NCBI RefSeq assembly: GCF_964275005.1
Contig: NC_092692.1
Location: 13,709,584 to 13,773,583, forward strand
DNA length: 64,000 nucleotides
Origin: Diadema setosum
Taxonomy: Eukaryota > Echinodermata > Echinoidea > Diadematoida > Diadematidae
Reading direction: 5' to 3'
The translations under genes were made by a program, and so were the position numbers. The notes under the pieces are model-generated. The model did not search any database. It saw only the letters and a list, made by a program, of their open reading frames with translations, and had not been told where the DNA came from. Below, one piece after another: positions 1 through 64,000 of the stretch; the first letter of the stretch is position 1, and each line of letters opens with the position of its first letter.

Positions 1-42
1 ACACGCAGCCGCGACAAAACGCGTTTTGTCGCGGCTACGTGT
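1..42. repeat. Near-perfect 42-bp palindrome
   Basis: The first 42 bases form two 21-base arms with no spacer and one mismatch. The arms contain AGCCGCGACAAAACG and its complement. It is GC-rich compared with its surroundings. It may be the end of a fold-back element that continues outside the window. Confidence 0.7.
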
Positions 43-320
43 AGTTAACTAACACTTGTGACCACATCGCACATCAGCATTGACCATTGCATTGTTCAGT
101 CTAACGTTTGCTGTACCAGGCAATAAGTTTCGAAAGGCATGTTAAAGTTTACATGTATTATTGACTATTGCATTGGAATGATAGACCGCTGCTCTCCTCA
201 AAATGATCACACTGCGCTGGCCTGTCGAGTGTTGTTTCAACCCCCACAACCAACCATGGCCACAAATGCCTTCCTGTATACTGTTTCTGCACCTATCTTA
301 TATTCAAAGTTTTAATTATG

Positions 321-742
321 TACAGTTGAACCTCTATTATCCGGCCTCCCTTTATCCGGATCTCTCTATTATCCGGACGCAATCTCGCCGTGATTTTTTA
401 AAAATAATTACGGGAAGAAAGGGGGATTCCCAACTCCTTGAGAACTCCTACCCAAACACACATGAATTACATATTACTTCCAATATGATTAATATACATT
501 GCATCAAATTTCCTTCCAAATTGCTTACCTTCAGACATTTCAACATCCCGAAACATCCCCAAATGTAACAATGAAAAGGTTGCAGTATACACATTACTAC
601 ATGTGGTACTACAATGGGCTACATCAGTACATGTGTATGTATATGTACATGTATAAAGCATCGAGTCTCCCGTATCCGGCCAAATCCCTTATCCGGATGA
701 GCCCCGGTCCCGACTTGTCCGGATACGAGAGGTTCAACTGTA
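321..742. mobile_element. pogo/Tigger-like MITE, TA-flanked
   Basis: The ends are terminal inverted repeats: TACAGTTGAACCTCTATTAT on the left and the complement of TACAGTTGAACCTCTCGTAT on the right. Both begin with the TA dinucleotide expected of Tc1/mariner/pogo target duplication. Subterminal copies of TTATCCGGA recur at both ends. The 422-bp interior has no transposase reading frame, so it is non-autonomous. Family placement rests on the end sequence only. Confidence 0.75.
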
Positions 743-765
743 TTCATGTTGTGTTCACATTATTA

Positions 766-2913
766 TACAGTCAACCTTGCCTATAATATGTCGACATAAT
801 CGGAACTGAGCAAAACACGTCGACTTACACGGAAGTCGACATTTTGTTGACATAAGTCATAAATGAAAAGTAATTTCCCCTGTACAGAGTAAGATTTGGA
901 CCGTGATGCGGATTGCTATGCAAATCTAACTCCTTTTGCCGTCGAAACATGCCTACTATAATGTTAGCAGCAAACATATTATTTTAGTTCATGCATAAAT
1001 CTCGCGCAGAAGTAATGACAACGCACGATTACCTGGTACCAAATAACTAGAGAGATTTTGAGAGAGCGGGAATTAAACCCGGGCCCATTTCAAGAAACTT
1101 TTCGTTTTACACTTGATTTGAAAAATCAAATGCAAATTCCCAAAGTTGCATGCAACTTTGCGGTTTAAATTCAAGTGCGTTGCTGGAAAGATTTGTGTTT
1201 GATTCGATATGATTCTTTTATGATTTTTCAGTGCCAACTGAGTAAAATATGTATGATTTTCCTCTCCTAAGTCACCATATTTGTTTTACTTAAATTGCTA
1301 TGTCATACTCTGAAAAAGAATTGTTCTCGCGCTCAAATTCATAGCATTACTACTCTGTACAGCACGGTCCCGTTTGAAAAAAAAGATGTTTGGTAATCCG
1401 AAAACGACATCTCATTTTCGAATTAACTAACCTTTGTAAGAACAAACCTCATTCTGTAGTCGGACTAATTTACCGTTGGACTGACATTTAAACCTTCGGC
1501 ATACCGAACTGTAACAATTTTTACGATTTTTCATTGATATTTTGTGAAGCTGCGTTGCGTTTCGGTAGTTTGAACTGTGTGAATATTGTGATGCCTTTCC
1601 CTGTACTAAGTTCAGTCACGGTGAAAGTTCCGTTTGATATTTTAATTTTTTGTATGAAATCAAACGCAAGTCTTTTCAGCAATGCATTTGCTTTGATTTT
1701 TAGAGATGCGTTTAAAGGCAGTTTCTAGTTTGGTACGAAAAACCGCAAGTCTTTTTTTTTCTGCAACGCTCTTGCGTTTAAATACAGTGTTGCATGTGAT
1801 TTGATGGACCTGCATTTCTTTTTTAGAGTTGCGTTTAAACGGAACTGAGTTTCAGTTTCGTACAATTTTATACTTAATTCAGTATGATTATCAAACGCGA
1901 GTATTTCCAGCAACGCACTTGCGTTTAAATGCAAAATTGTTCATTTTGATTTTCTGAGTTGCATTTATACGCAATATTTCTAGAAACGGGCCCAGGTTTC
2001 AAATTCCGCTTTGGAGTAATTAACATTAGAATATTTGGATGAACGAAACGGCCTATTTCATGTTCCGATAACGAATATCTCCTAGGACCTAGGTGTACAA
2101 AATTTGTGTGTTTTGAGAATACTGAATCTTCAGAATAACGATCGAACCTCATTGCGTTTTGGATAAACAAAATCGTCCGTAACAAATATCCCTGCAAGCT
2201 GCGTGAACAAGATGAGCGTGCAGAGAGGAGGATTGATACAATGTATATTATAAGCAAATTTAATAAAATTGTATACATTACTGAACAAAATATGTTTTTG
2301 ACTTAGCTCAGAAGGCAAGTGTACGTCCCTCTGTAAAATTCATGTAATTTTTAACATGACAAAAAGCGCAAAAAGAAAAAAATGGTCAAGAACAATTTTC
2401 CGCTGCACCCTCATTGGACCATGCAGCTTTAGCTCCATGTTTGCACCGTAAGTTGCATCACGCTGATATTCCTGCACCAAACGATACACAGAGACACGAG
2501 CACTCATAAAGAGAAAGGGAGAAAGGGGGAGAAAGTCAACTACCTTGGGTACTACTGATAGTACTCGAGTGTAAATGGGTGTATGCCCTTAAATTCAGGC
2601 ATACAAGACAACGGATCCATGGTGTGAACGGTACCGCGCCATACACTAGCAAATTACCGAGTGGTAATGCTGCGAATGGGAGAGGGAAAACAATTCTTTT
2701 TCAGAGTATGGTGATGCGAATTTGAGTGAAAAATTATGTCGCCTTAGGCGAGGGAATTAACACGTATTTCAGCTCAGTTGGCACTGAAAATCATGTTGAC
2801 TTATAAATGTCGACTAAGACGAAGAAATTTTAAAGGAATAACAAAGGGAAAAATCTGGACTTTTCTACCATGTCGACTTGGGCGAGTTGTGGACTTAAGC
2901 GAGGTTTACTGTA
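766..2913. mobile_element. 2.15-kb TA-flanked pogo-like element
   Basis: The left end TACAGTCAACCTTGCCTA matches the complement of the right end (TACAGTAAACCTCGCTTA). GTCGAC-type repeats (tGTCGACtta) lie inside both ends, and TA lies at each edge. No transposase frame is visible. A second element is nested inside at 1066-2009. Degenerate copies of TGCGTTTAAA recur around 1150-1930. Confidence 0.6.
1066..2009. mobile_element. Nested element with GGGCCC-containing inverted ends
   Basis: About 33 bp at 1066-1098 (core AAACCCGGGCCCATTTC) pairs with 1976-2009 (core AAACCTGGGCCCGTTTC on the opposite strand). This defines a 0.94-kb element inside the larger TA-flanked one. The interior is rich in variants of AACGCAAGTCTTTTCAGCAA and TGCGTTTAAA. 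It has no coding potential. Confidence 0.5.
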
Positions 2914-3447
2914 TTTTCATTTCTTTTGACTAGACCCTTATAGGGTGTTGTTGTTGTATGTTGTTATTTTGATTTTTAAGGCGCCTAAGGACCTACAGTG
3001 TACATGTACTCTCTTTGCTAGTCTCACCCGAAAGGGTTTGAGAGTCGATAAGATTAGATAAATCAAATCAAATCAAATCAAAATCTTATTTTAACTTACA
3101 AAGTTAAATCTTCTTACCATGAGACTAATTAAAATGTAAACTGACAAACTGAGCAGGTAAATGTGCTGATGAAGCTGCCTGATCATGAGGCTCTAAAGCT
3201 GTGAAAGATCACCTCCTTAACCCTTCCTTGGAGTTAGCAACCATCGCAATCATGACACTCTGCATGGAGTCTTGCACATCATATTGCATTCACTTTCAAA
3301 TCATTATGAGATTGGCATGCACGATGGTTTTTGTCTATCTTTGATATTCAATATGAACGAGGTGTTAAGTCATTCATTCCTCACCTGTGTTCAATTATCA
3401 TGTACATGTTGCATAGGCCCCATTGTATCCTGATCTATCCACTACAG
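2914..3447. other. Intergenic stretch upstream of gene 1; possible SINE tail
   Basis: No gene is visible. At 3060-3084 an (AATCA)n-like tail follows GGGTTTGAGAGTCGATAAG, resembling the 3' end of a retroposon. The remainder probably holds the 5' flank or an untranslated exon of the next gene. No convincing TATA box was seen. Confidence 0.35.
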
Positions 3448-3470
3448 GGTCTACAAAGCCACCGTCTGGA

Positions 3471-4078
3471 ATGGCAGCCGGCGGACATCACCCACACTTG
3501 TTGAGGTGCGACCAACTCAGAACAGCACAACTCCTCTTTGAACCGCAACCCCCAGCGAGCGGAAAAAGCCGCACTGCGCACTCTGCCAGCCCAAGCGTGA
3601 GACGCAGAGCGTTTAGCGCCAAGGCTCCCGCGACGAAGCAGAGCAAAGCATCTCACGATGTTAGATCAGCAACACCCGGGGCCACAGAGAGGCGACCCCT
3701 GTCCGCAGTGCTGCCAGGAGAGAAGATACATCACTCTACTACTAGTAGACATAAACGTGCAGTACCTAGTAGGGAAAAGCCTGAAAGGACTCATGTGCCA
3801 AAACAATTCTTAGAGTTTGAGGACACACAGCCACAATTAGATCGTTCAACCGTGACTAAACAGGTGCATATCAGGCAGAGTCAGGGCAGCAGCGGAGATC
3901 AGCGGTCTGCTCGACTGTGGTCTGGTAAGCACGAGCATCATCTGAAGACTGGGGAGAGTGACACATTCCAAATGTTACAAGAGGACCAGGGAGGGGGGCA
4001 AGCAGCCCCTGAATCTGCCCTCCCCAAAGGTATAGCAGCGTTGGCTCCATGGTTGACACACGACATCCCAGCTGATTG
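3471..4078 (+). CDS. Gene 1, exon 1
   Basis: Encodes 202 codons plus two bases and contains the basic, Ser-rich N-terminus. The donor is TG|GTAAGG, and its split Trp codon is completed by exon 2. The reading frame would stop two bases into the intron, which supports the splice. Confidence 0.8.
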
Positions 4079-7000
4079 GTAAGGATAGTGTATTCCAGTT
4101 TGTGTTGTCAGAGGCAGATCTAGGGAAAAAACAACCAAACAAACAGTAGACATACAAAAATGATTAATTCAATGAACTCAGGTTATCTTGAAATTTATCA
4201 CAAAATGTGTTGTCGATGCCAATACATTGCAGAAGGAAAATATATTAGCAAAAACTTGTCAATTTTTCTTCTTGACTAGCACACAATAATGTGACGAGAG
4301 CTACAAGTAATCATGAAATTCCATAAAAATATTCCTGAAATCTATTACCGGTATTTGTGCTGTTTGAAAATGCATTATGGAATGCTCCAAAAAAGATAAG
4401 CAGATTAGTTCCAACTACATGTTACTTTCACACAGTGATTATTTTTGATGATAGGACTTATAGTTAGAGGTCTAACAACTACCTCAATGATAAAATAGGG
4501 AAGTTCAGTTCACCCCTTGCTATGGCTACTGTTCCATGCATACCAAGCTTTTGGCGAAGATGTTCATATGCCAAGGAGCTCAGAGGGGCTAAGGCTAGCC
4601 ATGACTTGTTGACAAACACAGTCTATTTGGCCTGCTACAGATTTGACACTTTGCAGGGGGTGCTGTCACCATCAATTTGTGCCCATCTGACTAAAAAAAA
4701 AGGGTTTCTTGCAGTAATGGAATATCATGCTAACTTTTAGTTAAATCTGACTGAGTTCTGTTCATACAAATCCCTAACTTAGGTTAGAGACTTTTTGGTG
4801 GGTACTATAATCAAAGTTAGCTGTTAAACTACAAAACTATAAAGTTAGGGCAGCTCTGTGTTAACCTTACTAATATGAATATACACACACAAGTACCTGT
4901 TGACAGTTGTAGACGTACTGTGTTCTGTGACCTAGGATTGGGGTTGATCCGGAGAGCTGTCTGGTGTTCCTCCCATCTTTGCGGAGCCAGACTGAGTGTC
5001 TTCCCATTGTGCCCCCACCTCAGGCATCTGATGATGTTCTACCCCACAAGCCTGCCCCACCAGCACCAAAGCCATTTGTAAGTGTGAAGCATTGTCAGTT
5101 CAGCTCCGGGTCATCATCATTGGCAACCGGTTTAACCCATCAGTGTAGGACACATTTCCCCTTGACATCTGCCCTAGCAGACTTGGAACCAGTCTTAAAA
5201 AGATCAAAGGCAATGCCATTTAACATTTTGATGTATTTGTGTGGTGATAGTATAAGGAATCCTGCAGATCATTTACTTATGGTAAGAAAGATATTTCATC
5301 CTGTACAAAGACTAAATGTATTATCATAATTTGATAAGTTATGGTCACTTGAAGTTATCACCATATTTGATTACTGAAGTACTCAGTATTACATTTCAGA
5401 ACAATGCCAAGTGAAATATGAATTACTCTCAGCCATTGCTTCAAACTCAGTAATCCACTAATAAATATCAGATACAAAGTCATTTTCTGCAAGAAAAGTG
5501 TAAATTCAGCACAAGAATATTACTGTTTGGAGGTGCATTACAGTATACGAGTGATCATTTCTTATCCATTACATTTATATTTTAGCATGAAACTCTTTTG
5601 TCTTTTCACATACTTACAGGGCAGTAAATTAGATCTGTCAGTGTTCAATTGAATACTGTACCATGTATGCAATGCCTGGTAAAACCATCAAGTGGGAAGG
5701 CTAGCCCAGCCTTGAAGAAATTTGGAGAAATTTGAGAATCTCCATACAAATTGTATGTTTTGTATATATCTCCATATAGCTTATCACTGATCTCTATACA
5801 CCTTGTAACAACACACAGCAAATGAATCTTGACTGGAATCGTTCATTACTGATGAGCGTGTGCTTCAATGCACATATTTGCTGATGGGCGCTTTTCATGG
5901 TTTTCAGACGTACACGTACCAATGGGCAGCGAATGAAGAGCAATGCAAGAGTACCAACCATGTTTTCCCACACTGCCTGGTCTTTAAGCATTGTGACATT
6001 TTTCCTTTGCAGACTTTTTATGTTGAAATGGGATGGTATCATATTCAAGTATCCACATCTTTGCCAGTCATGATGATTATATTTGTCGTACACGTGAAAA
6101 GGGAATAACAGTAAGAGTACAATGAAAAACTCTTATGTGAGAACTTGAAAAGTGATATGCTAGTATGTTCAGTTGTCAATAAGTGGGAATGTCTTTGCTT
6201 GTAAAAATCTTATAGAAAACTAGAAAAGCACTTTGAGAGTGCAGACCTCTGCCAAGCAGCTCATTTCCACCCATTATACATATATGCTGAAAATGGCCCT
6301 ATTTCCCAATGATAGAGAAGTCTACATCAGCTTCTTGCTGTGTCTGGAGCGTGCGCTCAGTGCGTGCATGCACTCCTCAAAATAAAAATATACACGCATT
6401 TATGCAGCTTGAACTCCGTGTTTGTTGGCCATAAAATCTTTAACCCCAAAAAAAAACACACACACACACACATTTTTTAAGTATCCTGGATTCAGACAAG
6501 TATTAGTATCACTACCACAATTTGATCATCTGTTCTTTGTGTCATTATCAGCTTTTCCTGTAAGTTCAATCCAAATCCATTTAAAACCTTTTCAGATATT
6601 TTGCAAACAGACAGACAGACAAAAACAAAAACAAAAACACTCCTGCAAAAAGTAACCTTCTTGGCAGAGGTAATAATGATAATTGTTCCTAGTGCCCTGA
6701 GCCAAATTTTTCATTTTTTTTTGTGCAAATGTTTGAGCAGAAATTTATATCAAATCATATCTTGAAGTTTTGTTTTGCTTTCCTTTGGTCAGGACCCGAG
6801 AAAACTGTTTCACTATAATGTGGTAAGTTTACTGAGCCTGCAAGTGAGAACACCTTTGATTAGTATGAATCATATTCTCTTCACAAGATATTCTTCTCAG
6901 TCTGAAATATGTGTGAGTGCAGTGACAGGGAAATTTAGAAAAGCCAAACATGTATGGGGATTCAATGAATGCACAAGCAGTAGAAGTATACATCAGTGAA

Positions 7001-10000
7001 GTTTCAGTACTTTTGAGTGAGGCAATGACAGTTACATAACTGTTTGTCAGAGAGCTCCACAAAACAGTTTTATTTCAAATTAGAAACCATGCATTAAATC
7101 TATCTTGCAGTGTAGCAATTACAACATCAACTCCCAGCATTAGATCTCTGCTTCTTCTTACCATTTGAGTCATCTTTAATAATCAGAATGCTACTGCAAA
7201 TATTACTATTGTTGTTACTACTAACACTGATTATAGTTGTGGTAGTATAGTAGTAATGGTGGTGGTGGTGGTGGTGGTGGTGGTGTTGGTATATATTAGA
7301 TAGTAGGAATAATTTTTCTCTCAATTTATGTATTTGATATTTTCATATTGTATTTATAACTTTGTTGTTCTGGACCCCATTGAAGACCAGCGATGTCACG
7401 TTGGCATCGCTGAATATACGGCTATCCAGCCATTGACTTTTATACAGAAAATAAAATCAATCAATCAATCAATCATATAAAGGTAGCATTCTGTAATATC
7501 ATCATCATTATCACCATCATGTTGCAGGAAAAGAACCTCCCTGCCCACATGAAGGGCGACTCGGCCGTCCGTCCCAAGAGTCGACCGGGGACAGGAAGAC
7601 GGGGGCGGATCTACTCCCTGGACGGACAGCTGCTCCATGACCAGAGGTATGATCTTATGGTCAAGGTGTGGTCAAGGCAATGGTCACTGCATGTTCATAC
7701 ATGTTGACAGTAATAAAAGAAAAAGAGTCAAAGACGCAGAAAACTGAATGGGAGAGGTAATGGAGATGGGACAGAGAATGAAAAAGTTAAGGGATTATTA
7801 AGATTTCTTTTTTTTGGGGGGGGGGAGGATTTAGGGTAAAAAAAAAGTGTTATTTGTGGTAATCACAAATTTAATGTGGATGAGGCAATGATGTCACCAC
7901 AATCACAATTCTTCCATTAACCTATTCCTTTTGGGGAAACTGGTACACCAGGTTCCCAAAATGTAGACAAGAGTGCCTGCATTCATGGCCTGTGCTTGCA
8001 GTGTCACTGCCAGCAACCAGGGATAGCCTTGTGGAAGTGTTGCTGCCCGGAAAGCAGTATAGATGACAGGTTCAATTCCCACTGGTTCCTTTTCTGACAT
8101 GTTTTGTTAAAGAAAAAAAAAGCAACAACAACCACCATGGATCAGCAGTTATGGTCTTTCAGGGTTGCCAACCTTGAGTGAGAGTTTTCAATTCAATAGA
8201 ATCAATTCATACACATTATTCAGTAATAAAATCGTTTGGATATAATTATAAAAAATGTTTACAAAATGTAGCAGGTACACTTCTGAGAAAGCCAGAGGCT
8301 TGTTCAAAAAAGAATGTACCCTTGAAAACAAATCGTACACATAATGCAATTTAAACATTCAAATACCAAATGATAAAAGGAGCTCAGAGAGAATAAAACA
8401 TATTAAAATTAGCACAAAATTAAAATTTACAAAAATTAGCGATGACATCAAGGGAACTTGGAGAGAATAAAACATACTAAGACAGAGGACAAAAGAAATA
8501 ACATCACATGAAGCAAAGCAAACAAAACAAAATGAGGTATAGAACGAGACTGTTAATAGTACGAGAAAGCATTACCGATTGCAGCACATGTAAAATACAT
8601 AATAAAAAAAATGTAATTCAAATTTCCTATTTTGACTAAAACGAGGAGAAGGCAAGAGCATATCAAAATTTTTTCTTGAAATTGTGCAGAGGCAGCTTTT
8701 TAAAATTTTCTGGAATTCCAGAGTTCCAAATATTACATCCATGAAACCTTATCGACTGTTTTTGGGCATGAGTTGTTCGGAAACAAAAATGGATAAATAT
8801 TAGATTGATGCCGTGTGTTTTTTGAGTGAATTTCATTACAACGTTTGAAATGTTCCATAAAAACAGTTGGAAGTTTATTGTGAGTAAACTTATACATAAA
8901 AATTCCAGTCTTATACAAAACCAAATCAGACAGAGATAAGACGCCGAGGCGTCGAAATAAATCATGTGTATGTGCACGATAATGTGAACCAGTACAAAGA
9001 CGAATAACCTAGCTTCTGTAACACCACTAGTCTCTTTAAAAGGTAAGCAGATGCACGACCCCATGTGAGGTTACAGTAATTATAGTAAGGTAATATAGTG
9101 GTGTTGTGAGACACTGTGAAGGAGCAATGTGACTGGCAAAGGGGGGGGGGGGGAGTGGTATGGAAAAGGGGTGTCCCCTTTCCACAGTAGGGAGCATTGA
9201 CAATTTACATGCTAGGTGGCACAATACATACATAGAGTAGTATTAACACATACATACATACAGTAGGAGTGCATGCGGAAAAGTGTTGAAACTTTGGGCT
9301 TGGGCATATTGAATGTCCAAATTACCAAGGATTTTGTAGACTGTGTTTGTTGTTGTTTTTTAACACAACGCTGCACACTTGCACTGGTCCACGGTCCCTG
9401 ACTAGTAAAAATCAGTCTGACCAATAACTTTTCTAGGAATGGACCAGTAAAACATGGAAAAAACTGGGTACCTACTGGTCCAACAGACAGGTCAGACCAG
9501 TAAAAAAAAAAAAAAAAAAAAATGGGTCAGTGTGCAGCCCTGTTTAACATTTCAATTTTTTGAGTTCAGGATGAAGATTTGTTTATTAGAACAAGACAAT
9601 TAGAGCTGTGTGAATTGCGTTAGAGTTGGCAGCCATACTTAAAAGTCATATGAATTCCTCTTCATATTTGCTCTGAGTCGGAGTCAAGATGCTTTGCGTG
9701 ACAAGAAACCTAATCTTTATCTCCAAATAAATGACGTTAATCAAGAGCTATGGTATTTAAAGGTCACTCTGTTCAATCGCAGGGGTCGCACTTAACTTTT
9801 TTTTTTAACTAGCCAGGCGGACTACTTAGAATCAATTTTGACACTGAAGCGATATTTTGGCTAGCCAGACGGACTAGTAACTTCAGAATTTTTCAATTTT
9901 TAGCTAGTCCGACGTGATTTCGGGTGGCCAATGGCCAGCGGACCATCGCCAATTTCAAACCCTGAATCGGTTATTCTTTTTTTCCCCGTTGAAGTAGGGA

Positions 10001-13000
10001 TTATTCTGTATGGTCAATTCCTCCCACGATGCCTTACTAACGTACGTAGCATGGAGAGAACTAAGTCAGGGCAATATCGTTATGGATGAATGCCAGCTCT
10101 TGGGATTCGTGTCATGGCTTCTTCCTGTCAAAACAAGACACTTTCACCTTGCCCTTGAGTAGAGAGTGGGCGAAGCAAGACCAAGGGAAGACTTTGCAGG
10201 AGCCTTGCGCTTCCCCCTGTGTCTGTGTGTCCTATATTGATTTCTAATGGCCCAATGGGTTTTGATGGAATTTACAGTGTAATGGTATGTGTTAGTCCTG
10301 TTGGTTTTCTATTTAAATGGTCCAATAGGTTGTACTAGAGTCTGTTCTAATGGGTCCTGTTTGCCCAGTTGGTCCAATAGGTTTTGATAGAGTCTGTTCT
10401 AATGAGTTCTGTTGGGCCAGTTAGTTGCTGTTGGACCTAAAGATTTTGATGGAGTCTCTTCTAGTGGGTTCTGTTCGGCCGATGGGTTGCTGTTGGTCCA
10501 GTAGATTTTGATGATGTCTGTACTAATGATTTCTGTTGGTCCTGTATGGATTATGGAATTATTTGTTATTGTGTGTAGGTTGGACCATCAGAATGTCCAC
10601 AGATTGCAGCTGGTCCATCAAATTCCAACAGAAACCATCAGAAAGCCTTAATGGTTGTAGAGTTGTAGAGTTCCAGGGCCCTGGACCCCCCCCCCCCCCG
10701 GATGTTGCACTTTGCACTCTCGATTTGCGCTACGTGCACACAATAATCTGTATGCATGTTCAAGCAATCAGAGTCTCCAGTTTGCTTGGGAGGTGGGGGT
10801 GATCCAGGTGAGAGAATCTCCAGTTTAAGAGATGCTTTGGTTGGAGTCTCCACAGGAGCAAATGATCTAAAATATGATTTTTGTGGACTAAGGTATCAGT
10901 ATGTTTTAGTATCTTCTGTGAGTTTCATTTTGGTCAACATTCAGTTACAGCGTTGATGAGTGGCCATTCAATGAAAAATTTATTCTTTCCTGGATGGCAT
11001 ACATTATATATTTCCATCCATGTGATATGTTCCTTAATTGACTTTTATTTTCTATTCCCCCCTTGAACATCACACTCTCACAGTAAATACAGCAAGAATC
11101 GGACGATCCAGACAATTGAACAGGAATTAGCAGACCTTGAAATGCTACTGACAGGTAAGAATGTGTGTTAAAGTCATTATCTACCATTTGCAGATAAAAC
11201 AAAAACCCAGGTTTAGTCCTTCAAAATAGTTATAAAATGTGAGTTACAGATATAGAAACAACTAATGTAAAAATATGAATCAGTATCAGAATCAGTGTTA
11301 ACAATTGTTAAATATACTAAATGTGAACAATAGTTTAAATATAATATGTTTGTAGACTAAACCATCTACAGTTATGGTTTATTGACAAAAATAGTGATAC
11401 AGTTGTATCTCCATATATTTTAGGTTTTATTGCAAAATTTTTATGTGGTAGGACGTTTTGTGATACAACTGACCTACACATATATATATATGCATCAAAT
11501 GTGATACCTCAATGTTTTTTAAAAATCAATGCTATCAATGGTAAACAGTACCTTTAAACCTCTCTGTGCCAGGGAATTTGGACAGTGTGAGCATTACCGT
11601 GGCATTGTCTGTGCTTATCAGTTCAGTGTCTTCACTGTGAACTGTGACTTTCCTCTTTCTTTCTTTTTATTCACATATCATCTTTATGTTGTTGTTGTTG
11701 TTTGTGTGTGTGTGTGTGTACATTGTACATTGTATTTGTGTGTGTATTGTGTGTCCTAGCATTTGATGTATGGCTTTAGCCATTTGAGAGCGAAAGAAGG
11801 AATGGAGATGCAGTTTTTTTTATGTAAGAAAATGAAGTCGGTTAAGTATTGCCATTGAAAGGAGTTGTGATTTTCTTCTTTCTTTCTTTTATTCGCATAT
11901 CATCTTTTCGTTGTTTTTTTCATGTGGTGTGTGTGTGTGTGTACGTCGTATGTGTGCGTGTGTTTGTGTGTATTGTGTGTCCTAACACATGATGTATGGC
12001 TGTAGCCATTGGAGAATGAAAGAGGGAAAAGAGATCATGCAAGTTTTTATGTAAGAAAATGAAGTCATTCAAGTATTGCCATTAAAAGGAGTTGGGTTCA
12101 TTGACGGCATCAGGAAGATTTGTATGGTTTCTAATTAACCCAGTTTAGTACTTTCTCCTGCAACACATGGCTTCTCTACTCCAAGGAGTGTCCTAACACA
12201 TGATGTATGGCTGTAGCCATTGGAGAATGAAAGAGGGAAAAGAGATCATGCAAGTTTTTATGTAAGAAAATGAAGTCATTCAAGTATTGCCATTAAAAGG
12301 AGTTGGGTTCATGGACGGCATCAGGAAGATTTGTATGGTTTCTAATTAACCCAGTTTAGTACTTTCTCCTGCAACACATGGCTTCTCTACTCCAAGGAGA
12401 GGTGGGTTTTTGTTTTTTTCTAGATTTTCCCAAAGATGTTATTTTTTTCTTCATTCAAATCACTTCAGTGATAACCATAAAAACATATTATTTACAGTAT
12501 TGAATGTGTCAGAGAGTTCACAGATACCCCTTTTATACTGTCCATGACTTTTAGCTCGCTTCAGAAGCGAGCTAACTTTAGTTCGGGTCAAGTCATTTTG
12601 TACTGCCATTCTCGACCACCCAAGGTTACACAGTGCAAGACCAAACCTATCGCTCCCCCCCCCCCCATCAGCCTGCTGTCCTTCCCACTAGCGCGAAAAT
12701 TCAGTGACAGTTTTCATGCTTATACTTACGAGTACGATTTCAGTTCCATTGTTATATGTTACTCACGAAATTCAACCAGTCATCGGCATATATGTATATA
12801 TATATAGTGTACGCACTGCGCCGATCTATTTTTTTTCCCTCAAGATTTAGTCATGTCGTTTGCTAGTTCAAAGAGTTCACTGAGAGTTTTACCAAACAGC
12901 GAACAGTGACGACAGCAGTGTAAAATACTAAATATACCAGTGCATGCGATGCGTAATACACAGCGCGCTGGTGGGTGGCAACAGTACAGCAGTAAACGTA

Positions 13001-16000
13001 AGACAGTACATATTGGCAACTCGGAAGCACCGTACACGATTTCCTGTCACGGGTCAGTGGATTTAGCCGGAGCTAAACTCATTCATTCATTCATTCATTT
13101 ATTTTCCATTCATTTATTTTTCACTCATTTATTTTGCACTCGCGTACCTTTTATACTGAAGTTAGCTCGGACCTGAAGCTGACCTGATCCACCCCCCTAG
13201 AGCGGACTAACTTTAACTCGGGCTAACTGTTTTTCGACCTTTTATGCTGAGAGTTAGCTCGCTTCAGGTCCGCACCTGAAGCGAGCTAACGCTGAGTCTT
13301 GATATATACATGTATTACCCAATAGAGATTCTGTGGGAAGTTTCTTGACCAAAAGGTCAAAGGTCAAAAGCTCAAAGGTCAAGTGAAAGTGCCAAATTTC
13401 ACTTCATCCTTGGTATCTCAAAGTATCATCAGGAAACTTAGTACAGTACATATTTATGCATGTTCTACCTGACAGTGATGCTCTGAGGAATTTTAGGATA
13501 ATACGGTCACAGGTCAAGGGTCAAGGGCTGGGTTGAAATGCTGAAGAATTTACTTTTCAATACTGAAATTGTACTTTTTCTTCATACCTTGAAAATTACT
13601 CACATGCATAAAGTTATAAAAGGGTTAAAGTCAAGTAAAAATCTTCAAATCCCAAAATACCTGCACTCTTAGACAGTATAGCCATTCATCCAATTAAACC
13701 TAGTTAAATGAAAGTGAACATTCAACACATATGAGACGCACCTCTCATTTTGATATTTTGCCAGTTATGTGAAACTATCATCACACATTGTCAAGACATT
13801 GTATTATAGACCTATTAGGACAACCATGTATTATGTCAGAGGCATACCAGTCACCATAGCAACATTTCTAGTTGTTAATAAACTAATGGGAGAGCATTAA
13901 GGTCATAACATCATCACCTCTTCATACATGTATTTGTACGTCTGTGCAACCAATACATGTACCAGCTATGAAAACATGTGACTCTGTAAAATTCCATGTA
14001 TTTGTGATTTCATACATTTTTCATCAAACTGCTGAGACTTCTGACAGGCCTTCTGTGTACCCTTTGAGTGCATTGCTTTGCGTTTGCAGGTGTTGGACGG
14101 GAAGGGAGCGCCAACGTTGTGGTCCAGTACCAGCATGAGATCAATCTGCTGAAGCAAGCCACTTCAGAAACGATCATTAAGTGCCACCTGTAAGTTTGAC
14201 AGCTTGTTTAATAATGACTCACTTATATTGCAACTGATTGACATGTTGCCCCATGTCAGCATAGATAAACATTGACCATTCAGTGTTTGCATAGTAGACA
14301 TGATTAAAAAAAGGAAAACCATGGGCAAGATGCTCAAATGGGGCTTGAACCCCTGACTTAACAAATGTTATATTTTTATAGATTCCTCTCATCTGATTGG
14401 TTAAAAGTGGAGTCATGAAAATAGCTGTGCCCCATTTTTGATCAAAATGACATCATGATTTACTGTGCCCGGGGCATAGAATCAACTGTGCCCTGTAAAT
14501 AGGTTTGGGGACAGTCGCAACCCCGTACACATAGATCACTCATATGTACGCACCAATGATACGACCGCCGCACTGTTGATCAGCGTTGATTACGAGTGCT
14601 GTAAAAGAGACTAGAATCTATATTTTCGGTATCTATATTTCGGAATCTATATTTTCGGTATATAAAACAAATAATGACAGCTTGATATTCGGGGCACAGT
14701 TAGAATTATGTAGGCCCTCGGTAATGTGAAAACCATAAAATGCCCTCAGCTTCGCTTCGGGCATAGTTATGGTTTTCACATCACCTCGGGCCCATAATTG
14801 TCCCCGCCGAACGAGTTCGAGCAGGGGACTATGAAACGGGCTCCGTACGTGTGTGTGTCCGTGTGTCCGTCCGTCCGTCCGTGTGTCCGTCCGTGTGTCC
14901 GTCCGTGTGTCCGTGTGTGCGTCCGTGTGTGATCAAAATCTTCAATTTGCTACTTCTCTGTCATTTATGAGCCAATTTTGATTCTGTTTGCTTTATATGA
15001 TAGCACTACATGGGAGCTTTGAAACTTGTACACAGAATTTCAGTCGTGACCTTTGACCTTGACCTTTGACCTATATTGTACATTTTGCTACAAAATGCTA
15101 CTCCTTCGCCATTTCTAACCCGATTTCGATTCCGTTTGCTTTATGTGATGGCACTAGGTGAGGGCTTCAAAACTTCTACACAGAATTTTGACCTTTGACT
15201 TCTTTGACCTTTGACCTTGATTTTTTGACCTATATTGTACATTTTGCTACAAAATGCTACTCCTTCGCCATTTCTAACCCGATTTCGATTCCGTTTGCTT
15301 TATGTGATAGCACTAGGTGAGGGCTTCAAAACTTCTACACAGAATTTTGACCTTTGACTTCTTTGACCTTTGACCTTGATTTTTGACCTATATTGTACAT
15401 GTTGCTACGAAATGCTACTCCTTCGCCATTTTTAACCCGATTTCGATTCCGTTTGCTTTATATGATGGCACTAGTTGAGGGCTTCAAAACTTCTACACAG
15501 AATTTTGACCTTTGACTTCTTTGACCTTTGACCTTGATTTTTGACCTATATTGTGCATTTTGCTACAGAATGCTACTCCTTCGCCATTTCTAACCCGATT
15601 TCGATTCCGTTTGCTTTATGTGATAGCACTAGGTGAGGGCTTCAAAACTTCTACACAGAATTTTGACCTTTGTCTTCTTTGACCTTTGACCTTGATTTTT
15701 GACCTATTTTGTACATTGGCTACAAAATGCTACTCCTTCGCCATTTCTAACCCAATTTCGATTCCGTTTGCTTTATGTGATAGCACTAGGTGAGGGCTTC
15801 AAAACTTCTACACAGAATTTTGACCTTTGACTTCTTTGACCTTTGACCTTGATTTTTTACCTATATTGCACATTTTGTTACAAAATGCTACTTCCGGCGG
15901 GGACATATGTTACGCACCGCGTAATTTCTACTTTTCCTTGTTTTAACTGTGCCCCTCATAGCAGTCATTATTTGTACACTAGACAGGCTTCATATCCACT

Positions 16001-19000
16001 CAAGATTACTCAGCTACTGCTTCCCGCTGATAGCCAGTGATGAGTCTAATCCCTTACACCAGTGGGTGCTGCGCATTTATTCTTAAATACATAATTCTTG
16101 CGTGGAGTTCTTTTTATTGCAACTAGTTGGCAAAAAACTGAAAAAACAAACTGAAAAACAAACAAACAAACAAAACACTGATTATCCAAGTGTTTAAGTA
16201 GTAACCATGATTCAAATATGGGCATACGTACTTGTGTTGGACTTGAACCCATGACCTCCTGAAGCAGATGTATTAGCACATTAAGTTTCAAGTTTAAAGG
16301 GGATGGCTAGTTAATGATTGTACCATCACTGTACAGGCATGCTGACCCGGAAACATTAAACTGCACATTACTTGAATATGAGACCATTTTGAAGCAAATG
16401 ATTTTCACACAACAACAGATATATAATGTACTCTGAAATGAATCCCACAAGGATTGGAACAATCATCCCCCAGCATTCCCACTGATACCCACTGATCAGT
16501 TACTAGCCATCCCCTTTAATTTAAGCTAATGAATGTAGAGTGGTATAAATACATTGTACACACACACACACAAACACACACATGTCAATATGAAGATATA
16601 TGTTATATTTTGCAGGTTGAGACGGCCCAAGCCAAAAGTTGAAGAACCACCTGACCTGGTGAGTCCCGGTAGCTTGACTTTTGGAGCTTGTGAAGTTAGT
16701 GTACAGCGAGACAACTATTATATGATGACAATGATGATTATGATGATAAAGATAATAGTGATGATATTACGAGTGGTTTGCTGTGACATGCTTATTCTGT
16801 CAAGTGCAAATGCTCAGTGTGCTGTTAAACTGAACTATTACAATAAACATCACTATTCTGGTTCTCTGTATTATTGGGACATGACTGGCACATGATTTTC
16901 TTTTATAGTATTTTCATGTGTTTTCACTGCAAGACTATATATATACAGTAAAACCCCAATGCGAAACAACAATTCTCTCAAGCATATGAAAATGATGATA
17001 AGAATTTGGACATTAGTGAGGATAACTATGATACAATGTATAAATAGAAAAGCATTCTGAGAGTGCAGACCTCCGCAAAGCAGCTGCTTTCCACCAATGA
17101 TCTTGCTCTTCCATAGAGGTCAGTGATTTCCACCCATGCTGAAAAATCGCCCGATCTCCCAATATAGAAGCCTAATTGTTACGTCACAAACCCTCAACTG
17201 CGCGGCCCCAAGTGCATGGTGTTCCTCGCCCTAGCAGAAACTAGAGCGCGCACTTTAGTGCGTGTATGAAAACCTAAAAAATGCACAGATTGAACACCTA
17301 AGTTCATTGACCCTACCTGCAAAAATATCGAAAATCCTTCATAAAATCCATGAAAATTTCCTGATCACTACCAAAAGTTAGTCATCTGTTTCTTGTGTCA
17401 TTTTCACTCTTTCCTGCAAGTTTTTGAGTTATTTTGCACACAGACAAACAAACAAACCAATGGTAATGAAAACATAACCTCCTTCCTTTGCGGAGGTAAT
17501 TATACCATCCCCATTGCCATAACGAAACTGAAAATTGTGCTGCTTGTCTGATGGTCTGATCAGCGAGATATGAGAGAGAAAGAGAGACAGACAGACAGAC
17601 GGACAAAGAGAGACAGACAGACAAAGAGAGAGAGAGAGACAGACCTCCAAGGATTGATATTCTCTTCTTGATGGCAAACTCAAAGAAACAAAGACACTCG
17701 AGGAGTATTTTCACTCATATTTCATTCTATTTCCATACCGTGTTGATAATGAAACTTGGAAATATGTAAATAACTGCAGTTTCATGTTAAACATAGTATA
17801 TTGGCATCGACTTGTGTATTTCTAGTACCTCACACAACATGTTAGAAAATGTCATGCTTGAGCATATCTATAGCTCACCTATCCAGTAATATCACTTGTG
17901 CAATTGGCCACTCATCGTGTCATGGACAGATAACTTAGGTTAGACTGTTTAATAAATTATCATAAGGTGCGTCATTCCAAGCACAATGATTCTATTGAAT
18001 TTTTTAACACAACAGATTGACAGTAATAACATTTTGACAGAGTTTGTATTGATAAATTCCTAATGATATGTGACCCTGTACCACAAAATGAACAAAAAGT
18101 CGCAAGACATGGATTTTTAGTAAAGGTCAGATTCCGAAATAGCAGACTTTAAGCTTTAAAATGATATATAACTCAATTCAAATGGACTCTCCCAACCTAT
18201 CTAAATATTGGAAAGAAAGTACACACCCTGGATAAGTGTGAACTGAGAAAAGAGGCTCTGAAGAACAGGGTCTATTCAAGCGTTTAATCTTTACCAAGCC
18301 AGGCTAGCTGTGCAATGAATGGAACAAATAACAGGATGATAATCACCAGAGCAACAACAATGAAGGGATTAACAGATTAAGCTGAAATTGTGCATTCTTT
18401 ATTAACACATTCTGTTGATGATCAATGCCAACTTTCAAAGCAGTAGCTTTATCCCTTCTTAAGTTATTGGAGTTTAAAGTGATGAGCATGAACAGGGTTT
18501 TTAAGAAATAAAAAGAGGACTCTTTGAGAAACACCTAATCACACTATTCCACTAAAAATTGTTCCAGAAAAACTGCTAATAACCCAATTTTCTTTTAGTT
18601 TTCTCATCCCAAACTTTAGTATGATGTAGAAGAAGACTCTCTCTTTCAGAAAATATGAAAAAGTCAAGATTGGCTAGGGCCTAGGTTGACCTATTTCACC
18701 TATTTTCAGCTCTCACACAAAATTAGTGTGTGCGACTTTTTGTTCGTTTTGTGATGCACGGTCACATATAGACTATGACAGCTGCCATATTGGTTGTATT
18801 TAGGATACATTGTACATGTATTTACTTTTTCTTCTCAAAAGATTGGAAGGTATGCTTTTGTATGATTTTTTTTTTTTAATAATTTGCATCCATTGTATAT
18901 GTGCACTTTTCTCATTTTTTTAACCAAAGTTTTATGTATATATATATAATGTTTACCTTGAAAATATGTTTTCCACTGTGCAGCCATAGATTCTAAGAGC

Positions 19001-19834
19001 TACGAAGTTAGCATTACTAGGAAATGTGTGAGAATAGGTAAATAGCTTGTCCCTGATGTATTTTGCTCAGAGTCATAGTTTAGTTTTCATAGTTTTCATA
19101 GTTTAGTTTTCAGAACTATAGATATGTAATTACATACATTTCATGTGCAAGGAGAATGAGAAATACTGGGCAATGATTTTAAACTCTTAATAACAACACA
19201 AACTGTAAAGTTTCCCTAGAAATGCTTTAATATTGGCCTTATGCACTTGAATTTAATTGTGTATGTTTATCAATTATATGCTTTCAATGTTTTCAAGGTG
19301 AAATGGTCTATGCCTGCTGTTTCACTGCTTTCAAGATTTCTGTGTTCATTTTTAGTGAAGAGGAATTCATGCATCAACATTTCCTTTCATCAAACAATTG
19401 TCTTTGAGATGACATCAGGGAAAACTTGCCACAAGTTTGCTAAAATAATAATGCTGTCCGATATTTGATAACAACAAAAAAGTTCTTTTAAAAACAAAAT
19501 CAAAAGCCCATTATGTGACATACTTTGCTCAAATTACATTTGATTACTAGTGGCTTTTAAGAGTAAATGCTGTCATTTTTGTTTGTCCTGTTTTTTCTTA
19601 TCTTGACTAATCCACCAAAATTCTAAAGGTATTAGGAGGCTTCTGTGGGGGAAAAATGTACTTCGATATATACCAAGACTTCACTTGCATTTCGGGAGAG
19701 ATACTAATTTTGTGCTTAATAGTAAACAGTTACCGAACACATTACCAACAAATGACAGCTCCTGATTAAAAGTTAATCATGTGACACATGTCTACCCTCC
19801 AAAAATGTTTCTCTATATGATATCACCACTGGAG

Positions 19835-19865
<31 letters not shown>

Positions 19866-20568
19866 CACACACACACTAAGAAAGGAGACTGGACCTCTGT
19901 TATTGAAGCTCTGTGAACATACACACTTTTTTGTTAAAATCATTCATGAAAATGTTTATTCACTGGAGGTGTGGTGTCTTTTGCTTCGCTATTGTTGTTC
20001 TGAAGGCTTTATGGATACGTTTGTTGAAGGTGCTCAGTTATGATCCATCTTAATGCATGCTGTATGTACATGTAGATATGTCATGTTCACAACTTTTATT
20101 CTTTCTTCTTCCTCCTCACTTGTCTTTGTGCCTTATGTTTGTGTCTGTTTCTCACACTCTATCCCCCTCTATCTCTCGTTTATTTCCTTCGTTCTTTTCC
20201 TTTTTTGCACCCTCTTTTCTATGGTTTCTCTCATATTTCCTCTCTGTCTTTCTCTATCTATCTCTCCTCTATCTCTCCCTCTAATGTTTTTATTCCTCCC
20301 CCACCTCACACTGTCTTTCTTAATTTTTCTCTCCCTTTCTCTCACTCTCTTTGTCCTTCCCTCTCATATCATGCAATCATCTCTGTGAATTTCAAACCTT
20401 CATCTTTTCTCCTCCGATCCTTGGCAGACTGGACTCCGAGCGTACATACGTGAGCGGGAACGCCTCCTGGCGACGATCCGCGCACGGCGCGAGGAGTGTC
20501 TGGCAGAGCTTCAGCAAGTGGAGGAGTCGTTGGGCATGTCCTCGCAGTGGCAGCCCGACGACGTCTGA
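3471..20568 (+). CDS. Eight-exon gene: basic, coiled-coil protein of 417 aa, function unknown
   Basis: I do not recognise this protein. The coding exons are 3471-4078, 4936-5077, 6793-6822, 7528-7646, 11084-11154, 14090-14189, 16616-16658 and 20428-20568. Every junction is GT-AG and keeps frame, giving 417 residues ending in TGA. The first about 200 residues are Ser/Arg/Lys-rich and low complexity. The segment crossing exons 1-2 looks like a conserved core (around ADWIGVDPESCLVFLPS), followed by a Pro-rich linker. Exons 5-6 and exon 8 are predicted helical or coiled coil, for example RERERLLATIRARREE. There is no signal peptide or membrane segment. ATG 3471 has G at -3 and +4 and is the first ATG after an in-frame TAG at 3414. 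An acceptor-like CAG at 3445-3447 suggests an upstream non-coding exon. The architecture would suit a cytoskeletal or ciliary adaptor, but that is a guess. Confidence 0.8.
4079..6218 (+). other. Introns 1 and 2 of gene 1
   Basis: Apart from exon 2 (4936-5077) this is AT-rich intron. I see no coding exon and no recognisable repeat in it. Confidence 0.5.
4936..5077 (+). CDS. Gene 1, exon 2
   Basis: The acceptor is TGACCTAG|G and the donor is CCATTT|GTAAGT. It is 142 nt and encodes the hydrophobic patch and the Pro-rich run HKPAPPAPKPF. The phase matches exon 1 exactly. Confidence 0.8.
6219..6674. mobile_element. MITE, AGACCTCYGCCAAG family, copy 1
   Basis: The left part AGAAAAGCACT...GCAGACCTCTGCCAAG pairs with CTTGGCAGAGGT at the right edge. 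Related copies occur at 17043-17501 and 24225-24715, with fragments at 36105-36530. All share the interior phrase about TTTCAYYCA...GTCATT and an ACAGACAAAC run before the right end. It is non-coding. Confidence 0.7.
6793..6822 (+). CDS. Gene 1, exon 3 (30-nt microexon)
   Basis: The acceptor is TTTGGTCAG|GAC and the donor is AATGTG|GTAAGT, enclosing ten codons (DPRKLFHYNV). It is phase 0 at both ends, so skipping would keep frame. This is the least certain exon because of its size, but both splice sites are strong. Confidence 0.65.
7258..7290. repeat. (GGT)n microsatellite
   Basis: About ten GGT units lie in intron 3 of gene 1. The His-rich frame on the other strand is an artefact of it. Confidence 0.9.
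7371..7475 (+). mobile_element. 3' tail of the tRNA-derived SINE
   Basis: TGGACCCCATTGAAGACCAG through GGCTATCCAGCCA, followed by (AATC)n, matches the 3' ends of the SINE copies at 21464 and 48192. The tRNA-like head is absent, so this is a 5'-truncated copy, as expected for target-primed insertion. Confidence 0.75.
7528..7646 (+). CDS. Gene 1, exon 4
   Basis: The acceptor is ATGTTGCAG|GAA and the donor is CCAGAG|GTATGA. It is 119 nt and GC-rich against AT-rich introns, and encodes a basic stretch with KSRPGTGRRGRIYSLDGQ. Confidence 0.8.
8021..8090 (+). mobile_element. tRNA-like SINE head, unrelated to the other family
   Basis: A Pol III B-box-like AGGTTCAATTCCC follows a degenerate tRNA-like segment beginning GGATAGCCTTGTGG. 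The cloverleaf is not intact, so I call it a SINE remnant and not a tRNA gene. Confidence 0.45.
8655..9085 (-). pseudogene. Non-LTR retrotransposon ORF2 C-terminal fragment, broken
   Basis: Read on the minus strand, three frames in turn give pieces typical of the C-terminal tail of LINE reverse-transcriptase ORFs. These are TWGRASAYLLKRLVVLQ near 9060, then YKTGIFMYKFTHNKLP near 8910, then CNIWNSGIPENFKKLP near 8720. At least two frameshifts separate them. Catalytic reverse-transcriptase motifs are not included. The exact clade cannot be assigned from this tail. It sits in intron 4 of gene 1, antisense. Confidence 0.75.
9359..9552. mobile_element. hAT-like MITE with GCTGCACAC ends
   Basis: GCTGCACAC on the left pairs with GTGTGCAGC on the right, which is followed by CCTG. 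The flanks TTTAACAC and TTTAACAT suggest an 8-bp target duplication. The interior has repeated ACTGGTC/GACCAGT motifs and an A20 tract. Confidence 0.6.
9780..9964. mobile_element. Short hAT-like MITE (CAGGGGTCGCAC...CCCTG)
   Basis: It begins CAGGGGTCGCACTTAAC and ends in the complement of CAGGGTTTGAAATTGGC. AATCG flanks both sides directly. The interior carries repeated GCTAGYCMGRCGGACTA segments. Confidence 0.55.
10250..10545 (+). repeat. Tandem repeat, period about 61 bp, about five units
   Basis: The phrase TTTGATRGAGTCTGTTCTAATG...GGTCC recurs near 10261, 10329, 10382, 10444 and 10505. The units are diverged. They lie within intron 4 of gene 1. Confidence 0.75.
11084..11154 (+). CDS. Gene 1, exon 5
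   Basis: The acceptor is CTCTCACAG|T and the donor is ACAG|GTAAGA. The 71 nt encode the helical segment TIQTIEQELADLEMLL, with leucine spacing typical of a coiled coil. Confidence 0.75.
11167..11558. mobile_element. MITE with TTTAAAGGY-N-TTTACC ends, copy 1
   Basis: Left TTAAAGTCATTATCTACC is the imperfect inverse of right GGTAAACAGTACCTTTAAA. A second copy at 45639-45996 shares landmarks such as AAACAAAAACCCAG, CCACAGTTATGGTTTA, GACCTACACAT and GCATCAAA. It is non-coding. Confidence 0.7.
11640..12399 (+). repeat. Three tandem units of about 210-230 bp, the last two nearly identical
   Basis: Units at 11979-12188 and 12189-12399 differ at about one position (CATTGACGG versus CATGGACGG) and abut exactly at CAAGGAG|TGTCCTAAC. 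An older diverged unit with a TTCTTTCTTT...GTGTGT prefix precedes them (about 11640-11870). The last duplication must be recent. It lies in intron 5 of gene 1. Confidence 0.85.
12529..13298. mobile_element. Element with GTTAGCTCGCTTCAG palindromic ends
   Basis: Near both ends lie short palindromes of the type TTAGCTCGCTTCAGAAGCGAGCTAA, preceded by CCTTTTATRCTG. The right end repeats the module twice (13146-13298). The interior includes a poly-C tract at 12655-12665 and an (ATTC)n tract at 13080-13130. Confidence 0.5.
13299..13846 (+). mobile_element. Truncated copy of the TATGCCTCCGCC family
   Basis: The 3' half closely matches 23420-23945 (landmarks ATATACATGTATTACCCAAT, AAAGGTCAAAGGTCAA and the terminal GAGGCATACCAGT). 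The left half and the left terminal repeat are missing. It starts where the preceding element ends. Confidence 0.7.
14090..14189 (+). CDS. Gene 1, exon 6
   Basis: The acceptor is GCGTTTGCAG|G and the donor is CACCT|GTAAGT. The 100 nt encode a predicted helix (QYQHEINLLKQATSETI). It joins exon 5 in phase 1. Confidence 0.8.
14706..14797. repeat. Fold-back hairpin with GAA triloop tip
   Basis: Two arms of about 40 bp (AATGTGAAAACCATAA and complement near the middle) form a hairpin. On the minus strand its tip reads ATGCCC-GA-AGC-GAA-GCT-GA-GGGCAT, that is tandem G.A mismatches, three pairs and a GAA triloop. The same tip plan recurs at 30.6, 31.26, 31.4 and 33.1 kb. A surrounding region (14370-14700) with repeated GTGCCC/GGGGCACAG phrases probably belongs to the same element. 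Confidence 0.75.
14799..15905 (+). mobile_element. TGTCCCCGCCG transposon, copy 1, with about 158-bp internal repeats
   Basis: The ends are TGTCCCCGCCGAA on the left and TGTCCCCGCCGGA (complement) on the right. Next to the left end is a (GTCC)n tract. The body is about six tandem units of about 158 bp, each with TTTGACCTTTGACCTTGA, CTACTCCTTCGCCATTTCTA and GCTTCAAAACTTCTACACAG. A second copy is at 29111-30025. The following about 35 bp (TACGCACCGCGTAATTTCTA...) is also shared between copies, so the true right boundary may be further out. No transposase is present. Confidence 0.8.
16225..16290 (-). mobile_element. tRNA-like retroposon remnant
   Basis: On the minus strand, GGAGGTCATGGGTTCAAGTC gives a good B box (GGTTCAAGTCC) with a degenerate upstream half. 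A similar antisense B box (GGTTCAAGCCCC) lies near 14340. Both are remnants and not functional tRNAs. Confidence 0.4.
16293..16520. mobile_element. MITE with AAAGGGGATGGCTAGT ends
   Basis: AAAGGGGATGGCTAGTTA at the left pairs with ACTAGCCATCCCCTTT at the right. The element is 228 bp and non-coding, and lies about 100 bp upstream of exon 7 of gene 1. Confidence 0.75.
16616..16658 (+). CDS. Gene 1, exon 7
   Basis: The acceptor is ATATTTTGCAG|G and the donor is GACCTG|GTGAGT. The 43 nt encode the short linker RRPKPKVEEPPDL. A CA repeat lies about 40-60 bp upstream of the acceptor. Confidence 0.75.
17043..17501. mobile_element. MITE, AGACCTCYGCCAAG family, copy 2
   Basis: GTGCAGACCTCCGCAAAG on the left and TTTGCGGAGGTAA on the right. 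The interior is alignable with the copies at 6219 and 24225. It is followed at 17573-17645 by a GA/GACA-rich simple repeat. Confidence 0.7.
18067..18769. mobile_element. 0.7-kb MITE with TATGTGACC...AAAAAGTCGCA ends
   Basis: Left TATGTGACCCTGTACCACAA, continuing to AACAAAAAGTCGCA, pairs with TGCGACTTTTTGTTCG...GGTCACATA at the right, giving inverted repeats of about 38 bp. The interior is AT-rich and non-coding. Confidence 0.8.
18770..20427 (+). other. Remainder of intron 7 of gene 1
   Basis: No gene is visible. It holds a CA microsatellite at 19838-19876 and a long C/T-rich tract (about 20100-20420) immediately before exon 8. The ORFs in the tract are low-complexity. Confidence 0.5.
20428..20568 (+). 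CDS. Gene 1, exon 8 (terminal)
   Basis: A long C/T-rich tract precedes the acceptor CTTGGCAG|ACT. The 46 codons plus TGA encode a highly charged helix and the C-terminus SSQWQPDDV. Two AATAAA-type signals lie near 20806-20818, inside a MITE that starts about 160 bp after the stop. The mRNA may therefore use a transposon-supplied polyadenylation site. Confidence 0.8.
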   Translation, partial: TGLRAYIRERERLLATIRARREECLAELQQVEESLGMSSQWQPDDV

Positions 20569-20726
20569 GTGTGGTTCCCCCGCCTCCATCCCCTTGCACC
20601 CTTCATGATATTGAATTTGAGTTTGAATCAAGCCTTGGGTTTGTTGACATTTGTTTTATTTCACACCACAGTTGCAGTCCATAAGTTGGGACAAATGGGC
20701 CGATAGTAGGTCACTTCCAAGGGAGT

Positions 20727-20914
20727 CCAGTAGATTCCCATTTTAACTGAGTCCACGGGACCTGCAGATTTCTTCTGTTATATCGAAATTTTGTTATAAC
20801 TGAACGAATAAACAATAAAAAAACATAAAGTGGATGATGTTAGGCTCGAAGTTTTACTTTATTGTAAATGGAATTTTGTTATAACAATGTTTGTTATAAC
20901 GGGAGTGCACTGTA
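20727..20914 (-). mobile_element. Tigger-like MITE, inverted copy
   Basis: The right edge ACGGGAGTGCACTGTA and the interior TAACTGAACGAATAAACAAT align with the complement of the element at 21127-21314. The left end is decayed. It supplies the first AATAAA signals downstream of gene 1. Confidence 0.65.
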
Positions 20915-21126
20915 CTGTGAAAGTGGAAATTTTTGTGGTGATGAAATTTTTCACATTTCGTGCAACCAAGAACTAGCGCAAAAATGAAAGCATGCAAATA
21001 GTTTTGCTTGCCATCATAATGATCCAGTAAGTGATGACTTGATTCTGCTGAACTGAAAACACACAAAAGTCATCGTAACCAACCACGCGCAAAAATTATT
21101 TCGCACAAAAATATCCACTTTTCCAG

Positions 21127-21314
21127 TACAGTGCTCTCTCATTATAACGAACACGGTTATACTGAAATCTCGATTACAATGAAGTATAAATTCACGCCGC
21201 AACATTATATGCTCTATGTTTTTTATTGTTTATTTGTTCAGTTATCACGAAATTTCGGTATAATGAAAGAATACTGTCGGTCCCGAGGACTTCATTATAA
21301 TGGGAGTCCACTGT
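21127..21314 (+). mobile_element. Tigger-like MITE with TACAGTG ends
   Basis: TACAGTGCTCTCTCATTATA on the left pairs with the complement of TACAGTGGACTCCCATTATA on the right. TA at the outer edges fits pogo/mariner-type insertion. It is 188 bp and non-coding. Confidence 0.75.
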
Positions 21315-21463
21315 ACTTACAAGCAGTATATAATGAGGATTAAGTGCCTTACCAGAGGGAACTACCACTCATGGCTAGGGACTGAAGCTGGGGACTGCAG
21401 GGAAGAGCGTCTGTGGTCATATCCTCTGTGCTACAATGGGTGCCAATCAAGACCAATCAAGAC

Positions 21464-21824
21464 CGGTTAGTTGGCTCAGTCGGTAGCACGTCTGCCTCAC
21501 GATCCTAAGGGCCCGGGTTAGAACCTGAGTCTGGACTGAGCAATGTCGTGTGTAAGCATACCACCCCCTCTAGCAAGAGGCAAAACACTCTGTCCCTCGG
21601 AAAGGACATAAAATAGAGGTCCCATGTATGAGAGAGTAACAACTCATGCACGTAAAAGATCCCGCTTCATTCATTCATCGCAAAGAGCAGGATGTTTAAC
21701 CCGGTGAAGTGGTCCCACCTCACATCCAACTGGACCCTATGGAAGACCAGCTTAACGTAGCTGAATATGGGCTATCCAGCCATCTTCTCAGATGGAAATG
21801 AGCAAACAAACAAACAAACCTTTT
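21464..21824 (+). mobile_element. tRNA-derived SINE, copy 1
   Basis: The tRNA-like head has an A box (TTGGCTCAGTCGG) and a mutated B box (GGGTTAGAACCTG). The body has CACTCTGTCCCTCGGAAAGG, CAACTCATGCACGTAAA and TGGACCCTATGGAAGACCAG, and the (CAAA)n tail ends at about 21824. A copy at 48192 has a perfect B box, and a tail fragment lies at 7371. Confidence 0.85.
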
Positions 21825-22364
21825 TACTCAATCTGACAAGGAAGTTCATTGGCAGTAATTTAAGTGGTTTAAAAAAGAAAGCCACAGATTAATGTTCAGA
21901 TAGATAAAATATACACAAGTGCTGAGTAACCAATCCAAATTAACATGTTGCCACTTGAGAAAATTTAAGACAAGATGCAGACATAAGCTGTTTCCACTTA
22001 ATTTTGGGTGCACTCTTTCAGCCATTAGTTATCTGTTTGTGCATCACTTGGAAGGCACGTAGAAAGAAATATTAATTGTCTTTAGTCTGTCTGTTTGTCC
22101 AGCAAGTTGTCTGTCTGTGTACTACTGTAAAAGCACACATGACATGCACCCACACCTCATGCATACATGCATTTATACATAAATACATGTATATCTACCA
22201 TAATGTGTGCGTAGATGAGGGTGTGTGTGAGTGTGTGTATGTGTGTTAGAAATAATCATAGTTTTATGTCTCGGGGACAAGATACAGTCCATCAAAAAAT
22301 ATATATATATGAGTCATGCCATCATAACTTTAAAGGCCCAACTGTGCTGGCCTCATTAGGTTTT

Positions 22365-23945
22365 TATGCCTCCGCCACGATGTGTCGCTGGAGGCATTAT
22401 GTTTTCGGGTTGTTCATCCGTCTGTCCGTCTGTAATCAATTTTGCGGACAGCATAACTAAAAAAAACATTTGAGGTATCCTAATGAAACTTTGCATGTAT
22501 ATGTATGAGTGGATGAAGTTGTGCCTATCAACTGTTGGATGCACATGCTCAAGGTCAAAGGCCAAAAAAGGTCAAGGTCAAATGCTCAAAATTTTTCCCC
22601 CATATCTATGCAATGCCTGAAGGTATTTTCTTGAAACTTAGTGCATACATGTACTACCAAATTATGACTCTCCAGAGAGAGTTTCGGGTCATGAGGGTAA
22701 AGGTCAAAGGTCAAGTGAAAATGTTAAAATATCACTTTTTTCTCCATATCGCAAATGGTACGAGGTATCTTCATGGAACTCAGTAATATGCATGTACTGA
22801 CTGGCAGTTATTATCAAGGGAATTTTGGAGGTCATAGGCCAAGGGTCAAAGGCCAGGTTAAAATGCTGTTATCATGCTTCTCCCACAAAGTGTTGCTGGA
22901 GGCATTACGTTTTCGGGTTGTCCATCCGTCCGTAATCAATTTTGTGGACAGCGTAACTAACTGAAAAAAAAAAAATCATTTTTAAGGTATACCATGAAAC
23001 ATGTATATGTATGAGTGGGCGAAGTTGTGCTTATCAACTTTTGGGTGCACATGATTAAGGTCAAAAGGCCGAGGTCAAATGCTCAAAATTTCACTATTTC
23101 CTTCATAGATTTCTATGCAATGCCTAAAGGTATTTTCTTGACACTTAGTGCATACACGTTCTACCAAATAAAGATTCTCCAGAGAGAGTTTTGGGTCATG
23201 GGGTCAAAGGTCAAGTGAAAATGTTAAAATTGCGCTTTTTTCTCCATATCTCGCTTATGGTTCAAGGTTTCTTCATGAAACTTAGTACATGTGCATGTAC
23301 TGACTGACAGCGATTATCTAGGGAATTTGGGAGTCATGGGTCAAAGGTCAAGGTCAACTCCTCAAAATTTCACCACTTCCCTCAGATTTATGCAGTGCCA
23401 GCAGGATTTTTCTTGAAACTTAATATATACATGTATTACCCAATAGAGATTCTCTGAGAAGTTCCTTGCCAAAAGGTCAAAGGTCAAGTGAAAGTGCTAA
23501 ATTTCACTTCTTCCTTGGTATCTCAAAATATCATCATGAAACTTAGTACAGTACATATTTATGCATGTTCTACCTGACAGTGATGCTCTGAGGAATTTTA
23601 GGATCATACGGTCACAGGTCAAGGGTCAAGGGCTGGGTTAAAATGCTGAAGAATTTACTATCTAATACTGAAATTATACTTTTTCTTCATATCTTGAGAA
23701 TTACATGCATAAAGTTATAAAAGGGTTAAAAGTCAAAAATCCTCAAATCCCCAAATACCTGCACTCGTAGACAGTATAGCCATTCATCCAATTAAACCTA
23801 GTTAAATGAAAGTGAACATTCAACACATTTAAGACAAACCTATCATTTTAATATTTTGCCAGTTATGTGAAACTATCATCACACATTGTCAAGATATTGT
23901 ATTATAGACCTATTAGGAGAACCATGTATTATATCGGAGGCATAC
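22365..23945 (+). mobile_element. TATGCCTCCGCC transposon, copy 1
   Basis: It starts TATGCCTCCGCCACG and ends GGAGGCATA. Inside is a (GTCC)n-like tract, then GTAATCAATTTTGYGGACAG and many AAGGTCAAAGGTCA-type motifs. Near 22885 the left-end sequence (GCTGGAGGCATTACGTTTTC) starts again, so this copy is a nested or tandem chimera of two. The copy at 25061-26144 is simpler. No transposase frame is present. Confidence 0.8.
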
Positions 23946-24013
23946 CAGTTGCCATAGCAACATTTCTTGTTGATATGTGCAAAAGAGAGATATATTTTCC
24001 CCTTGACAGAACA

Positions 24014-24175
24014 CAGGGGCGGATCCAAGAATCCTGTAAAGAGGGGGCATCTTTACAAAATAAAGGGGGGATGCTTGCCCCTCCTATTTTTTTCTTTTTA
24101 TTTCTTCTGTTTTAACAAAATAAAATAAGGGGGTGCACCCGTACACTCGTGCACCCCTGCCTGGATCTGCCACTG
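24014..24175. mobile_element. CAGGGGCGGATCCA MITE, copy 1
   Basis: CAGGGGCGGATCCAAG on the left and CTGGATCTGCCACTG on the right form the ends. The flanks GAACA and GAATA suggest a 5-bp target duplication with one later change. The interior is homopolymer-rich. Confidence 0.7.
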
Positions 24176-24224
24176 GAATAGGTATGATATAATGTTGTTT
24201 TCACTTTTGTACAAACAGCTTAAA

Positions 24225-24715
24225 CCTAGAGAAGCACTCCAGTAGTGCAGACATCCGCCAAGCAGCTAATTTCCACCACTAATCTTGTTCTCCAAATGAG
24301 ATTAGTGATTTCCACTCATTCCTATGCATGCTGAAAATCGCCCTATTTCCCAATATAGAAGCCTTTTGCTACGTCATCAGCTTCCAGCTGCGCGGGTACC
24401 TGTCCCGAGCAGAGCACAAGCTTTAGTATAGTGCGCGTGTGCAAACCTCCAAAATGCGCAGCTTGAAATCCCAAGTTCATTTACCCTGCCTGTCAAAAAT
24501 CAAAACCATTTCAAAAATCCTTCATGAAAACCCCCAAAATGGAAATGTCAGGATCGCTACCAAAATTTCACCATCTGTTCCTCGTGTCATTCTCAACTGT
24601 ATTCCTGTAAATTTCATCCACGTCCGTTCTCCAACTTCTTGAGTTATTTTGCACACAGACAAACAAACAATCAAACGCCGATGAAAACATGACCTCCTTC
24701 CTTGGCGGAGGTAAA
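24225..24715. mobile_element. MITE, AGACCTCYGCCAAG family, copy 3
   Basis: AGTGCAGACATCCGCCAAG...CTTGGCGGAGGT ends, with an interior parallel to the copies at 6219 and 17043, including AATATAGAAGCC and CACACAGACAAACAAAC. Confidence 0.7.
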
Positions 24716-25060
24716 AATTAAACTCAGGCAGTTTAATGTGTTTTATTTTTTCAAGAAGACGAGGTAAACAACAGCATGCCCAGCAAGTTAAGAGTAATCA
24801 CAGAAAAAAGCAAACAACTTTCATACAGCAAGAGTTGTACATTGAAATTAATCTCGGTCGCTGATGAATTTTAAAAGGAATCCCTTGATTTTGTCTGGGC
24901 TAATTTGACAGTCAAGTATCTAATGATGACAGATGTCTTGATTCTGTACGTCATAGGCATTGTTGGCTTCTTAAGTGGAAGTATAAAGAGACTGGAAGAA
25001 ATGGTGAGTAAAAAATTGTTAGTTCAGGGAGTGAAAGAAACCCTACGTAAAGATTGTTTT

Positions 25061-26144
25061 TATGCCTCCGCCACGAAGTGGTGCTGGAGGCAGTATGTTT
25101 TCCCGTTGTCCGTCCGTCCGTCTGTCCGTCCGTAATCAATTTTGTGGACAGCGTAACTAAAAAACCTTTTGAGGTATCCTAATGAAACTTGGCATGCATG
25201 TGTATGAGGGGGTGAAGTTGTGCCTATCAACTTCTGGGTGCACATGCTCAAGGTCAAAGGTCAAAAGGTCAAGGTAAAATGCTCAAAATTTCACAATTTA
25301 CCCCATATCTATGCAATGCCTGAAGATATTTTCTTGAAACTGAGTGTATACGTGTACTACCCAATTAAGATACTCTGGTGAGAGTTTTGGGTCATGAGGT
25401 CAAAGGTGAAGTGAACATTTTAAGATTTCACTTTTTTCTCCATATCTTGGAAATGGTTCAAGGTATCTTCATGGAACATATATGCATGTACTGACTGGCA
25501 GTGATTATCTAGAGAATTTGGGGTTCATGGGGTCAAAGGTCAAGGTCAACTTCAAAATTTTACTATTTCCCTCATATTTATGCAATGCCTGCAGGATTGT
25601 TTTTAAAAATTGGTGCATACATGTATTACCAATAGAGATCCTCTGGGATTTTTTTTTTTTTTTTTGCCAAAAAGGTCAAAGGTTAAAGATCAAGTGAAAG
25701 TGCTGAATTTTACTTCTTCGTCCTAATCATCTCCGAAGTGGCTCACGTTATCGTGAAACTTAGTAGGCCTACGTACTTATGCATGACAATGATTCTCTTA
25801 TGAATTTTAGGGTCATTATAGGGTCAAAGGTCAAGAGTCAAAGGCCAGGTGAAGAAGGTAACAATTTACTATTCAATACAGAAATTGCACTTTTGCTCCA
25901 TCCCTTGAAAATTACTCAATGCATAAACTTATAAAAGGGTCAAAGTCACGTAAAAGTCCTCAAATCCCCAAATACATGTTTGCCCGTTCATCCGATTAAA
26001 CTTAGGTCAAGGAAGGTGAACCCTCAACACATTTGTGACAAACATTCCATTTTGATATTTGCCAATTATGTGAAACTTATCACACATTGTTCACATGTAC
26101 TATAGACCTACTATAGTAGAATCATGCATTAAGGCGGAGGCATA
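25061..26144 (+). mobile_element. TATGCCTCCGCC transposon, copy 2
   Basis: Both ends are clear (TATGCCTCCGCCACGAAG and AAGGCGGAGGCATA). It has the same internal order as copy 1: (GTCC)n, TTTTGTGGACAGCGTAACTA, then repeated blocks of GGTCAAAGGTCAAG and 'TTTCTTGAAACTKAG'. A poly-T tract lies at 25649-25665. Confidence 0.8.
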
Positions 26145-27168
26145 CCAGTCGCCATAGCGACATTTCTAGTTCTTACTAGTTTATTTCAAAGAAGGAAATA
26201 AATCAAATGGATATATTAGAATTTCGTTAATTTCAGAGAATGCAGTGTTTCATTCAAAATGATGTAATGCCTTGTCCATTTCCAAGCATGAAATGACTTA
26301 GGAAAATATTAGTAATACCTTGTCATGTGTAGGTCTTGATGGAACATTTTAGAGAACCTTTGTTTTTCTCATCCTCCTGTAGCATAGTCATAATCCATTT
26401 TGTTGGGAAAATTAAAAGATCTTCAGTTTTGAAGATTTGGGGAAAAAAAGCAGCCCAAGGTTTCAGTTTCAAACACCTGAGTAAATACTGGGTAACAGTT
26501 TTACCATCGGCTTCAACGATATAATACAAAAATGATAAGAAAACAGATACCATGGTCACTCTCGGAGCATACAAAAGTTATTACAACGCCTATTAAGGCT
26601 CACGTCGTGGATAGGGTGTGCCTCAATTTTCATTGAATATAATCCTTGTTTGTATGCTCATCATAAACAGTTAAGTGCAGGTGTATCTGCATGCATACTA
26701 TGATTTTGTTTTTAAATGTTTGTAGCGATTTTGATATCAGAATGATGTAATGCAGTGAGTTTTTATCACGTGGCACTCAATTCGTGCTAGAGTGCAATTT
26801 TAATGGAAGCAGATGACCATTCCATGCTTTCACGCTTGTTCTCTCTTTCGCATGTTGCAAGTTCACATGCTTTCTCCCCCCCCCCCCAAAAAAAAAAAAA
26901 AAAACACACACATACACACAATGATGAGAAAACACACTCAGCATGTACTAAAAACCTCTACACCTCCTTCCACAAAAAACACATTCTATATCCTGCATAT
27001 AGGCCTACTCATATTGAAATTAGTGCAATAGTAACATTGTCGGCCAGTGTGCAATATAGCCTATAGTGAAGGCCTTGCTCAGCAAATTCTGCCTGTTTTA
27101 GAGAATCAGTGCGTAGGATTTCAAAATGAAGAGTTCATCTGACACTTGATTTCTTGCAATGACTATGT
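26145..27168. other. Intergenic, no gene seen
   Basis: AT-rich unique-looking DNA with a C/A homopolymer at 26877-26903. No ORF has coding character. Confidence 0.4.
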
Positions 27169-27558
27169 TAAAGGGATGGTACAGTATTGGTCCATGGAGA
27201 TGAGAATTGGGCTTTTAAGTTTTTGCAAGATACCGAGAAAACACTTATGAAATAGTACAGAGCACACCATTTTAAGAGGAATTCAAAGTTTATGTGATAA
27301 GAATCGGGTTTGGAATAACAAACATCCAAAAACGAAGTAAAACAAAGCGATCAACCACGCTTTATGAGAATCGCTCTGTTATGGATATCTCAGCTATTTC
27401 TAAACCAACTTCATCTTCATCAAATAAACATTGAATTCCTCATGGAATTACATGCTCTTTCATATTTTGTAAGAGGTTTTCTCATTATCTCTCCAAAAAA
27501 AAAAAAAATGTTAGAAACCTGAAATTAGGTCTCAACCAAAACTATACAATCCCTTTAA
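27169..27558. mobile_element. MITE with AAAGGGATGGTACAGT ends
   Basis: TTAAAGGGATGGTACAGTAT and its imperfect complement ACTATACAATCCCTTTAA bound a 390-bp non-coding element. Confidence 0.7.
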
Positions 27559-27754
27559 AAAGACCCATGTCCTATCAAACTCGAGTGTGTCGAAGTCAAA
27601 ATATTACAATGTATGGAAGCAAAGCATGTGTCTCTGGAATGTAGTAGATGTTAAGTGGATTGCGAAGTTTAAACTGTGTGCCTGTTCTGTTATGAGTCTG
27701 AGTTTATTAAGTCCCTGCCCAGCGACTTCACCCCTGGGCCCTTAAACCGAGTGC

Positions 27755-28115
27755 CCATCTGGTCCCGGTCCGTTAATCCGAACATGAGATTAGGTTCACT
27801 GTTCTGAAGTCTCATTCCGAAACACACAAATTCTATATTCCTTGATAATCGTTATAATCCAAAAATGAAAGAGGGTTCGTTAATCCAAACATTTGTGGCG
27901 TTATATCCCGAAGGTTCTTTATTTCGAAGATGAAAAAAGGTTCGTTATTCCGAAGGTTTGTTAATCCGAAAAGGGGGAAAAAGACCCAAGAAGTTCGTTT
28001 TCCGAAGGTTCGTTAATCCGAAAATGAAAAAAAAAAAAAAAATAAGTGTGCGTCCAAACGAACTTTATTTCGTTTTTAGTATTAATGGACCTTCGGAATA
28101 AGGAACTGTAACGGT
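27755..28115. repeat. CGTTAATCCGAA-rich repeat
   Basis: Degenerate copies of GGTTCGTTAATCCGAARATG recur at irregular spacing, with an inverse TTCGGAATAAGGAAC near the right edge. It probably derives from a transposon subterminal repeat. Confidence 0.55.
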
Positions 28116-28671
28116 GAATATAGGGAACAATCTTTGCTTAGGGCACGTGATCGCCAGAGCGGGGACTTCTCGAGAAGCAGCATACTGTATATAACACTAT
28201 TAAAGGTAATGACAGATAAAGTTATTGTACCAAACACTTTATGTTGATATTATTGCCTTTGTTGCCTTTGTTGCCTCTGTTGTCTTTCGTATCATTCAAT
28301 CACTACTGTATTGTTAGCCAGTATGTGATCTTTATCATCCAAAATCATTCCTCACGTCAGTATTTTTCTGAGTCTGTTCAATTTATACATTGCCCTAGCC
28401 TCCTTTTTTAACTACATATACGACATGCTAACCCGCAAATGTGTTAAGTCTAACATGCGAAGATTATTGCAATTTCTTGTGTATTTCTGTGTACAACAAA
28501 TATGTTGAGGATTGTTCTATTATGCAATGTTGTTTGTAACAGTAGAAGTTGATGAATGCTCGTATTGATCTACGCGTATGATTTCTAAAAGTTGAAATAC
28601 CTGTTGGCTTTTAATAAAAAGGTATCAATGATAAAAGAACCAGAAGCCAGAACTTCGTCTATGCGTGAAAG

Positions 28672-28679
28672 TTTTTTTT

Positions 28680-28734
<55 letters not shown>
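28672..28734. repeat. Poly-T plus (GT)n microsatellite
   Basis: A T run is followed by about 25 GT units. Low-complexity frames here are not genes. Confidence 0.95.
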
Positions 28735-28735
<1 letters not shown>

Positions 28736-28954
28736 GTTGGGATATAAATGGTCTTAGATTGAAAGCGGTTATATAGCCTTGTAGTGTGAATAGTGTAATT
28801 GTATTGTAAGTGTAGTGAAGTAAATCATTATAAAATGATTTAGATACGAAGACAGTGGAGACAAGCATTTATCGAGGCAAAACAGAATTCATGAAACCCT
28901 AATGATTATTACTTGGAACTCTACGGGCTCACTTAAAAAAAAAAAAAAAAATGG

Positions 28955-29110
28955 CGCTTAGACCATTTTGCAATCAAACTTCATATGGTGAATGTGTTAC
29001 GACAAAACAAACTATGTTTGAGGGTGAGCGTGACGAGCGGAGCAAGAGATTTTCTTTGTCGCAATAACAAAGTGGAAATTTCTGTCCCTTTTCCCACTTG
29101 CATGAATAAT
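28955..29110. repeat. Direct repeat flanking the TGTCCCCGCCG copy, left arm
   Basis: GAATGTGTTACGACAAAACA...GTGAGCGTGACGAGCGGAGC...CTGTCCCTTTTCCCACTTG is repeated at 30330-30490 on the other side of the inserted elements. It is about 80% identical by eye. Confidence 0.6.
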
Positions 29111-29183
29111 TGTCCCCGCCGAACGAGTTCGAGCAGGGGACTATGAAACGGGCTCCGTACGTGTGTGTGTCCGTGTGTCCGTC

Positions 29184-29214
<31 letters not shown>

Positions 29215-30025
29215 GTGTCCGTGTGTGATCAAAATGTTCAATTTGCTACTTCTCTGTCATTTATGAGCCAATTTTGATTCTGTTTTCTTTATATGATAGC
29301 ACTACATGTGAGCTTTGAAACTTCTACACAGAATTTCAGTTGTGACCTTTGACCTTGACCTTTGACCTATATTGTACATTTTGCTGCAAAATGCTACTCC
29401 TTCGCCATTTCTAACCCGATTTCGATTCCGTGTGCTTTATGTGATGTTACTAGGTGAGGGCTTCAAAACTTCTACACAGAATTTTGACCTTTGACCTTGA
29501 TTTTTGACCTGCATTGTACATTTTGCTACAAAATGCTACTCCTTTGCCATTTCTAACCCAATTTCATTTCCGTTTGCTTTATGTGATGGAACTACAGTCT
29601 GTAGGTGAGGGCTTCAAAACTTCTACACAGAATTTTGACCCTGGACTTCTTTGACCTCGATTTTTGACCTATATTGTACATTGGCTACAAAATGCTCCTC
29701 CTTTGCCATTTCTAACCCGATTTCGATTCCGTTTTCTTTATGTGATGGCACTAAGTGAGGGCTTCAAAACTTCTACACAGAATTTTGGCCTTTGACTTCT
29801 TTGACCTTGATTTTTGACCTATATTGTACATTGGCTACAAAATGCTACTCCTTCGCCATTTCTATCAAAACCCGATTTCGATTCCGTTTGCTTTTTGTGA
29901 TGGCACTAGGTGAGGGCTTCAAAACTTCTACACAGAATTTTGACCTTTGACTTCTTTGACCTTTGACCTTGATTTTTTACCGATATTGTACATTTTGCTA
30001 CTAAATGCTACTTCCGGCGGGGACA
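29111..30025 (+). mobile_element. TGTCCCCGCCG transposon, copy 2
   Basis: Same ends, (GTCC)n tract and about 158-bp units as the copy at 14799, with about five units that are more diverged and partly shortened. The following TTACGCACCGCGTAATTTCT is again shared. Confidence 0.8.
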
Positions 30026-30085
30026 TATTTTACGCACCGCGTAATTTCTACTTTTCCTTGTTTTTTTTTCGAATATGTTACTAAT

Positions 30086-30253
30086 CAGTGGCGGATCCAA
30101 AGGGGGGCGCAACCGGCGCACGCCCCCCCCCCTTTATTTTTCGTAAAAAACAAAAGAAATAAAAAGAAAAAAAATGAAATGAAACCCGGAAGTGGCACCA
30201 GAAATAATTAGTCACGCCCCCCCCCCTTTACAGAATTCCTGGATCCGCCCCTG
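30086..30253. mobile_element. CAGTGGCGGATCCA MITE, copy 2, with CTAAT target duplication
   Basis: CAGTGGCGGATCCAAAGG on the left and CTGGATCCGCCCCTG on the right. CTAAT flanks it exactly on both sides (30081-30085 and 30254-30258). It has internal C-tracts and A-rich filler. Confidence 0.8.
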
Positions 30254-30329
30254 CTAATGATGTATCACTGGAAATGTCTTACTGTCATGCTCTATCTGAT
30301 GATGGAATTACTTTTAAAAATATTTGAAA

Positions 30330-30490
30330 ATAACACTAAGCCCATTTTTCAATCGAACTTTATAGATGAATGTGTTACGACAAAACAGACAAACTCTATT
30401 TTTGCGAGTGAGCGTGGCGAGCGAGCGAGTAAGAGATTTTCTTTCTCGCAAGAATAAAGCGGTCGTTTCTGTCCCTTTTCGCACTTGATA
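30330..30490. repeat. Direct repeat flanking the TGTCCCCGCCG copy, right arm
   Basis: Partner of 28955-29110 with the same order of phrases (GAATGTGTTACGACAAAACA, GAGCGTGGCGAGCGAGCG, TTTCTGTCCCTTTTCGCACT). Confidence 0.6.
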
Positions 30491-30510
30491 TGGACTCCGG
30501 GTAATTTAGT

Positions 30511-30692
30511 ATACAAATGATGCACAGGATAGAGTGTGTTAGTGAAGGTGCGGCGCGCTCGAGAGTATTGACAATGGTGCGACATGCACGAGGCGCAGCC
30601 GAGTGCATGTTTGCAACCGTTGTCAATACTCGAGAGAGCGCCGCACCTTCACTAACGCCACGAAATAATCCTGTGCATCATTTGTTTTATAA
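30511..30692. mobile_element. Fold-back element with GCA triloop tip
   Basis: The arms start CAAATGATGCACAGGAT and end CCTGTGCATCATTTG and are about 75 bp long. The tip at 30586-30606 reads GCAC-GA-GGC-GCA-GCC-GA-GTGC. It ends next to TTTATAAAATGGGT, a motif seen at the edges of neighbouring fold-backs. Confidence 0.8.
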
Positions 30693-31185
30693 AATGGGTC
30701 GACAACTAACAGCATTATTCACGTACCTTTGTGGGACAATACCAGTCAGCTACATGTAGCACTCGCTCAAAAGTCAAGATGTCCGAAGATGTTCGTCCCA
30801 AACATTTACGCACTCGGAAATCCCGCACATAAGTACTGTACGTACGTATAAGAGTATACGTACGCCACGTACTGTTATGCACAAGAAAGGCCGCCGGCTG
30901 TTGTGGCAGCCCGCGGCCCGAACTAGAAGTTGTTTACAGGATTGACAGCGCGTATAGTAGCGCGTGACGCACTTGTAACAACTGATTGAGTGCGCACTGC
31001 TAGTGTAAACATTGTGACGTACGTCAGGCCAGGGAGGTGGAAGAGAGACTCTTCTTAGTGCATACCTGAAGAAATTAATGCACGCACACGTGACTCATTT
31101 CAGCGCTTCCAATTGGCTACATTCTTGAACCCATTTTATAATGCAGTTTATGCTTGCTCTGCTTGATTGTAGAGATGATAATAAT
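30693..31185. other. Spacer between inverted ATAAAATGGGT motifs
   Basis: TTTATAAAATGGGT (about 30687) and ACCCATTTTATAA (about 31130) face each other. This may therefore be the interior of a larger fold-back. It includes GTACGTACGTATAAGAGTATACGTACG-like small palindromes near 30840. No gene is visible. Confidence 0.4.
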
Positions 31186-31328
31186 TATATTGGATGGCCT
31201 TGATTCATGGAATACCAGGGAATATTGCACTCGTTAGGGCCAATATTGCACTCATCTTCGATTCGTGCAATATTGGCCCTAACTCGTGCAATATTCCACG
31301 GTATCCCATTCATAGCCATCCAATATAA
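31186..31328. mobile_element. Fold-back element with GAA triloop tip (minus strand)
   Basis: The arms TATATTGGATGGCC...GGCCATCCAATATA are about 60 bp. On the minus strand the tip at 31248-31268 reads GCAC-GA-ATC-GAA-GAT-GA-GTGC. Confidence 0.8.
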
Positions 31329-31331
31329 TAT

Positions 31332-31485
31332 AAATATTCAATGTTTATGAGTGCGACGGTTCCGAATATTATATGAGCGTGCAAGTTTAACCGTTCTATT
31401 CAACAACGCGAAGCGGAGTTGAATAGAATGGTTAAACTTGTACCGAATGTAATATTCGGTACGAATGATAAACATTGAATATTTG
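31332..31485. mobile_element. Fold-back element with GAA triloop tip (plus strand)
   Basis: The arms AAATATTCAATGTTTATG...CATTGAATATTT are about 70 bp. The tip at 31399-31423 reads TTCAAC-AA-CGC-GAA-GCG-GA-GTTGAA. The 2x2 internal loop is therefore AA/GA and not GA/GA. Confidence 0.8.
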
Positions 31486-32177
31486 TTTTATACAACACAT
31501 GATATCGAAATATTTAGGCATGGCCCACAGTTTGGACCAAAAATAGATATGTTTTAACCCTAAATAGGTAGATCGAGAACTACGTATGCGAAAGCCTACG
31601 CCTAACGTTAGGCCAACTAGCGTACTGCCACTGGCTCGATCTCTGGTAGGCCCCCTAGGTCTTGAAAAAGGTCTAACTAAACCCTATATAGCTAGGTCTA
31701 GAGAGTTTGCTTACCTCTATTTAAAGCATACTGTATTTGATCACTTTCTTAGTATTTGTTGCTGCATTTCACTCATGATTAGCAATGCGCTGAGATCCTC
31801 ATCAGAGACGAGAACAAAGCTCGGGTGAAAAGAGGTAGGTCTACGTAGCCATGATATTAAACGTAGTGGCATGGCCGTGCGACGTGCGTAGGTGACCGGT
31901 GGTGGTATGGTACACATAAACGGTTGTTGCGTGCTGGCGCAGCGTAAACCCTACGGGTGTGCGTATGCATCAATTCCAGCTAGCTGTACGATACACATTC
32001 GCAAGTTCAGTGTGTCCTAGGGTCTATTGCACTGCCGGCTCGCTTGTACCGTTCAATAGTCTTGCACTGCCATTGAGTGTGAGCGTTGGATAGCCGATTC
32101 CTCTGAATGTCATGTGACCAGCATTTATCCAATCAGATGGCAAGATTCCATACATGTGTTGTATAAATAAATACTGT
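31486..32177. other. Intergenic, no gene seen
   Basis: No coding sequence is supported. It is moderately CpG-rich, with TAGGTCTA-type repeats and phrases such as GCATTTATCCAATCAGATGG that resemble fold-back edges. Confidence 0.35.
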
Positions 32178-33882
32178 TATAGAATGGGTAGCGAGAATCC
32201 TGCGATCTGATTGGTCGAGAGCTATGTGTTCATTTTTACTGGCCGCAAGCTGAGTCACAGTGGTAAACATCAAAGACGCTTAACTAATTATCTCTACTAT
32301 CTTTGGTAAACATGTTATCGCGCACTTAGCAAGTGCTTCGAGTGCTGATTAGCCCAGAAAATCATCTACAGTTCTGTCCAAGGTCTCTTGCACAGAAGGG
32401 GTTAAGAAGCAGGTGTGGTCATTGTTGGTTCAGTCAAAAGAGATTATAGAATGGGTAGCGAGAATCCTGCGATCTGATTGGTCGAGAGCTATGTGTTCAT
32501 TTTTACTGGCCGCACGCTGAGTCACAGTGGTAAACATGTTATCGCGCACTTAGCGATAGTACGCGTGTACACTTGTAACAAAGGTTCGCGCACTAAAGCA
32601 AGCGTTCGCGCACTCACCTTGGCCATGCATCCAGTAAAACTGATGCATGGCCATAGTATACAAATGATGCACAGGTCTGAGTCACCGAACTAAAACATAG
32701 TGGAATGCGTGTCCCTATTCCCAACATACACGAGACCGTGCAGCCAAATTACCGTCTTGCGTCGCCATCTTGTTCAGGCAATTTTTCTTTATATGGAGTG
32801 CACGCTTAGGCGCGGTCAGACTGGGCCACTGGTACGCGCGCAAGCAAGAGTACGTCGTCCAGTGGCTAGTGATTATGACGTAACAATGCACGTTTGTACA
32901 AATTTTGGTCAATTGCGCTTCGGAGACACAGCCCGCACTCCATATAAGGAAAAATTGCCCGAACAAAATGGTGGTGGTAGCAAGTTTTGGTGGCTGCGTA
33001 TTTCCTGGGTGAACACGCATTCCACTATGTTTTAGTTCGGTGGTCTGAGTGCGTCAGTCGGAATTGTGTGCATTAGGTAACTATGGAATGCTTAACCCAC
33101 GAGGCGAAGCCGAGTGGGTTTAGGCTAAATTCCATAGTTACCGCATGCACACTATATTCCGACTGACGCACAAAAGACATGTGCGTCATTTGATTTATAG
33201 AATGGGTAATTTTCTTGTCAAAAACCCAGTTTTCTATCGTGTTACCCGATGACAAAATTACTGGATGCATTTCCTTTTGGCTTGCCGTAAAGGGCATGCA
33301 TACCCGTACTTACCGTTTACTGGATGCATGGCCAGCCATGCATCAGTTTTTACTGGATGCATGGCCAAGCTGAGTGCGCGAACGCTTGCTTTAGTGCGCG
33401 AACCTTTGTTACAAGTACGCGTACTATTGCTAAGTGCGCGATAACATGTTTACCACTGTGACTCAGCGTGCGGCCAGTAAAAATGAACACATAGCTCTCG
33501 ACCAATCAGATCGCAGGATTCTCGCTACCCATTCTATAAAGCTCAATAATACAGCTCTATGTGTATGGCTGGCCATGCATCCAGTAAAAACGCCATGCAT
33601 CCAGTAAAAACGGTAAGCATGGGTATGCATGCCCGTTTACGGCAAGCCAAAAGGAAATGCATCCAGTAATTTTGTCATCGGGTAACACGATAGAAAAATG
33701 GGTTTTTGACAAGAAAATTACCCATTCTATAAATCAGATGACGCACATGTCTTTCGTGCGTCAGTCGGAATATAGTGTGCATGCGGTAACTATGGAATTT
33801 AGCCTCGTGGGTTAAGCATTCCATAGTTACCTTATGCACACAATTCCGACTGACGCACTCAGACCTGTGCGTCATTTGAATA
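32178..33882. repeat. Cluster of interleaved fold-back elements
   Basis: The inverted pairs are A 32443-32650 with A' 33330-33541 (edge TTATAGAATGGGTAGCGAG), C 32675-32812 with C' 32925-33050, and B 33049-33325 with B' 33575-33882. The order is A, C, C', B, A', B', so A/A' and B/B' interlock. B itself is also a hairpin (33049-33171) with tip CCCAC-GA-GGC-GAA-GCC-GA-GTGGG at 33096-33118. In B' the corresponding tip is deleted. A direct copy of the A edge lies at 32178-32250. The phrase CCATGCATCCAGTAAAA recurs several times. Confidence 0.75.
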
Positions 33883-34078
33883 ATATGGAATACATACATA
33901 ATTATAGATCACGTCAGAAAGAAAACATAAAATGTTCATCTGTTTGTGATTTCTCGCCTTGAATACAGAAAACTAGAAAAGGAAAGGAAAAGAAACATTT
34001 AGTTTCTCTCCCATTTGCAAATTTACAAGGTTTTTTTCTTCACAAAAGGAGAATTATTTTTAAATGGCCTTCTTTCTC

Positions 34079-34081
<3 letters not shown>

Positions 34082-34127
<46 letters not shown>

Positions 34128-34366
34128 AGGTGAAGTGAGCTTGGGCTTGTACGTTGTGGGTACTGCATTATCTTTATGTATATAGGTGTGAGTTACCGTG
34201 TGACGGAGGAATGACTGCTCGCAGACGTTATGTTCACTGATAGCCTTTTATTCTCCCGAGCTTTCGACCGAGTCCTTGAAAAAGACTGGTAACTCATTCA
34301 AAAGCTCTGGAGAATAAAAGGCTATTAGTGAACATACCGCAACATCTGCGAGCAGTCATTCCTCCG

Positions 34367-34452
<86 letters not shown>
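34082..34452. repeat. Microsatellites enclosing an inverted repeat
   Basis: (TA)n lies at 34082-34124. An inverted repeat has arms 34201-34256 and 34309-34370 (GACGGAGGAATGACTGCTCG and complement), and it is followed directly by (CA)n then (TA)n to 34452. A compact analogue occurs at 52003-52240. Confidence 0.85.
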
Positions 34453-34454
<2 letters not shown>

Positions 34455-34455
<1 letters not shown>

Positions 34456-34735
34456 GTCTTATTTACGCAGGGTAGCCTCTTCAGTGTTGCCACTGCTCTA
34501 CCAGAGGACCCCGCTATTATTATCACCCTATAGCGTTGCCAGGTACCCATTTATACACATGGGTCGAGAGAGGGACACACTCGGTGGGTAAAAACATCTT
34601 GTCCAAGAACCTAACGTAAGCACTGGGCGGGATTCGAACTCGGGTCCTCTGATCGGGAGTTGGGAGTCTTATTCACTATAATATTGTCCACAGCGACGCC
34701 ACAGCGACTCCACAACGGGGATGATGTGGCTGTTT
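34455..34735 (-). mobile_element. tRNA-derived SINE, second family
   Basis: On the minus strand, CCCGAGTTCGAATCCCGCCC supplies a B box. It is followed by CTTGGACAAGATGTTTTTAC and AAATGGGTACCTGGCAACG, a body unlike the 21464/48192 SINE. The upstream tRNA half is degenerate. A (CA)n tract lies beyond it at 34742-34782. Confidence 0.7.
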
Positions 34736-35610
34736 TCAGCACAGACACACACACAGACACACACACACACACACACACACACGCAACCGTTTTCGTCACT
34801 CGCGCGGGCAAGTGAGGGACTAATGCCCGATGTGAGCATATTAAATGTCCCCGTTCGTTTTATTCAATATATACCCATAACATGGCCATGTAATGTGCTC
34901 TGCTAGGGGGCAATGCAAAAAGAAGAAGAAGAAGATTCAAGGATAGGTAAAAAATATATATATATATATCACTTTCAGTCAAAAAAGAAAGACGTACAGG
35001 ATGTACAACGTGTTAGTTCACTCAGTGTGGGCATACAACCATACTTAAAAACACCAACAGATGTAATGTTTACGTCAGAAGTGGGACATTTTTTGCGTGC
35101 TGGATCGTTAGAGAATGGACTGTGTCTGCCCCCCCCCCCCCCCCCCCCCAACCACCACCATCGCATACCGCTGCCAACCTCGCAGGTCCTGATGCGTACT
35201 TCACATTTGCATTGCCTTTCGAATAATCCATGATTTCATATAGTCACCTGGATTCCCAAGTATCAACTTTGTGTGTGTGTGTGTGTGTGAGAGAGAGTGG
35301 TTGGGATGGTACGTTTACAATCGAGCTTTCAAGGATTTATGTTAATGATAGAGTCTTGATACATGCATTGAATCATTAAGGAGACCTCCCGGTGATTTTC
35401 AGGCTTTTACATTTGAACAACTATAAATTAGTTAAACTAATTAGTTACATTCTACAAGAATCTTCAGCCTATTGAAGGAGGCAGACTTAACCAGAAGAAG
35501 AAAAAAACTGAGTACAGATTTTCAGAATTCATAGTGATTGGGATAAGGAATGAGAAATTAGAATGTTTTCAAATTGCAATGAACAAGGATGATGGCTTGG
35601 CGGTTCGGTG

Positions 35611-35830
35611 TAAAAATGGCAGAGGTAAAAATGGCAGGGGTAAAAATGGCAGAGGTAAAAATGGCAGAGGTAAAAATGGCAGGGGTAAAAATGGCAGAGG
35701 TAAAAATGGCAGAGGTAAAAATGGCAGGGGTAAAAATGGCAGGGGTAAAAATGGCAGAGGTAAAAATGGCAGAGGTAAAAATGGCAGAGGTAAAAATGGC
35801 AGAGGTAAAAATGGCAGGGGTAAAAATGGC
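35611..35830 (+). repeat. 15-bp minisatellite TAAAAATGGCAGRGG, 14 units
   Basis: Fourteen exact-length 15-bp units vary only at one A/G site (GCAGAGG or GCAGGGG). A 15-mer keeps frame, so both strands show long artefactual repetitive frames (GKNGR and others). A 15-bp period without unique spacers excludes a CRISPR-like array. Confidence 0.95.
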
Positions 35831-36104
35831 CCATTTTTTCCTGGTCTCCCCTATTTTACTTTCCTGCATTTTTTTTTTCTCCCGGATACCCTCTGCGTTT
35901 TAATGGCAAGGACCAAACGTCCCACCCAGCCGCCAACGTCTCTAAACTATTGCAAATGGAGCATGTACAAAAATTGCCAGTATGAAAACTGCAATCCTTC
36001 ACGACCAGTAGGGCTTACGTACATGTACAAAATATTCCCCCTCGTTTTCCTCACTTAAACAGGTAGAATGCATATCGCCTCACCTGACCTCTTTCAGTGG
36101 TTTA

Positions 36105-36530
36105 TCCGAAACGTTTTCTTGGGGCTATGAGATGAGAGTGCATAAACCGTGACGTAAACGATGTATACGTTATTATAAACATTAAAACGAAAAAAAGGCA
36201 TACATGCGCGAAAAAAACACGCGTAAAGGTTTGAAATTCTCGGATCACCACAAAAATTAATCGTTTGTTACTTGTGCCATTCTCAACCTTTCCTGCAAGT
36301 TTCATCTCAAAACCGTTAACTACTTTTTGACTTATTTGCACACGGACAAACTAACTAACTAACGAACGAACAAACCAACGGTAACGAAAACATAACCTCC
36401 TCCCTTGGCGGAGGTAACTAACAAACTAGAAAAGCACTCTCAGAGCGCAGACCTCCGTCAAGCATGCAGCTCATTTTCACCATTGATCATGTTCTTCCAT
36501 AGAACATTAAAAAAAAAAGGATTGTGAAAT
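36105..36530. mobile_element. Two fragments of the AGACCTCYGCCAAG MITE family
   Basis: A right half ends at CTTGGCGGAGGTAACTA (36418). A left end starts at CTAGAAAAGCACTCTCAGAG (36426) and stops near 36530, where the LINE fragment begins. They lie in tandem orientation. Confidence 0.65.
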
Positions 36531-36534
36531 TATC

Positions 36535-36720
36535 TTGTGTAAATTAAATTTGGCGGGGTCTAAGACTCTTCATATGGCTGCGTACTACAGGCCTCATGAA
36601 AATGACGAAGAGAGTCTTGCAGAGCTTCAGCGATCCCTGTGTGAATTAAATCGCGATCATTATGGTAGTCATCGAGGCGGTGATTTCATTCTACCTGGAT
36701 GGGATTGGATTGGATTTTCT
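36535..36720 (+). pseudogene. LINE endonuclease-domain fragment
   Basis: The frame reads AAYYRPHENDEESLAELQRS, then GGDFILPGWDW. This strongly resembles the YRP...GGDFNLP...W region of the apurinic-type endonuclease of non-LTR retrotransposons. Expected Asn in GGDFN is Ile here. The frame dissolves after about 60 residues and no reverse transcriptase follows, so it is dead. The clade is unassigned. Confidence 0.75.
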
Positions 36721-37423
36721 TACTGTTGTTGTATAACGAGAGAACAACGTCATTTTCGGTGGCTGAATCTACCAATCTTTAGCAACACACCATGTTGATA
36801 GATTTACTACGTTAAACATAATGGAATCTGACTTCGGGAGCAACAGCTAAGTTTGAAAGGCATCAAACATTTACATTTTTTGCGCCTGCGGATTCGTTCG
36901 ACAATGATTGAAAAAATCACATGGCAAACTATCGGTTTTTACTCTCACTTGAACAGTTCATTGCTAAAGTTCGTCTCCAGTTTTAATAAGCATAAGTTTG
37001 TTAAGTGACCACAAAGTGTTCATTAAACTTCGAGATATTTATTTTTGCGCCATGTGATACTTGAACAATGTTATAAAATATTTTGCAAGAGCTTACTTAT
37101 GTCTGCCGATACATCTGCTGTAATAGTTTGTTTTTTGCGTTTTGTATTTTTATTTCTACATTATGTCGTGATCAGGCCTTGTGAAATAAATAGCCTCCTA
37201 CGAAACCTGAATGTGAGGAAATAACATAGAACAGGTGAAAAATTAGCGGTTTGCTTCGACTACTGATGATGTCTCCTTTACTTCTTGACACTAAACAGTT
37301 CAAAAAAACAATGACAATATACTAGCCTGGACGTGAGCGGAATTCGTTTGTGTAAGAGTGTGTATGTGAGAGTATGTATATCTGCGTATAGAAGTATATG
37401 TTTATACCAAAAGTGGGTTCGTG

Positions 37424-37588
37424 AGTGTGTGTGTGTGTGTGTGTGTGTGATAACTTCATTGGGCGAAACAACATTGGATTATACTGTTAAGGGTTTTGCA
37501 GCATTGTTGGAACTCCCTTATAATGATAGATAATATTAATAAAGATAATAATAATAATGATAATAATAATAACTATAATAATAATAAC

Positions 37589-37619
<31 letters not shown>
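37424..37619. repeat. (GT)n and (AAT)n microsatellites
   Basis: GT units lie at 37424-37448 and an imperfect AAT tract at about 37537-37619. Confidence 0.9.
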
Positions 37620-37861
37620 TTTTCCCATAGGCCTACTAGGCTCTTAGCTGGTTTATTATTCCTCTGAACGGACAGATTACGCCACTGCACTTGAACCAAA
37701 CTCAGAATAATGAGAGTGCTGTAATCTTTTTAAAACATAATTCAATAAATATTCTTCAAACCTGCAGTTGGAATTTGATAATTCGATACAGTTTGCTCTG
37801 GCTAGGTTATCAATCAAAACTTCTTCATACGTTTATCTCTGACGAAATCTCTCTCATTAAT

Positions 37862-38150
37862 TCTGCCAGTTTTACCTCTGCCATTATTACCTCTGCCATT
37901 TTTACCTCTGCCATTTTTACCGCTGACATTATTACCTCTGCCATTTTTACCTCTGCCATTTTTACCTCTGCCATTTTCACCTCTGCCATTTTTACCCCTG
38001 CCATTTTTACCCCTGCCATTTTTACCTCTGCCATTTTTATCTCTGCCATTTTTACCTCTGCCATTTTTACCTCTGCCATTTTTACCCCTGCCATTTTTAC
38101 CTCTGCCATTTTTACCTGTGCCATTTTTACCCCTGCCATTTTTACCTGGC
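37862..38150 (-). repeat. 15-bp minisatellite in opposite orientation, about 19 units
   Basis: Units of TCTGCCATTTTTACC are the exact complement of the unit at 35611. They show more variants (ATTATTACC, GCTGACATT, TTTATC), suggesting an older or differently homogenised array. Confidence 0.95.
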
Positions 38151-39003
38151 ACCGGCTTGGCAGGGTCACCATAAGAATGCATGAGTTGGGGCTAAAGGAA
38201 GCAGCAGAAAAGAAGAAGACATGCATAGATTAAACCCACGTGAACTCGCAGGCAAGCGGTAATGTAATGGAATTTTCGGTATCGCCAATACCTAGGTGCC
38301 GTGCACAGAGCAGCGTCTTAGATGCATTATGGGATAGCTCACGGGACCAAACTTGCCCCGGTTTTGGCTGCACATGCACTCAGATCACGCTCTATCTTTA
38401 TCCAGATGTATTTTTTTTTTTTTGGAAGATTTCTTCGCTTTCCATCATGTGACCAGCACATTGAAGCCTTGCAGTAGTGAACCATGACTCTAGTGACCGC
38501 AAATAAGTAAAACTTAGATGTTGAACGTCCAACTCTTTTAAGCTGAATTATAGGCAAGAAAACAGGGTAACACGGAAAAGGAGACAAATAACTTCATTGA
38601 ATCGTAATAGCTGCGACTCGCGTGAGACAACCGGAAGCGAACAAGGGCACCGAGGAATCTCAAAGAGCATCTGTGACAGAGCTCTTTTCTGCGAATTGGC
38701 GATACCGAGAATTACACTGCTACATTTCTGAAATATATGAGCCTCCAATGTCATCATCCTTGTTCAGTGTAATCTGCTTAAGGTTTTTCAGAATATGGTT
38801 TCTTTGCTCAAGAACCATGATAAATTCCACAAATCTATCCATGGAGCTGTTGATTTATGTACTACATGACGTGAAATTATGAAAATCGTCTGGAATGCCC
38901 CTTTAGGGATACATTGTAGAAATATGTTGAACATCGAGGAGCTTTAACGTAGTAACTTGTTTTATGTTGCTTTTTATTCGTACTATAATGGCCTTTATCT
39001 CAA

Positions 39004-39620
39004 GGCCCGGTCACACTGCCCAAAAGTCGCGTAAACGCATGAATCACATAAGAAATTAGGTTGTGCTTACTTGTCCGTTGAGAATTTTCGCTGATTTACG
39101 CGATTAAAATCACCGATGAATTGCGCAAGAACTATGGAAAGATCACGGAAAGATCACTAACAAACCTTGCACTTTCAGCGAATAGGCACGCAAAGGCCCC
39201 AAATAGGGCGAATTCGTGGTCTCCAGTCAGGTCCACGGAAAACCACACATAATCTGCGCATTATCACTAATGAACTGCGTATGAATCGCGCATGATTCGC
39301 GCATGAACGCAATAGCGGCAACATTTTCGCGAACGATCACTGATATTCCACGCATATTTCGCGCATTGTTCGCGTAAGAACTACGCAAACTACGCAAAAA
39401 TTACGTAAAATAGCGCAATTCTGCGTAGACTTTTACGCGAAGCCGAGTTTTGAGCTGCTCAAAATCTGGAATAGCGTAAAGCGCCGATCCGGCGCACATC
39501 GGCGAACAACTACTAAGGTTCCACGTCAGACGACGCGCAAATCGCGCATGTATCGCGTAAGCCTCGAATTTCTTACGTGATTCATGCGTTTACGCGACTT
39601 TTTGGCAGTGTGACCGGGCC
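39004..39620. mobile_element. MITE with long GGCCCGGTCACACTGCC ends
   Basis: Inverted repeats of about 54 bp begin GGCCCGGTCACACTGCC and include AAAGTCGCGTAAACGCATGA. The interior is crowded with GCGCA/TGCGC and GAATCGCGCAT-type motifs. It has no coding frame. Confidence 0.85.
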
Positions 39621-39828
39621 GCGATTTTTTTTTCCGTAACCCTAACGCGTCGAAATTGCCAATTGTGGCACTTGAGCAAAGACTATCAGTGTACTAGTTG
39701 GTTGCGATACATAGTATTGTACTTGTGTTGCTTTCTTGTATACAGTACCATGGTCGTCTGCTAAAACCACAGAATCAGATTAGAATGTGAGAATGGCACG
39801 CCGCCTTGTGAACTGTCATAACAACGGC

Positions 39829-39863
<35 letters not shown>

Positions 39864-39880
39864 ATGTGTGTGTGTGTATG
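39615..39880 (+). repeat. Segment duplicated in inverse orientation at 47880-48145
   Basis: GTAACCCTAACGCGTCGAAA, TTGAGCAAAGACTATCAGTG, GGTCGTCTGCTAA and the terminal GT tract follow in order. The complement appears at 47880-48145 in reverse order. It directly abuts the MITE end GACCGGGCC in both places. Confidence 0.75.
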
Positions 39881-41019
39881 TGTGTGTATTTTTTTGTACA
39901 TGTCAATACTTTCTCGTGAAGAAATGGTCAGTAGGATTGATTTATAATCGAGTTGTTATGTTTGAAGGGAGATGATTGGCAGTATAAGTTTGTAATGGAT
40001 TTGTCTTTTGAATGGCATTTGTACCGTTTTTATGTTCATGCTACACCCAGAATGGGTTGATTTATGATTGATTTGAATGAAATCAATAAAATATCATTGA
40101 AAAACAAAGTGTGTGTGTTGTGTGTGTGTGCGTGTTTCCACTTCGCCATTGGCATCGCGTTCTGCTTTGCCGTCTGCTTATACTGGTATTCCTGTGGTTT
40201 TGTTCGCCGTCTGCTGACACTTTTCCTTTGTCTCGCAAGACTTAATTGCGCTGTTAATGATAATAATAAATATCATTTATAAAGCGCTTATTACAATGTT
40301 TCTAATCGCTGAGTGTCTCGATGAAAACATTAGAAAAGAGAAATTCAGTCATGGAGTACAAATTGTTGTTAAGATGCAAACTCGAAGTTTTCATCAATAT
40401 CTTGCAAAAGTAAATTGGAAATCTAAGCTTGGAATGAATTATGATATAAGTATTATATCGGCCTATATAGGCGTACAACTGCAGCAATTGCTATTGTTAA
40501 CATTGATCATGTTTATTAAGCCACGCAGAATCAGATTCGAAGTGGGCATTCACGGGTCTAATTGGGTAACATGAACACACTACTTGGTTAATTTGGGTTT
40601 ATACTTCTCCAACCTCACGATGATAGTGCTTTTAAAAAAATGATTCAGAAAGGCGTAGTAGGCTTCTTTTAGTTCAGGTTCATGTAGATCAAGATATAAT
40701 TATGATTAAATTCTCATGCACTAACATCCAAGATGAAGATGGGGAGGGAAGAGAAGCTGGGGGAGAGTAATCATCGATTTCGATCGATGATAAAATCTCT
40801 ATATTAATATATTAATTCAATCAGCTTTATAAAGGCATTTTGAAACAGCGTTTATAAAGCAAACAGCAACTCATTTTCATTCTAATATTACGTACGGTTT
40901 GAATTGATCTATCAATATAGATATATAGGTCTATATTTTTTGATGTTCAGTTTATTATTGACAAACCTATAGTTCTCCTCATCAAGTGCCTCGTTACCTC
41001 TACCAAAACGACCATCAGT
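39881..41019. other. Intergenic, no gene seen
   Basis: AT-rich. A phrase CATTTATAAAGCGCTTATTA near 40270 resembles a retroposon tail, and a related one occurs near 60470. No supported ORF. Confidence 0.4.
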
Positions 41020-41505
41020 GAAGGAAACCCAAACCCAAAGAGAAATGTGGATTGAGTGAAAGCAGCAACAGTAGTAAAACACATCAGTGACAGTTAAAGG
41101 AAAATCGCACATTGATTGTAAAAGATGCAAAAGTTATGCATTTTTAACGTTTTGATGTTGGTACAACTGGATAAGGGGATACTATAAAAACCGCTTTCAG
41201 AAAGTAGGGGGAATGATTACTACCCTTAACATAACTTATGTCAGTATCAATTAAGTTGATGGAATGTGTAATTTTCATGAAAAATGATTTCTTTGTGGAA
41301 TTCTCTTCATGTTTTCTTTACATTGTTGTCCACACATGACGTCATGGACTCTAGTAGTCTCCTTATCCAGTGATTACAACACCAAAACTATAAAAATGAA
41401 TAATTTTTGCATCGATTGTCGGATTTTCCTCAAACTTTCACTAATGTTGCTGCGTTCACTCAATCCATATTGCTCTTTGGGGTTTTGGTTTCCTTTAATA
41501 TCAAG
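41020..41505. mobile_element. MITE hairpin, related to copies at 54786 and 60520
   Basis: GAAGGAAACCCAAACCCAAA at the left is the inverse of TTTGGGGTTTTGGTTTCCTT at the right. The arms of about 130 bp also share CTGGATAAGGGGA/TCCTTATCCAG. The middle part (CAGAAAGTAGGGG... TTTTCATGAAAAATG...) is shared with 54786-55090. Confidence 0.75.
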
Positions 41506-43062
41506 CAATCATCACTACCATCATTGCTTCAATTAGATTATAAAACTGAGGGATCGATCACAGAAAAGAGTTCTGTGGGATCGACCATAAACATTATTAC
41601 TATCATTTCACAACTGGATATCATCTTATCATCATCATCATCACCATGATTGCTACTCGTATTACCATCGTATACAAAAGTTACCACAAGCAATCTATCC
41701 TCCACCATATTGCACTTATCAATACTTTTTTTTTCATGTCACCAATCCATCAACAACTTCACGAAATCTCTTGCATATTTTCAGCTTCATCATTTTCATC
41801 AGTCTATAATAAGCATTGCGACTATCAATATATTCCTACTCGATCCCTCCCTTCAACGCCCACATGGTCTAGCACCCTTATTGTTAGTCGATTCAATGGA
41901 TGATGAAGATAAATGATTGAATATTAAAACACTGATTTGTTTGTTTGTTTGTTTATAAGAACACTAGCCGCATTCACACGTGTGCTAGCTGGTTACCGAG
42001 CGCGCTCCAAAACTCGAGTTCTTGTTATACTCGTAACTTTTTATGAAACTTCATGATCGATATATTACATATAGAAACAATCACCTGGCATTAACTGGTA
42101 TCAGATTCCCAGGTGGGTTCATGAGTAATACACATTTGTGGAAGCGACTTGAAACGATCGTTTTATAATTTGGCACAAATTAATTTCATTTATTCTAATG
42201 GTGAAGGATAACCAAAAGAAAATTAATCTACCCGATATTAGCCAAATTTAAGGTCTTTTCATTAAGTTGGAACATCAAGCATCTGTTCAGAGTCACAGAC
42301 GCTACTTACGCGTTTTTATAATATGCATTTATAGGAAACTGATATACGTTTAAACGATGTTAGCCATCATATTATGGTGTCCTATATAGCTCCATACCAA
42401 GCCTGGACAAAAGTACGGAATCTATCAGCAATGTTGCAATGTGTGTGTGTGTGTGTTTTCTTTGCACCGAAAACTCGAGGGCGGGCGCCTGAAAGTGCAA
42501 TGATTGCACCTTCCATGCACTTTGTGTGTGTGTCTTTGTGTGTATGTGCGAGTGCGTGCAATGTGTGTTGTGTGTTTGTGTGTGTATGTGTTTGTGTGGG
42601 TGTGGTAGGTGTGCAGTATATCGTTACTTGCAAAGTTTCGTGTATGCTAACGTAAAAATCGTAATCAAGAGTTATTCTGAAAGAAAATGAAAGCGAGGTC
42701 ACAGCTGGTCGTTGTTCACGTCTGAAAAAGTAAACATTCTGGTTATAATCATAAAATTGTCAGAAATTGTGCACTCTATTGTTAAAAAAAATGTTTGTTA
42801 TTCAAACTTCAGCGTGTTTTATGAACACATATTTATATATTTCAAGATTGAGCCTGCTGTGACCTAGTTTAGCAACCATGTCATAAAGCATTATTAATTT
42901 TTCTGATACAACAATGCTAGCAACTATATATGAATAGGTGGTAGACGTAGATATACGGCTTAGGACATTTGCAGGAGTAGGGTAGGTTAGATTTTTATCA
43001 TGATTTGTACCTTGAGGTGCTCACAAGCGTTTTATTAGATCTTAAACTGAAATACTGATAAA
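41506..43062. other. Intergenic, no gene seen
   Basis: Simple repeats (ATC)n near 41628 and GT tracts at 42437-42600. Otherwise featureless. Confidence 0.4.
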
Positions 43063-45192
43063 CCAACTGGCCACGACTTCAAAATGACGTCAAAATCACG
43101 TCCATTTCCCTTGTTCTTGAAGAAAAGGCGTCTTTCAGATGTACAATTCCTTGTTTTCTTTTCCAATATACGTTAAAAAGTCATGAATTGACGTGTAAAC
43201 GACGTGCTCATGACGTTCTGACGTACATCTTGTCTTTAGAATTGTGATTTACATGTCATTAAGACGACTCTTATATGACGTCTTTTGGACAACTTCCTTT
43301 TGAGCAAAAATACGACATATTGACGTCAGTTTGAAACGTTAATATGACGTCCAGTATCTTTGTTTATTTTCGTCTAAAAGATTTTTTTTGACGTCAGTCT
43401 CGTCTTTAAATTAGTAATTTACACGTCTTTATGACGTCTTTGTATAACAACCCAGACGTCACAAAGACGTCACAAATATGTCGTCTTTTAGACGTCATCC
43501 ATTTGAGCAGAAATACGACTTTCTGGCGTCAGTTTAAGACGTCTAAATAATGTCTGCTTTCTTTGCTTATTCATGTTAAACAAACGACAATTATTGCGCC
43601 TTTCTGAAGTCTAAATAATGACGTCATTTTTATATCTTCCATTTCAACAAAAATTCCTCTTATTGTTGACAGTTTCGACGTCTTTCTGACGACAGTAATG
43701 ACGTGATAATGTCGTCATTCTGACGACAGTATGTCGCAAAGCAAACTGATATAACTCTATAAAACTCTATAATTAGTAGGCCTAATTATATGACGTTATA
43801 AAGACGTTGAAAAACTTACGTAAACGTAACGTTAATATGTCGCTAATATAACGTCATAAATACGTCGCAAAACAACGTAAATTTAACGTCATAATACGTC
43901 ATTGATATGACGTGATAAATACGTTGCAAAGCAAACTGATATAACTCTACAAAACTATAATTCGTAGGCCTAATTATATGACCTCATGAAGACGTCAAAA
44001 AACTGACGTGAACATAACGTTCACATGTCGTTAATATAACGTCATAAATACGTCGCAAAACAACATAATTTAACGTTATAATGCGTCATTAATATGACGT
44101 GATAAATACGTTGCAAAGCAAACCAATATAACTCTATAAAACTATTCGTAGGCCTAACAAAATGACGTCATAAAGACGTCGCAAAACTGACGTGAACATA
44201 ACGTTCATATTTCGCTAATATAACATCATAAACACGTCCCAAACAATGTAGCCTAAATTTCACGTTATAATACGTCATAAATACGTTGCAAAACAAGCTG
44301 ATATAACTCTACAAAACTATAATTCGTAGGCCTAATTATATGACGTCATAAAGACGTCACAAAACTGACGTGAACATAACGTTCACATGTCGTTAATATA
44401 ACGTCATAAATACGTCGCAAATCAGTAAATTTAACGTTATGATACGTCATTAATATAATGACGTGATAAACACGTTGCAAAAAAACTGATATAACTATAA
44501 AACTCTATAATTCGTAGGCCTAATAATATGACGCTACAAAGACGTCGCAAAACTGAAGGGAACATAACGTTCACATGTCACTAATATAACGTCATAAATA
44601 CGTCCCAAAACAATGTAGCCTAAATTTTACGTTATAATACGTCATTAATATGACGTGATAAATGCATTGCAAAGCAACGGTAATTTTACTTCACTTATGC
44701 GTCGTAAATACGACGTGAATAATACGTCACAAAATTGACTTGAATTTTACGTCTTTAGTTCGTCGCTAATATGACGTCACAAATGCGTCGCAAAACTGAA
44801 GAAAATTTCACGTTAATACATCGCTCATATGACGTCATAAATGCGTTGTAAAACAAAGTATATATTACGGTATTAAGACGTCATTTAAATAACGCTATGA
44901 ATACGTTGCAAACCAACGTAGATTGCGTCATTAATACGTGTTTATGACGTAAAAATTACGTCGCAAAATTGACGTAAATTTTACGTCATCAATATGTCAC
45001 CAATATTAGGTAATAAATACGTCGCAAAACTGACGTAACACATCAGGAGGTCCATAACATGATGTGATAAATTCGTTTCAAAGAGACGTTGAAATCACGT
45101 CATTTTCTGGTCATTTTCAGACTTGCGACAACTTTGACCATGTAGTTGCGACCAAATTGAGACGTCTTTTTGACCTCCGTCTGCTAGCTGGG
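43063..45192. mobile_element. 2.1-kb ACGT-saturated repeat block with inverted ends
   Basis: A hand count gives about 85 ACGT tetramers in 2.13 kb, mostly as GACGTC, AACGTT, TACGTC or ACGTCATAAATACGTC. About eight are full TGACGTCA palindromes. The central part (43740-44690) is a tandem array of about five units with a period of 175-192 bp, each starting GATATAACTCTAYAAAACT and GTAGGCCTAATTATATGACG. The edges CCAACTGGCCACGAC and the complement of CCAGCTAGCAGACGG are imperfect inverses, suggesting a transposon. No reading frame. Confidence 0.7.
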
Positions 45193-45638
45193 ATGTTCAT
45201 AAAGTTTGTTCCATCCCTTTCTGCCAATTCAACCGCTCACATGACTACTTTAGAATTAGTGATATATGTTTTTCCTAACCAATTTCTGTGCATTTTCTGC
45301 ACGCATCCTAATGCATCCAGGCTGTAGAAATCGACAACTTTTGCTGATCTGAGATACAACGTCAAACGTTGAAATAGATGAATTTACAGGTCTGAAACCT
45401 AAAGTAAGGGGAAGTCCAAACTAAAGATAACTTCTTTAAAAGAAAAAAAAAAACCTTGGCAAATAGGAAAATATTGTTGGTTAAAGATTGAGGAAAACTT
45501 TCTCAAGAAAGGTATCATTCTAATTTTCAACAAATTATAATCGATCAAGAAAATCAGGCAATCTATGACGTTTCCAGCGACTTCCTATACAAGAGAATAG
45601 AAAAGAAAGTACATGTATGCAAAATTACATATTCTAAC
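45193..45638. other. Intergenic, no gene seen
   Basis: Nothing recognisable. Confidence 0.4.
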
Positions 45639-45996
45639 GTAAAGGCATCATTTACCTTTTGCATATGAAACAAAAACCCAGCATCGGTGCTTCAAAGTAG
45701 TTCTTAAATGTGCGTTAGGGATAGAAACAACCAATGTAAATATTTGAACCATTATCATCGATGTTATGTATTTTTAGATAAACAAAATGTGTACAATAGT
45801 TATAATAAAAATGTTTCCAGATTAAACCGTCCACAGTTATGGTTTAGTGAGAAAAAATAGTGATATCTCCTTATATTTCATGCTTTATTGAAAACGTTTT
45901 ATATGGTGGGATGTGGAATGACCTACACATGCATCAAAAGTGATATCTTGAACATTTTTTAAATCACTGTTCTCAACGGTAAACAGGACCTTTAAA
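45639..45996. mobile_element. MITE with TTTAAAGGY-N-TTTACC ends, copy 2
   Basis: TAAAGGCATCATTTACC at the left and GGTAAACAGGACCTTTAAA at the right. The interior aligns throughout with 11167-11558. Confidence 0.75.
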
Positions 45997-46289
45997 ATAC
46001 ATGTTTGTATTCCATTTTAAATTCATCCTCTTTATATAGTAATCACTCTAAATATTTTACAAATAACCTCTGTGACATCAGTTCTATTACTTCATCAAAA
46101 CATCATGGAAAATACATTTCAGATAAATTTCTCAATGATATCTTTACAAATGCCTACGAAGGAGAAAATTATCAAAATACTCTTCATAAATTAAGTGACG
46201 AGCACATCAAAACACCACTTTTCTGCGGGGGAGGGGGGCAGAATGAATTTTTGAACACTGTGTAGGTGATTAATTCCTAGTGGAGCACA

Positions 46290-46362
46290 TCTTGGTTTCG
46301 AACCAATGTTGGCTCAACCTTATACATGCACGTAGTTAACTCGTGCCACGCTGGACTAACCA
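46290..46362 (-). mobile_element. Degenerate tRNA-like retroposon head
   Basis: On the minus strand, GGTTAGTCCAGCGTGGCACG precedes CATTGGTTCGAAACCAAG, a B-box-like motif. The cloverleaf is not complete. Confidence 0.4.
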
Positions 46363-47285
46363 TTCATGGAAACGTCACATGGATGTTGGCACAATGTTTC
46401 ATTGAATACTGTCATTTCTTTTAACATCTTTAAACCGTAGATTTTTTTATGTTATACAAATGCGATCCTATACACTAACCCTTCACAGACAGCTGTTAAC
46501 GCCATCCTAACAGTTGACTAGCAAATTACTATATCATACACTATCTCAGCTGTTGTAAAACAAAAACAAAAGAACAATCGTATGGATGTAATTTATACGG
46601 TTTTGTCAAAAAACATAGACTTACATTTTTGTACGTTCACACACGTATACGCATATAAACGCACACACACGCACGTAAATAGCCTTCGAGATTTTTATAT
46701 ATACAATCACTTATTTAGACGTAAAGATGTATTAATTTATATTGTTTAAAAGTTTTATATAGTTATTATAAATCTGATACATATTTACATACTTGTGTAT
46801 GTTAATGCACACCACACCCAACACAACGTTGATTTATACAGATTAATATTTCTTTAATGTTATATATTTCTGACAATGACATTGACATTGTATTGCTGTA
46901 TATCTCTTGTGTGTTTATCATGTCTATGTATCCATGTTAAACGTGTGCTCTGTATATTGTATGTATCGATGTAACTTGTATGCATGCTAACAAAACAAAT
47001 TTCCAGAAACGGACAATAAAATCGAATTGAATTTAATTAAAATGAAATTTCTTTTACCTCACGGCCTATGTATACATCATTATATCAATCAGCACTATTA
47101 TCCTACCCCCCCCCCCAAAAAAAAAAATCATTCGTGGCTTGTCAACGGACACCACCTGACGCTCACTCCACTTTTGAGGCTGCCGCGTAAGGCAGCCCAT
47201 AAATAATCTGAACACAAGTGATCGCTGTCAGTGAAAGTGACCAGTGATTTGTAACTTAGCTTGAAAAAGGCACCCTCCCGTCTAC
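46363..47285. other. Intergenic, possible retroposon 3' region
   Basis: AT-rich. GGACAATAAAATCGAATTGA near 47015 has the look of a LINE or SINE tail. A poly-C/A tract lies at 47106-47126. No gene. Confidence 0.35.
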
Positions 47286-47353
47286 CAGGGAGGTGAGAGA
47301 ATTTTAGTCTCACCTCCCTGCTAATATACCAGCAGGTGAGTCACCTCCCTGGT
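47286..47353. repeat. Nested CAGGGAGGTGA palindromes
   Basis: CCAGGGAGGTGAGA pairs with TCTCACCTCCCTG, then CCAGCAGGTGAGTCACCT and CCCTGG form an overlapping palindrome. The centre contains TGAGTCA (AP-1 consensus) within CAGGTGAGTCACCT. Confidence 0.7.
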
Positions 47354-47879
47354 TATGTTGTACACGATATACCGAGTGCCGAGTTTTGTAAAATGATATA
47401 CTGTACTTGCTAAATGGCTTGCTCATGTGAAACGTCTTCGAATAAAGCTCCAATTTACCATGTACGACTTGTGTCCTCACTTCTCATTTTCCTCTGGAAC
47501 TTCGATTAATGGGAACGTGTTACTGTTGAGTGTGTACTTGCAGTGCGAACAGAATAATACACAAAAAAAAAACTTTGAAAAAAATGATATTCTTCATTAG
47601 AATTTCATCGATATCAGGCCCATGTTTACAATGAAATTAATTTGAACAAATATAAGCAGCTGAATTCTTATCTCTTGTGCTTCTAAATCGTATTTTTCTT
47701 ACACACAGTACAATATAGGCCTACAGTGTATATAACCATGCGTAGCGTATTACTTGACATACAATTCTGCATGAATATCTCAGAAAAGGCTTTCTGATTA
47801 CTTAGTAACTTCAAGCCAATCCATATCTGCCTTACGCACACACTTGTGCTGCTGAATCACCTTCTTTTTTAAACACACA

Positions 47880-48145
47880 CACGCACACACACACACACAC
47901 ACCTACACACAAACCCGTTGTTATGTTTGAGGGACGTGCCATTCACATTCGAATCTGATTCTGTGTTAGCAGACGACCATGCCACTGGTATATGTGTACA
48001 TACTGTACAGCAGTACAGTAGAAGTCCAAGCGCATGCGTACAAAACCAGCCAAGTACACTGATAGTCTTTGCTCAAGTGACACAATTGGCAATTTCGACG
48101 CGTTAGGGTTACGGAAAAAAAAAATCGCGACCGGGCCTTTAACGT
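47880..48145 (-). repeat. Inverse copy of 39615-39880
   Basis: It starts with a CA tract, then TTAGCAGACGACCATG, CACTGATAGTCTTTGCTCAA and TTTCGACGCGTTAGGGTTAC. It ends at the partial MITE terminus CGACCGGGCC. Confidence 0.75.
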
Positions 48146-48191
48146 CTTGATAGGTTCTCTTCAACAGTTTCAACGGTTTGGTGGGCAGTGA

Positions 48192-48545
48192 GTTGAATTG
48201 GCTCAGTCGGTAGCGCGTCTGCCTCACGATCTTAAGGACCCGGGTTCGAACCCGAGTCTGGACTGAGCAATGTTGTGTGTAAACATACCGTCCCCTCTAT
48301 AGCAAGAGGCAAAACACTCTCTCCCTCGGATAGGACATAAAATGGAGGTCCCGTGTATGAGAGAGTCACAACTCATGCACGTAAATGATCCTGCTTCATT
48401 CATTCATCGGAAAGAGCAGGGTGTTTGACCCCGTGAAGTGGTCCCACTTCACATCCAACTGGACCCCATGGAAGACCAGCTTAACGTATCAGCTGAATAT
48501 GGGCTGTCCAGCCATCTTCTAAGATAGAAATGAACAAACAAACAA
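48192..48545 (+). mobile_element. tRNA-derived SINE, copy 2 (intact Pol III boxes)
   Basis: A box TTGGCTCAGTCGG and perfect B box GGGTTCGAACCC. The body and tail match 21464-21824, including CCTCGGATAGGACATAAAAT and the (CAAA)n end. This is the better preserved copy. Confidence 0.85.
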
Positions 48546-49672
48546 ATGGCTTTCATTAGTGTATGTGTTGAATTCGGTGAAGGAGCGCGAAGGTAACATA
48601 CGAGATAGGTTTCGAAACACGAGTAAACATGACAGGGATACGAGAGGATGGTTAAAATACAGCAAGGTGTAGTGTCCATTTCATATGGGGCCTCGTTTTA
48701 GCAAAACCTTTCAAGCCAGAGTTGCCGCGATAACGTGAGGGTAATCTTTTTTCGCTCTGCCTGTTAAAGCAGTCTCCACTGTTGCTCGGAAGTTGTTGCG
48801 GTAACTTTTGCCCAATTCTACCCTAGCCAGCTAGGGTAATTACCCCGACATTACCCCGACGACCTTTCTGCTAAAACGATCTCGCGGTAACATTCCTTTG
48901 ATGCACTTTACACTCTTGCACAATAGTCAAAACAGAATGACAAACCGCTCATCGATTATGTGCATTGATTTAACCACACCCCTTTCGTGCATGAACGGGT
49001 ATAGGTTGTTATGGAAACCTACCCGGAGGTTTTTGGTTTGTGTCTGTTCAGACGGTACCCCTCGCTCTCCAGCTCCTGCGGTTTTATTGGTCACACGTGC
49101 GAGGTTAGGACTTTCGTTCTTAGGACGTTGTCCCGATGTAAGGTACGTCTGTTAAAACGGCTTTATACATCTAATCACTGCTGAACAATCATATCGCGTG
49201 GCAGGCATGAACTCTGTCAAGTTGCCATAATAATGAGCGACTGTACACCCAAACAGAAATGACTGTTAGCCCTCTTCCAAACCTGATGGTGACTTACGCA
49301 ATAATCCTGCCATCAAGTTACAAAAGCACGCACACAAAAGCAACGCAATATTGTTACCACGGATACAGGCTACGATGATGAGGAAAGGCATATGGGCATT
49401 AAACAAATGCCCATCCAAACACACAAATACAGCTCTTTACAAAAACAAAGTTAGGGACGATCATGTGCGTAATAGGGAAGTCGTACAACTGCAGCATACC
49501 GGCCACATGGTGGCTCGTAATATATACAGCGACGATGATAGGATTCAAGCAATAGCTCAGCAGACTGCCGTGCAAAGAACATCTTTTACTGATGTGAGCG
49601 CGTTTGACGGCATCAGTAGATATTCTGTACTGGGCAATTAGCATACATCCGAAAGGTTTGCTTCCATGCACT
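48546..49672. other. 5' flank of GPCR 1
   Basis: No gene seen. Between 48680 and 49160, phrases such as CTGTTAAARCRG and TACCCCGACGAC recur around GC-richer DNA and may be a decayed MITE. Promoter elements could not be fixed. Confidence 0.35.
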
Positions 49673-51136
49673 ATGGAGCCTCTGAGTGCATCTGAATTCA
49701 GTAATTCTGTGATTACAGATGAGCCTTTCAACACATCTAGCACGTCTCCTGCGCTTGGTGGACAGATGGCATTCGGCGTTATTTGGGGTTCTATGACCGT
49801 CCTGGCTGTCCTGAGCAACCTGCTGGTTCTGGTGGTGTTCTTCAACCACGCTAAGTGGCGGACCCACTCGAACTCCTTCCTTGCCTGTCTAGCCTTCACC
49901 GACTTCCTTGGCAGCATCACCTGCATGCCACAGGTGATGTGTCAGGTGCTCCACGACCGACTGCACTTCAAAAGCAACCACAAGCTGTTCATGTGGCATG
50001 AGCTTCTCAGCCATGTCTTCTTGCAGATATCCTGGCTGACCGTGGTGATGTTAACTATCGACCGATACCAGGCTGTATTCAAGCCCATTCGTCATCGCTT
50101 ACGACGCAGCCCGTGGACTGTCTTCGCTCAGGTGGTCGCCATCTATGTTTCGTCGGCAGTGGTGTGGCCTACCTTCGTGCTGTTGTATTGTGACATCCAT
50201 CATAAGCACAGCCTCCTCAATCAGGACTTGGGTATGAAGGACTGGTGGTCCCCGTACGCCGATAGTGTTGCTTCCGTTGTTATTGTGACGACAGTTCTCA
50301 TCTGGTTTCCACTGGCCATCACCACCGTGCTCAATGTAATTATATACCAGCGCATAAAACAACGCGGGCACGTCGACTTTGCAGGAGAGGGTGGGGATCA
50401 ACGGCAAGTTGTCAACGTCAAAAGCTGTTGTTGCATTTTTTACAGAGTAGGTCAGCCGACAGAACACGTTGAGGTACACCATGGGACACCGATCGAACGT
50501 AGTCAGATACTTCCGATACCTTCAGTATCATCAACTGTAGCCAGTCCTGAACTGTCGATTTCTTATCAGTATAACAGTGCAAGTGGCCCGATGGGAGCCA
50601 GTACAAGTGGGGAATCACGACCTACTCCTTCGAGCCCACAAACCACGAGAAGTGGCGGTGTAATGGGGTTAATGTCTGCAACCTTGTGTCGGGGTGACCA
50701 GAACAAGGTAGTCAATAGCGCACTGACTAACGTAAACTCTCCTGAAGTCTGTAGCTTTGAAATGATCAAAGTTTCATCCATGGACGTTGATCGATTGAAC
50801 CAATCTACTACATCTGATAGCAAAGCAGCAGGGCGAGGTGTATGCCTCAATGACTCGCCTAGAAACTCTGCTGATCTCCAGGAAGACACCGATTCGGAAG
50901 AGCATAGAAAGGACCAGTTGTCGAATGTAACGATTGAATTCCCCTCTGCTTCCGATGGCAACAGGCGAGCAAATAGGACGTCGACGATGCGAAGAACGCT
51001 GTGGCCAGACTTTCTTCCCGCCTTCAACACCTTCTTTCTAACCTTCCTCAGTTTAACAATCTCTGGTCTCCCCTGGGCACTCATTTCGTTACATCTCGTC
51101 CTCAATCCGGACAGCGTGTCGGAAAACCTGTATCGG
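49673..51136 (+). CDS. GPCR 1, exon 1
   Basis: 488 codons from the start to just before TM7. If unspliced, the frame would run 19 codons on to a TAG and lose TM7. Confidence 0.85.
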
Positions 51137-52194
51137 GTACGTCTCGTGGTTTTGACACTTTCTTCATATGGTTTGTGTAGATACATATTTTAGAAAGTGC
51201 GTTTGAACTTCTTCTGTCCCAGGAACATTGGAGAGTGTAGCTAACGTTATGGGGGTTTCAATGTCAACCGGCGCTAAAAAGGTACAAAAATAGTTGAAAA
51301 CTGGCGAACAAACGATTAATCGTTCCTATGATACATGCAGAATACACGCGCAACTTCTTACTAGTCAAAATTGACAGATTGCGTTTAAATCTAGTCTGTT
51401 GAAAGTAACGTCTAAGCACAGAGGATCTCACTAGTGCTGAGAAAGAGTTTAGAGCCTCAAAACAAAATGGAATGAATGAAATTACGAGAAATCCACAAGT
51501 TGGGGTTTGGGATTACGTTATTGAAACATTGTTAAAAGATGTTGAATTAGCTAAAAGCTGCTTTTCAGCAAGGCCAGCAAATAGGTATACAACAATCAAA
51601 GTAAAAAAAAAAAACAAAAAAAAAAACAAAGATAAATGGACAACATTGCGTGAAAAAATCCATAAATATATAAATGTAAAATGCAATCTACAGTGAAAAC
51701 ATAAAACATTGGAACGGAACAAACGAAGCTTATTACAAAACAAAAATACAAGCAAAATCTCAATGAGTTTGTCTTGGACTCCACTTTAAAAGCACCAGTT
51801 GTTTCAATTAAACCGGGTCCCGGCTTTGATTTGTCGTACATGCGCCTGTATGAGCATTGTTTTTGCTTTTAAATGTATAAATAATCTACTTCTTCTTGTT
51901 TCTGTGCCGAGTTGAATGAATTAAATTGAGCTTGAAGTGAGTGGTATTGCTATTGAGTAAATTCGAGTTATATGTATATAATATATATCTATATATATAT
52001 ATATATATATGAGAAAGGAAGGAGAAATCGGTGCGTAGCTTTGACATCATTATTCCTCTTACTGTTCCTCCTTTTCGGAAAAGCGCAAGAGTTGAATCTA
52101 CGCCCCGATTTCTCCTTCCTTTCTCATATCTCACATATGCAAAATTATCCAGGAGAAGCCAAAAAGCTGTTGTAGTGGTGACTTCTTTCACAAA

Positions 52195-52241
<47 letters not shown>

Positions 52242-52501
52242 TAATCAAAATTAATTCATAGGCGCAGATCGTTAGTGTAATAATCATTAAAATTGTATAT
52301 GTAGGGAGAATTCACCGGTTTCTGGTATTCTCTTGTTACCTCTGTATGCAGGCTTCAGTGTTCATGCTGTACACAAGACATGTGGCCCATCCTTTCTGCT
52401 ATGCTGTGACGGACCGCTACTTCCGAAGAGCAATCTGCAATATTCTCTGCCTACCTTGTCTCTGGGCAAAGCGCCTGGCTAGTAGTAGAACGCCAACTTA
52501 A
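49673..52501 (+). CDS. Class A (rhodopsin-like) orphan GPCR, 537 aa, two exons
   Basis: Exons 49673-51136 and 52352-52501 join in phase 0 (CGG|GTACGT donor; TATGCAG|GCT acceptor). A seven-helix protein is expected in the plasma membrane: TM1 about 34-58 with N49 (1.50), TM2 about 67-90 with D77 (2.50), TM3 ending in DRY (130-132), TM4 about 149-170, TM5 about 198-226 with P213, TM6 about 448-474 with P467, TM7 about 489-507. Intracellular loop 3 is very long (about residues 230-440) and Ser/Thr-rich, as in muscarinic or histamine-H3-type receptors. Odd points: residue 3.25 is Phe instead of Cys, 3.32 is Ser instead of the amine-binding Asp, 4.50 is Tyr instead of Trp, and TM7 has HPFCY for NPxxY. 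It has one sequon at N20. The ligand is unknown and an amine seems unlikely. ATG 49673 has A at -3 and G at +4. Confidence 0.88.
51137..52351 (+). other. Intron of GPCR 1 with TA repeats and inverted repeat
   Basis: (TA)n at about 51992-52010 and 52196-52240 bracket an inverted repeat. Its arms of about 35 bp (52011-52045 and 52092-52126) start GAGAAAGGAAGGAGAAATCG. No exon seen. Confidence 0.7.
52352..52501 (+). CDS. GPCR 1, exon 2 (TM7 and C-tail)
   Basis: The 49 codons plus TAA encode ASVFMLYTRHVAHPFCY and a Cys-containing C-tail (CNILCLPCLW), with possible palmitoylation after helix 8. Confidence 0.82.
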   Translation, partial: ASVFMLYTRHVAHPFCYAVTDRYFRRAICNILCLPCLWAKRLASSRTPT

Positions 52502-53389
52502 TTTAGAAAACAAACAAACAAACAAACAAACAGAAAAAAATGGACACTTGAATGTGACAGCCCTAAATCGTTGTTTCCTCAAGAGATTCAGCGAAAGGTC
52601 GACTTGCTGAGCTACACAACGTCGGCGAGTTTACTGTATAATGCCTGTATTTCCTGTAATTTGTCTTTGAAGTTCAGGAGCGCCAAATCACTACAGATCA
52701 ATGCAATGTCGATTTTTTCCTATTACATGTATATTATTACATGGGTTTTTCCCTTTTTTTTGTCTCTTTGCCAATGAAGTACATAAGTGATGAATCGCGT
52801 AGCTGTACAGTAAAGCTCTTCATATAATGCTTTAAACGACTTTTAAGGTAGTACTTTTATCAAATCAAACAATTAAGCTCAATGATGTATGCGCAGCATA
52901 TCTACGGTATGTTTTTATGCCGTGCTTTCGCTTCATCTGCCGAGCTGGAATGACTCTCCGGCGGAACTAATAATGTGGTACAATGATCCGCGCCTGCTTA
53001 ATCGTAATTAATCAGCATAGCAAGCAGCGATATGGACCGCTTATCTTGCCTAAGGTATTAGTAATAGATAACCGACAGAAATCGAACATTTAAACCACGG
53101 ATTCAATGCCAAGACTATACTCACATCTACACCTCGAACAATAATTGTGATTATACACAACAAAGAGGAGAGAAATGCCTTTTTGTATGGACAACCGGTG
53201 AAAATGTGTGACGATACGCTGTAATACCAAGATAGTGCGTATAAGAATCCAACATGGAGGATTTCCTAATCGAGAGACTGATACAAACTCTTCCACGTAA
53301 TGTAGGTATACTGTTAGCAGATACGTCATCAGCTGAAGTTTATGGCCATAATCAATGCGAAAAAAATGTTTGACGAAGTTGACGGAAGT
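52502..53389. other. 3' flank of GPCR 1
   Basis: A (CAAA)n run at 52510-52532 begins just after the stop. No further gene seen. No clear AATAAA within the first 300 bp. Confidence 0.4.
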
Positions 53390-54316
53390 AAAGACCGTGT
53401 CACACCTTTCCGGGCAAGTTATGCGGGCTTGCTGCGAGTAGGGATTGTCCAGCATGCAGGACAATTTTCTGCGAGCGGACAAGAATGTTTGCAAGTTTCG
53501 CACTTGTGTGTTACCTGCTAGACGCGTGCTACTTACCTTCTACCTACGTGTATTCCGTGTGACCTGCGCATGCTCAAGGCCTCGTCATATCGTATGGGGA
53601 AGTTTTGCGGGTTGACTTGCGGGGAAACAAATTTGCTACCCGGAGCTCTCCGCAGTTGGTCCGCGCCTGACAGTACCTAGCGCGTATCTCGCCAGTAGTT
53701 GCCCGGAGGTGCGCACGCAAGTCCGATTTACCCGCAACCAAGTTTTGAACATGACCAAAACTTTTTCCGGGTGAGTCGCGGGGATTGCCCGCAGAGGTCC
53801 ACGCAGAACGCCAGTAGGAGGCCCTTAGCAGCAGCACCTCGCAGGCTACTCCCACCCAGGTACTTTGCAGTCCCCGTATGCGGCCAAGATAGTGACATTC
53901 TGTGGGACTTCTGCCATTCCTTCCTTCACTGAGTTGTCAGCCCCCACGCGCCTGGCACGCAGCTCACACAGAATACCCGCAAGTAGAACTTAAGTAGAAC
54001 GCGTCCAGCAAGTAAGACAGATGCAAAACTTGCCCAAATCTTTGTCCGCCCTCAAAAATTTTCCGGTATGCTGGAAAATCCCCACACGCAACAAGCCCGC
54101 GTAGCTTGCCCGGAAATGTGTGACAGGGCCTAAACATGGATGCGGGTAAAAAAAAAAAAAAAAAAGGATTTGCGTGCGCATCTCCGGGCGACTACGGGTG
54201 AGATATGTGCTAGTTACTGTCATGTGCGGGTCATCTGCGGGGACCTTCGGGTAGTAAAAACTGTTCTTCCCAAGTCGCACGCAAGGCTTGCCCGGAAAGG
54301 TGTGACACGGCCTTTA
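53390..54316. mobile_element. 0.93-kb element with CCGTGTCACACCTTTCCGGG ends
   Basis: TAAAGRCCGTGTCACACCTT at both ends in inverse orientation. An additional internal terminus (CGGAAATGTGTGACAGGGCC) lies at about 54106-54132, so a shorter relative may be nested. The interior has repeats of TTGCGGGYANTTGCC type and an A18 tract at 54149-54166. Confidence 0.8.
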
Positions 54317-54785
54317 AGTATGACGAGAATGCCGTTCTAGATGTGATGGAACGACGGTAAAACTCAGGTGAATGCGCTCTCGATTCCTCTACTGGCTAGC
54401 AAGACTATACGATGCATGCGCAAGTTCATGTCATGCAGACAATTTTGCCGACGTGGACATAGAAAAACCCTAACATGTAATAACACATTGATCATCAAAG
54501 AAATCAAATGTATAGGAACACATTTACCTGCCTCCTAACTCTTTCCTTTTTTCTCCTTCTTTCAGCTTTTCTTTCTTCAAATCAATTGGCATTCAGTGCA
54601 CAACATTATTGCTTTATCCGGTTAGTGAATGAAAGAATACTTCCTTGCTCTTTTCTTTTCATGTGTATAATGTATAATTTGCTACATGCATTTTATGCCG
54701 TTATGTGTTCATCAATTATTTCAGGTTATTCATTTTGCATGAAACTGTGCTGCTCGCAATTCAGCATGCTTTCACTTTTCTAGCA

Positions 54786-55090
54786 TAATGAAAGAGCACT
54801 TGACTAACCGCTTTCAGAAAGCAGGGGAAATAATGACTACCCTTTACATCCTATTATGTCAGTATCAAGTCGATGGAATGTGCAATTTTCATGAAAAATG
54901 GATTTTTGTGGAATTCCCTTTATATTTTCTTTGTGTTGTTGTCCTTACATGACGTCTTAACCTCTAGTCTCCTAATCCAGCGGTCCAACACCAAAACTTT
55001 AGAAATTCGTAACTTTTGCTTCGACTGTCTGATTTTGGTTTCCTGTAATTCAAAATCTAGTGTCGACATTCTCTTAATTATACGTGGTCA
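54786..55090. mobile_element. Partial copy of the 41020 MITE
   Basis: AACCGCTTTCAGAAAGCAGG, CAATTTTCATGAAAAATGGA and TGACGTCTTAACCTCTAGTC match 41190-41380 in order. The left arm is missing. Confidence 0.65.
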
Positions 55091-55299
55091 TCTCGTATTC
55101 AGTTTATATCATTACTGCTTGATCTTTGGGGAATGTGCCAGTTTACTAGAGTATCCAACTTTATGGACTGCTTTTTTTTTTTTTTAACGAGGACAGAGCA
55201 ACAACCTATTCCATCTGTCCATATGTATTTCAATACTGTATTTGGAATGCACGCTATGTAGTTCATTGATTTTTGCATCATAGGGTAAGCGTCGGTCAT

Positions 55300-55812
55300 G
55301 CTTTAAAGGAGACCACCTAATGCTTTTTTTAGACTTTTGCACTTGAACATCTATGAATTTGTTATAGTGGGTAGGTCCTATACATGGACGGAATTTATAG
55401 TGATTGGGACAAGGAATAAGAATGTTTTCAGAGTTCATAACAAATCATAGTGAATAATCAAGGATGATGACATAGCAGCGTCACATAAAAATACATGATT
55501 GCGTGCTTATGGAAGCAGAACAACCCCCCCCCCCAAAAAAAAAAGAAAGCATTCATGAATTCTACATAATTATATTGGTGACGGTACACTTGTTAAGCAA
55601 AAGGTTTTGTGATAGAATTACATTGCTACATTACTCGAATATGTGAGCCTCCATTGTCATCATCCTTGTTCAGTGTAATTATGTATAGTATTGGTTTGTC
55701 TGTTCAAAGACAGTGATAAATTCCACAAATTTATACATGGCACCAACGCATATTTATGTACTATACGTATTGTGAAATTATGTAAATCGTCTGGAATGTC
55801 CCCCAAAAGACA
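55300..55812. mobile_element. 0.5-kb relative of the 35387-38915 composite
   Basis: Begins AAAGGAGACCACCTAATGC and ends AAATCGTCTGGAATGTCCCC. Both halves align with the flanks of the composite element. The middle about 140 bp is unique. Confidence 0.65.
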
Positions 55813-56654
55813 ATCTTTCTGGTTGTCAGGGAATGTCTTTGTCAAACTTTTTGTTACGAAAGTATGCATGAAATTTGAGTATGTTCATGAGCGGGTCTAT
55901 TGCGGATGCCGCTTTGAATTTCTTTTCACGAGAGAATCTATTTGGATTCGGTTTAAAATCTACTTATAATAAAATACAATGACTATTATGCTTACTATGG
56001 AATTTTCTCAAGAAAACATAAACCATTTTTTTTTTGTATTAGCAACGTTGTTCTTACATAAGAACAACACACATAATGTTGTAACCGTTGTTGTGTATTA
56101 TAGCTGATGTGGTATATGAATTGTATCGTTTGACAAGCTTTTTCTCTTTTTTTTTCCCCAGGAACAAATGCAGATTATGATGATTTGATTTTGAGTCTGT
56201 CAAGATGAATAGTCGTGTAAATTTTCCTTCATTAAACTTTCGTAACTAGTATATCGCAGTTAACCTTCCGTTGCAGTTAATTTCCTTGTTGAGGTTTTTA
56301 CATAATGAATGATCGTTTCGTGACTTTTTCTGTGCGGATGTCTCTGCCGTTTTAAACTGCAGTCATCTCGACCTCAAATTTCAAAACCACAGTGCTTTGC
56401 AGAGCAAGCCTGCCGTAAAAAACAACAACACACAAATATGTATATATATATTTTTTTTTTCAGTTCAATCACAGAGGCGGCATGCTTTCTGAAACTCTTC
56501 TCTCGCCACACAACCTAACAATAGTTTCTTTCTCAGTTGCAATACATGAACTTCAGTTCTCTCCAGGCCTATTTTGTCCTCTCTCTCTCTCGTTCTCTTT
56601 ACATATACATTCTTACACACATACATACGTACATATACACACACAAACACACAC

Positions 56655-56704
<50 letters not shown>

Positions 56705-58762
56705 TAATGTATATTACATTATATATGCATACTGATATAATGTATATACGCATGTACATCCGAAGTACGGATATTGATACCTGATTTATACTTCGATAGG
56801 ATCGATATTAAGTGTATCATGTTTTTCCAAACACGTATAATTCATTACGTGCAGTGTGTGTATTTGCGTGTGTTGTGTGTGTGTGTGTGTGTGTGTGTGT
56901 CAGATACAAATACGTGATATTCTATTCAGTCATCAATGTCCTGGGTGAGAATGGACTGTCCCCGAAGGAAAGATGTTGCGTAAGTAACAACACATGTGTA
57001 CGGCTAACCGGGCCGCGTAATGCTGACGCCGTTTACGTAATATTCCTCAGTTGTGTTGTGATTCAAACGTCTGCACCTTCACCACCTCACAACAGCCACA
57101 GCCTTTACGTTTCTCGCGGCGTTGCCATGGGAATCTCATCTCCCGCGCATTGTGCATTACTTGTGTGAGTGAAACTCGGCTATGTGTGTCTATGTAAGTT
57201 TCAGCAAATCGGCCATACTATGAGAAATTACTGAATTCCAAAGATCCTTTGTTTCAAGGAAGCAGTGATATTGGGTCGCTACACACAAATTAGATGAAGT
57301 GATTGTAATATCATCTCACATATCTCATGGACCTGCGCACAAATTTTACTTTTTCGCTTTTTAAAATGATCTGAAGACGATGAACACATTGTATTCTTGG
57401 CATCTAAGAGTTGTAAAAACCAATTAATGATAACAATGTGAGAGGGATTGTGAAAACTAAGTCATCGACAACCCCCCCCCCAAAAAAAAAAAAAAAATGA
57501 TTACAGTATTTTCAAATAATTAAAGCGTGGTATCATAGATTTGTGAAAAGATAACATGATCACTTCTTCTATCAATTAATAGAAAGAGTCATGTGGTTGC
57601 CATCAATATGAAAATGAAAAATAAAAATTTCCATGACTTTATATTTTGTATCTGATTTTGATGAAGCTCCTACCGTTTTGCATGTCTAATGACACTCGGT
57701 ATTTAAGTCTACCCGACCGTGGAGTAACATTCACATTAAGTTTGTACAGTGCCATAAACAGCTTTACAAAGTAATAATAAATCCTGCACTTACTCGACGT
57801 TATATTACGAAGACAAAAAGTTTAATGCGAATAATGAGCTACACAATATTGAGAAAATATAAACGTAACCCACAAATCAAAATCCAATGCTGGTGCTACA
57901 TTAAAAAAAAAATCGCTAAATTAAATACCACTTAAGCCGTTCCACATGAACCACGATACGATTAAGGAAATAAAATCAATCGATACAGAGATTGCAAACG
58001 AAAGTACAACTGTAAATAGCGATTTTGTATACGATAGGAAATACATCAGACATGTTCTGCATGCGCTACATTGTGAATATCTTAAAAGGAGTCGCATCAC
58101 TGTTGGTGCGCCGTGTATCTGATATCAGTGACAAAGTTTTCCCATTGCATGAAACAAGTGCTTACCGAAACAAGCCGAGAAGAAATTACTGCATCGATGA
58201 ACAGTGCCGCCTACGGTACATTAATAATGTAACAATCTTTAACCGCCAAGGCGATACTACTTGTGCTTGTACGATGACATGGTGTTCTACCAAACGATCT
58301 GCCTGTTGAGCAGAGAAAAATACCGGACACAAGTTAATTGATTGTAAAATGACGCAATTGAGTCTTCTTGCATGTTTTCCTCACTGTTAACACGAAGATA
58401 AATCGCAAATCAAAAAAAAAAAAAATCCAACTATACCGATCGAAATATGACACTCGGTCCTCTCGAGTTCTCTAGAGAAATATGCTACTCGTTAAATCAT
58501 TGGAAGTAAATTGTTAAAAAGTTAAACGCTATATCTAGCTATCGTACATTTTATCAGCTTAGGTTTCTAGCGTTTTGATTCTAAATTTCCACATACTACA
58601 AAAAAACAACAACACGAAAATCAATCAAACATGCTAAAACACGAAGGAATAGATTTACACCAAATCACACAATAATGTATACATGATTTCATAGGAAACA
58701 CATTTGCGGGTGCTTGATGTAGCAGTTTCCATCATGCACAGTCATTTTTTTTTATTTTTTTT
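55813..58762. other. Intergenic, microsatellites, no gene seen
   Basis: (CA)n/(TA)n at 56636-56700, (GT)n at 56874-56900, and several A-tracts. Short frames here (for example around 56940 and 58025) have no recognisable domain. A poly-T/A stretch at 58741-58762 contains an AATAAA on the minus strand right after the histone stop. Confidence 0.5.
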
Positions 58763-59641
58763 TTACTTTTTAGACGCTTTCGTCGAGGCAGCATTTTTGG
58801 CTTTCTTCTTCGGTGACTGATTACTGGCGGAAGGCTTACCGTCCTTTTTAGCAGACACTTTCTTCGGTTTGGTCTTTGCCTGCGGGGAACGCTTGGATGC
58901 GGCAGCTTTCTTACCAGGTGATTTGGGCGTCGCTTTCTTCGCCGGCGACTTCGATGTCGATCGCTTGTTGGCTTTCGCCCTCTTGGCTTGCTCCATCTTG
59001 GATTTCACGACTGCCGACTTCAATTTGCTGGGGATTGGCGAGTGCGATTTGCTGCGTCGGATGAGTTTGGATTTGCTGGCCTTAGCTTTTGGCGTGGCGG
59101 TTGCACTCGCTGACCGTGGACGCGGAGCCGCCTTGGTCGTCCGCCCAGACTTCCCGCCTTTCTTCTGGCTCTTCGTCGGTCTATCCTCCTCGTTGTTCCC
59201 GTCCGACGCGTCGCTGTAGTCAAACACGTCCTGATCGCTCTGTTTTCGCTCCTTCTTGGCTGGCGATTTAGGGCGTTTCTTTGTCGTGGCGGCCTTTTTC
59301 TTCGCGGCTTTCTTTGCGGGCGGCTTCGGAGGTTTTCCGAGCTTGTAGCGGCCGGTCAGCGTGCCCATTCCTTCTGACTTTTTTGGCCGGACGATGATCC
59401 CGGACGCGACACCTTTTGTGATGGCCATTTTGAGCTGACCTTTCAGTCGCGCCTGGTCAATTTCTGGATAGGTCTGCATTATCCACTGCTTCAAAGCTAT
59501 CACAGATGCACCTTTCTTTTCATCCAGCTGTTTGATGGCGTCGACCACCATATCGATATATTTTGGATGCGTGGGAGCCGCCCGCACAGATTTCTTGACG
59601 ACCCCATGGTCCCCATTTAGAAGTACACCATCCTCAGCCAT
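58763..59641 (-). CDS. Linker histone H1-like protein, 292 aa, intronless
   Basis: The three-part H1 layout is clear: a short N-terminal tail (1-24), a winged-helix globular domain (about 25-102, from THPKYIDMVVDAIKQLDEKK to GTLTGRYKLG), and a long Lys/Ala/Ser/Pro-rich tail (103-292). The tail has repeated SPxK motifs (SPAKK at 126 and 232, SPGKK at 241, SPKKK at 276), likely CDK sites. It binds linker DNA and nucleosomes in the nucleus. Residues about 136-155 form an unusual acidic, aromatic-containing insert (DVFDYSDASDGNNEED). No histone stem-loop was seen after the stop, and an AATAAA follows within about 15 bp. This suggests a polyadenylated, replication-independent variant. ATG 59641 has A at -3 and G at +4; a longer in-frame start upstream is unlikely to be used. 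Which H1 class it belongs to cannot be said. Confidence 0.92.
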   Translation of the reverse strand: MAEDGVLLNGDHGVVKKSVRAAPTHPKYIDMVVDAIKQLDEKKGASVIALKQWIMQTYPEIDQARLKGQLKMAITKGVASGIIVRPKKSEGMGTLTGRYKLGKPPKPPAKKAAKKKAATTKKRPKSPAKKERKQSDQDVFDYSDASDGNNEEDRPTKSQKKGGKSGRTTKAAPRPRSASATATPKAKASKSKLIRRSKSHSPIPSKLKSAVVKSKMEQAKRAKANKRSTSKSPAKKATPKSPGKKAAASKRSPQAKTKPKKVSAKKDGKPSASNQSPKKKAKNAASTKASKK

Positions 59642-59707
59642 TTTTCCCCGAAAGTAGGTAACCTTGTGAGCTTGGAACTGTCGTGTATGCAGGACCCAGC
59701 TGCAGTG

Positions 59708-59722
59708 CATGAAATATAATAG
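59708..59722 (-). promoter_or_regulatory. Possible TATA-like element of the H1 gene
   Basis: The minus strand reads CTATTATATTTCATG about 75-85 bp upstream of the ATG. Position and composition fit a core promoter, but this is weak evidence in AT-rich DNA. Confidence 0.3.
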
Positions 59723-60519
59723 TCCGTTCAGCACTTCTTCAACAAATACTCACTATCCCTTTCACACAAATTTGGATGTTTCCATCTCCAGCACTGTTGC
59801 TTTCCTGGTAAGGTCCCGACAAGTCTGTAATTTTGCCAAGGAAAGAAACTTTTTGCAACTCCACACGAATCTGACGAGAACGGGCTACAGTGAATCAGAA
59901 TACTGCGTTGTTTGTCGGCTCAATCTGGGGTGCCACTCCTTGTTTCGAGAGGTAAACGACGAACACAGAAGAGTCGATTATCAGTGCAACTGCACTGTGA
60001 GAATACTTTTTCTTTCACCCACCATAAGCATAGTAATAGGACCCCCGTTTACGGCGCCACTTTCCCCGCATTGTTTGCATTTTTGGGGTGTCGCCAGGTG
60101 CACCATCATTCCCTCTACTTTTCATTTTGGCGCTATTATACACGCACTGTGAGGTCTTTCCGAATGACACAGTGACAGTGCATGGATAAACATGAACACA
60201 AACACGCATAATCGCCTATTATTCACACTTTAAAGAAAGTAGCCCTTACAGTGAAGGGAAACTCAAACATACGTGTGCAGTGAATCAAGCAGCCATGATT
60301 TTACTAGTACTTTCCACCTTTTTTTAGGTAAATCCTTCCAAACGTCACTGAATATACACACATCTAATCCCAGTTTAGCTTCTAGAACGAGCTGCAAAAG
60401 ATTTTTTTTTTCAGAAGTGAAGTGAATGAAAACAACAATATTAGTGCACTTAGAAACATCCGTATTAAGCGCCTTATAAATGTATTGTATTACCGTTATT
60501 ATTATTAGTGGATCATGTC
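59723..60519. other. 5' flank of H1, no gene seen
   Basis: A 147-codon plus-strand frame starting at 59709 overlaps the presumed promoter and has no domain I recognise. CATTATTATTA tracts lie near 60500. Confidence 0.35.
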
Positions 60520-60985
60520 GGCGAAAATTTGACCAAAATCGGACAATCCGTTCAAAAGTTATGTATTTTTCATATTTCTTTGTGGCCGTGGCTGGATGAG
60601 AAGACTACTGGCGTTTACGTATGGAAAACGATAAAAAGAAAATATAAAGGGAATTCCACACAAAACATTCCTTGTAACTGACATTCATGGGAGATATTAT
60701 TCTCCGTGCTTTCCAGAAGGGGTACGTGATCTTTCTTTATGCCAGAAAAGTAAAATTATGTTGATGTTTTGTATGTTTTCTTTATAATGTCCTTACGTGA
60801 CGTAACAGATTGTGGTAGTCTTTTCATTCAGTGATGGCGGCACTAACACTTTAAATATACATGACCTTTGAAAGATTGTCCGATTTCTTGAAACTTTCAC
60901 TGATGTATTCTACTATTGTTGCTGCATTCACTTAATTGATCCACATGTTTATTTGGGTTTCATTCCCCACTAAGTTGTGATTAGA
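60520..60985. mobile_element. Diverged relative of the 41020 MITE
   Basis: Inverted phrases AATCGGACAATCC (about 60538) and GATTGTCCGATTTC (about 60873) are the partial arms. TTGTTGCTGCATTCACTTAA near the right matches the 41445 region. Confidence 0.5.
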
Positions 60986-61218
60986 ATGACATTGATGATG
61001 ACACACTGTGTAGCCCTCGATTTTTCCCCATTCCTTTAGCTGTAACCCACCCAGTATAATCTAAAAAGTTTTTTTTTTCAACCTTGATATCATGTATAAA
61101 CTTAAAAAATCGTCAAGACTGGTACGTAAACGAGGAATTATTTATTTTCAGATGCAAAACGTAGCACAGTGCCTCGAGATCTAAATAAATGCCTGTTACG
61201 GACTAATCCCCATCGACA

Positions 61219-61530
61219 AACAAAGTTTAGAATAGAAGTCATTACGGAAAGATCAACAAGACTATTGCTGGGAGGGGAAAAAAGGAATGAACAGACATTT
61301 TGATTAAAGCAAAAGCAGGAAAACCAAATTTAGAATAGAGGTCATATGGAATGATGAACAAGAATATTGCTGGGAGTAAAAAAAAAAATGAACAGACAAT
61401 ACAAACGCAAAAGCAAAAGCAGGAAATGGGGAAAACCAAATTTAGAATAGAGGTCATATGGAATGATGAACAAGAATATTGCTGGGAGTAAAAAAAAATG
61501 AACAGACAATACAAACGCAAAAACAGGAAA
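61219..61530. repeat. About 110-bp tandem repeat, three units
   Basis: AAATTTAGAATAGAGGTCAT...GAACAAGAATATTGCTGGGA recurs at about 61220 (diverged), 61324 and 61436. The last two units are almost identical. It lies just downstream of GPCR 2. Confidence 0.85.
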
Positions 61531-61659
61531 TGGGGAACACACTCAATACTTCTCCCCCGTTCTTGTACGGTTGAATATTACATAACGTTCCTAGCACACA
61601 AGTAGGAATTTGTTAAAAAGTCAAAATTGTTCAAAAGTTGATGAATAGCTTTCGTTCTC

Positions 61660-61851
61660 CTAGAGAGAGGATGAAGCAGAGGAATATCTTTCGCGGAACA
61701 GTTTGCGCGCTCTCCGATTCAGTCCGGAGGCGACGAAGATCAAGACTCCTTGGAGAGAGTTGAGACCAATGTAGACGTACCACAGGTGGGGTCGTTGGGT
61801 GTATGCCGCCACGAAGCCGAACCCCCAACCAAAGCCCAATAGGAGCGATAT
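61660..61851 (-). CDS. GPCR 2, last exon (TM6, TM7, C-tail)
   Basis: The 63 codons plus stop. The acceptor polypyrimidine tract TTGTTCTCTTCTCTC follows a (TA)n microsatellite ending 30 bp away. Confidence 0.85.
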   Translation of the reverse strand: MSLLLGFGWGFGFVAAYTQRPHLWYVYIGLNSLQGVLIFVASGLNRRARKLFRERYSSASSSL

Positions 61852-61878
61852 CTTTGAGAGAAGAGAACAAGATGGATG

Positions 61879-61928
<50 letters not shown>

Positions 61929-64000
61929 TAGCAAATATCACAGAGTTCTCGACCTATACAGATAGAGACAAGGCATTGTGTTGTGTTTAAAAAGAATTCA
62001 GATTAACACAATACACAATATACGTGTACTAGCATATATCATTTATGCGGACAGACAGACATGCATGCTCAGCTACACGGACACATTTAATGATTTTGAT
62101 TCTTTCTTTTGAAGGGTTATGGGGAGAGATATAGTGCTGGGAGGACTATAAAAGGAGGTGCATTTTATCTTAATCAGGGACCGGCAAAAATACATTATAC
62201 AGGCATACAGACAGACGGCCATATTAAAGGCACGCACAAACGCATACGCAGGCACACATACATACTCGCACACACGTGCACGCAACTTCGATGTCAGGGC
62301 GACTGGATGATACCCGCATTTGTTGGGATTTTAGTTTTCATCTTGAACAATTCTAATTGGAATTATAAAATCATACTCTTCGAATGCTTTATCCAAGCTG
62401 TTCAAAACTAACGTCAGGATAACGATTGCTAAAATCAGTTTTTAGACGCACAACATGATTCGGCTGCATGCTCGGGAGTGAATCAATTACAACCTCTATA
62501 ACCTTTTTTTTTTTTTTTTTTTCAGCAAATGCACAAAGATAAAGATTGGAGGCTTTGCATGTTTTTTTTTTTCTTTTTACCGGTGTTCATTGTGGACAGC
62601 TTGCGCACATCGAGTAGGCCTATAAATGGACTGAATCATCAAATGTACTACTATACCTGTTTCCAAACAAGAAGATAAAATGTCATTCGACTCCTCACCT
62701 TTAAGTGGATAAATAGTTCAACCCAAGGTTTGTTTGATGTGTTCGTGCGCAGGACTTGAGCAGCGGTGTTCAAGTGCTTCCTCAGGCCAATCAAAATACG
62801 AATGAAGAAAATGGCGTTGACCAACAAACAGAGAGCAAGTGGAGCCAACATGACCACGCTGTTGGCTATCATCGGGTATATCCAGCAGTGTCGAGACCCT
62901 CCGTAGTGCAGCTGGAACATACTGTCGTGATCTGAATAAGTGAGATGCAGCAACAAACACACAACCACGACCAACGTAGGAATACCAAATGCGTACAGAC
63001 AAGCCAAACCCATTCTTTTCGCCTTACACCTGCTGTCCTTTCCTACTTCCTCAAGGGCATCAACGAGTGCGCGCTTCATACTCCATGCGAGGACATTCGT
63101 CCAGAGTACTGTGGAGAGAAAGCTGAAGTGACCGACCGTCGCAACGGCTTGACAGAGGGCGTGCCACTGGGTGACATAGATTGTTCCATACTCCACCACA
63201 ACCTGGGAGATGAAGAAAATTCCGAGAAAGCTCACCATGAACAGTCCCTGGACAGACGTCCTCAGGGAAGGAACGGCGCAATAAACTGTGATCGTGGCGA
63301 GAAGGCACAGAGAGGACAAACCAAATGCTGCGTGGCTGACCAAACGTTGGGTTGGAGAGAAGTCCAGGAACTCATCCACAGCTGCCAGACAGAGCTTCAC
63401 TGAACCATCTTCCCTCAGGGAGAAGTCTTCAGGGGCAAACACACGATGGTCTATGACCAGCTTCTGATCTTCTCTTATATGAAAAGTGCCGTCCTCAAGA
63501 ATCCGGTAAGGGCATGCGTTGAATGGCTTGACGTACCCGCACACCAGAAACTCATCAATTGATGTGTAGCTTCGAGAAGACCCGTTCAATGCGTGACGTT
63601 TCAACCATCTCGTGTATGACGGAATAATGTAAGTACCTCCGTACATGACCATTGTGAGATTGTCAGACCGCACTGGTTGAAACGCTTTGTATTTTCCAAC
63701 GAATGCTGTATATTGGCACATTTTAAGGTCGCTAGATCCAATGCCGCAGATTTCAGCAAAGGAAAAGGTCATGTCGGAGCATCTATACTCCCTCTTGAAT
63801 CGGGTTTTGGCAAACAGCACTGATTGCCCAGCTAGGGCTTCAAAACTTCGAAAGTCAGTAGGATAGAACGTCTCTTCAATTGTCACCGTGGATGAACTGT
63901 TCAGACGTTTCATTTCGCGGCCATGCAGCGTCACGCCAAAGAGATCTATCGTTTCATTCATACGGAAACACGGGTCTGTTGCTGCTACCATGTGGTATGT
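61660..64000 (-). CDS. Methuselah/adhesion-like (family B2) GPCR, 3' part, 5' end beyond window
   Basis: Exons 62699-64000 (open to the window edge) and 61660-61851 join in phase 0 (AAG|GTGAGG donor; TCTCAAAG|ATA acceptor). Counting from the Met codon at 63991, about 215 residues of ectodomain hold seven Cys (8, 71, 82, 92, 151, 160, 201) and sequons at N12, N31, N111 and N136. The YRILEDGTFHI...DGSVKLCL pattern before TM1 is typical of Methuselah-like receptors. Then follow TM1 about 216-240, TM2 about 247-268, TM3 about 281-304, TM4 about 327-350, TM5 about 374-400, and TM6/TM7 in the last exon (LLLGFGWGFGFVAAY and LWYVYIGLNSLQGVLIFVAS). No GPS autoproteolysis motif is seen before TM1. The C-tail is short (RRARKLFRERYSSASSSL). 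The ligand is unknown. Confidence 0.88.
61852..62698 (-). other. Intron of GPCR 2
   Basis: Contains (TA)n at 61881-61924 near the acceptor and a T18-20 run at about 62502-62522. No exon seen. Confidence 0.6.
62699..64000 (-). CDS. GPCR 2, penultimate exon (ectodomain to TM5), 5' partial
   Basis: The frame stays open across the window edge, so the start codon is not established. The Met codon at 63991 may be internal. If read through, the frame ends 15 codons into the intron. Confidence 0.85.

What the first reader, a model, noticed from the sequence alone, without database searches (positions are those of the whole stretch)
30511..33171. Five unrelated-sequence fold-backs share one hairpin-tip structure
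Seen: fold-backs at 14740-14764 (minus), 30586-30606 (plus), 31248-31268 (minus), 31399-31423 (plus) and 33096-33118 (plus) all close in the same way. A long stem is interrupted by a 2x2 purine-purine mismatch (GA opposite GA in four, AA opposite GA in one), then exactly three Watson-Crick pairs, then a GAA or GCA triloop. The pattern is GA-NNC-GNA-GNN-GA (NNC is GGC, GGC, CGC, AGC, ATC). Stem sequences differ. Known: GNA triloops closed by C-G (as in GCGAAGC) and tandem sheared G.A pairs are exceptionally stable in single-stranded DNA. Inference: the structure, not the sequence, is under selection, perhaps for recognition or processing of an extruded or single-stranded hairpin during mobilisation. 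This could define a structural superfamily of fold-back elements.
Basis: partly seen in the sequence, partly recalled or inferred. Interest (0 to 1): 0.85.

Follow-up and report, generated by a model that had tools for sequence, protein, structure and literature searches.

The report
Transposon-end hairpins with one tip
A sea urchin genome carries well over a thousand copies of a small mobile DNA whose one end can fold into a long hairpin; the hairpin's sides differ between families while its tip and mismatched bubbles stay much the same, as if the folded shape matters.

Summary
All five tips are real. The window is sea urchin DNA, most likely Diadema setosum. Four of the five fold-backs (14.7k, 30.5k, 31.4k, 33.1k) are one END of a roughly 0.5-0.85 kb non-coding mobile element with a shared far end, CCAAT...TATAA. 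A tip-blind search on the termini finds 1,635 such ends (backwards control 2); one tip 15-mer occurs 928 times (control 0). Families with different arms keep a layout: GNA triloop closed by C-G, 3 (sometimes 5) pairs, tandem GA/GA, ~25-28 bp, a second GA/GA or A-rich bubble, ~25 bp, a third GA-rich bubble, ~19 bp. Tip stems covary. So shape is kept over sequence, but mainly within one element superfamily plus one looser relative (31.2k), not by convergence of unrelated fold-backs. The layout resembles Helentron/DINE-1 rolling-circle elements, and in the Helitron Helraiser the hairpin stem is exchangeable and the loop region is not (passages). Membership is not shown: 0 of 6 Rep sites lie near such an end, the hairpin is too long, and the GA strand is the wrong one. 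New variant of a known kind; mechanism inferred.

The parts
30510..31141 (+). Element E1 (family A'): TATAC + hairpin 30513-30685 + TTATAAAATGGGT (30687-30699) + core + far end ACCCATTTTATAA (31129-31141)
   Evidence: coordinates counted on the sequence
30590..30602 (+). E1 tip GA-GGC-GCA-GCC-GA; second GA/GA bubble at 30561-30562 opposite 30632-30633
14368..14806 (-). Element E2: hairpin at its 5' end, whose lower left arm is lost against another repeat; far end CCAATCAGATGAGAGGAATCTATAAAAATATAA at 14400-14368
   Evidence: intact 5' halves of its family
14746..14758 (-). E2 tip GA-AGC-GAA-GCT-GA; second GA/GA 26-27 bp below
31330..32166 (+). Element E4: hairpin about 31330-31488, TTATACAAC..., far end CCAATCAGATGGCAAGATTC...TGTTGTATAA (32129-32166); left boundary approximate
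31405..31417 (+). E4 tip AA-CGC-GAA-GCG-GA; second bubble GA/GA about 27 bp below
32657..33539 (+). Element E5 (family B) carrying a nested insertion (32682-33043); left repeat TTATAGAATGGGT 33195-33207, far end ACCCATTCTATAA 33527-33539
33101..33113 (+). E5 tip GA-GGC-GAA-GCC-GA; second bubble is TA/GC, not GA/GA
33720..33885 (-). E6: inverted second copy of the E5 hairpin with the tip deleted (about 20 nt lost between GGC repeats)
31184..31337 (-). Hairpin E3: tip GA-ATC-GAA-GAT-GA (31252-31264) and a second GA/GA 19 bp below, but other termini; looser relative, like L043

Best explanation
The fold-backs are one terminus of a large superfamily of non-autonomous mobile elements in a sea urchin genome. 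Shown: element anatomy (TATAC + ~165-173-nt hairpin + 12-13-nt repeat starting TTATA + core + inverted copy of that repeat at the far end), copy number, families with different arms but a like tip and bubble layout, covariation. Inferred: the hairpin is read as a folded single strand by the mobilising enzyme, most likely as the end or termination signal of a rolling-circle, Helentron-like transposase. The enzyme would read the tip (C-G-closed GNA triloop, stacked tandem G.A pairs) and perhaps the lower bubbles; the arms only have to pair, so they drift and are kept matched by arm-to-arm correction.
For: Abrupt host/TATAC border, far end and internal inverted repeat in 14 genome copies plus E1 and E4; 1,635 tip-blind termini, control 2; 25 of 30 exact-tip loci have a folded stem of 40 or more pairs; bubble layout; tip covariation, closing C-G in 10 of 10 chosen rows; arms covary in family A, 0 of 500 shuffles; head-to-tail copies joined end to start in L027; Helentron/DINE-1 layout of subterminal repeats and end stem-loop with species-specific stems (PMC2374699, PMC4067079, passages); Helraiser hairpin: stem exchange ~90% activity, loop change like deletion (PMC4778049, passages); Helitron_like_N matches in this genome, 49, of which 21 in open frames of 3,276-3,517 aa.
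Against: 0 of 6 Rep sites on C1 and C2 has an exact-tip hairpin within 20 kb. Hairpin length and repeat-to-end distance exceed the reported Helentron ranges. In Helentron orientation the hairpin strand carries TC/TC bubbles, the GA form being its complement. DNA energies favour the GA strand by only 1.5-5.8 kcal/mol in 7 hairpins and disfavour it by 6.8 in L043. The second bubble is not always GA/GA (B: AA/GC; E5: TA/GC; J and printed copies of the E2 family: AA/GA). Families B and C show no two-sided arm changes. Loop and bubble specificity over the genome could not be counted.
Confidence: 0.45

Rival explanations
1. No function of the tip: all families descend from one hairpin, arms are homogenised by correction in the extruded hairpin, and tandem sheared G.A pairs survive because repair does not see them.
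For: Four of five window fold-backs share element ends; arms covary in family A; the lower-bubble motif (G/A)AGGTGA recurs in many families, a sign of descent.
Against: Other mismatches and bulges persist in the same arms, so correction is not so complete that only G.A tandems remain; GA/GA keeps like distances while arms were replaced; E3, with other ends, has it too.
Confidence: 0.25
2. The selected structure is an RNA hairpin (transcribed element, processed or recognised as RNA).
For: Tandem G.A pairs are stable in RNA too (recalled); RNA energies favour the GA strand by 6.6-18.2 kcal/mol in 7 of 8 hairpins.
Against: L043 goes the other way by 11.3; C-G-closed GNA triloops are typical of DNA while RNA would favour four-base loops (recalled); no Rfam family matches in the window or five loci. 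No transcript data seen.
Confidence: 0.12
3. A cut-and-paste element (MITE) with terminal inverted repeats next to which a hairpin was captured.
For: 12-13-nt inverted repeats flank the core.
Against: In the complete copies listed the left repeat is internal: the hairpin lies outside it and abuts host DNA; no target-site duplication seen by eye in 14 copies.
Confidence: 0.13
4. The tip is a scar of self-primed snap-back synthesis: an ultra-stable mini-hairpin at a 3' end primed copying of the arm.
For: Pol theta extends stem-loops from two terminal pairs (PMC11292364, abstract and passages); mismatches sit beside the tip.
Against: Lower bubbles at set distances and shared element ends are not explained.
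Confidence: 0.05

Closest known systems
Helentrons and their non-autonomous HINEs (DINE-1/INE-1; sea urchin Tsp elements were grouped with them)
   Same: Non-coding, 12-15-nt repeats with one copy terminal and one internal, a stem-loop at the end beyond the internal copy whose stem differs between species, no target-site duplication (passages).
   Different: Hairpin ~165-173 nt with ~70 pairs instead of a 5-11 bp stem; internal repeat ~175 nt from the end instead of 38-60; GA form on the opposite strand; no linked Rep protein.
Helitrons (Helraiser)
   Same: Terminal hairpin as termination signal with exchangeable stem and sensitive loop region (passages); head-to-tail arrays are known.
   Different: No 5'-TC/CTRR-3' ends; inverted repeats present; hairpin far longer.
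attC sites of integrons and IS200/IS605 ends (recalled)
   Same: Works-like comparison only: folded single strand with helix defects recognised rather than sequence.
   Different: Prokaryotic; short hairpins; no relation tested.
Extraordinarily stable DNA mini-hairpin d(GCGAAGC)
   Same: GAA triloop closed by C-G; title of the 1994 paper seen in a reference list.
   Different: A fold of oligonucleotides; here it is the end of a natural repeat family, with GCA loops and several stems.

Membership tests
Helentron / HINE | 12-15-nt subterminal inverted repeats, one at or near an end, one internal | tested here: met
   TTATARAATGGGT / ACCCATTYTATAA (A, B), TTATACAACACC / GGTGTTGTATAA (C)
Helentron / HINE | short palindrome (5-10 bp) near the end, internal repeat 38-60 bp from that end (values reported for mite elements) | tested here: not met
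   palindrome present but ~70 pairs; repeat ~175 nt from the end (values)
Helentron / HINE | insertion at TT without target-site duplication | tested here: inconclusive
   no duplication seen by eye in 14 copies; empty-site search among held DNA found none
Helentron / HINE | autonomous partner with Rep/helicase sharing the ends | tested here: inconclusive
   49 Helitron_like_N matches exist; 0 of 6 sites on C1-C2 near an exact-tip hairpin; their ends could not be read
Helitron (canonical) | 5'-TC ... CTRR-3' ends, no inverted repeats | tested here: not met
   ends are TATAC and TATAA with inverted repeats
TIR transposon / MITE | terminal inverted repeats at both ends with target-site duplication | tested here: not met
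   left repeat internal to the hairpin, no duplication seen
Mini-hairpin with tandem sheared G.A (structure) | C-G closing pair, G-N-A loop, 5'-GA-3' opposite 5'-GA-3' | tested here: met
   sequence and covariation
Mini-hairpin with tandem sheared G.A (structure) | sheared pairing geometry and high melting point | not testable with these tools
   needs NMR or melting

The most novel reading that the evidence does not exclude
An animal transposon superfamily whose end is recognised by the shape of a folded single DNA strand: a C-G-closed GNA triloop plus tandem G.A bubbles at about 3, 32 and 58 bp from the loop, with arm sequence free to change. A eukaryotic counterpart of attC/IS608-type structural recognition with a three-point ruler.
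Probability: 0.3. Interest if true: 0.85.

Novelty: new variant of a known kind. Interest (0 to 1): 0.6.

Why it matters
If shape is what is read, more than a thousand natural copies with exchanged arms are a ready-made experiment on what a transposase sees in a DNA hairpin, and a natural use of one of the most stable small DNA folds known. It also gives a sequence-independent handle on the large unclassified repeat share of urchin genomes (25.87% in a published D. setosum assembly; PMC11066563, passages).

Tried and rejected
Rejected: chance; a tip common to fold-backs in general; five unrelated elements; Rfam families (window; five loci). Led nowhere: empty-site search among held DNA (15 elements, no empty site; the one candidate, L027, is a head-to-tail copy); open frames around the hairpins (six read by eye, none recognised, not scanned against families); substitutions at the second bubble (family A 0 of 48, family C 2 of 20, uninformative); first loose hairpin survey (output cut, not used). 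Not obtained: genome counts for loops, bubbles and stems (CGAGGCNNNGCCGAG and CGAGGCGNAGCCGAG asked repeatedly; CNNGGCGAAGCCNNG and CGANNCGAAGNNGAG asked once each), because the genome search was busy.

Selections before counts: one search uses 10 chosen tips (families with a 3-bp stem, two rows for the E2 family; the 5-bp families and decayed copies left out). One search leaves out L007, L020, L012 (A) and L006, L014, L021, L015 (C) as truncated or rearranged. One search printed letters for 19 of 1,064 hits: 9 of 19 tips intact, 10 decayed, deleted or unrelated. Families were sorted by eye from about 100 printed 80-base left arms of 1,635 hits; for some of them (F, K, M) the tip was not reached by the printed letters. 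L001-L030 were chosen by the exact tip. A note said that all five share an ATTTGTTTTATA flank; for 31.2k that is wrong (its downstream TTATAAAATGGGT belongs to E1's far end) and is not used.

Full report
SETTING. The window is animal DNA rich in repeats. A receptor frame at 49670-51100 matches a Diadema setosum protein with 100% identity over 46% of the query. The assembly held as G000 has 912,680,840 bases in 102 contigs; the window is C8:13709584-13773583.

THE OBSERVATION. A scan for triloop, three pairs, 2x2 mismatch and six outer pairs gives six places in the window, five of them these, and one place in 200 kb of genome sample; 20 Markov copies of the 264 kb give 28 hits, none with GA/GA and GNA together. 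The 13-letter motif without fold-back is not in excess in the window. The 15-mer CGAGGCGAAGCCGAG occurs 928 times in the genome, read backwards 0. In the first 30 of these loci the folded stem has 40 or more pairs in 25 of 30 (in L023 the tip itself folds otherwise).

NOT A PROPERTY OF ALL FOLD-BACKS. In 20 evenly placed 10-kb stretches, 1 of 7 fold-backs with score 29 or more carries the tip (L043, with a mismatch beside the bubble); in the window 5 of 7 do, and a sixth (E6) is a tip-deleted copy (low-complexity fold-backs were removed first).

WHAT THE FOLD-BACKS ARE. In the aligned genome loci host DNA ends at TATAC, then come the hairpin, a conserved stretch (TTTTATARAATGGGT in families A and B; TTTTATACAACACC in C), a core, and an end that repeats that stretch inverted (ACCCATTYTATAA; GGTGTTGTATAA). 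Fourteen complete copies among L001-L030 are 518-832 nt long. A, B and C share the far end (CCAAT...ATTCT...TATAA) and core motifs, by eye, but not hairpin arms. In the window 30.5k, 14.7k, 31.4k and 33.1k have this far end. The hairpin at 31.2k has the tip and a second GA/GA but other ends; L043 resembles it. So four of the five are one element superfamily and the fifth is a looser relative.

HOW MANY AND HOW DIVERSE. A search on the termini, blind to tip and arms (TATACAAAT, 140-168 bases, ATTTGWTTTATA), finds 830 + 805 = 1,635 places, backwards control 1 + 1. By eye about 100 printed left arms fall into about a dozen families, among them those of 14.7k and 31.4k; the printed copies of the latter have GA where the window copy has AA. 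A second tip-blind search from the lower bubble (AGGTGA...) finds 547 + 517, control 4 + 4. Of 19 printed matches 9 have an intact tip, with stems GGC, AGC, GAC and, in two families, GGGGC/GCCCC (five pairs) under a GCA loop; 10 are decayed, deleted or unrelated.

SHAPE KEPT, SEQUENCE NOT. Counting from the loop: A and E1 3, GA/GA, 27, GA/GA, 27, AGA/GAAATA, 18; C 3, GA/GA, 27-28, GA/GA, 24, GA/GA, 19; B 3, GA/GA, 25, AA/GC, 25, GA/GAAA, 19; E2 3, GA/GA, 26-27, GA/GA (lower part lost); E3 3, GA/GA, 19, GA/GA; E4 3, AA/GA, 27, GA/GA. L043 lacks a clean second GA/GA. In J and the printed E2-family copies the second bubble reads AA/GA. Ten chosen tips: 97.9% of 96 cells paired (shuffles 66.3%), two-sided change in 8 of 10 pairs, covariation 0.738 (shuffles 0.179); the closing C-G pair never varies. 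In family A the arms change on both sides in 13 cells (shuffle mean 3.96, 0 of 500 reach it); B and C show none. In a palindrome covariation can come from arm-to-arm correction, so it does not by itself prove selection. The stronger point is that GA bubbles stay at like distances while the paired arms around them were replaced.

HOW IT MAY WORK. A hairpin end outside an internal repeat, the terminal copy of that repeat at the far end, no duplication seen by eye, and copies joined end to start (L027) is the layout described for Helentrons and HINEs/DINE-1 (PMC2374699, PMC4067079; passages). In the related Helitron Helraiser the hairpin terminates transposition; exchanging its stem leaves ~90% activity, changing loop and loop base acts like deleting it (PMC4778049; passages). 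That is what one expects of a hairpin whose arms drift and whose tip is kept. Rolling-circle transposase domains are present in this genome: 49 matches, 21 in open frames of 3,276-3,517 aa.

AGAINST THAT. None of 6 Rep sites on C1 and C2 has an exact-tip hairpin within 20 kb; other families may differ, and the ends of these elements could not be read. Hairpin size and spacing lie outside reported Helentron ranges. In Helentron orientation the hairpin strand has TC/TC bubbles, the GA form being its complement. DNA energies favour the GA strand by 1.5-5.8 kcal/mol in 7 hairpins and oppose it by 6.8 in L043. I call it Helentron-like and do not file it as a Helentron.

RIVALS. Descent plus repair-blind G.A tandems needs no function; it is weakened by other mismatches that persist in the same arms and by the like positions of the bubbles. 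An RNA structure is possible; three-base GNA turns are more typical of DNA (recalled) and no Rfam family matches. Self-primed snap-back synthesis (PMC11292364, abstract and passages) explains a mismatch beside the tip, not the lower bubbles. A cut-and-paste MITE does not explain a repeat that lies inside the hairpin.

NOVELTY. Searches of an open-access library (listings only) showed no paper on GNA/GA-tandem tips in transposon hairpins; most subscription papers are not in it. The layout is a variant of a known kind; the conserved shape is the new part.

Noticed in passing
32682-33043: Nested fold-back insertion inside E5, flanked by TCTGAG on both sides (32676-32681 and 33044-33049), with inverted ends TCACCGAACTAAAACATAGTGG.../...CCACTATGTTTTAGTTCGGTGG; no GA tip.
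   Followed up: partly
L027:1032-1595 (minus): Two family-A copies head to tail with the junction TATAA|TATAC and no spacer; the first lost tip, right arm and left repeat by an internal deletion. C1:40021337 and 40021942 lie 605 bases apart on the same strand and may be another such pair.
   Followed up: partly
L018: A rarer family with two hairpins in inverted orientation, one toward each end, both with the GGC GAA-type tip (one reads GGCGAAGCCGAG).
   Followed up: no
G000, 49 places: Helitron_like_N domains, 21 of 49 in uninterrupted frames of 3,276-3,517 aa: the urchin seems to hold many intact rolling-circle transposase genes.
   Followed up: no
29103-30020 and from 14795: Another repeat starting near TGTCCCCGCCGAACGAGTTCGAGCAGGGGAC with CCGTSTGT and TGACCTTTGACCTTGA arrays; one copy truncates E2.
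   Followed up: no
35565-35879 and 37814-38191: Two tandem arrays whose frames read as GRGKN repeats, on opposite strands.
   Followed up: no
58763-59749 (minus): Open frame of 328 aa that looks like a linker histone H1 (lysine/alanine-rich tail; by eye, recalled).
   Followed up: no
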